In this document: one piece after another, positions 1 through 29,347 of the stretch | How the letters are laid out: every line of letters begins with the position of its first letter | How positions within the stretch are numbered: the stretch's first letter is position 1 | Virus record (IMG/VR): IMGVR_UViG_3300025889_000670 | Coordinates: 1 to 29,347 of that record | From: a virus | Reading direction: 5' to 3' (one strand) | DNA length: 29,347 nucleotides | Program-made: the position numbers and the translations under genes | The notes under the pieces: generated by a model | What the model saw: only the letters and a program-made list of their open reading frames with translations | Databases searched by the model: none | Told to the model about the DNA's origin: nothing

Positions 1-315
1 CTTCTACCTAATGTAGGGATAATTACTTCATCTCCACCAGGAATATTTTTAACAGGAGTGGCTGCAAAGAAATGTCCTATTTCCTTTTCACCTTCTGATA
101 AGTCACTATCTAATTGTTTATATTCGTATGTTCCAAATACATCACCAAAGTTTAATACTGTGTATTTGTTATTGGCTGCCTCATCATCCTCATCTCTAAA
201 TGTAATATATTTAGGTTGTTCGGATGCTGGGTGAACAATTTGGAATCGTTCTGTTCTATCTACTTTATCTGTCCAATCAATCTCATCACCAGCATTTATC
301 CAATCTTGGTATGGT
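1..315. repeat. Terminal direct repeat, left copy
   Basis: These bases recur at 29033-29347 with three differences, at 78 (T/G), 80 (T/C) and 207 (A/G). The repeat lies inside one long reading frame that continues across the join, so it marks a circular or circularly permuted genome cut at an arbitrary point by assembly. A physical terminal repeat is less likely. Two differences fall in one codon (ATA or GTC, Ile539 or Val539). The third is silent (Tyr496). The two ends therefore look like different strain variants, not sequencing noise. Confidence 0.95.
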
Positions 316-1694
316 TCTATTGTCAATACTTTTTTATCAAGAAGTGTTGGTTCAATAATCAAATTGAATTTCTGAACCAATCCTAACATAAAATCTAATG
401 CGGATGATTCTATTGGGAATTGTAATGCTGCGTTTACATTACCACCTCCAACTGCTGCTGCAGGACCAATACCCTTAAAGAAACATAAGTTACTACCAGG
501 TGTTCCTGTTCCACCATCTAAATAAACTACCTCAGTAGTTCCTGATGTAATATATTCTAATTCAATGTGAACCTTTTTATTTGTAGTTAGGTAAACATTA
601 GGGAAGGGACAATATATTGTTGATGTGTAAGGTGGATCAATGAATGTTCTACTTCTAATTGTTTGGGAAGTAGCACTATCAACTAATCTTACAATAAATC
701 TTGGAGCATTGCCTTGATTATAGTTAAATACTGAATAACTAAATTGGACACTAAAATCATAATAACCATTAGCATACGCTGTATATTCATCATTTACTAA
801 ATCATAACGATTGTAATTATCGTATATTTCATCGTGATAATTTACTTGATATGGAGTATTAGCTGGGAAGTTCTGAATTGAAGTAGCAAATACCCAAAAA
901 CTACCACTATCAGTAGTATCTGTAGTTACACCTAATCCTTCATTATCTGTAGGTAAAACGTATAGATTATTGAAGTAATCACTATCCATAAAGGATGAAG
1001 TGTATTTGTATTGTAAATCATCAAAGATAGCATCTACAATTGCTTTAACCCTAATAGCAGGTCTAAATTGTTGGATACGTAATGGGTATGCTTTGTTATC
1101 AAATGTTCTTGATGTAGAATCTGATGCTCCTAAAGCATAGTTAGGTAAAATAGTATCACCATCTGGAATACCATAATTTACTAATGGATAAACAATATCA
1201 CCACCAAATAAGTTATCATTCCACGATGCTGAAATATTAGCATATGTGTATGCGTGATTGTAGGCATCTAAGTCTACATCACGCATTAGGAAATTCTCTA
1301 ATTGGAATTTCAAATCAACAGATTCGTTTACAACGTTTACTTGGTATGTAGTATATCCTTTTTGGTCAGTAATAACATTGGTAATGTATAATTTACCTGT
1401 AAATACTTCACCACCATCATTTAATACTTGACAATCAATCGATTTTTGGAATGCTACGTTTGGTGTAGCACCTAAATCAAACAAATTACCAAAGAACCTA
1501 TTGTTAGTATCAGTTCCTGGTAATGAGAATGTTTGTGATGAAATGCCAAATATCCCACCTATTTCACCATTTTCAACAGCAGATATTTCTAATAATATCG
1601 CCTGATCTGCTTCTAATACATCTAAGTCCTGAACTATAGAACCCGATGTAATAATAGTGTTATTGTTAGGATATGCTGCGCGTAGTGTTACCAT
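1..1694 (-). CDS. Baseplate hub / tail tip protein fused to adhesin, N-terminal part
   Basis: This is the first 564 codons of a 1,204-aa gene that runs off base 1 and continues at 29032 down to 27112; the frame is kept (1694 + 1921 = 3615 nt). It starts with MVTLRAAYPNNNT at 1694, where the ATG overlaps the end of the preceding tail gene. The N-terminal half is beta-rich and contains a stretch YPLRIQQFRPAIRVKAIVDA followed by a partly repeated hub-like region (LDFMLGLVQKFNLIIEPTLL, then TIEPYQDWINAGDEIDWTDK). This pattern is typical of the large tail tip/baseplate proteins of Bacteroidota phages. It lies between a tail tip gene and the tape measure, as expected for a tail hub. No catalytic motif is visible. 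The family assignment is from memory of similar proteins; the join itself is seen directly. Confidence 0.75.
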   Translation of the reverse strand, partial: MVTLRAAYPNNNTIITSGSIVQDLDVLEADQAILLEISAVENGEIGGIFGISSQTFSLPGTDTNNRFFGNLFDLGATPNVAFQKSIDCQVLNDGGEVFTGKLYITNVITDQKGYTTYQVNVVNESVDLKFQLENFLMRDVDLDAYNHAYTYANISASWNDNLFGGDIVYPLVNYGIPDGDTILPNYALGASDSTSRTFDNKAYPLRIQQFRPAIRVKAIVDAIFDDLQYKYTSSFMDSDYFNNLYVLPTDNEGLGVTTDTTDSGSFWVFATSIQNFPANTPYQVNYHDEIYDNYNRYDLVNDEYTAYANGYYDFSVQFSYSVFNYNQGNAPRFIVRLVDSATSQTIRSRTFIDPPYTSTIYCPFPNVYLTTNKKVHIELEYITSGTTEVVYLDGGTGTPGSNLCFFKGIGPAAAVGGGNVNAALQFPIESSALDFMLGLVQKFNLIIEPTLLDKKVLTIEPYQDWINAGDEIDWTDKVDRTERFQIVHPASEQPKYITFRDEDDEAANNKYTVLNFGDVFGTYEYKQLDSDLSEGEKEIGHFFAATPVKNIPGGDEVIIPTLGR

Positions 1695-3058
1695 TATTCT
1701 CTTGGTCTAAGTTGATTAGCAGGGCTAAATTCAATTTGATATTGGAAGTTCTTCTGTGTTCTTGGGTTTGTTTTTTCAACTACATTAGCTGTGCTAATTA
1801 CTACAGGTAACATCTCTGTTCCTTCCTGTATATACACATTTGCACTAAAGAATAGTTCACGAAGCCAATCCGCCTCCGTTTGGGTAAGCCAATTGGAATT
1901 CGCGGTTTTTACTTGTTTTAACGCATTATAATATTGTCTTGACCCACGACGCGATTTATCATAAATAGGGCCGTTATCCGCAGTAGAAAAGTTTACAAAT
2001 GATTGTTCATATGATTGACGTTCAATATTAAATACTGAATCACTTTGTAGAGTGAATGTGTAATAATCCCAAACACCAAATTCATTTTTCCAAGCAAATC
2101 TAACTCCATTGTAAACACAATCACCTGTTGATTTATTGAATCTTAGAGTTGCCCAAACACCATCGGTATTTTCTAAACCATCATCACCTTGTCCTGTAAC
2201 TACTACTTTATATGATGCCCAAGTAGCTGGGATAGAAATACCAGCATCCTCTAAGTTTTGTGGACCTACACCAATGTGAACTAATCGTGTAGAAGCATCT
2301 TGTGAATCATAGGCACCACCATCACCCCATAAAGTATTTGATAATGTCCTTGGACCACCTCCATTTGTTGTAATATTGGTAAAATCATTTGTTTGAATAC
2401 TACTACCAGCAGCATTATACCACGTTATTTGAACGTAGAATATATCTTGTGCTTGTGTGCTACTTGGTGGAGAGTCAAAGTTACCATTGTAATAACTAAT
2501 AGTAAAATAATCACCATCATTGACTGATTGCGTCAGGGGTGCATTTGTCAATGTATGTTGATAACTAAATGAATTGTATATACTCGCATCCTCCATAGCA
2601 AAATAAGATGCTGAATTAAAATTCCAATTTACAGCAGCATATGGATCTACTAAACCATCTGTTAGTGTATAGAATGAAGAACCTGTAACAGCTGGATTAC
2701 CAGCAGGTCCATATCCTGTATATAATAAAACAGATGATGATAATGATGTTCCATACTCTTCACCAAACTTGATTACAAAGTCCTTATTAGCAAGAGACGA
2801 TGTAGCAAACTTTTGTGTTTTCCATACATTGTCACTTTCAATATATGATGAAAGTATTTGACCAATGTTAAAAACACCCTTAGCATTGGGGTTTGGTTGT
2901 TGTTTTATACGCTGGATTAGTGTTGATGAACCACTTTCATAAATGTCTAATACAAACTGGTATTGTGGTTGACTTGATACTGTAGAAACAACAGTAAATA
3001 GCACATCGCTATTTGCCATTCCAGGTGATGTAGGTTCTTGTTGTATTGCTATCGCCAT
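1694..3058 (-). CDS. Tail tip / distal tail-like structural protein
   Basis: This is a 454-aa soluble beta-rich protein with no signal peptide or membrane segment. It begins MAIAIQQEPTSPGMANSDVL and carries RFAWKNEFGVWDYYTFTLQ in its C-terminal half (about residues 318-336), a signature I associate with tail proteins next to the hub in Bacteroidota phages. The C-terminal part ends in a compact domain (ANVYIQEGTEMLPVVISTAN, then QYQIEFSPANQ). It sits between the tail completion gene and the hub gene, and the stop and next start nearly touch (1694). A distal tail (Dit-like) or baseplate ring role is inferred from position and composition. It could also be a minor tail protein. Confidence 0.6.
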   Translation of the reverse strand: MAIAIQQEPTSPGMANSDVLFTVVSTVSSQPQYQFVLDIYESGSSTLIQRIKQQPNPNAKGVFNIGQILSSYIESDNVWKTQKFATSSLANKDFVIKFGEEYGTSLSSSVLLYTGYGPAGNPAVTGSSFYTLTDGLVDPYAAVNWNFNSASYFAMEDASIYNSFSYQHTLTNAPLTQSVNDGDYFTISYYNGNFDSPPSSTQAQDIFYVQITWYNAAGSSIQTNDFTNITTNGGGPRTLSNTLWGDGGAYDSQDASTRLVHIGVGPQNLEDAGISIPATWASYKVVVTGQGDDGLENTDGVWATLRFNKSTGDCVYNGVRFAWKNEFGVWDYYTFTLQSDSVFNIERQSYEQSFVNFSTADNGPIYDKSRRGSRQYYNALKQVKTANSNWLTQTEADWLRELFFSANVYIQEGTEMLPVVISTANVVEKTNPRTQKNFQYQIEFSPANQLRPRE

Positions 3059-3059
3059 T

Positions 3060-3551
3060 TTATCCTAATGTTGAATAATTTTGTTCTATATAATTTTCTA
3101 CATCCATAGCAAAAGCATTACCTATATTATTTGTATTTGACATAAATACTTGATTTAAGGATATTTCTATGAATGGTTTTGGTTTTTTGAATCGTTGTCC
3201 TTTCTTAGCAATGTTTCTTGCTATAGCCCAAGCGAATTGTTCTGTTGTGAATTTACCTGGGACATTGATTCGTTTTTGTCTAATCCAATCAGCAATTGCT
3301 CTAACAGGTGGCATTTTACCTGCTCCACGTTCAGCTCCATCATCAACCCATTTACCATATGTTTCCATAGTAATAGGTAAAACAAAGAAGTTATTAGTAT
3401 CCTGAAGAGATTGTGGAGTTATACTACGTGCTAAATTACCAGTTACAACAGAATTATTATCATATAATCTATCAACCATTTCCCCCTTAACGAGATTACC
3501 GATATCAGTTAACTCGAGTTCTAAGTTAGGGTATTGGATTGGTTGTATCAT
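3060..3551 (-). CDS. HK97 gp10-like tail completion / neck protein
   Basis: This is a 163-aa protein. The core GKWVDDGAERGAGKMPPVRA followed by IADWIRQKRI, then FAWAIARNIAKKG and a C-terminal KPFIEISL, matches the layout of HK97 gp10-like (tail completion, Neck) proteins: a residue run before PP, an I..W helix and a second helix carrying the R..IAKKG motif. Such proteins sit at the head-tail interface. The gene overlaps the upstream gene by one base (TAATG-type junction at 3551) and is followed after one base by the tail tip gene, so the three are translationally coupled. Membership of the general fold is fairly secure; the exact neck position is inferred. Confidence 0.7.
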   Translation of the reverse strand: MIQPIQYPNLELELTDIGNLVKGEMVDRLYDNNSVVTGNLARSITPQSLQDTNNFFVLPITMETYGKWVDDGAERGAGKMPPVRAIADWIRQKRINVPGKFTTEQFAWAIARNIAKKGQRFKKPKPFIEISLNQVFMSNTNNIGNAFAMDVENYIEQNYSTLG

Positions 3552-4012
3552 TATGGTAACTTAGGATAAGTGCAATAATTGTAAATACCTGCTTCTTGGA
3601 ATGTAATTTGTGAAACCCAACCATAAACTCTATCATTGAATGCCTCGTTTACAGGGGTTAATGTGTTCATCTGGATTGTCATCCAGTTAGTATTGTTTAC
3701 AGGACCATAATTCAAATATGATAATACATCATAAACATATTGTTCTGTTCTTGATTTTACTTGTAATGGTGAATCATCGCTCAATTTAGGAACATCAAGT
3801 GAATACAATTCAAATACTAATGTTCTTAGATTTGTTGTAATACCTGGTGATACTAATGGACGTAAAAATACGAATGGATATCTAATATTCTGGGAGTTAG
3901 AATCTAAGTAATCAATAGCACCCTCAGCAAACGATTGAATGGCAATATGCTCATTACATGCTTGCTGGAAATAACCAACTACTTGTTCGTATGTGTGAAT
4001 TGTAGTGTTCAT
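3551..4012 (-). CDS. Tail terminator-like protein
   Basis: This is a 153-aa protein. An N-terminal helix (TYEQVVGYFQQACNEH) is followed by beta strands with the segment IRYPFVFLRPL and FELYSLDVPK, then a second helix region (RTEQYVYDVLSYLNY). This helix-strand order and the conserved YPFVFLRP-like motif resemble tail terminator or minor tail proteins found next to gp10-like genes in Bacteroidota phages. It starts within the stop of the upstream gene (TAATG, one base shared at 4012) and shares one base with the next gene at 3551. The function is inferred from position between the chaperone and the tail completion gene. No catalytic residues are evident. Confidence 0.5.
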   Translation of the reverse strand: MNTTIHTYEQVVGYFQQACNEHIAIQSFAEGAIDYLDSNSQNIRYPFVFLRPLVSPGITTNLRTLVFELYSLDVPKLSDDSPLQVKSRTEQYVYDVLSYLNYGPVNNTNWMTIQMNTLTPVNEAFNDRVYGWVSQITFQEAGIYNYCTYPKLP

Positions 4013-4260
4013 TACTTATTCTTTTCTACTAATGCTTCTACATATGATCTATGCACCATATGTTGGTTACAGATTAGATTTATATTACGACCATTCTTCA
4101 TATCATTTAGAATCATTTTATCTTGTTTAGATAACGGTGATACAGAAGTTACCTTGGTTGCCTTTACTTTCTTATATTCTTCTTTTGCTTCCATATTTTG
4201 ATTACCAATTTTACCTAACTGGTCTGTATTGTCGTTCGAGTAGTTTTCGTCGTTGTTCAT
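4012..4260 (-). CDS. Small unknown protein in tail module
   Basis: This is an 82-aa acidic-to-basic protein with an Asn/Asp-rich N-terminus (MNNDENYSNDNTDQLGKIGN) and a Lys-rich middle. Its C-terminal helical part (SKQDKMILNDMKNGRNINLI, then CNQHMVHRSYVEALVEK) could form a helix-turn-helix-like fold, but this is speculative. The first 50 bases overlap the last codons of the -1 frame extension of the upstream gene (which ends at 4211), a compact arrangement typical of tail chaperone loci. I do not recognise a family. Confidence 0.65.
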   Translation of the reverse strand: MNNDENYSNDNTDQLGKIGNQNMEAKEEYKKVKATKVTSVSPLSKQDKMILNDMKNGRNINLICNQHMVHRSYVEALVEKNK

Positions 4261-5055
4261 CTCTATTATTTTTATCTTGTTCGTATGCTAAATAGTTTAA
4301 TACAAATACAAAGTTTAATTCAGGGATACTTGTGTCTCCTGTGATTGAAAGTATGGATGTTGAAGCGAGGTAATGAATTGTCGCAAACCAACCCCAATGT
4401 TCATTGAACCCATCTGTTGGGTCATCTCCTTCATCTTCATCGTCTGTTCTTTGGGGGGCAGAGAAGAGAGATTCGAACCGAGTAAGGAGGTGTTTGCGAG
4501 AACTAAAAAAAAACTCAATGCGCCTAATCCCATTACAGCTGGTAATACACCTAATTTCTCAGCTTGTTCAACTCGTTTACTACTATCATATTTTTCTAAT
4601 TCATAATACTTGAATAGGTTTTCAGCATCACCCATCTTTACCTTAAATGTGTTCTTAAATGCCCATTTGATACCATCGAATTTATGTTTTACGATTGGAC
4701 GATATAAAATAGCCATTATTTGTTCGAGGTTTTCATGCGGATTTTTTGATAGTCTCTCTAAGTCCACATACTCGCCCAATGTCATTTTAGATACGCTACT
4801 AAACCCGTATAATTGTCCATCCAATTCAAATACAGGATAGAACTGAGGGTTCAAATCACTGAACGTATCTAATATTTTAGCATATACACTTTGTATAGAT
4901 GCTGGTGTCCATTCCATAATTTCATCTTGTGATTTATCACTTAGAACTGAAATCATATGAATCATTTTTTCACTATCACTCAAATGCTCAAGTGAATTAA
5001 ACTGCTTCCATTGTTTAATAGATAAGTAGTCTGGTATATTTAGTTTAATTTCCAT
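4211..5055 (-). CDS. Tail assembly chaperone, long form made by -1 frameshift
   Basis: A -1 shift on T TTT TTA (4510-4504) would join codons 1-184 of the 5055 gene to 97 codons of the -1 frame, giving 281 aa and a stop at 4213-4211. The -1 frame is open throughout and reads as a normal protein: an acidic linker (QRTDDEDEGDDPTDG), then FNEHWGWFATIHYLASTSI and PELNFVFVLNYLAYEQDKNN, ending in a basic tail. The layout (conserved short protein, slippery site, overlapping second frame, near tail completion and tape measure genes) parallels gpG/gpGT of lambda and similar chaperones. The open frame and heptamer are seen; use of the shift is inferred. Without slippage the zero frame stops at 4315. Confidence 0.6.
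4315..5055 (-). CDS. Tail assembly chaperone-like protein, short form
   Basis: This is the 246-aa zero-frame product starting MEIKLNIPDYLSIKQWKQFN. The N-terminal part is helical. The middle (YPVFELDGQLYGFSSVSKMT, then GEYVDLERLSKNP) resembles the conserved region of an abundant family of Bacteroidota phage proteins located before tail genes. After Ser181-Phe-Phe-Leu184 the zero frame continues with a short hydrophobic stretch and a Met/Gln-rich tail (TMKMKEMTQQMGSMNIGVG). That tail is encoded by DNA that also carries the 97-codon -1 extension, so bases 4315-4504 may code in two frames. A tandem hairpin region lies upstream and a terminator precedes the gene. The chaperone role comes from position and the frameshift layout, not from a clear domain. 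Confidence 0.6.
   Translation of the reverse strand: MEIKLNIPDYLSIKQWKQFNSLEHLSDSEKMIHMISVLSDKSQDEIMEWTPASIQSVYAKILDTFSDLNPQFYPVFELDGQLYGFSSVSKMTLGEYVDLERLSKNPHENLEQIMAILYRPIVKHKFDGIKWAFKNTFKVKMGDAENLFKYYELEKYDSSKRVEQAEKLGVLPAVMGLGALSFFLVLANTSLLGSNLSSLPPKEQTMKMKEMTQQMGSMNIGVGLRQFITSLQHPYFQSQETQVSLN
4504..4510 (-). other. Slippery heptamer for -1 ribosomal frameshift
   Basis: On the minus strand the frame reads AGT TTT TTT TTA GTT, a run of nine T followed by A. T TTT TTA is a canonical X XXY YYZ heptamer, the same as the HIV-1 gag-pol site. It lies at codons 182-184 of the 5055 gene, exactly where an open 97-codon -1 frame becomes accessible. I see no convincing pseudoknot just downstream, only a 5-bp GTTCT/AGAAC complement. 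Confidence 0.6.
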
Positions 5056-5103
5056 ATCGATAAATATTGTGTATGTATAAAATCTCCTCGATAAGATAAG
5101 GAA

Positions 5104-5119
5104 GCCCGCTTACGCGGGC
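5104..5119 (-). terminator. GC hairpin before tail module
   Basis: A perfect 6-bp stem GCCCGC / GCGGGC with a 4-base loop, followed on the minus strand by TTCCTTATCTTATC. It lies between the nuclease-like gene (stop at 5167) and the tail chaperone gene (start 5055). It is a probable terminator for the small-gene operon, although the T tract is weak. Confidence 0.6.
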
Positions 5120-5127
5120 AACCTATT

Positions 5128-5161
5128 CTAAGTAGGACAAAGGTGAAGGAAACCTACTTAG
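5128..5161 (-). terminator. Second stem-loop, 9-bp stem
   Basis: CTAAGTAGG (5128-5136) pairs perfectly with CCTACTTAG (5153-5161) around a 16-base purine-rich loop. It lies only 5 bases after the stop of the 5167 gene and just before the GC hairpin, making a tandem pair. It may act with the GC hairpin in termination or protect the mRNA end; the role is inferred. Confidence 0.45.
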
Positions 5162-5166
5162 CTAAA

Positions 5167-5874
5167 TTAAAGTGTGTTATTAGATAATGGGTTGTCTTTA
5201 TCATCCCAAGGCATAGGGTTATAATATCCACCTGGTTCTAAATCTTCTGGGGAGATGATTACAATATTGAATGATTTATCTTCAGGGATATATTCACTAT
5301 CATAATACCAATATTCAACATTTATACCATATTCTTTTTTGAATAATTCATTTTTCTTAGTATTACGAGAAATATAGTTAGTATTATTATTTTTTCTACT
5401 ATGAATAGATTTTAATTGAATACCTCCCTTTTCATATTCATTTGTTCCATCAAGTGGCCAAGTTGACTTATATACAACATCTACAGCATATTTTAAGTCA
5501 ATATCCTTAGGTGTCTTATGAACTGTAAGTTGGTAACGCCTATCTAAGGTATGCATCAACATTTCTTCAGCTAAATACCCTTGAAATGTATTGTAAAATA
5601 CAGCTATAAATGCTACGTGTAATCCCTCTATTGGTCCAAAATTACCCTTATCTATAATTTCTTCTACTACAGCATAAAATGCTTGTGCGTATTCAGGAAC
5701 TGAAGTATACTCTTCGTATAATTCCTCTAAGTTAGATGGATTAGAAAACTCACAAAATTCTATCAAATACCCTAATTTTTTAGGGGATGAATTTTCTAAG
5801 GTATCCCAATTTTGGGCAATCCACCTACCATACTCCTTTTTGATATCACCTAATTGTTGATAATTTATTTCCAT
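5167..5874 (-). CDS. Putative PD-(D/E)XK-type nuclease-like protein
   Basis: This is a 235-aa soluble protein. The N-terminal 120 residues are mainly helical. In the C-terminal half the stretch DIDLKYAVDVVYKS (about residues 144-157) followed by GGIQLKSIHS (about 170-179) fits the D-...-(Q/E)-x-K core of the PD-(D/E)XK fold, as found in some restriction and phage recombination nucleases. Candidate catalytic residues are the Asp of AVDVV and the Gln and Lys of IQLK. The leader AATAAAATATAAAATATG has no Shine-Dalgarno. It ends the small-gene region and is followed by two hairpins. The motif assignment is by eye; it could instead be an unknown phage protein. Confidence 0.4.
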   Translation of the reverse strand: MEINYQQLGDIKKEYGRWIAQNWDTLENSSPKKLGYLIEFCEFSNPSNLEELYEEYTSVPEYAQAFYAVVEEIIDKGNFGPIEGLHVAFIAVFYNTFQGYLAEEMLMHTLDRRYQLTVHKTPKDIDLKYAVDVVYKSTWPLDGTNEYEKGGIQLKSIHSRKNNNTNYISRNTKKNELFKKEYGINVEYWYYDSEYIPEDKSFNIVIISPEDLEPGGYYNPMPWDDKDNPLSNNTL

Positions 5875-5922
5875 ATTTTATATTTTATTATACGTATTGG
5901 GTATAATATCAAAGATGTAGGT

Positions 5923-6120
5923 TTATCCCCTATTTTCTAATTTCTTTTCTATAATCTTAGCTGTTTCATAGGTACCATAATTAGCATATTCGTAGAATGC
6001 CATTGCAATACCAATCACTTGGGTAATACTATAGTCCTTACCAGCTGAATAATCTACAGCTGCCTTCATCATTGATTGACGAACAATTGATTCGTGTGTG
6101 TTGTTGTTCATTTGTGACAT
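5923..6120 (-). CDS. Small unknown protein
   Basis: This is a 65-aa protein, largely helical, beginning MSQMNNNTHESIVRQSMMKA, with a hydrophobic helix (ITQVIGIAMAFYEYANYG) and a basic C-terminus. It follows a clear promoter (6163-6133) whose -7 box ends 13 bases before the start, with the A-rich leader CCCAAATAAAAAATG. A second in-frame ATG lies three codons on. No family recognised. Confidence 0.7.
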   Translation of the reverse strand: MSQMNNNTHESIVRQSMMKAAVDYSAGKDYSITQVIGIAMAFYEYANYGTYETAKIIEKKLENRG

Positions 6121-6197
6121 TTTTTATTTGGGTAAATATACAAACTAAGAACTACTAATCCAACGAGTATTACCTCTCCTATACCAATTCCTATCAT
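6108..6197 (-). CDS. Possible 29-aa single-pass membrane peptide
   Basis: The ATG overlaps the TGA stop of the 57-aa gene upstream (ATGA), a typical coupling arrangement. The product MIGIGIGEVILVGLVVLSLY plus IYPNKKCHK is almost entirely one hydrophobic helix with a basic tail, as in small phage membrane peptides. The same DNA contains the promoter of the next gene and overlaps that gene's start by 13 bases, so the open frame could be chance. No homologue is known to me. Confidence 0.35.
   Translation of the reverse strand: MIGIGIGEVILVGLVVLSLYIYPNKKCHK
6133..6163 (-). promoter_or_regulatory. Bacteroidota-type promoter
   Basis: TTG (6163-6161), exactly 20 bases, then TATATTTA (6140-6133) on the minus strand. 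This matches the Bacteroidota -33/-7 pattern and has the same spacing as five other sites in this genome. It drives the 65-aa gene at 6120. Confidence 0.7.
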
Positions 6198-6367
6198 TTG
6201 TCCTCTTCAATAATAACATTAAACGAACCCATAATACAGAAACTGGTTTGGTTGTCCATATAATTGATTTCTACACCTTCACTACCGAAGCGTGTTTGTG
6301 GGCGTGATGACGAGATGAATGTTCTAATTACATCTCCTTTGGTTGATACTAATTGTGTCTTAAACAT
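6194..6367 (-). CDS. Small unknown protein
   Basis: This is a 57-aa protein beginning MFKTQLVSTKGDVIRTFISS and ending FNVIIEEDK, with alternating hydrophobic residues suggesting a small beta-rich fold. It starts 5 bases after the stop of the 242-aa gene. Its leader AATAAAAGTTATG is the same one seen before three other genes here, which supports the start. Its TGA overlaps the ATG of a possible membrane peptide. Confidence 0.7.
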   Translation of the reverse strand: MFKTQLVSTKGDVIRTFISSSRPQTRFGSEGVEINYMDNQTSFCIMGSFNVIIEEDK

Positions 6368-6372
6368 AACTT

Positions 6373-7101
6373 TTATTTATTTAATTCTGTTTTTAACATT
6401 TCTAATACTTTCATTTTTTCACCAATCATCTTATACATTACACTATTAGTATGTTCATCATTGTGGAAAAACTCTCTACTACCATCTGTTACTTTATTTA
6501 ACATATCTTCTAAATCAAAATCAAATGATGGTTTTTCGATTGGTTCTAAATGGTATTGGGCATACCTTAACTCTTCATTAACAACAACACCATACAAACA
6601 AAATAAATCTATGTTTCCTAATAGGTTTGTATAGTTAATTGTTTCCTTCATTTTACGAAGTGTAAGTGGTTTGTTAGTATATTTACTTAACTCCTCTCTA
6701 ACCACAGAATAAAAATATGATTTATCATAACCAATGTGTTCTATTTTACGTTCTCCATAGTTAGTAATCATATTATAAAACTTACCATTACGTAAAACAT
6801 TTGCCATTGCCTTAACAGCTATCTGCTGGGCTACTTCTTTATTATAACGTTTACCAGCTTGTGTTCTATGTTCAACACGATTTTTGGTTCGAACATCACC
6901 TTTCACTTCACCAACAACTTCTAACATTGAAGGGTGGATACGTAACATTTCACCACTTTTAGTTGATTTACAGATAACATAACGTTTTTGATTGTAGTTA
7001 TCTTGAACAATAAACTCTAATCCAAACTTTTTTTCGTTTTTTGGACTTAACTTAACTGCTTTAACCTTTTGATTAGGTTTGAAATCACTTACTTTTGTCA
7101 T
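6373..7101 (-). CDS. Unknown protein with SH3/KOW-like N-terminus
   Basis: This is a 242-aa basic protein, the largest unknown gene of the small-gene cluster. The N-terminal 60 residues (FKPNQKVKAVKLSPKNEKKF, then EFIVQDNYNQKRYVICKS) look like a small beta-barrel of SH3/KOW type, often nucleic acid-binding. The central part is helical and basic (AGKRYNKEVAQQIAVKAMAN) and the C-terminus is a charged helix (KMKVLEMLKTELNK). It starts at the conserved leader AATAAAAGTTATG and has its own promoter (7177-7147). With no recognisable replication gene in the genome, it is one candidate for a DNA- or RNA-binding replication or regulatory factor, but nothing in the sequence proves this. Confidence 0.7.
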   Translation of the reverse strand: MTKVSDFKPNQKVKAVKLSPKNEKKFGLEFIVQDNYNQKRYVICKSTKSGEMLRIHPSMLEVVGEVKGDVRTKNRVEHRTQAGKRYNKEVAQQIAVKAMANVLRNGKFYNMITNYGERKIEHIGYDKSYFYSVVREELSKYTNKPLTLRKMKETINYTNLLGNIDLFCLYGVVVNEELRYAQYHLEPIEKPSFDFDLEDMLNKVTDGSREFFHNDEHTNSVMYKMIGEKMKVLEMLKTELNK

Positions 7102-7146
7102 AACTTTTATTTTTTGTCCCTCGTTGTTTTTATTTTTTCGAACACG

Positions 7147-7177
7147 TGAATATACGAAAGGAGGGTTGGGTAACCAA
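7147..7177 (-). promoter_or_regulatory. Bacteroidota-type promoter
   Basis: TTG (7177-7175), N20, TATATTCA (7154-7147), 46 bases before the 242-aa gene. A 27-bp stretch (7144-7170) is identical to that at 8137-8163 upstream of the 51-aa gene, showing duplication of a promoter cassette. The -33 box lies inside a hairpin arm. Confidence 0.7.
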
Positions 7178-7180
7178 CCC
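7163..7180 (-). terminator. Hairpin overlapping promoter
   Basis: GGGTTGG (7163-7169) and CCAACCC (7174-7180) form a perfect 7-bp stem with a GTAA loop, 10 bases after the stop of the 84-aa gene. On the minus strand it is followed by CTCCTTTCG. It may end the 84-aa transcript while its arm contains the -33 box of the next promoter. Confidence 0.5.
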
Positions 7181-7189
7181 CCCTCGCAT

Positions 7190-7444
7190 TTATTTTTGTG
7201 ATTCCTTATATTTTCTGTATTCTACCATTTCATTGATTTCATCAATCTTTTTTTCCCAATCCATTTTTTCAATCATGGCATCAAACATATGTTTGTGGTG
7301 TTTACCACTTATCATTGTTTTTGTTGTAGTGTCATATACTACATAAGCTGAAACTACTTCACTATTGGATTTTCTACGAAGGTATACTTCCTTAGTATCC
7401 AACTTCATGTTTTTGATTGTTTCGATTTTTTCTACTTTTGTCAT
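7190..7444 (-). CDS. Small unknown protein
   Basis: This is an 84-aa basic protein, MTKVEKIETIKNMKLDTKEV at the start, with a central beta part (VVSAYVVYDTTTKTMISG) and a C-terminal charged helix. The MTKV start and leader (AATAAAAGTTATGACAAAAGTA) closely match those of the 242-aa gene downstream, suggesting duplicated upstream regions. It has its own promoter at 7508-7477. No family recognised. Confidence 0.7.
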   Translation of the reverse strand: MTKVEKIETIKNMKLDTKEVYLRRKSNSEVVSAYVVYDTTTKTMISGKHHKHMFDAMIEKMDWEKKIDEINEMVEYRKYKESQK

Positions 7445-7476
7445 AACTTTTATTTTTCCTCTGTTTTTATTATACG

Positions 7477-7508
7477 TGAATATACGAAATTAGGCTTGGG
7501 TAGCCAAA
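7477..7508 (-). promoter_or_regulatory. Bacteroidota-type promoter
   Basis: TTTG (7508-7505), N20, TATATTCA (7484-7477), ahead of the 84-aa gene. It overlaps the last codons of the preceding 49-aa gene, and a small GGCT/AGCC stem lies in the spacer. Confidence 0.7.
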
Positions 7509-7639
7509 TGTTTTTTGGTTTCTTTTGATAATGGTAATATTCCTTTTTTAATCAATTGGTTTAATTTTTCTATACCAAATTGATTTTGAAACTCTCTTAA
7601 ATCTTTTTCTACGAGTTTGTTAAATTCTACTTGTGTCAT
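7490..7639 (-). CDS. Small unknown helical protein
   Basis: This is a 49-aa protein, MTQVEFNKLVEKDLREFQNQ followed by FGIEKLNQLIKKGILPLSKE, helical and amphipathic. It starts 2 bases after the stop of the 87-aa gene, so the two are probably co-transcribed. Its 3' end overlaps the next promoter. No family recognised. Confidence 0.6.
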   Translation of the reverse strand: MTQVEFNKLVEKDLREFQNQFGIEKLNQLIKKGILPLSKETKKHLATQA

Positions 7640-7641
7640 AT

Positions 7642-7905
7642 TTAAGAGATTTTTTCGTATTTGCTTAGAGGAGTATTTTTACAATACTCTTGAAGTCGTG
7701 GATTTGAATCAAACACATCAAAAATATATTCTACATACTCTTTAGATACAATACCTTCTGCTATACCATTTGCTTGAAGAGTTGTAAACAGAACAAATGC
7801 TTCTCTTTGTTCAGCATCATCCATTTGATTGGTTTTTTTACCTAAGAAATACTCGTTTGCAAGTAAATCTAATACTTTTTTTTCATCTTTTTTCATTTCC
7901 TTCAT
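7642..7905 (-). CDS. Small unknown helical protein
   Basis: This is an 87-aa protein with a basic start (MKEMKKDEKKVLDLLANEYF) and two or three helices, including AFVLFTTLQANGIAEGIVSK. It ends in a short charged segment (NTPLSKYEKIS). An alternative start lies at the fourth codon. A promoter of the shared type lies at 7963-7933. No family recognised. Confidence 0.65.
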   Translation of the reverse strand: MKEMKKDEKKVLDLLANEYFLGKKTNQMDDAEQREAFVLFTTLQANGIAEGIVSKEYVEYIFDVFDSNPRLQEYCKNTPLSKYEKIS

Positions 7906-7932
7906 TGTTAATAACCTTTATTTCTTATGGGG

Positions 7933-7963
7933 TAAATATACGAACAAGAGGTTAGGCAACCAA
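7933..7963 (-). promoter_or_regulatory. Bacteroidota-type promoter
   Basis: TTG (7963-7961), N20, TATATTTA (7940-7933), 27 bases before the 87-aa gene and overlapping the end of the 51-aa gene. Confidence 0.7.
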
Positions 7964-8107
7964 CCATTTGTTGTAATCTTCTTCATCTGGAGTGAATCCA
8001 AATAACTGCTTACTAATGTAGAAAAAGTCACTATAACCTACTTCTTCATAACCTACCTCACTAATGTGAGCATCTAATTCGATGAACATTTCTTTTGTCA
8101 TTGCCAT
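7952..8107 (-). CDS. Small unknown acidic protein
   Basis: This is a 51-aa protein, MAMTKEMFIELDAHISEVGY, then EEVGYSDFFYISKQLFGFTP, ending DEEDYNKWLVA. Strongly acidic and aromatic-rich, it may be a small inhibitor-type protein, but that is only a composition-based guess. An internal start (third codon, MTKE) is possible because MTK also begins the neighbouring genes. It is preceded by the promoter at 8171-8140. No family recognised. Confidence 0.6.
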   Translation of the reverse strand: MAMTKEMFIELDAHISEVGYEEVGYSDFFYISKQLFGFTPDEEDYNKWLVA

Positions 8108-8139
8108 TTTTCCTTCGTTGTTTTTATTTTTATTATACG

Positions 8140-8171
8140 TGAATATACGAAAGGAGGGTTGGGGAAAAAAA
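8140..8171 (-). promoter_or_regulatory. Bacteroidota-type promoter (weak -33)
   Basis: TATATTCA (8147-8140) lies 20 bases after TTTT, where the other sites have TTG or TTTG. It lies in the 27-bp block shared with 7144-7170 and drives the 51-aa gene. Confidence 0.55.
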
Positions 8172-8176
8172 CCCTC
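8154..8176 (-). terminator. Hairpin after 82-aa gene
   Basis: GAGGGTT (8154-8160) pairs with AACCCTC (8170-8176) with a 9-base loop, 14 bases beyond the stop of the gene at 8191. It overlaps the next promoter, like the hairpin at 7163. Confidence 0.45.
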
Positions 8177-8190
8177 TCGTATTTGTTTTG

Positions 8191-8439
8191 TTATCCTAAT
8201 TGTGTTAATACTGACTGAATACGATTAAATGTTGTCTCATCAATCAAATACCAAGACACACTACGTTTTGAATCAGCAAGAATAACACGGTAATCGTTTA
8301 ACTCGTTATCACCCACAGCTAAACCAATTGGCATTTTGTTGATTAAAATATTAGGATTAACTACCTGTTTGATTACTGAAGGAGTATTGAATAATGTTGT
8401 TCCCTCTACTTTTTTGATATTTACCTTTAACTTTAACAT
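8191..8439 (-). CDS. Small unknown protein
   Basis: This is an 82-aa protein starting MLKLKVNIKKVEGTTLFNTP, beta-rich in the middle (LINKMPIGLAVGDNELNDYR) and ending in a helix. A longer frame opens at 8478 (95 aa), but the leader GAGGGACAAAAAATGAAAGTTATG aligns with GAGGGACAAAAAATAAAAGTTATG of the 242-aa gene, so I place the start at 8439. It lies directly downstream of the large terminase, separated by two hairpins and a promoter. No family recognised. Confidence 0.6.
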   Translation of the reverse strand: MLKLKVNIKKVEGTTLFNTPSVIKQVVNPNILINKMPIGLAVGDNELNDYRVILADSKRSVSWYLIDETTFNRIQSVLTQLG

Positions 8440-8483
8440 AACTTTCATTTTTTGTCCCTCGTTGTTTTTATTTTTCATATATC

Positions 8484-8515
8484 CAAATATACAAACAATT
8501 CCTCAGGTAACCAAA
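8484..8515 (-). promoter_or_regulatory. Bacteroidota-type promoter, best match
   Basis: TTTG (8515-8512), N20, TATATTTG (8491-8484), an exact match to TTTG / TAnnTTTG. It starts the small-gene region downstream of the terminase. Confidence 0.75.
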
Positions 8516-8527
8516 TAAGGACAGAGA

Positions 8528-8559
8528 GAGGGTTGGGAAATGTCACAAACCCAACCCTC
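8528..8559 (-). terminator. Strong hairpin after large terminase
   Basis: GAGGGTTGGG (8528-8537) and CCCAACCCTC (8550-8559) form a perfect 10-bp stem with a 12-base loop. It lies 13 bases upstream of the promoter at 8515. It is a likely terminator or mRNA-stabilising structure, with no long T tract. Confidence 0.55.
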
Positions 8560-8560
8560 A

Positions 8561-8620
8561 CAGTAGAGGAACATATATAAAAAAAAACAAACAATGGCGC
8601 TATGGAAATAACCTCTACTG
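8561..8620 (-). terminator. Large stem-loop just after terminase stop
   Basis: CAGTAGAGG (8561-8569) pairs with CCTCTACTG (8612-8620), a perfect 9-bp stem around 42 bases that include nine T on the minus strand. The stem begins directly after the terminase stop codon. It adjoins the 10-bp hairpin, forming a tandem structure. Confidence 0.45.
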
Positions 8621-8621
8621 C

Positions 8622-9869
8622 CTACCTATACATATTTGGTTTTACACCTCCACCCACGTATATCTTACTTTTACTGAATGCTATTTTGGTTCTCGCCTCA
8701 TTTGCTAACATTAAACTTATAACACAATCATCATAAAATCCACTTGGCGCATTGAATGTCATTGTACCATTAGGTGATATGCGGTAGGAATACGCGGATA
8801 GTTCTTGGTATAATTGTGGGAAGAATTGTTTTGACGGAAGCATCAATGAACCATTTTGAATGTCGTAAATCAACGTTCTAATACCCTCGGTTTTGTTGGT
8901 ATTGTTAGTAGTCCAATCCCTTAGCTTTCTAACTTCCGAATTGAGCACTTCAAATACGGGTAACCCAGGTCCGTTAATTTCGCAGTAACCTCCTGTAATT
9001 TGATATCGTTTAAGTATTGTTGTAAAGCGTTTTGCGACCTCATTATAAGATGAACCATTGATTCGCTCAATATATGATACTCTACCTGATTCGTCAATAA
9101 TGGTGCATACGCTATAATCGTGCTGCAGGCCGAGGTCAATTCCTGCAAAATATCTTCTCGACTGTGTTGGTTCGTCCCATCCATCTAATATACATACACT
9201 TTCTACCCCTGTGAATACATCATTACCTGATTCACTAAATTCAGCTAAGTATTCTTGCTTGAATATCTCAGGTGGTAGTGACTTACGTTGTTCATCTATA
9301 AATTGTTGGGAAATATGCGGGTTATCCGTGGATACACCACGAAACGAGATATAATCACTACCTGCGTCGTTTCCCTTTAGATATGTGTTATAAAACCAAT
9401 TTTTTGACTTTGGAGTAGAAATGATAAGACATTTTTTACCTAACGCTGATAATGTTGGGAATATAGCTTCTTGCATTGCTATTTCCTTTATAAATGCTGC
9501 TTCGTCTACCACCATATGGCTGAAGCTAAAACCTCTAATTGAATCATAACGTTCAGCTGATAGGAATTGTAATGTGCTACCATTTACAAACTCCATTGTC
9601 AAATCCGCCTTATTACTATGTGTAATAATCTCGTGAGCGGCGTTACTTAGTTCTTGAAATACTTTTTTTGATTGATTATAAATTGGGGATATCCAAGCAC
9701 CCTTTTGTTTAGGTGATTTTAGTAACCAATATAACATCAGGTTTTGAGCTAATAGTGATTTTCCAAACTGACGTCCTGTTGCCACGACTCCAAACTTATG
9801 ATCACTATCAGCAAAACCATCAATAATTTTACGTTGCCCGAAATGGGGAGTAAATAGGGTTACTTTCAT
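8622..9869 (-). CDS. terL: Terminase large subunit
   Basis: This is a 415-aa DNA packaging motor. The ATPase part has a Walker A-like loop GRQFGKS (residues 32-38), Walker B MVVDEA (119-124, acidic pair Asp122-Glu123) and a coupling motif STP (151-153). The RNase H-like nuclease part has FAGIDLGLQHD (Asp245, Asp251), a second acid in CEING (Glu297) and the final acidic pair in FYDD (Asp380, Asp381). The length is typical. The ATG overlaps the end of the 115-aa gene by four bases. Probable TerS lies just upstream of that. The gene ends with TAG and two hairpins. It packages concatemeric DNA into the prohead through the portal, which here lies in a distant module. Confidence 0.95.
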   Translation of the reverse strand: MKVTLFTPHFGQRKIIDGFADSDHKFGVVATGRQFGKSLLAQNLMLYWLLKSPKQKGAWISPIYNQSKKVFQELSNAAHEIITHSNKADLTMEFVNGSTLQFLSAERYDSIRGFSFSHMVVDEAAFIKEIAMQEAIFPTLSALGKKCLIISTPKSKNWFYNTYLKGNDAGSDYISFRGVSTDNPHISQQFIDEQRKSLPPEIFKQEYLAEFSESGNDVFTGVESVCILDGWDEPTQSRRYFAGIDLGLQHDYSVCTIIDESGRVSYIERINGSSYNEVAKRFTTILKRYQITGGYCEINGPGLPVFEVLNSEVRKLRDWTTNNTNKTEGIRTLIYDIQNGSLMLPSKQFFPQLYQELSAYSYRISPNGTMTFNAPSGFYDDCVISLMLANEARTKIAFSKSKIYVGGGVKPNMYR

Positions 9870-10213
9870 TTATAGTTTTCCTCGTAGAATTGCTTGTATT
9901 CACCTGTGAATGATAATAATTCATCATCTACAGCTTCATCCTCTAACCATTGGTAAGCCATCCATTCTGATAAACAATCATAGTCCTCTAATGATAGGAG
10001 ATACTTATACCATTTTTTAGGGTCTTGACTATATGATGGGATTTTTCCATCGCGTAATAGTTTTACGTGGTAATCCCAATTTTCATAAATAATGATTTTA
10101 CCCCAACTTTTATCACCTCCATTTTCAACGTAGGATTCGAGGTATTTGTCTAAATCATCCTGTAATAATAGGATTGCTTCCTCTCTATTTAGCTCAATTG
10201 TGTAATTTTCCAT
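9866..10213 (-). CDS. Acidic unknown protein between terminase genes
   Basis: This is a 115-aa strongly acidic protein (MENYTIELNREEAILLLQDD, later WLEDEAVDDELLSFTGEYKQ), mostly helical with many Trp and Tyr. It sits between the probable small and large terminase genes and shares ATGA with terL, so it is translated with it. The acidic, DNA-mimic-like composition could suit a nuclease or packaging regulator, but that is speculation. A weak -7 box (TACATTTA) lies upstream. No family recognised. Confidence 0.65.
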   Translation of the reverse strand: MENYTIELNREEAILLLQDDLDKYLESYVENGGDKSWGKIIIYENWDYHVKLLRDGKIPSYSQDPKKWYKYLLSLEDYDCLSEWMAYQWLEDEAVDDELLSFTGEYKQFYEENYK

Positions 10214-10256
10214 ACTATATTATTTTGGATAAATGTATAAAAAATTGATTGGGGAA

Positions 10257-10673
10257 TCACGTTTGCTCATCTCCGGGGTCATTGCCCCAATTCAGTTCAA
10301 TATTACCTTGTATTTTTGCTTCTATTTTTTCAATATCGTTACCTGTATACTTTACGATTTGATCTACAGCACGTGAACGGATTTTCTCATTTTCACTACC
10401 TAATAAGCTAAATAGCTCGTCCATAGCTGGATCTAACATTTTATTTAGTTTAGCACGCCAGCCCTCCTCATATTTCTCCTTTGCACCAATCCAATATTGA
10501 ATGTATTGTTGTTCAGATTTGTCATTATAGTTTTCGTGACAATATCTTACCCATTGTTTTTGTTGGATAGGGGGGTCTGCCTTGTATCTTAGTTCAAAGC
10601 ATTTATTGATTCTTTCGTCTACTTCTGTATGTGTTAGCTTTTGTCCTGCCATAAGTGAATGTTTAGTGTACAT
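10257..10673 (-). CDS. Probable terminase small subunit
   Basis: This is a 138-aa helical protein. The N-terminus has a helix run with HTEVDERINKCFELRYKADP, and the C-terminal half has EIRSRAVDQ-like repeats (ENEKIRSRAVDQIVKYTGND, then IEKIEAKIQGNIELNWGNDP). The helical DNA-recognition plus C-terminal oligomerisation layout and position just before terL fit TerS. It lacks a typical helix-turn-helix I can point to, so the call rests mostly on context. A GGGGAATCACGTTT stretch at its 3' end is also found at 13814. Confidence 0.6.
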   Translation of the reverse strand: MYTKHSLMAGQKLTHTEVDERINKCFELRYKADPPIQQKQWVRYCHENYNDKSEQQYIQYWIGAKEKYEEGWRAKLNKMLDPAMDELFSLLGSENEKIRSRAVDQIVKYTGNDIEKIEAKIQGNIELNWGNDPGDEQT

Positions 10674-10682
10674 CCATATATA

Positions 10683-10889
10683 TTAGTCCTCCAAAATCTT
10701 TTTCATTTCATCGATTTTCCACTGTAGCATCTTGATTTTGTGTTTTGCCTCTCCTAATTGTGATGACAAGTCCCAAATAATTTGTTCGTGGTTTGTAGAT
10801 GTTTTTTCCTTCTGTAATTCCTCGTGTGATGGAGGATTACCACCATCGTAGTGGTATGATGATTCGTCTTTTTTGAATACAATTCCCAT
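10683..10889 (-). CDS. Small coiled-coil protein
   Basis: This is a 68-aa protein, MGIVFKKDESSYHYDGGNPP then a long heptad-like helix (LSSQLGEAKHKIKMLQWKID). The start is followed by a charged, Pro-containing segment and then the coiled coil. It overlaps none of its neighbours and sits between the methyltransferase-like gene and TerS. No family recognised. Confidence 0.6.
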   Translation of the reverse strand: MGIVFKKDESSYHYDGGNPPSHEELQKEKTSTNHEQIIWDLSSQLGEAKHKIKMLQWKIDEMKKILED

Positions 10890-10890
10890 A

Positions 10891-11442
10891 TTATTGTTTT
10901 TTTAGTATAGTTAGTCCGTTGTTATTTGTTTTGCGAATATCGATTTTCCATTCTGGATGTTCATTCATAAATTCTTCAATTGCTCTCCATAATCCATCAT
11001 GTCCAGCAGTTTCACCTCTTGTTTCAAATGTAGTTGTATCATGAAATCCTATATACGTAGATACTTTATCATGGTGTCTATCTAACTCAGCCTTACATTG
11101 TTCATATACGTGCCAAGTATCAATGAATAAGAAATCAGTTGGTTCGATTGTGATTTGTCTTGTATCACCAAGCTGGAATGTAAAATCAATATTTGCCTCG
11201 TCAGCATATTGTTTAGCTAACTTTAGATTATCACTACCACCCCATCTATCAGGATGTTGAATATCAATACTAACTAATGTAGTAGGTTTACCTGCTAAGA
11301 ATGCGAATGTAGATACTACACTACGTACACCCATTTCAGTAACGTGTTTTACTTTTTCTGTATATTGTTTTAGTACAGGTAAATGTTCATTGATGTCACT
11401 TGCTTTACTACATAATGAACTAAAGTGTTGTTCTTGTGTCAT
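10891..11442 (-). CDS. SAM-dependent methyltransferase-like protein (Methyltransf_24/CmcI type)
   Basis: This is a 183-aa protein with a Rossmann-like core: VTEMGVRSVVSTFAFLAG (motif I region, EMGVRS instead of the usual E-G-G), VSIDIQ after the second strand (acid for the SAM ribose), DTRQ with preceding FQLG, then FLFIDTWHVYEQCKAELDRH (the FIDTWHTYEQ pattern of this family) and YIGFHDTTTF. These features fit CmcI/Methyltransf_24-type enzymes acting on sugars or small molecules. The ATG overlaps the endonuclease stop by four bases. In a phage it could modify a glycan or a capsid or host component; the substrate is unknown. It follows a mobile nuclease gene and may have arrived with it. Confidence 0.6.
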   Translation of the reverse strand: MTQEQHFSSLCSKASDINEHLPVLKQYTEKVKHVTEMGVRSVVSTFAFLAGKPTTLVSIDIQHPDRWGGSDNLKLAKQYADEANIDFTFQLGDTRQITIEPTDFLFIDTWHVYEQCKAELDRHHDKVSTYIGFHDTTTFETRGETAGHDGLWRAIEEFMNEHPEWKIDIRKTNNNGLTILKKQ

Positions 11443-11936
11443 TTTTTGTTTTTATTTAGATTAGGTTGTAGTTCCTGAATCCAATGTGTTTCGCGTTCAA
11501 ATATCATCTCCTTATCACACGTTTCTAATACATCAAAGCTAAATGCTTCCCATCCTAACTCGTTTATCAATTTAGATAGGTTATGTTGTTTACCTCTACC
11601 TACGTTTCTCGCATGTTTATAGCGTCTATTACGCAGGTTAGATGAACAACCGACATACTTATCATCTGTCAAGAGACACTCGATTATATACACTCCAGCA
11701 ACAGGAGGTATCTTTTTAGTTTTATGATTACCAGGGTATCTATCTGGGTTTTCTTTATAGTATCGTTTCATATAGTAATAATGTGCTACTGGATCTTTCT
11801 CAATATGCTCCTGTGCTCGTTTATAGCTACAATCCCTACAATACGATTTTAGAATACCATTTTGTTTATCGCTGTAATGGAAATCCTCTAATGGACGTTC
11901 CACACCACAATCTTTACATTCTTTACTTGTTGACAT
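11439..11936 (-). CDS. GIY-YIG endonuclease with N-terminal zinc finger
   Basis: This is a 165-aa protein. The N-terminus has CKDCGVERPLEDFHYSDKQN and, later, YCRDCSYKRA, a Cys4 zinc ribbon often seen in phage HNH/GIY-YIG proteins. The C-terminal nuclease has GVYIIECLLTDDKYVGCSSN and LRNRRYKHAR, giving GVY, KYVG and the RR/KH region of the GIY-YIG fold, then a Glu in ERETHWIQELQP. The last two motifs match the catalytic Arg and Glu positions. It is a free-standing homing-type nuclease placed in the packaging region. No intron is visible around it. The start is a few bases into the upstream gene. Confidence 0.8.
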   Translation of the reverse strand: MSTSKECKDCGVERPLEDFHYSDKQNGILKSYCRDCSYKRAQEHIEKDPVAHYYYMKRYYKENPDRYPGNHKTKKIPPVAGVYIIECLLTDDKYVGCSSNLRNRRYKHARNVGRGKQHNLSKLINELGWEAFSFDVLETCDKEMIFERETHWIQELQPNLNKNKK

Positions 11937-12132
11937 TTTTTTTATCTTTGTTATATTTACTTATATTTTCATCGTAAACATCATCCAATGGAAGATTATT
12001 ATATAATCTATGTTCTATTTCCTCCTGTGAAAGTAATGAATGTTTACTTTTACTCCAAGTTTTAGTGTAAAAAAATCTATTTAGTACACCACTCTTTGAC
12101 TTATAATTTGATTTTAATGTGCCTTTAGCCAT
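11923..12132 (-). CDS. Small basic unknown protein
   Basis: This is a 69-aa very basic protein (MAKGTLKSNYKSKSGVLNRF, then YTKTWSKSKHSLLSQEEIEH) ending in a Lys/Asn tail. Its start overlaps the end of the 78-aa gene (8 bases) and its end overlaps the GIY-YIG start by 14 bases. It may bind nucleic acid, judging only by charge. No family recognised. Confidence 0.6.
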   Translation of the reverse strand: MAKGTLKSNYKSKSGVLNRFFYTKTWSKSKHSLLSQEEIEHRLYNNLPLDDVYDENISKYNKDKKNVNK

Positions 12133-12361
12133 TCGCTATTGTTTCTATTTCTGTTTTATATTGTTCAAATAACGATTTAGCTATTTGTGCTTGTGTTTTA
12201 TACTGACAACCACACGTTGGATTACTACTATTAGTACCTCTCATTAAGTTGATTGCTTTAGTAAACATTGAAATTGTACTTTGGTTGATTATTCCTCCCA
12301 TCTTAGGCTGGTAGGTATTCAATAACCATAATGCATCTGTTTTACTCAACTCTGCTAACAT
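12125..12361 (-). CDS. Small unknown protein with Cys pair
   Basis: This is a 78-aa protein, MLAELSKTDALWLLNTYQPK, with a central loop CGCQ (NPTCGCQYKTQAQIAKSLFE) and helices around it. Two cysteines alone are too few for a convincing zinc site. It overlaps the membrane protein gene upstream by 20 bases. No family recognised. Confidence 0.6.
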   Translation of the reverse strand: MLAELSKTDALWLLNTYQPKMGGIINQSTISMFTKAINLMRGTNSSNPTCGCQYKTQAQIAKSLFEQYKTEIETIANG

Positions 12362-12641
12362 AATTTATCATCCATTTAATTCCTAACGCTAACATACTCG
12401 CTATAATAGCATCAATCAAATTCCATGTATATACTAATGTGATTATAAATGCCTGACATTTGGCGCATGTTAGAAATAATGATGCCTTTACTGCCCAAAA
12501 CATTCTCCATTTGATACATAGTTGTATATACTTATCTACAATCCATTCTGTAATTATATTCAGTGGTGTATAATACCCTGTAGCAAATACACTAAATAGG
12601 GCTATCGATACTATTGTTTCAGTTATCATCATCGTTATCAA
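12342..12641 (-). CDS. Small membrane protein
   Basis: This is a 99-aa hydrophobic protein. An N-terminal segment (TIVSIALFSVFATGYYTPLN) is likely transmembrane, followed by VKASLFLTCAKCQAFIITLV and IIASMLALGIKWMINYV, with Trp and Arg near boundaries, so probably two or three membrane passes. A second ATG pair lies at 12632. It could be a holin or superinfection-exclusion protein, but this is a guess from topology. It lies in a run of overlapping genes with the 34-aa and 78-aa genes. Confidence 0.6.
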   Translation of the reverse strand: MITMMITETIVSIALFSVFATGYYTPLNIITEWIVDKYIQLCIKWRMFWAVKASLFLTCAKCQAFIITLVYTWNLIDAIIASMLALGIKWMINYVSRVE

Positions 12642-12723
12642 ATGCTAATGTCCATAAAATATACTCATACGCGTAATTCTCGTCAATAAAACGTTTCATG
12701 CGTTCACATTCTGTATTATCCAT
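12619..12723 (-). CDS. Possible 34-aa peptide
   Basis: This short frame starts MDNTECERMKRFIDENYAYE and ends ILWTLAFDNDDDN. The ATG overlaps the stop of the 100-aa gene (ATGGATAA) and its end overlaps the start of the membrane protein gene by 23 bases. The overlapping layout fits the rest of this region. The aromatic, acidic composition resembles small phage proteins. No family recognised. Confidence 0.45.
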   Translation of the reverse strand: MDNTECERMKRFIDENYAYEYILWTLAFDNDDDN

Positions 12724-13018
12724 TTTTTAGTTCTTCTAAGTAACTTCTTACCTCCCTACGGATGTTATTTTTTCTATTTTGTTCACGTCTGTAGCTATTC
12801 TGTGCTACGTTATCCATTTGTTCTTCTAACTCCTTTACTTTCCTCTGTAGTTCCTCTACTTCGATTTGGATTAGCCCACACGGTTTGGTGTTAGTAAATT
12901 GTTTTTTTCGCGTGAATAAACGTTTTATACGCGCTAACATAGCAGGTGCATAATGTGTCATAACTGACGAACCTAACGCCGTTATAACGAGTAAAAATAA
13001 ATAATAAATCTCCTTCAT
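12716..13018 (-). CDS. Membrane-anchored coiled-coil protein
   Basis: This is a 100-aa protein. Residues 4-25 (IYYLFLLVITALGSSVMTHY) form a single N-terminal membrane helix, then a basic stretch (ARIKRLFTRKKQFTNTK), then a heptad-repeat helix (IEVEELQRKVKELEEQMDNV) and a basic C-terminus. Proteins with this anchor, coiled coil and RREVR-type ending are common in Bacteroidota phages and have no known function. It follows the sigma-factor-like gene by 17 bases. Confidence 0.65.
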   Translation of the reverse strand: MKEIYYLFLLVITALGSSVMTHYAPAMLARIKRLFTRKKQFTNTKPCGLIQIEVEELQRKVKELEEQMDNVAQNSYRREQNRKNNIRREVRSYLEELKNG

Positions 13019-13035
13019 ATTCTCTGGGTTTTAGT

Positions 13036-13587
13036 TTAACATTCCTTACAATTCTCTCTAATAGTATCCATTGCCTTATTCAAGTCCCTAATTAGGTGGG
13101 TTTTACTGATATTATAATGTTTATACATTTCATCTAATGTCCAATTCTCCATCCAATACCTATTCATTAGTGTCTTTTGGTACCAATGTAAATTATCCAT
13201 TTCACGCTGGAAACAATCCCACAAATCATCACCTGAGTATGGTTCGTATATTTGTTCTAATATACCCTTACCACTAAATGACTCATCACCATTATGAACG
13301 AAATTCTCTCGTGATTGGAACTTCTCCTTACGATGGGTGCGATAGAAAGGAGAGGTGGATGATTTGAGCTGGAGTGCACACCCTCGTAACACATACCATC
13401 TCAACTTATCATCATCAATCATTTGGGTTATTTTATCCTCATTCATGTTATAGAGGTCGAGGATGATATGGTGGAGGAGATCTGTAGCATATTCACTCAT
13501 CATATCCTTAGCAATATTTCGTTTCACCTCACCCAGCATCCACCCATACCATTTATTCACATATTCATTTAATTTATTTTGTATCAT
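13036..13587 (-). CDS. Sigma-factor-like transcription regulator
   Basis: This is a 183-aa protein of ECF sigma size. The N-terminal half (YATDLLHHIILDLYNMNEDK, then KLRWYVLRGCALQLKSSTSP) resembles region 2, with conserved helices and an aromatic-rich stretch. The C-terminus (YQKTLMNRYWMENWTLDEMY, then HYNISKTHLIRDLNKAMDTI) is a region 4 helix-turn-helix of the RNA polymerase -35-binding type. It is the first gene after the long non-coding region, so it is a candidate switch for late or tail/head genes. It starts with a leader without Shine-Dalgarno (AAGATAAGATTATG). It may be a sigma factor or a related late regulator. Confidence 0.6.
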   Translation of the reverse strand: MIQNKLNEYVNKWYGWMLGEVKRNIAKDMMSEYATDLLHHIILDLYNMNEDKITQMIDDDKLRWYVLRGCALQLKSSTSPFYRTHRKEKFQSRENFVHNGDESFSGKGILEQIYEPYSGDDLWDCFQREMDNLHWYQKTLMNRYWMENWTLDEMYKHYNISKTHLIRDLNKAMDTIRENCKEC

Positions 13588-13722
13588 AATCTTATCTTTT
13601 CATCCCCCCATATCTCAGGAAAATTCAAATATTAAAGTGTAAAACTGAGCATAATAGTGTTTGACCTGATCCAACCAACGTCCATCTTGCTTACGGTTTT
13701 GGAAGTGTTACACTCGTGTGCC

Positions 13723-13736
13723 TATTATCGATAATA
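13723..13736. promoter_or_regulatory. 14-bp palindrome TATTATCGATAATA
   Basis: A perfect 14-bp inverted repeat centred on ATCGAT, 136 bases upstream of the sigma-factor-like gene. It is a candidate operator or origin element. Confidence 0.45.
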
Positions 13737-13755
13737 ACTATTATATAAAATTGTC

Positions 13756-13767
13756 AAAATCGATTTT
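13756..13767. promoter_or_regulatory. 12-bp palindrome AAAATCGATTTT
   Basis: A perfect 12-bp inverted repeat centred on ATCGAT. The two centres are 32 bp apart, about three helical turns, which would place both on one face of the DNA. Confidence 0.4.
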
Positions 13768-13813
13768 TTGATATGACGTTTTTATAACGCCTATAATATA
13801 ATAAATAAAAATA

Positions 13814-13838
13814 GGGGAATCACGTTTAAGTGTTCCCC
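13814..13838 (-). terminator. Late operon terminator
   Basis: GGGGAA pairs with TTCCCC, and CAC pairs with GTG past a one-base bulge. On the minus strand the hairpin is followed by TATTTTTATTTATT. It lies 22 bases after the stop of the last fibre gene (13860). Confidence 0.7.
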
Positions 13839-13859
13839 TTTTAGAAAATATATAAAATA

Positions 13860-14732
13860 TTAGTATTTGTATCTAATAATAAGGGTTCCAGAGCCACCTT
13901 TACCTCCTGTAGCACTAACAGTATCACTATTGGCGCCACCTCCTCCGCCTGCTCCTAAACCATTAGTTCCAGGTTGAGCAGCTGTAATAGCATCAGCGCC
14001 ATTGCCTCCGCCTCCTGTACCACCAATACTTCTACCACCACCGCCACCTCCGGCATAGGTGATTCCATTTAACCAAGTATATCCATCACCTCCTTGTCCT
14101 TGACCATCGGTATTACCAGCTTCACCAGCACCACCTCCACCTCCACTATAAGGAGATGTTAAATTAGAACCATTACCTCCATTACTTCCTGTTGGTCCAG
14201 TAGCAGTACCTCCATTAGAAATGTTTGTAAAATCACTAAAACCACCACCTCCAGAACCTCCGTTATTTCCAGGAACACCATTTTGTGATGAACCAGCACC
14301 GCCCCCAAAAACTGTATATCCAAATGCTGTAGTATTATCTCCATTATAGGCTGGTGAACTACTAAATCCTCCATCACCTCCATCACCTACAGTAATAGGG
14401 TAAGTACCATCACTAATAGATTGGCTGGTTAATACTAATATACCTCCAGCACCTCCACCTCCAGCACGAGATTGAGCTGTTTGATTACTACCTTTACCAC
14501 CACCACCACCTCCTGCTACGAGGAGAATATCAAACTGAAAGTTATTGGTTTTAGAGAATGTAACATCAGATGAGCCTGATGGAAATGTGTAATATAAATA
14601 GCCATCTGCTTCGGTTACAGATGCACTTGGAGATGAAACAATATCATACCCAAATACAAGTTTATTACCTACGTATGCTTTTCTTCCAACATACATTTCA
14701 CCTATTTGATTTGTACCTACGTAAGTTGCCAT
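13860..14732 (-). CDS. Glycine-rich adhesin (gp38-like polyglycine protein)
   Basis: This is a 290-aa protein beginning MATYVGTNQIGEMYVGRKAY, then a small beta domain (DGYLYYTFPSGSSDVTF, DILLVAG) and a long part dominated by glycine-rich runs (GGGGGG, GGGGAGG, GGAGSSQNG, GGSGGGGF). Several runs alternate with short variable loops. This layout matches adhesins such as T-even gp38, in which packed polyglycine II helices carry the receptor-binding loops at the tip of the long fibre. The end is a short strand (GTLIIRYKY). The gene is last in the late operon, after the tail fibre gene. The adhesin role is inferred from composition and position. Confidence 0.7.
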   Translation of the reverse strand: MATYVGTNQIGEMYVGRKAYVGNKLVFGYDIVSSPSASVTEADGYLYYTFPSGSSDVTFSKTNNFQFDILLVAGGGGGGKGSNQTAQSRAGGGGAGGILVLTSQSISDGTYPITVGDGGDGGFSSSPAYNGDNTTAFGYTVFGGGAGSSQNGVPGNNGGSGGGGFSDFTNISNGGTATGPTGSNGGNGSNLTSPYSGGGGGAGEAGNTDGQGQGGDGYTWLNGITYAGGGGGGRSIGGTGGGGNGADAITAAQPGTNGLGAGGGGGANSDTVSATGGKGGSGTLIIRYKY

Positions 14733-14738
14733 GTATTT

Positions 14739-14918
14739 TTACTTTTTAGTTACGCGTGATTTATCGCGAGTCATCCACCAATCATATAATCTACTGAGAT
14801 TTAGAAGTACGCCAGTAAATACGAGAAAAAACGTGATTACATTTGTCCAATCCATCAATACAGCACCTAACGCTGTGATGGTTGTAAAGTTTGCTAATGT
14901 GTCTTTTATTGGTTCCAT
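14739..14918 (-). CDS. Small membrane protein (holin-like)
   Basis: This is a 59-aa protein, MEPIKDTLANFTTITALGAV, with the hydrophobic stretch LMDWTNVITFFLVFTGVLLN (residues 21-40) and a basic C-terminus (TRDKSRVTKK). It starts one base after the preceding gene's stop, so it is coupled. One or two membrane segments, a small size and a charged tail fit a holin, but antiholin or other membrane roles are equally possible. No endolysin gene is found beside it. Confidence 0.55.
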   Translation of the reverse strand: MEPIKDTLANFTTITALGAVLMDWTNVITFFLVFTGVLLNLSRLYDWWMTRDKSRVTKK

Positions 14919-14919
14919 A

Positions 14920-15744
14920 TTAGTAGGTATTTCTTGATAATGATGTTTGTAATGTATTCACTAATGTTGTAAATGTTCCAGCGTCAGCGTCTGTCAAACC
15001 ATCACCAATAGACATAAATGTGTATGTTGCTGTACAATATTCAGTTTGGTTTGTACCTCCGAATCCCTTAGCATTCAATACTAAATCACCATCAGCTGGG
15101 GAATACCATTGGTTAGTCTTTGTTGTATTGATAACCTTACTACCATTTCTCCAACCATTTTGTTGGTTAGTTCCATTAGAGTTTGCTATATAGAAACCTT
15201 GGTTTGATGGTGCTGTATATGGGGAATATGATGTTCCATCAAATAAAGCATAGAAGTCTGTATTACCATATCCAATAATCATTCCTGTTTCTTGAACAGC
15301 TAAGTTATATTGGGTGTCTGTAGAGGTATCTGTTTGATATAGCGAGAAGTGTGTATCACCTAAAGTCAAATCATTCCATGGGATAATGCCTGTTCTCGCA
15401 TAGCCACCAGAACCCCCACTTATTCTAATATTACCACTACCAGCAGCATTAGAGTGTGTCCAAGCATTACCTGTAGTGGCAAATCCTAAGTTATATCCTG
15501 TTGTAGGGTTTTTACCATCTAATGCGTGTGATGCTTCTACACCACCCATAAACAACCAAAATCCCTTCATTTGGGTATATAACCCATTTGATTTCATATC
15601 AACATAGAATGTATTGATAGAATTTTTTTCTGCGATTGATAATGTGCCTCCTTGGTTAGCTACTTCTGTAAAGTAATTTTGGGCATCTATATCATACGTA
15701 GGAGAAGGTGCACTTGGCCCCATAAATCCAAATGGACTGAACAT
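14920..15744 (-). CDS. Tail tip / lectin-like structural protein
   Basis: This is a 274-aa protein. The N-terminal part has the pattern EKNSINTFYVDMKSNGLYTQ, then MKGFWLFMGGVEASHALDGK, which resembles a conserved domain of phage tail proteins (A-helix, LK..GLW.KM...FVGGTA..H). This is followed by a beta-rich domain (FSLYQTDTSTDTQYNLAVQE) typical of concanavalin-like sugar-binding folds. It ends DGLTDADAGTFTTLVNTLQT. It sits in the fibre module after an 88-aa gene and before the holin-like gene. The role in receptor or cell-wall binding is inferred. Confidence 0.6.
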   Translation of the reverse strand: MFSPFGFMGPSAPSPTYDIDAQNYFTEVANQGGTLSIAEKNSINTFYVDMKSNGLYTQMKGFWLFMGGVEASHALDGKNPTTGYNLGFATTGNAWTHSNAAGSGNIRISGGSGGYARTGIIPWNDLTLGDTHFSLYQTDTSTDTQYNLAVQETGMIIGYGNTDFYALFDGTSYSPYTAPSNQGFYIANSNGTNQQNGWRNGSKVINTTKTNQWYSPADGDLVLNAKGFGGTNQTEYCTATYTFMSIGDGLTDADAGTFTTLVNTLQTSLSRNTY

Positions 15745-15747
15745 AGT

Positions 15748-16014
15748 TTACCAGATAACTGTTACACCTACTATAGTAGCCATTACGTTGATGATATAGT
15801 TATCATCTTCGCCCCACATTGATAGTAATGTTTCATCAACAACATCTTGTCCACTATACAATGTCTGTCCATCAGCTGATGTTAGAGTATATGAAAACGG
15901 CATTGATGTTTCAAATGGAACATACGAGGTTAGGAAACCAATAGTTGTAGCTGTTCCTGTTGTAAATCCAGTTCCTACAGTTACAGGCTGGATATTATAT
16001 AAGTTATTTGTCAT
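15748..16014 (-). CDS. Small fibre-module protein
   Basis: This is an 88-aa, likely beta-rich protein, MTNNLYNIQPVTVGTGFTTG, with SMPFSYTLTSADGQTLYSGQ in the middle and a hydrophobic C-terminus (YIINVMATIVGVTVIW). It lies between the long fibre and the lectin-like tail gene, spacing 12 and 3 bases. It may be a fibre-associated chaperone or attachment protein. No family recognised. Confidence 0.5.
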   Translation of the reverse strand: MTNNLYNIQPVTVGTGFTTGTATTIGFLTSYVPFETSMPFSYTLTSADGQTLYSGQDVVDETLLSMWGEDDNYIINVMATIVGVTVIW

Positions 16015-16026
16015 TTTATTTATATT

Positions 16027-18669
16027 TTAGCTAAAGTTTTTCAATCCTGTTGCTTGTAATGTTGTTCCGTCAAATGAAATAAATGTCATTACATCTACTT
16101 CTCCAGCACCTGTTGATACTGCGAATGCTGTTCCACCCTCAAACTCTACAGCTGCACTAAATGCGATTGTAGATGGAGTAGCGTTTTGTGTTATTTTCAC
16201 ATTGATTGTTTGTCCTGCCTGAATATTAGTAGGTGTCAATGTTGTTGAACCTCCAGCTGGCATTGTCAATGTAAAGAAGTTACCTAATGAACAATCCATT
16301 GTAGTTGTTCCTGCTGCATCAGCTAATGTATAAACACCTGCTGTTACTGAACCACTAATAGTTAGGTTTGGAACTACTACTTCATTGTCTTTACTTGTAG
16401 ATAACGCACTACCTCCTATGATTACACTATTGTTGTGACTATCAATAGTAGATGCGTTAGATGCGATAATATACGCGTTATTACTACCTGAAATATAGTT
16501 TAGGGCACCACCAATAACACCTTGGAGTGAACCACTATCTGTTTGTGAACCACTCGAGTTTAGTATTGTATTCCAAGATGTAAATGCACCTCCTGATATT
16601 GTTGTAGCACCGATTTGGTTGTCATAACCACCAATAATAATAGGTGTTCCGTTAGCACCGCTGTTAGATGTCCCTGTGCCTGTTCTACCAATTCTATTAC
16701 TTCGTCCACCAATAATACCTCCATATATTTCACGAGGATATCCGTTTGCAGCATCACCACCACCCCCACTAAAGTTTCGTATTGCATTTGATGAACCACC
16801 TAATATGAATGTGTTTTGAACTCCATTAGCCGAGATATTGTTGCTACCTCCACCTAATATAACAACACCAGCGTCATTACCACCATTGAATATATTAGAA
16901 CTTCCAGCAAAAATGCCAGAATAGGTTCCTCCATTCATATTATTTCCATTACCAGCTAATACAACGTTATAGTTTCCACTGATTTGGTTACTTTGTCCAC
17001 CACCAATAAAATGGTTATTACCACTACTAACAATGTTACTCGTACCACCACCAATAAAATTGAATCCACCACCTAATGTATTACCCTGTCCACCAGCAAT
17101 AGCACCTTTAGCTGAACTATTGGTAGATGAACCAGCACCTATAATAGCACCTCCATAACCACCAGATAATACGTTGTTTTCACCTGCTACAATACCACCG
17201 AATCTATAGTTGTTGATTTGGTTATTATATCCAGCAGCAACAATAGAATCACGTGATTCAACTGTTCCTACGATATCGTTTTGTTGTCCACCAATAATAG
17301 CTGCGTTGTATGTGTTAGCATTTGTGTTTGTAATATCGTTGTTTTCACCACCAATAACAACACTTCTAACAGCATTAGATACTATTGAACTACCTGTACC
17401 TGCTAAAATAGCTGACATTTGGGAGTTTACAATGTTATTTTCACCACCTAAAACAACACTACTATTACCAAGTGTTTGGTTAGATTGTCCAGCAAATAAT
17501 CCAGCGAATGTAGCACTAATAGTTCCACCATTAGAACCCATAATAACTGAACCATATGATGGAGAATTGATTGTGTTATTTTCTCCGTGAACAAATCCAC
17601 CATTAGCTGAACCATTATTGTTTCCTGTACCAAAAATAGTATTGGTATTACCTGCTGGTTTGTTTAATGTGTTTCCGTGTCCAACTTCTAATCCTGCAAA
17701 TTCATTGTATGAATCACTATTAACGTGGATATAACCACCTTTTAATGAAATATTAGCAGCTGTTGAACCAACATTAGTTACAGCGAGTGAACCACTGATT
17801 TCAGCTGAACCTGTATATGGGAATGGACTTACACCACCCTCTAAATATGATGCTGTAAGAGCGTATGAAGCTGATGTTGCTGTAGAGGCATTACCTAATA
17901 GTCCTGCTGATGCTGTAATAGCACCTAACAAATCAATACTACCTGTAGCAGTACTTCCTGCATCTAATACTTCTTGTAAAGGAATTGCTCCCACTACACT
18001 TGAACCTGAAATAACATATAATGTATTACTATCAGGGGTAGGTAAAGCACTATATTCTGCTTGTGTTAGGTATACAATATGATTGATTGCTTCACTTGCT
18101 GTTGGTGTAGTAAGGTTATCAATAACGTTACCACTAAATGAAGCACTATGTCTTAGGTATGAACCTGTTAAAATAATATCTACACCTGTTGCTACATTAC
18201 TATTATCTAATACTTCTTGTAATGTAGATGCACCTGCGTTTTCTGCGTATGACGCTGTAATAGCAAATGATGCTGTATCACTTAATACTGCGTGCGATGC
18301 TGATGTAGCTAATAAGGCTGTTGTAGCGAACGATGCTGATGTAGCACTAAAAGCAAAATCACTAATATCTGCGTGTGAAGCTGATGTTGCTGTAAATGCG
18401 AAATCACTTATTTCACTATGTGATGATGAAACTGCGTATGAAGCACTAACCACACTTTCAACATAGGATGCTGTTGTAGCTAAATCGGCTACTAATGCGT
18501 GTGATGCTGATGTGGAAGTTTGGGCATATGAAGCTGTTAGAGCATATGATGCTGTGACTTCCAAACTTGGAATCAAACTACCACTACCATCTGTAAGTTG
18601 TGAACCACTAATCTGGACTAAACCTTCATAGCTATCTTTAATATTTAATGGACCTAAGTTTCTTCCCAT
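16027..18669 (-). CDS. Long beta-roll tail fibre
   Basis: This is an 880-aa protein. The N-terminus MGRNLGPLNIKDSYEGLVQI matches the start of T4-like cyanophage fibre proteins. Residues 38-145 are tandem SASYA/TASYA repeats (for example TASYALTASYA, FTATSASHADISDFAF), likely a trimeric stalk. From about residue 325 to 690 come short repeats of the GSNN, GGENN and GGxSN type (VVLGGENNIVN, GIVAGENNVL), like YadA-type beta-roll heads. The C-terminal about 110 residues (TTTMDCSLGNFFTLTMPAGG) form a conserved beta cap. It is probably a trimer. It is preceded by the connector gene with one base between. Confidence 0.75.
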   Translation of the reverse strand: MGRNLGPLNIKDSYEGLVQISGSQLTDGSGSLIPSLEVTASYALTASYAQTSTSASHALVADLATTASYVESVVSASYAVSSSHSEISDFAFTATSASHADISDFAFSATSASFATTALLATSASHAVLSDTASFAITASYAENAGASTLQEVLDNSNVATGVDIILTGSYLRHSASFSGNVIDNLTTPTASEAINHIVYLTQAEYSALPTPDSNTLYVISGSSVVGAIPLQEVLDAGSTATGSIDLLGAITASAGLLGNASTATSASYALTASYLEGGVSPFPYTGSAEISGSLAVTNVGSTAANISLKGGYIHVNSDSYNEFAGLEVGHGNTLNKPAGNTNTIFGTGNNNGSANGGFVHGENNTINSPSYGSVIMGSNGGTISATFAGLFAGQSNQTLGNSSVVLGGENNIVNSQMSAILAGTGSSIVSNAVRSVVIGGENNDITNTNANTYNAAIIGGQQNDIVGTVESRDSIVAAGYNNQINNYRFGGIVAGENNVLSGGYGGAIIGAGSSTNSSAKGAIAGGQGNTLGGGFNFIGGGTSNIVSSGNNHFIGGGQSNQISGNYNVVLAGNGNNMNGGTYSGIFAGSSNIFNGGNDAGVVILGGGSNNISANGVQNTFILGGSSNAIRNFSGGGGDAANGYPREIYGGIIGGRSNRIGRTGTGTSNSGANGTPIIIGGYDNQIGATTISGGAFTSWNTILNSSGSQTDSGSLQGVIGGALNYISGSNNAYIIASNASTIDSHNNSVIIGGSALSTSKDNEVVVPNLTISGSVTAGVYTLADAAGTTTMDCSLGNFFTLTMPAGGSTTLTPTNIQAGQTINVKITQNATPSTIAFSAAVEFEGGTAFAVSTGAGEVDVMTFISFDGTTLQATGLKNFS
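18235..18558 (-). repeat. SASYA tandem repeats in fibre gene
   Basis: Codons 38-145 carry repeated SASHA, SASYA and TASYA units, including two near copies of ISDFAF-TATSASHAD. The DNA copies are diverged, with similar words such as GCGTGTGAAGCTGATGTTGC. They are likely to be recombination-prone in fibre evolution. Confidence 0.6.
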
Positions 18670-18670
18670 T

Positions 18671-19291
18671 TTACTTTATATTAACGTTTGAACCCCAAGG
18701 AAATTGAGGATATCTTGAATCTGCAATACGTAAACCAGCTTCTACTGCTTGTTGATAATGTGCTGCTGAACGTGCGTTTCTACCAAATACAATTGGTGAA
18801 CGGAATTGATTACCATAATCAGGCCACTGTTCATACAACTTGTTAGCTGAATTCAATTCAGGGAATAATGACATCTCCTGATTGATATATAATGCTAATT
18901 TTTGAGCGTAGAACTCCATTTTATTTTCAACGTTTTGACGCTTTACATCATACATTGTTCTATCTACGTTGATACTGTTTTCTCCACCAGTTGGGGTAAG
19001 TAAGCCGTTATTTCGTGGTCTCATATAGATTGCGTCTAATGCCTCGTAATAAGCGGCATATAGTAGAAAGTCCTGAATATAGGCATCTACCAAATGTTTA
19101 TAATCACCTGTTAATGTGTCGGTGTCAATTTTTTCTAAGATAGCATCATAGAGTTTAGTTCCAATAATTCTCTGTAATGAAATATCTTGTGCTTCTCTAA
19201 TAGCATTCTTAATCAACGCTGTATCTACAGAATCATTGATATCTGTAAATTGGCGTAATTTAGCTTCGCTAATGATAAATGTTGTTGTCAT
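18671..19291 (-). CDS. Head-tail connector-like protein
   Basis: This is a 206-aa protein, helical at the start (SEAKLRQFTDINDSVDTALI), then KNAIREAQDISLQRIIGTKL and YDAILEKIDTDTLTG, the pattern of connector proteins often found after the portal in Bacteroidota phages (similar to the family I know as DUF6712). The middle (IQDFLLYAAYYEALDAIYMR) is a long helix. The C-terminus has EQWPDYGNQFRSPIV and ends in a Tyr/Pro-rich segment. It overlaps the portal stop by one base and precedes the fibre gene. Function as an adaptor between portal and tail is inferred. Confidence 0.6.
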   Translation of the reverse strand: MTTTFIISEAKLRQFTDINDSVDTALIKNAIREAQDISLQRIIGTKLYDAILEKIDTDTLTGDYKHLVDAYIQDFLLYAAYYEALDAIYMRPRNNGLLTPTGGENSINVDRTMYDVKRQNVENKMEFYAQKLALYINQEMSLFPELNSANKLYEQWPDYGNQFRSPIVFGRNARSAAHYQQAVEAGLRIADSRYPQFPWGSNVNIK

Positions 19292-20547
19292 TATACTAAG
19301 GGTAATTCGGTTACAGGGTTATTTAGTCCTCCATTAGCTTCAATATCTGCTGTTTCGATATCAGCTTCTAATTCAGAGTCTTCACCTACTTCAGCGTCGA
19401 TTGAGGTTACAACATCTGTTTCCTCTTCACCATCACTAAATAGTTTCAATTGTTGAATACCTAAGGTAATTTCTAATTCTGGGTATTTCATTTCGAGTAA
19501 GTCCTCGAATACTGCTAAGATATCTTGTTGGAATGGTCTAATAACTGTGTTTACTAATAGTAAGTAAGCATCAATTACTTCTTCTCTACCACCTAATTGT
19601 CCCTCAGTTTTGATACCTAAAATCATAGGACTTGTAATTCTATGAGCAGTAAGGATCTTTTGTGTTACCATATCATTGATGGTAATATAATAATCATCAC
19701 TTCCATTTGAATTGATAGGAGTGATTACGGGTGCGTTTTCTGGACTATCAACGTCCATATACATTAGAGAACCTGCGTTATTCGTGCCAGAATACTGGAG
19801 TTGAAGCATTCGCTCTATCGCTTCACGTTCGTCCTCATTTGCGTTAGTAAACGTCGTTATAGCCAATGAAGGAGCAAGTCCATTTTGAATGTTGTTGATG
19901 TGGAAATTATCTACTTCCTGGTCTAAAGCAATTACTCTAAGAGCACCTACATAATCAGGTAATGGATAATACATCATACCTGGACGATATGGTTTGTAAA
20001 CTAATATTTGTTTAGCTTCCTCGTTTGCTTTTCTTGAATTGTAAACAGGTAAATATGGTAAATTATCAATTGAAACATTACCATAATTGTTTCCATATCT
20101 GTAATTCGTAGCCCATTCATCACTGATATAATAACCAGGAATTTGACCACGATAATTTTTTTCTTTAGCACGTAACCACGAGAAATCAATGTGGTATACT
20201 TCTGCTATTTTTGTTCTGGATTTATTCCAAATAACTTCTAAACTAAATCCACCATATAGTTTGAAGTCAACAGCTACTTTCTTCAATAAGTCGTTCCACG
20301 ATTCACCTGTTGAGTTAGCTACATCTAATACGAATTCAGGATCAGCTGTTAAACCTTCACCTACAATTCCGTCCACAATAGCGTTTACACAGGTATTGTG
20401 GATAGAACTATTATTATATAATTCAATTAGTTCCTGAGGAAATGAGTTATACTGACCGAACGAAACAAAATCCTTGTTTTTCTTTTCGGTAATATTAGTA
20501 CGCTCATTGACGTCCTTAGTTATATTTGCGAATTTTAGTTTATCCAT
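19291..20547 (-). CDS. Portal protein
   Basis: This is a 418-aa protein. Markers are FGQYNSFPQELIELYNNSSI near the N-terminus, then IHNTCVNAIVDGIVGEG, WNDLLKKVAVDFKLYGGFSL, then HIDFSWLRAKEKN, LYGG-type and ILTAHRITSPMILGIKTEGQ, with the LGIKTEGQLGG helix of portal proteins, and a C-terminal acidic tail (TSIDAEVGEDSELEADIETA). These features and length match HK97-type portals. Twelve copies would form the DNA entry vertex. It follows the 148-aa gene with an 8-base overlap and precedes the connector. Unusually, it lies after the capsid gene and far from terL. Confidence 0.85.
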   Translation of the reverse strand: MDKLKFANITKDVNERTNITEKKNKDFVSFGQYNSFPQELIELYNNSSIHNTCVNAIVDGIVGEGLTADPEFVLDVANSTGESWNDLLKKVAVDFKLYGGFSLEVIWNKSRTKIAEVYHIDFSWLRAKEKNYRGQIPGYYISDEWATNYRYGNNYGNVSIDNLPYLPVYNSRKANEEAKQILVYKPYRPGMMYYPLPDYVGALRVIALDQEVDNFHINNIQNGLAPSLAITTFTNANEDEREAIERMLQLQYSGTNNAGSLMYMDVDSPENAPVITPINSNGSDDYYITINDMVTQKILTAHRITSPMILGIKTEGQLGGREEVIDAYLLLVNTVIRPFQQDILAVFEDLLEMKYPELEITLGIQQLKLFSDGEEETDVVTSIDAEVGEDSELEADIETADIEANGGLNNPVTELPLV

Positions 20548-20986
20548 TGTATGTTATATAAGTTCCATTTTCATCTGGGGATACATATTGTTTGATGTTG
20601 GATTCATTTGAGCCTGAAACATATGCTCTATCTGAATATAATAAAACATCTGGTATTAAGTAACCTGCTGTGTCCCATACTTCATCATATGAATTCCAAG
20701 CTGTATTTACTTGATTCCAAATAGCATCTACAAATGCTCCTGTAAATACATCAATGTTATATTGTCCGCTTGGTGATGGTACTTGACTACCACTATTCTG
20801 GAAAATTAACCAATGTGTATATGCTGTAGGACTCGATACTGTAGTAACCTCAATTAAACCATTTGAATTATCATATGATTGAGAATACGACAATACTAAC
20901 TCATCATAATAACCACTACCCGTATTGACTACATCAATATAAGCAGCATTAGTGTTGGTAGTTTGTGATTTATCGAACTGTAGCAT
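20540..20986 (-). CDS. Structural or decoration-like protein
   Basis: This is a 148-aa protein, MLQFDKSQTTNTNAAYIDVV, beta-rich (GYYDELVLSYSQSYDNSNGL), then AYTHWLIFQNSGSQV and VDAIWNQVNTAWNSYDEV, and ending NIKQYVSPDENGTYITYNG. The ending with QYVSPDEN and TYITYNG is shared with tail or decoration proteins of Bacteroidota phages. It lies between the probable tail tube and portal. A hairpin (21014-21039) precedes it. The exact role is unknown. Confidence 0.5.
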   Translation of the reverse strand: MLQFDKSQTTNTNAAYIDVVNTGSGYYDELVLSYSQSYDNSNGLIEVTTVSSPTAYTHWLIFQNSGSQVPSPSGQYNIDVFTGAFVDAIWNQVNTAWNSYDEVWDTAGYLIPDVLLYSDRAYVSGSNESNIKQYVSPDENGTYITYNG

Positions 20987-21013
20987 TATTTACAATGTAT
21001 TGAATATTAGGTT

Positions 21014-21039
21014 AGGGGTCACGCCGAAACGCAACCCCT
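21014..21039 (-). terminator. Hairpin after probable tail tube gene
   Basis: On the minus strand AGGGGTTGCG pairs with CGTGACCCCT, a 10-bp stem with two GU pairs and a 6-base loop TTTCGG. It lies 16 bases after the stop of the 180-aa gene, with no T tract. It may trim expression or stabilise the abundant capsid/tube mRNA. Confidence 0.5.
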
Positions 21040-21054
21040 TTCCCAATTTTTATT

Positions 21055-21597
21055 TTAGCTTACAGTGATACCATCCATTGCAGCTGATAAGCTACCAGAG
21101 ATTTCACTTGCTGGGTTTGGTTCTTGACCTGTGAAAGTAAGATTATAGCCGTTCAAATCACCGAATGCTGTTCCAGTAGCACCTGTGCCACTTAGTAATT
21201 GCATACCTCTATCTTGACCTAACAACCAGTACTGACCTACGCCATCTACTGTTCCATTGTTAGTCTCAACGATAACTTTGAGATTTGGGTTTTGAGCTAA
21301 TACCTTAATTTGGTTACGAGTTGAACTCTGTAATTTGAAGAATACCGCGTTTACTGTTTGTTCGTAGTAAACTGTTCCGTTTTCTGGTGCTGCTGTAATA
21401 GCTTCACTATAATCGGAAGTTTGACGGAATAATTCGAATTTGAAGAACTCACCTGAACCTGTAATTCCGCTAATTACACCTTCACTTGCTGTATTTACAG
21501 TGGTGATAGAACCAGATAAGATGTAAAGATTGGTGATTCCACCCACATTGTCACGACAACCGAGGGTAAATCCTGCTATAATATCACATGTTGACAT
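21055..21597 (-). CDS. Probable major tail tube protein
   Basis: This is a 180-aa beta-rich protein with no helical domain. It begins MSTCDIIAGFTLGCRDNVGG and contains RNQIKVLAQNPNLKVIVETN, YWLLGQDRGMQLLSGTG and GDLNGYNLTFTGQEPNPASE. The last is the typical pattern (GDLNGYNLTFTGEEPxPA) of tube proteins I have seen in Bacteroidota siphophages. It directly follows the major capsid gene. If it is the tube, it would polymerise to make the tail, with length set by the tape measure. The alternative is a head decoration protein. No sheath gene is visible. Confidence 0.5.
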   Translation of the reverse strand: MSTCDIIAGFTLGCRDNVGGITNLYILSGSITTVNTASEGVISGITGSGEFFKFELFRQTSDYSEAITAAPENGTVYYEQTVNAVFFKLQSSTRNQIKVLAQNPNLKVIVETNNGTVDGVGQYWLLGQDRGMQLLSGTGATGTAFGDLNGYNLTFTGQEPNPASEISGSLSAAMDGITVS

Positions 21598-21624
21598 AAT
21601 ATTCTGGTTTTTTTAGGTTAATAA

Positions 21625-22530
21625 TTAGGCTACGTCGTTTGATACCCAGAACTCAGGGAACGCGATGTTAACACCGAGTTTAGTAGAGATTCTGTGCTTC
21701 AATTGATCACTGTTGATGTCGTACCAAAGTTGGAACTCGCTAAAGTCGCTCATAAGGTCAGTACCAGCAACGATTTGCTTGGCTGGGCCTAATACGATAC
21801 GACCTGAACCCTGAAGACCTACTGTACCAACAATCTTAGCATTTTGGAATGGCATACCGATTTCGAGGATACCACCGCGGTTAGAGATTGATACTGGGTC
21901 AAACCAGAAGTTGTTTTGTGTACGGATGTTAGAGATCAATGAACGGAAACCAGAAACTGACATGAAGAAAGTCAAATCTTCTCTATCAGCAACATCTGAA
22001 GATAATGCAGCAAGCATAGTCTCGAGGTTAGCCAAAGTGTAGTCGCCTGTTCCAGCTGTAACAACACCTGCTGTAGAACCAGAGATGATTGTCTTCAAGC
22101 CATAAGCAGCAGCGCAACCAGCTTGGTCACCACTCCAGATAAACTGGTCATTTGCTTTTTGGAATTGGTTAACTAACAATTCAGAGTAAGTAGAGGCCAT
22201 TCTGAAGGTCTCGTTGTAAGAACCTGGAGCTAATTCTGCAATACCGAGGTATGTGCGGTCCATATCCTTTAAGCACAATCCGTCGAATGAAGTACGAGGA
22301 CATACTGTGATGTTTCTTTGAGTGTAGGTTAAAGAACCAGAAGGAGTGCTAACGCAAGTGCCACTTTGTAACACGAGGTCAACTTCCATCAAGTTAATTG
22401 GTTCTTGATACTTTACACCCTCTTTTACAGTGATATACTCCATAGTAGAGCCACCGTAAACTAATTTTGCCAACAAAGGTCCTGCAACCTCGTTGTTAAA
22501 ATCGGCAAGTGCTGTTAAATCTAAAGCCAT
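21625..22530 (-). CDS. Major capsid protein (HK97 fold)
   Basis: This is a 301-aa protein. Its N-terminus is MALDLTALADFNNEVAGPLL, then AKLVYGGSTMEYITVKEGVK, the pattern KLVYGGxTMEYIxxxEGVK followed by INLMEVDLVLQSGTC. The C-terminal half has FEILDAS-like helices, FMSVSGFRSLISNIRTQNNF and GMPFQNAKIVGTVGLQGSGR, ending LKHRISTKLGVNIAFPEFWV. The length, position after a scaffold-like gene and before the portal, and a beta-rich C-terminus fit an HK97-fold capsid. There is no N-terminal scaffold delta-domain, consistent with a separate scaffold gene. It is the likely most abundant virion protein. Confidence 0.8.
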   Translation of the reverse strand: MALDLTALADFNNEVAGPLLAKLVYGGSTMEYITVKEGVKYQEPINLMEVDLVLQSGTCVSTPSGSLTYTQRNITVCPRTSFDGLCLKDMDRTYLGIAELAPGSYNETFRMASTYSELLVNQFQKANDQFIWSGDQAGCAAAYGLKTIISGSTAGVVTAGTGDYTLANLETMLAALSSDVADREDLTFFMSVSGFRSLISNIRTQNNFWFDPVSISNRGGILEIGMPFQNAKIVGTVGLQGSGRIVLGPAKQIVAGTDLMSDFSEFQLWYDINSDQLKHRISTKLGVNIAFPEFWVSNDVA

Positions 22531-22552
22531 TTTATTTAATTTATTTTATTGA

Positions 22553-23176
22553 TTATTTTTTCTTATTTTTCAAAGTTGCCATTGCAGCCTTGATTCTGTC
22601 TGCGTTAGCAGCAGTTTCTACGTTGAACATAGAGAATTTAGCCTTCGACATAGTTTCATTTGGAGTCAAAATAGTAGGCTCAGCTGCTGGACCATCCATC
22701 AACGACGCTACTTTATCCTCCAATAATTCCATTTTTGTCTTCATTGCGGCCATTTCTTCTTTGAGAGCGTCAGCAATCTCAGAAACGATTTCGGCAACTG
22801 ATACTTCAGCTTCTGGGGCTGCTTCTTCAATTGCGTCAACTACTTCCTCAACTACTTCCTCTACGTCAGCCATTTTTTCTGCAGATAATTCCTTTTCACC
22901 ATCAGCACCCATGATTTCTTTTACTACAGAATCTTCTGTAACAATCTTGGTACCATCTTCTAATTCGTGTGTTCCGTTAGGAGCATCCATTTCCTGCCCT
23001 TCAGCAGTTACAACAGTTACTTTATCTCCAACTTGCAATGAATCGCCTGGGAATTTAATAGTGAATGCACCATTAACGTCCTTAAGCTCACCGAATGTTT
23101 CTTCTGTGGTTACTTCAGTTTTCTCTACGAGATTAAAATGTGACTTTACAAGTTCTTTTAATTCACTTGATGTCAT
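22553..23176 (-). CDS. Scaffold-like protein
   Basis: This is a 207-aa very acidic protein. The N-terminus (SHFNLVEKTEVTTEETFGEL, then IKFPGDSLQVGDKVTVV) is a small beta domain. The middle is strongly Glu-rich (MADVEEVVEEVVDAIEEAAP) and forms a coiled coil (AEIVSEIADALKEEMAAMKT, then KMELLEDKVASLMDG). The C-terminus is basic (RIKAAMATLKNKKK), which fits scaffold binding to the capsid shell. It lies between the protease region and the major capsid gene, the usual place for scaffolds. A 23239-23232 TATATTTA box lies 56 bases upstream, but no -33 box is seen. Confidence 0.7.
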   Translation of the reverse strand: MTSSELKELVKSHFNLVEKTEVTTEETFGELKDVNGAFTIKFPGDSLQVGDKVTVVTAEGQEMDAPNGTHELEDGTKIVTEDSVVKEIMGADGEKELSAEKMADVEEVVEEVVDAIEEAAPEAEVSVAEIVSEIADALKEEMAAMKTKMELLEDKVASLMDGPAAEPTILTPNETMSKAKFSMFNVETAANADRIKAAMATLKNKKK

Positions 23177-23284
23177 ACTTTCGAAGTTTATTGGGTTAAT
23201 ATTTTCAATACTACTATAGTATCTCGTTCAATAAATATAGGTAAAAATCTCTCCTCGTTTCTATAAATAAAACGTGATTACTGA

Positions 23285-23308
23285 AGGGAGAGTTCGTAAC
23301 TTCTCCCT
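23285..23308 (-). terminator. Hairpin before scaffold gene
   Basis: AGGGAGA (23285-23291) pairs with TCTCCCT (23302-23308), a 7-bp stem with a 10-base loop, 7 bases after the 49-aa gene stop. It lies upstream of a possible late promoter for the scaffold and capsid genes. Confidence 0.5.
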
Positions 23309-23315
23309 AATAACG

Positions 23316-23465
23316 TCACTTAGTGATGTTAGAGAATGGAGATGAGAGTTGTTGGTAACAAATAGCTGCTGCTTGTTTCGCATCATATTCTCCTGATAAA
23401 TCAGTGATACAACGTGAAATAAATTCGTCACGTGTTTCTAATGGTGTTTTTACTGGGATAGGCAT
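23316..23465 (-). CDS. Small conserved protein of phage head module
   Basis: This is a 49-aa protein, MPIPVKTPLETRDEFISRCI, then TDLSGEYDAKQAAAICYQQL. It resembles the small MPIPxxxETxxEFIxRC....QxxAICY units often next to or inside phage protease genes. The Cys residues are typical of the family. It starts 1 base after the stop of the holin-like gene. A hairpin follows. No enzyme function is suggested. Confidence 0.7.
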   Translation of the reverse strand: MPIPVKTPLETRDEFISRCITDLSGEYDAKQAAAICYQQLSSPFSNITK

Positions 23466-23466
23466 A

Positions 23467-23646
23467 TTATTTGTTTTTGTATATTTTAGCTAAATCAACT
23501 ATCGCTTGAGAACCAATGTAAATAGATGATACAATCACCCAGTCACTTGATGTTAGATTACCAAATATAGCTAATGCTGTTCCTATTACGAATACGAGGA
23601 ATTTTCTACTAATGTATTTTTGTGTTATGTTATCTAATATTCCCAT
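23467..23646 (-). CDS. Two-pass membrane protein (holin-like)
   Basis: This is a 59-aa protein, MGILDNITQKYISRKFLVFV, with two hydrophobic helices, about residues 15-31 and 36-52 (SSDWVIVSSIYIGSQAIVDL), and a basic C-terminus (KIYKNK). It starts one base after the stop of the protease gene. Small size, two membrane helices and a basic tail fit class II holins, and it resembles the KYISRKF..GxxL holin-like proteins of other phages. It lies in the head module, away from any lysin. It is a better holin candidate than the 59-aa protein at 14739. Confidence 0.6.
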   Translation of the reverse strand: MGILDNITQKYISRKFLVFVIGTALAIFGNLTSSDWVIVSSIYIGSQAIVDLAKIYKNK

Positions 23647-23647
23647 A

Positions 23648-24820
23648 TTATTTCTTCAGGTGTGAACCATCACATAATCCATTCTCATTCTCAGATTTAC
23701 CACAAGCACATTGTCCATTTTTACGACATTGGGTTTTAGACATAGCATAGTTTTCAAAGAATCCTTCTACACTAAATCCCTTTACCTTACCAGATTTGAC
23801 ATAATCTGCCCATACTTTCTTGTTGTCAATCTTGTATATACCAAACCATTGTCCTTTGATAGGTGAAAATCCATATTTAGTTGCCTTATCAGTTGTTGGG
23901 TCTTCTACTAACCAAGATTCAACTAAGTAAGCATCGTCTACCATCTCAGCTGAATTATGTTCAATGTTTACTCTATCGATGATTTTATCTTTCATCATCT
24001 TGTATGATATTTTGCGGATAGTATCCTCAGTAAAGTAAACGAAATACTCATCACCATTATCATCTAATCTCTTGATTAGTTTATTTGGTGTCATAAGTGG
24101 ACCTATTAGCATTTGTTTTTCATCTAATGCAGCGAATTCTAATTTATCTACTACTGAACCACTTACTTCATTTGTGTAATCTGGTAATGTAGATACTTCA
24201 AGTTCCATTTCCTCGTGTGATGAACAAGGCATCCATTTATCATCCATTTTATGGGCACCCTCGCATCCAATCAATTTAGCAGCTAATTCAGCATCCTCTT
24301 TAGTATTGTATAATCCAGCAAACATTTCTTGTTTAATGATTCCTTCAACTATTGTTTGGACTGGATCATCAACATATTCACCAAACTTCTCTCCTGCTTG
24401 TCTTAGTTTCTTTTCAGCCCAAGGTAATGCATCAGGTCCTCCCCATAGTAAATAGGAAATATAACCACACGCATCATAGTCCTTACGTTCGATAGCTAAA
24501 TCATAATTACCTTTTTGACGAATAAGGAATGCACGCATTCTACGGATAGTATCTAATGATACATTTTCACGATTAGCAAGTTGCTGGGCACGTTGTTTAC
24601 CAACTAATGTTCCACATTTATTGCCTAACTCTTCATTACGTTTAATTCCCATCTTAGCTGCCTCAACAGCACCTTCAGGATAGTCATTATATGTTTCGGC
24701 AAAATCTTGTTTACCAAAATACATAAAATCCTCTTCAATTGCGGGTTGTTCGACTAATGCTACAGCATCAACTCCTGCTAAGATTGAGTTTTCGTCAATG
24801 TCTAATTTTACAATTTTCAT
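23648..24820 (-). CDS. XkdF-type prohead protease with C-terminal CDGSH-like motif
   Basis: This is a 390-aa protein with several modules. Residues about 46-140 (YPEGAVEAAKMGIKRNEELG, CGTLVGKQRAQQLANRENVS, DACGYISYLLWGG) match a domain common in Bacteroidota phage head proteins. About 170-205 has GCEGAHKMDDKWMPCSSH. The XkdF-type peptidase (about 237-350) includes NIEHN with candidate His288 and VESWLVEDP with candidate Ser302, and ends SVEGFF. The last 30 residues carry C371-A-C373 and CDGSH (383-387), spacing 2-10-4, close to the Cys3His iron-sulfur CDGSH pattern (2-9-4 in mitoNEET). It would mature the prohead. The motif could instead be a zinc knuckle. Confidence 0.75.
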   Translation of the reverse strand: MKIVKLDIDENSILAGVDAVALVEQPAIEEDFMYFGKQDFAETYNDYPEGAVEAAKMGIKRNEELGNKCGTLVGKQRAQQLANRENVSLDTIRRMRAFLIRQKGNYDLAIERKDYDACGYISYLLWGGPDALPWAEKKLRQAGEKFGEYVDDPVQTIVEGIIKQEMFAGLYNTKEDAELAAKLIGCEGAHKMDDKWMPCSSHEEMELEVSTLPDYTNEVSGSVVDKLEFAALDEKQMLIGPLMTPNKLIKRLDDNGDEYFVYFTEDTIRKISYKMMKDKIIDRVNIEHNSAEMVDDAYLVESWLVEDPTTDKATKYGFSPIKGQWFGIYKIDNKKVWADYVKSGKVKGFSVEGFFENYAMSKTQCRKNGQCACGKSENENGLCDGSHLKK

Positions 24821-24838
24821 AATAATAAATATATTGTT

Positions 24839-27103
24839 TTATCCTCCTAATCTTCTACGTCTACCAATTTGGCCGTATGCTTGGAGACCTAACGTTACAT
24901 CGCTTGCTAACACGTAAGCTCGCATAGGTTGCTCTGGTGCTACAATTCTTGGAGTTACACTTTGTGGTGCTAAGAAACCACCTGTTCCAAATTGTGGGTT
25001 TAATCCTCTTTGAGAAACAGGGGTTGATGCTACTGGATTAACTGGAGTATTAGTATCATTAAATGATGATGATTGAATATCTTGAATAGCTTTTTGTCCT
25101 GCTAATAATGCTGCTGATGCACCCGCAATAGCTAATACTTGTCCTACATAAGGAACACCAATCAATCCTTTATACGCCTCGAATGCTGCTTGAATACTTG
25201 TAATTCGTGTTTCAGCAATTCTATATTTTTTACCTTTTTCAAATCCTTCTTCATTGGATTCGTCAATATTTTCACTTAATGTTCTGGATAGGTTAGCTGC
25301 TATTTGTAATGTATTTGAAGTAGCTTCTCCTAAGTTACTTTCAAAGAAGTTTATTTGTTTAGTGATAGCATCATTAAAGTAATCTACCAACTCTGCTGAT
25401 TTGAATTTAATACCATCAAGTCCCTTACTAACTTTCTTTTCAAGTTCAGTTACATAAGGTAATTGTTTTAGAATGATATTAGTTCTCTCTTCAGCAACTT
25501 TATTACCATTCATAGAGAACATTATTTCCTCACTTAGTTCCTGATTACGTTTCTTAGTAGCAGCAGCTATGTTTATTAAAGCACGTTGGTAGCTTTCTAA
25601 TGCACTTGTTTGTTGATTAGTTAGTGTAGCATTTGAACTTGCTGCTGAATTACCTGCTAATAATTCATCTACATAAACTTCGAGTGAATTTGTAGCTATA
25701 CCAATTTGATTATTTAAGGATTGATATTCATCAGCTAATAATTTAGTTTGACCTACTTGGTCTTGACGTAATAAAGCTAATCGTGCTTCATTTTCACCAA
25801 TTTGAAATCCTTGTTTAGCAAATTCATCTTGAACTTCTTGGATAAGTTCTAATTGACGTGCATATGCTTCTGTAATTTTTTGTTCGATTGCTTTTGCCTT
25901 AGCACGACGTTCTATAGCAGCAATTTCTCTACCAACTGCTAATGTAATTTTATCAATAGCATCTGCTTGTCTTAAATCTAAACCAACAAGTTCTGGGACT
26001 AATTTTTGTAGTTCTTTTAATGCTTTGACTCTATCCTTTTGTTTTTGGTTATTATCAGTTACTACTTTAGTCAATAACTTTATTCTTGTTGTTTGTGAAG
26101 CAAGTGAATCAATTTGTTGTTTATTTAATCTAACATTTTCTACTAATAGGTGATTATAATTCTCTAATTCCTCATATGCTTTTTTACTTGATCCAATCCA
26201 ATTTACAAGGGCAGCAACAGCAGCTCCAATAGCAACAGCAATACCAACCCATCCTAATAGTGATATTTTTCGTGCTGCATCTAAAGCCTTATTAAGAGCT
26301 AATTCTAAACGTTGCATTATAGTTAGCTTTTCCCTGGCAACGGTTTCAGCTTCAATAGCAGCATTAGTAGATACCCTTACTAATCTGCCTTCAACCATTT
26401 TAGTTGTTTCTAAATCATAACCTAATATTGATGCTGCCCTCGCTTCTGTAACCTGATTTTGAATGGCATATTCTCTAATTTTAGAATCTATATCAGCATA
26501 AGTTGCTAATGTATTTTCAACTGTAGCTACTGTGTTTTCACCTTTAGCTACTGTAGCATTTCGTGTAGCACTTGCTTCAGTATTGATAGAAGTAGTAGCT
26601 GTAGAGTTAGCACCTGTAAGGATACCTGCTGTAGCAGCATTTGATTCAATAGCGGCTGTATTAGTATTTTCTACTACTGTAGATTCTCTTGTAATTTCAG
26701 TATATGCTTGTCTTGCCTCGGTAAGTGATTTATAACCATCAAATATTCTCTTGGCACCATCAGCAAACGAAATAGCACCTAATGCTAATGCTTCGAATTT
26801 TTCAGCATCTTCTTCTGATGCTATACCTAATGCTACTATACCACCTGCTAATACTTCAATACTACCACCAACCAAATTGATAGCACCATCTAATGTTTTG
26901 ATTCGTGCTTCTTGGCTTTTAAGGCTAAGTTCAACATTAGAAGCCGAAGTAGCTGTTTTATTAAGCTCTGTTTGGGTTTTGGATAGTTCCTTATTTAGGT
27001 TTTCTGTTGACTTATCTGCTGTATTTAACGCACCACTAAACTGGTTTACCTCTTGGGTAGCCTGTTGAGCGTTTAAGTCAATTTGTGCTTGTATCGTTTG
27101 CAT
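24839..27103 (-). CDS. Tail tape measure protein
   Basis: This is a 754-aa protein. The start (IQAQIDLNAQQATQEVNQFS, then GALNTADKSTENLNKELSKT) and a long helical, Asn/Thr/Ala-rich coiled coil are typical of tape measures. A transmembrane segment lies at about residues 282-304 (GWVGIAVAIGAAVAALV). A second hydrophobic stretch lies near the C-terminus (VGQVLAIAGASAALLAGQKA). The end has PEQPMRAYVLASDVTLG, the pattern QPxxAYVVxSDVT common at TMP ends. At about 0.15 nm per residue the tail would be about 110 nm (rule of thumb). It lies between the hub gene and the protease gene, with 8 and 18 bases between. Confidence 0.85.
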   Translation of the reverse strand: MQTIQAQIDLNAQQATQEVNQFSGALNTADKSTENLNKELSKTQTELNKTATSASNVELSLKSQEARIKTLDGAINLVGGSIEVLAGGIVALGIASEEDAEKFEALALGAISFADGAKRIFDGYKSLTEARQAYTEITRESTVVENTNTAAIESNAATAGILTGANSTATTSINTEASATRNATVAKGENTVATVENTLATYADIDSKIREYAIQNQVTEARAASILGYDLETTKMVEGRLVRVSTNAAIEAETVAREKLTIMQRLELALNKALDAARKISLLGWVGIAVAIGAAVAALVNWIGSSKKAYEELENYNHLLVENVRLNKQQIDSLASQTTRIKLLTKVVTDNNQKQKDRVKALKELQKLVPELVGLDLRQADAIDKITLAVGREIAAIERRAKAKAIEQKITEAYARQLELIQEVQDEFAKQGFQIGENEARLALLRQDQVGQTKLLADEYQSLNNQIGIATNSLEVYVDELLAGNSAASSNATLTNQQTSALESYQRALINIAAATKKRNQELSEEIMFSMNGNKVAEERTNIILKQLPYVTELEKKVSKGLDGIKFKSAELVDYFNDAITKQINFFESNLGEATSNTLQIAANLSRTLSENIDESNEEGFEKGKKYRIAETRITSIQAAFEAYKGLIGVPYVGQVLAIAGASAALLAGQKAIQDIQSSSFNDTNTPVNPVASTPVSQRGLNPQFGTGGFLAPQSVTPRIVAPEQPMRAYVLASDVTLGLQAYGQIGRRRRLGG

Positions 27104-27111
27104 TTTCTATA

Positions 27112-29347
27112 TTATCCTCTTGATTGTAAAATATACCATTGACTATTATATGCCATCAATGTATAGGCATCGTATGGGTCTCTAAACGTAATGTAGTTAG
27201 CACCTTCAATAGTTGTTGGGTTTATCAAACTACCTGTATCGTTATTTGCTACCTGAATATGAATATCTTTAGACGCACCTATAACCAGGTTACCTAAATC
27301 CTTAAATCTAATAGCCCTACCCTCTTGATTTTGATAATTATTTGAACCTGAAATAGATGGTAGATAAATAATACCAGCACCTGGACCTGTTCCTGCGTCT
27401 GAAAAGTTTACTACAAATGTGTAGTCATTAAAATACGCTGGTGATTGTAAATCAATACTACCTGTTTGTGATATGTTTAATAGTTTTGGTGTATAAAAAT
27501 ACGCCCCATCTAAATACAAATCGTCTGTAATAACACTACCATTTCTAAAGTTTGAACCATTTTGGTTTCGTCCAGATTGGGGACTATTTAATATTGTATG
27601 TCCTGAACCACTAACCCAAGTTTGATTTTGATTGTTAATGATTGTAGTAGTTTGGTTGTTATCACTAATACTATTTAATCCACCTATAGTAACGTTTCTT
27701 GACGTGGGACTATTGATGATATCATTTGCAGCACCGCCTACCATTACCGCTAACGAGGAAGCGCTTATACCCAATTCAAATCCACCAACTATCGTAGAAT
27801 CACTTGTAAATCCACCTACGTAGTTATTTGCGCCACCTAAGAATTGAACGTTTTTAGATGTATTTGTAGCTGAATGGTTTCTACCTAATGCTACAGAGTT
27901 ATTTGAACCAGCTTCAATATTGTTATTTTCACCTAATACTAATACGTTTTGTGTTTGGTTACCAATTGTATTATTGGAACCTGCCATCATTACGTTGTTA
28001 GTATTTGCGTCAACATTATTAGCACCAAATACTGTGCTATTAGATGGACCTTCAATTACAGCAGGACCTTGCCAAGATACAGATGCTGAATTATTAGTAT
28101 CAGCGAATACTGTAAATCCATCTGCATTAGCTGCTGAACCAACATAGGCATAATCACTAACAATATTTCCTGTAGCTGTGTTTATATAAGTCACTCTACC
28201 AGATGCATCAATACCTCCTACAGAAATATCAACTGGCTCACTACCAACTGGTTGGATTCGTCTACGTGGATATTTTAGTTCTAATGGGAATTGTTTGATT
28301 AACTCTACCTCAATAGAATCAGGATATGATAGGTTAGCACCATTTATCTTGTTGATTCTATAATAATGACCATCAATAAAATACTTATTGTTTAGTTGTA
28401 TATTTTTAATTTCGTATGGTTCTAATAATACATTACAAGTCAATTTACGAGCATCAACGTCATAAAGTGAATTGATATAAGTAGCCCAATATGTGTGGTA
28501 AGCATCTAATGTTGTTCTACCATTTTGAATTGGTTGGAAATATTGATACCAACCTGGATTATCTAAATTACCAAAGTGTAGATCACGTGAACCTGAAATA
28601 CTACCACTAAAATCAGTAGGTAAGTATTCAAATGGGGTCATTTGCACCCATTCACTTTCTCTATGTGTTACACCAAATTCATCTTGCATCCAGAATGTGC
28701 CTGGATATGTTCCATTTGAAGATGATGTAGGACAAATAGCAACCATTGATGCTACATAAGCGTTTGTTCCACCTGTTCTATTTACATCGCTACCTGCGAT
28801 AGCACATACATCTTCTGTTTGTAATGGGTCTACAAAAACTGATTGTGAAACATTATTACAATCAACGTATGAACCTGTAAATCCTATAAAAGCATCTTCG
28901 TTAACAACTGACCATAAGTAACATCCAACTCCCCCAGCATCAAATCCTTGTGCTGAACCCATTGTTTTCAAACCATTTTTGTATAATAATCTTGGTTTGA
29001 ATTTGAATGGACGAATTTGTCCTGTTTCATCTCTTCTACCTAATGTAGGGATAATTACTTCATCTCCACCAGGAATATTTTTAACAGGAGTGGCTGCAAA
29101 GAAATGTCCGACTTCCTTTTCACCTTCTGATAAGTCACTATCTAATTGTTTATATTCGTATGTTCCAAATACATCACCAAAGTTTAATACTGTGTATTTG
29201 TTATTGGCTGCCTCATCATCCTCATCTCTAAATGTAATGTATTTAGGTTGTTCGGATGCTGGGTGAACAATTTGGAATCGTTCTGTTCTATCTACTTTAT
29301 CTGTCCAATCAATCTCATCACCAGCATTTATCCAATCTTGGTATGGT
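27112..29347 (-). CDS. Baseplate hub / adhesin, C-terminal part (continues from base 1)
   Basis: This holds residues 565-1204 of the hub gene, plus the duplicated 315 bases of the terminal repeat (29033-29347). The frame from 29032 reads DETGQIRPFKFKPRLLYKNG, then LKTMGSAQGFDAGGVGC. The hub-like part (to about residue 850) has LLEPYEIKNIQLNNKYFIDG. From about residue 865 to 1055 there are beta-roll repeats (NNTIGNQTQNVLVLGENNNI, AGSNNSVALGRNHSATNTSK) typical of YadA-like trimeric adhesins. The last 150 residues are a C-terminal cap (IIYLPSISGSNNYQNQEGRA). A Met at 28971 is internal, not a start. Fusion of the hub and adhesin puts receptor binding on the tail tip. Confidence 0.75.
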   Translation of the reverse strand, partial: PYQDWINAGDEIDWTDKVDRTERFQIVHPASEQPKYITFRDEDDEAANNKYTVLNFGDVFGTYEYKQLDSDLSEGEKEVGHFFAATPVKNIPGGDEVIIPTLGRRDETGQIRPFKFKPRLLYKNGLKTMGSAQGFDAGGVGCYLWSVVNEDAFIGFTGSYVDCNNVSQSVFVDPLQTEDVCAIAGSDVNRTGGTNAYVASMVAICPTSSSNGTYPGTFWMQDEFGVTHRESEWVQMTPFEYLPTDFSGSISGSRDLHFGNLDNPGWYQYFQPIQNGRTTLDAYHTYWATYINSLYDVDARKLTCNVLLEPYEIKNIQLNNKYFIDGHYYRINKINGANLSYPDSIEVELIKQFPLELKYPRRRIQPVGSEPVDISVGGIDASGRVTYINTATGNIVSDYAYVGSAANADGFTVFADTNNSASVSWQGPAVIEGPSNSTVFGANNVDANTNNVMMAGSNNTIGNQTQNVLVLGENNNIEAGSNNSVALGRNHSATNTSKNVQFLGGANNYVGGFTSDSTIVGGFELGISASSLAVMVGGAANDIINSPTSRNVTIGGLNSISDNNQTTTIINNQNQTWVSGSGHTILNSPQSGRNQNGSNFRNGSVITDDLYLDGAYFYTPKLLNISQTGSIDLQSPAYFNDYTFVVNFSDAGTGPGAGIIYLPSISGSNNYQNQEGRAIRFKDLGNLVIGASKDIHIQVANNDTGSLINPTTIEGANYITFRDPYDAYTLMAYNSQWYILQSRG
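29033..29347. repeat. Terminal direct repeat, right copy
   Basis: This copy matches 1-315 except at 29110 (G), 29112 (C) and 29239 (G). It is duplicated sequence in the assembly, so one copy should be dropped when closing the circle. Confidence 0.95.

Follow-up and report, generated by a model that had tools for sequence, protein, structure and literature searches.

A conserved nine-T run and dual coding in a candidate tail assembly chaperone gene of a marine phage family

Introduction

Frameshifting in the tail assembly chaperone genes of phages is a textbook case of recoding, and it is taken to be ribosomal. In the gpG/gpGT pair of phage lambda, as well as in gp13/14 of HK97 and E/E' of P2, a short protein and a longer -1 frame protein have a common N terminus, and their coding sequence lies among the tail genes, 5′ to that of the tape measure protein. 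The stretch open in both frames after the slip measures 18 nt in lambda and 21 nt in P2. In lambda, gpG and gpGT are involved in the binding of the tape measure and of the tail subunits (PMC5009743), roles that are applied below by analogy only.

Two reading frames can also be joined during transcription. In dnaX from Thermus thermophilus (A9) and in mxiE from Shigella (U run), an A/T homopolymer connects the two frames by programmed transcriptional slippage. The length of such homopolymers is one at which slippage is selected against in many bacteria, A/T runs of length nine being counter-selected in a large proportion of bacterial genomes (PMC1088944). Both are cellular or plasmid genes, whereas the gene considered here belongs to a phage and its slippage is deduced from sequence comparisons.

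This gene was found in a stretch of 29,347 nucleotides of viral DNA (record IMGVR_UViG_3300025889_000670), hereafter called the window. Like lambda, HK97 and P2, it would specify a short protein and a -1 long protein with the same N terminus, in the vicinity of probable tail genes. It differs from lambda and P2 in three respects. The overlap of the two frames reaches about 190 nt with both frames constrained, the conserved element is a run of nine T's rather than a bare heptamer, and no sequence homology to the known systems is detectable. Leaving aside the choice of the slipping agent, we estimate at roughly four chances in five that the gene, in a marine phage family, yields two products through slippage on the nine-T run (T9).

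The run and the two reading frames

The zero-frame ORF is carried by the minus strand at 4315..5055 (ATG at 5055, stop TAA at 4317-4315), and its 246-aa translation would be the short, G-like form. Codons 181-184 read AGT TTT TTT TTA. They contain nine consecutive T's at 4513-4505 (minus strand; T1 at 4513 and T9 at 4505), and the next base is an A at 4504. The heptamer T TTT TTA at 4510-4504, in frame at codons 182-184, is present exactly as described in the initial annotation, which had nevertheless missed the length of the run. Three T's stand beyond what this heptamer needs, and it is T9 that is conserved. A slippery sequence is therefore available at the frame junction in the form of two overlapping in-frame heptamers, U_UUU_UUU (4513-4507) and U_UUU_UUA (4510-4504).

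The part shared by both frames, of about 183 residues (5055-4505, minus strand), has homologues in 322 loci. Past the run, the -1 frame opens an extension of 97 codons ending with TAA at 4213-4211 (4211..4504, minus strand). It is a candidate T-like domain with SSRK...HWGWF...LNYLAYEQDK as sequence landmarks. The -1-shifted product is 281 aa long, as computed earlier. The zero frame keeps 62 open codons beyond T9. As first noted, it stays open to 4315 and some 190 bases are open in two frames, the overlap downstream of T9 measuring about 187-190 bases. The dual-coded stretch, where the 62-codon zero-frame tail and the -1 extension share bases, covers 4318..4503 (minus strand). A one-base deletion in T9 would give a product stopping at residue 183. 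A second T9 is found on the minus strand at 8579-8587, just 3′ of the stop of the terminase ORF (8622) and outside the large ORFs.

From this organization, it can be proposed that unshifted reading would produce the 246-aa form with its 62-aa dual-coded tail, and that a slip on T9 would send a fraction of the products to the -1 frame, giving the 281-aa form with its conserved 97-aa domain. By reference to lambda, the short form would probably coat the tape measure protein, and recruitment of the tail-tube subunits would fall to the long form.

Conservation of the arrangement among relatives

Relatives were collected from viral contigs with protein patterns of the N-terminal part and of the extension, and not by means of the T run. 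Both parts were present in 322 loci, of which 132 non-redundant ones remained after clustering at 95% identity. These are mostly metagenome contigs, the non-independence of which is lessened, though not abolished, by the use of a tree and by the 95% clustering. Loci L030, L037 and L218 fall outside the two-part set, one of the two parts being without a match; L037 and L218 lack sequence at one side.

The -1 frame holds the extension in all 322 two-part loci, and hence in each of the 132 non-redundant ones. Exactly nine T's are found in 131 of the latter, a single relative (L167) having T10. The extension ranges from 94 to 109 codons, and the zero frame usually stops 62-70 codons past the run. 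Immediately 5′ of the run, 22 of the 132 relatives have a -1 stop, and the shift must therefore be placed at or after the run. Chance is excluded by the homology of the extension, and by its -1 frame, throughout the relatives; judged from these alignments, the -1 arrangement at the nine-T run is far from fortuitous.

Direct tblastn searches of named phages gave no convincing match, and no relatives were found in the bacterial genome contigs searched. A match to a structural protein of a T4-like cyanophage (E=0.7) was regarded as due to chance.

Selection on the nine-T run

Among 185 aligned codon columns (78 sequences), only three third positions are invariant, all of them inside the run; T1, T4 and T7 are invariant across the relatives. 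On a 127-tip tree, the third base of the codon that ends with T1 has not changed once, although the codon has switched between amino acids at least 35 times (Ser, Gly, Ala, Asn, Thr, Asp, Val). Other third positions show a median of 35 steps on the same tree, with a minimum of 12 outside the run. The tenth base, after T9, can be A, G or C and has changed at least 12 times.

The codon phase of the run is not fixed either. It is 2 in 129 relatives, 0 in three and 1 in the group of the Nonlabens phages, and the extension is always in the -1 frame. In the phase-0 relatives (L156, L158 and L189), the sequence reads TTG TTT TTT TTT ACG and the -1 extension is retained. In phase 1, represented by phages P12024S and P12024L and related contigs, CTT or GTT precedes TTT TTT TA, again with exactly nine T's. 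Two traits of transcriptional slippage genes are present at the locus. An A/T run nine or so bases long, or longer, is conserved where the two open frames meet, and it depends on neither phase nor flank, with three phases and A, G or C as tenth base. As far as alignments can tell, the nine-T run itself is the conserved, selected unit.

Elsewhere, long runs are avoided. Compared with synonymous shuffles, the coding regions of the 132 related loci are strongly depleted in A and T runs from a length of about 7-8 upwards, and this holds for every codon phase. When the genes other than this one are counted, T9 or longer runs are absent (0 versus about 3.5 expected) and A8 or longer runs number 12 versus about 66. 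Since the avoidance concerns all codon phases, polymerase or replication slippage is favoured as the cost of long runs, and the phase-blind pattern points to these processes rather than to a ribosomal one.

Dual coding downstream of the run

Of 126 relatives, 115 keep the zero frame free of stops over the 60 codons that follow the run, versus about 4 expected when synonymous codons of the -1 frame are resampled. In the same comparison, the +1 frame has a mean of 6.9 stops. Resampling values obtained sequence by sequence, which carry no correction for shared ancestry, are not read as probabilities. Substitutions were then considered by codon position, all positions being those of the zero frame. 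In the N-terminal part, the pairwise differences at positions 1, 2 and 3 are.294,.177 and.457 (mean, 19 close relatives), as for zero-frame coding. Past the zero-frame stop, they become.141,.382 and.180 (mean, 19 sequences), the signature of -1 coding only. Within the overlap, the intermediate values of.233,.328 and.291 (mean, 19 close relatives) correspond, at the sequence level, to the pattern expected from two constrained frames. On a tree of 127 sequences, neither frame is dominant in the first 33 codons past the run and the -1 frame is dominant in codons 33 to 62. The -1 frame being dominant only from codon 33, the zero-frame tail would be most constrained in its first half.

The comparative evidence therefore strongly supports the view that the dual coding of about 190 bases is genuine. 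The programmed -1 frame change with dual coding, at first proposed from the window alone, now has the strong backing of 132 relatives, of the stops and of the substitution pattern. Two of the checks that had been suggested for it were favourable, as the run and both frames recur in relatives and homologues of the extension are found in the -1 frame in viral contigs and, with a weak score, in a cultured phage. Taken together, the comparisons establish the conserved run, the -1 arrangement and coding in both frames. From them we infer that slippage occurs, as well as its agent and its rate.

Agent of the slippage

Homopolymers are prone to error in sequencing and in assembly, and the gene might in reality be a single uninterrupted frame. 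This explanation is refuted by the relatives, with the T9/-1 arrangement present in 132 non-redundant contigs and in the isolated phages P12024S and P12024L, and with a zero frame that is itself under constraint past the run. Reinitiation might instead yield the extension solely as an independent protein, T9 then being incidental, which would agree with the choice of the P12024S annotators, who gave the end of the extension its own gene, gp39. This reading is very improbable, considering that conservation of the -1 frame begins just past the run, where a conserved start codon is absent, and that selection on T9 is strict and at the nucleotide level. A ribosomal -1 shift at U_UUU_UUA, similar to that of P2 gene E, has more in its favour. 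The heptamer is perfect and in frame, P2 has T_TTT_TTG (TTTTTTG) where its -1 frameshift is annotated, and lambda-type chaperone frameshifting has been described as ribosomal (PMC5009743). We nevertheless consider this site unlikely. It makes no use of T1, yet T1 is invariant; T1-T3 would be unneeded and the tenth base should matter, yet this base varies freely among A, G and C; and the run has another codon phase in other relatives. Moreover, U_UUA and U_UUG tetramers hardly shift in Escherichia coli, even with a pseudoknot (PMC4066793). Finally, RNAalifold, the model of which does not include pseudoknots, found no conserved stimulatory structure downstream of the run, and single-sequence folds past the run were no better than those of shuffled sequences (z-scores of about 0 to +1.4). 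A conserved Shine-Dalgarno stimulator was considered and rejected, AGGAG being present upstream in only 42 of 132 relatives and the fourth base of AGGNG being variable. An unstimulated shift may still operate here, as in lambda, whose -1 shift is not known to require a stimulator. Overall, the heptamer T TTT TTA, to which the slip had initially been assigned, is not singled out by the relatives; slippage on the T9 homopolymer by RNA polymerase, or by the ribosome at U_UUU_UUU, fits better.

A ribosomal shift at U_UUU_UUU (T1-T7), one codon 5′ of U_UUU_UUA and with two phenylalanine tRNAs, is a possibility to be taken seriously, although we hold it only tentatively. It accounts for the invariance of T1, T4 and T7, and the heptamer is in frame within T9 in all three phases seen (T1-T7 in the window, T3-T9 and T2-T8 in the other phases). 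In E. coli, U_UU.U_UU.U and U_UU.U_UU.C are among the shift-prone motifs, and U_UUU_UUY motifs are efficient for shifting (PMC4066793). Such a shift requires seven T's, however, when exactly nine recur in three phases, and long T runs are avoided whatever the phase. In addition, T8 is always T though Leu codons elsewhere in the gene are often CTN, an observation that a Phe codon in the -1 frame could also explain. Ribosomal slippage as a whole, mainly at U_UUU_UUU, is accordingly given somewhat less than an even chance. Slippage of RNA polymerase on T9, by which a tenth U would be added to the transcript, is the agent that we prefer to the ribosome, and we put it at even odds. This mechanism would call for a run of about nine identical bases for which neither the codon phase nor the following base matters, and T9 fits this prediction. 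A slip by the polymerase or at U_UUU_UUU would lead to the same protein (...LSFFFSSRK...), and a slip at U_UUU_UUA to ...LSFFLSSRK.... The open-licence literature searched gave no report of a phage tail chaperone made through polymerase slippage, which is weak evidence of absence. The full picture, that of a chaperone family in which RNA polymerase would set the short:long ratio on a strict T9 and in which the short form would keep a dual-coded tail, comes just short of an even chance.

Neighbouring genes and identity of the gene

Downstream of the T9 gene and on the same strand, the ORF list gives an 82-aa ORF (4012..4260) with no weighty family match. It starts from an ATG within the final 16 codons of the -1 extension, the end of which is thus overlapped too. 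A 153-aa ORF (3551..4012, minus strand) occupies the place of a tail terminator, an assignment made from position and with no family match; in relatives L010 and L025, a similar ORF begins immediately 3′ of the gene. The following 163-aa ORF (3060..3551, minus strand) is tail-completion-like according to a weak PHROG match (phrog_5, tail completion or Neck1, E=0.018). A 754-aa protein (24839..27103, minus strand) resembles a tape measure by its coiled-coil and hydrophobic composition, judged by eye, and by weak matches to TMP_N (E=0.022) and to phrog_4211 (tape measure, E=0.089). On the circularised map, its gene is about 7 kb downstream of the chaperone-like gene. The tail-gene neighbours invoked in the initial annotation thus receive weak sequence support from the tail-completion profile, and their order resembles that of a cultured relative.

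The ends of the window (1-315 and 29033-29347) are 99% identical over 315 bases, which suggests that the genome is complete, with a length of about 29.0 kb, and has either a terminal repeat or a circular permutation. Elsewhere in the window, a 165-aa ORF (11439-11936) with GVYIIE...YVGCS motifs looks like a GIY-YIG endonuclease by eye. Two large ORFs (16027-18669 and 27112-28971) contain similar Asn/Gly-rich repeats of the GGxNNxI type and have the look of beta-helical fibres or spikes.

Searches of Pfam, PHROGs, NCBIfam and PDB sequences gave no weighty match of the T9 gene product to a known chaperone, but just weak scattered ones. The tail-chaperone identity proposed at first therefore agrees with position and architecture, and finds no counterpart in homology to a known chaperone family. 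From synteny and architecture, it is plausible that the T9 gene encodes a G/GT-like tail assembly chaperone. By analogy, it likely works as the G/GT pair does and belongs with the known chaperones.

Cultured homologues in Nonlabens phages

By their portal protein, the nearest named phages are the Nonlabens phages P12024S and P12024L. The profile of the N-terminal part matches P12024S gp38 (E=7e-6), and that of the extension matches the -1 frame at the end of gp38, weakly (E=0.005) and with a recognisable residue pattern. In P12024S (L329, NC_018271.1, 23136-23830) and in P12024L (L331, JQ823123.1), the T9/-1 arrangement is as in the window and the shift is unannotated. In P12024S, the last part of the extension was given a hypothetical gene of its own, gp39.

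The gp38/gp39 region of these phages (Inhavirus) therefore shares with the window a homologous N-terminal part, T9, a -1 extension and a similar gene order. It differs by the codon phase of the run, by a zero-frame tail of just about 17-26 codons, and by its annotation as two hypothetical proteins with no frameshift. In P12024S, the order is terminase, gp38, gp39, gp41, gp42 and gp44, with the 686-aa gp49 further along; from its size and place, gp49 is probably the tape measure protein. This order parallels the succession observed in the window, that is, the chaperone-like gene, the 153-aa ORF, the tail-completion-like ORF and, later, the tape-measure-like gene. The relationship with Nonlabens phages, together with portal matches to Bacteroides phages, suggests a Bacteroidota host.

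Implications

The family represented by the window adds a long, well-supported dual-coding stretch to the tail chaperone-like genes. The annotation of P12024S and P12024L needs a frameshift join, and both phages being cultured, the question of slippage is directly testable. The occurrence of T9 in three codon phases suggests that the ratio of the chaperone proteins may be set at transcription. Such a transcriptional setting would parallel the case of dnaX, in Thermus as compared to E. coli.
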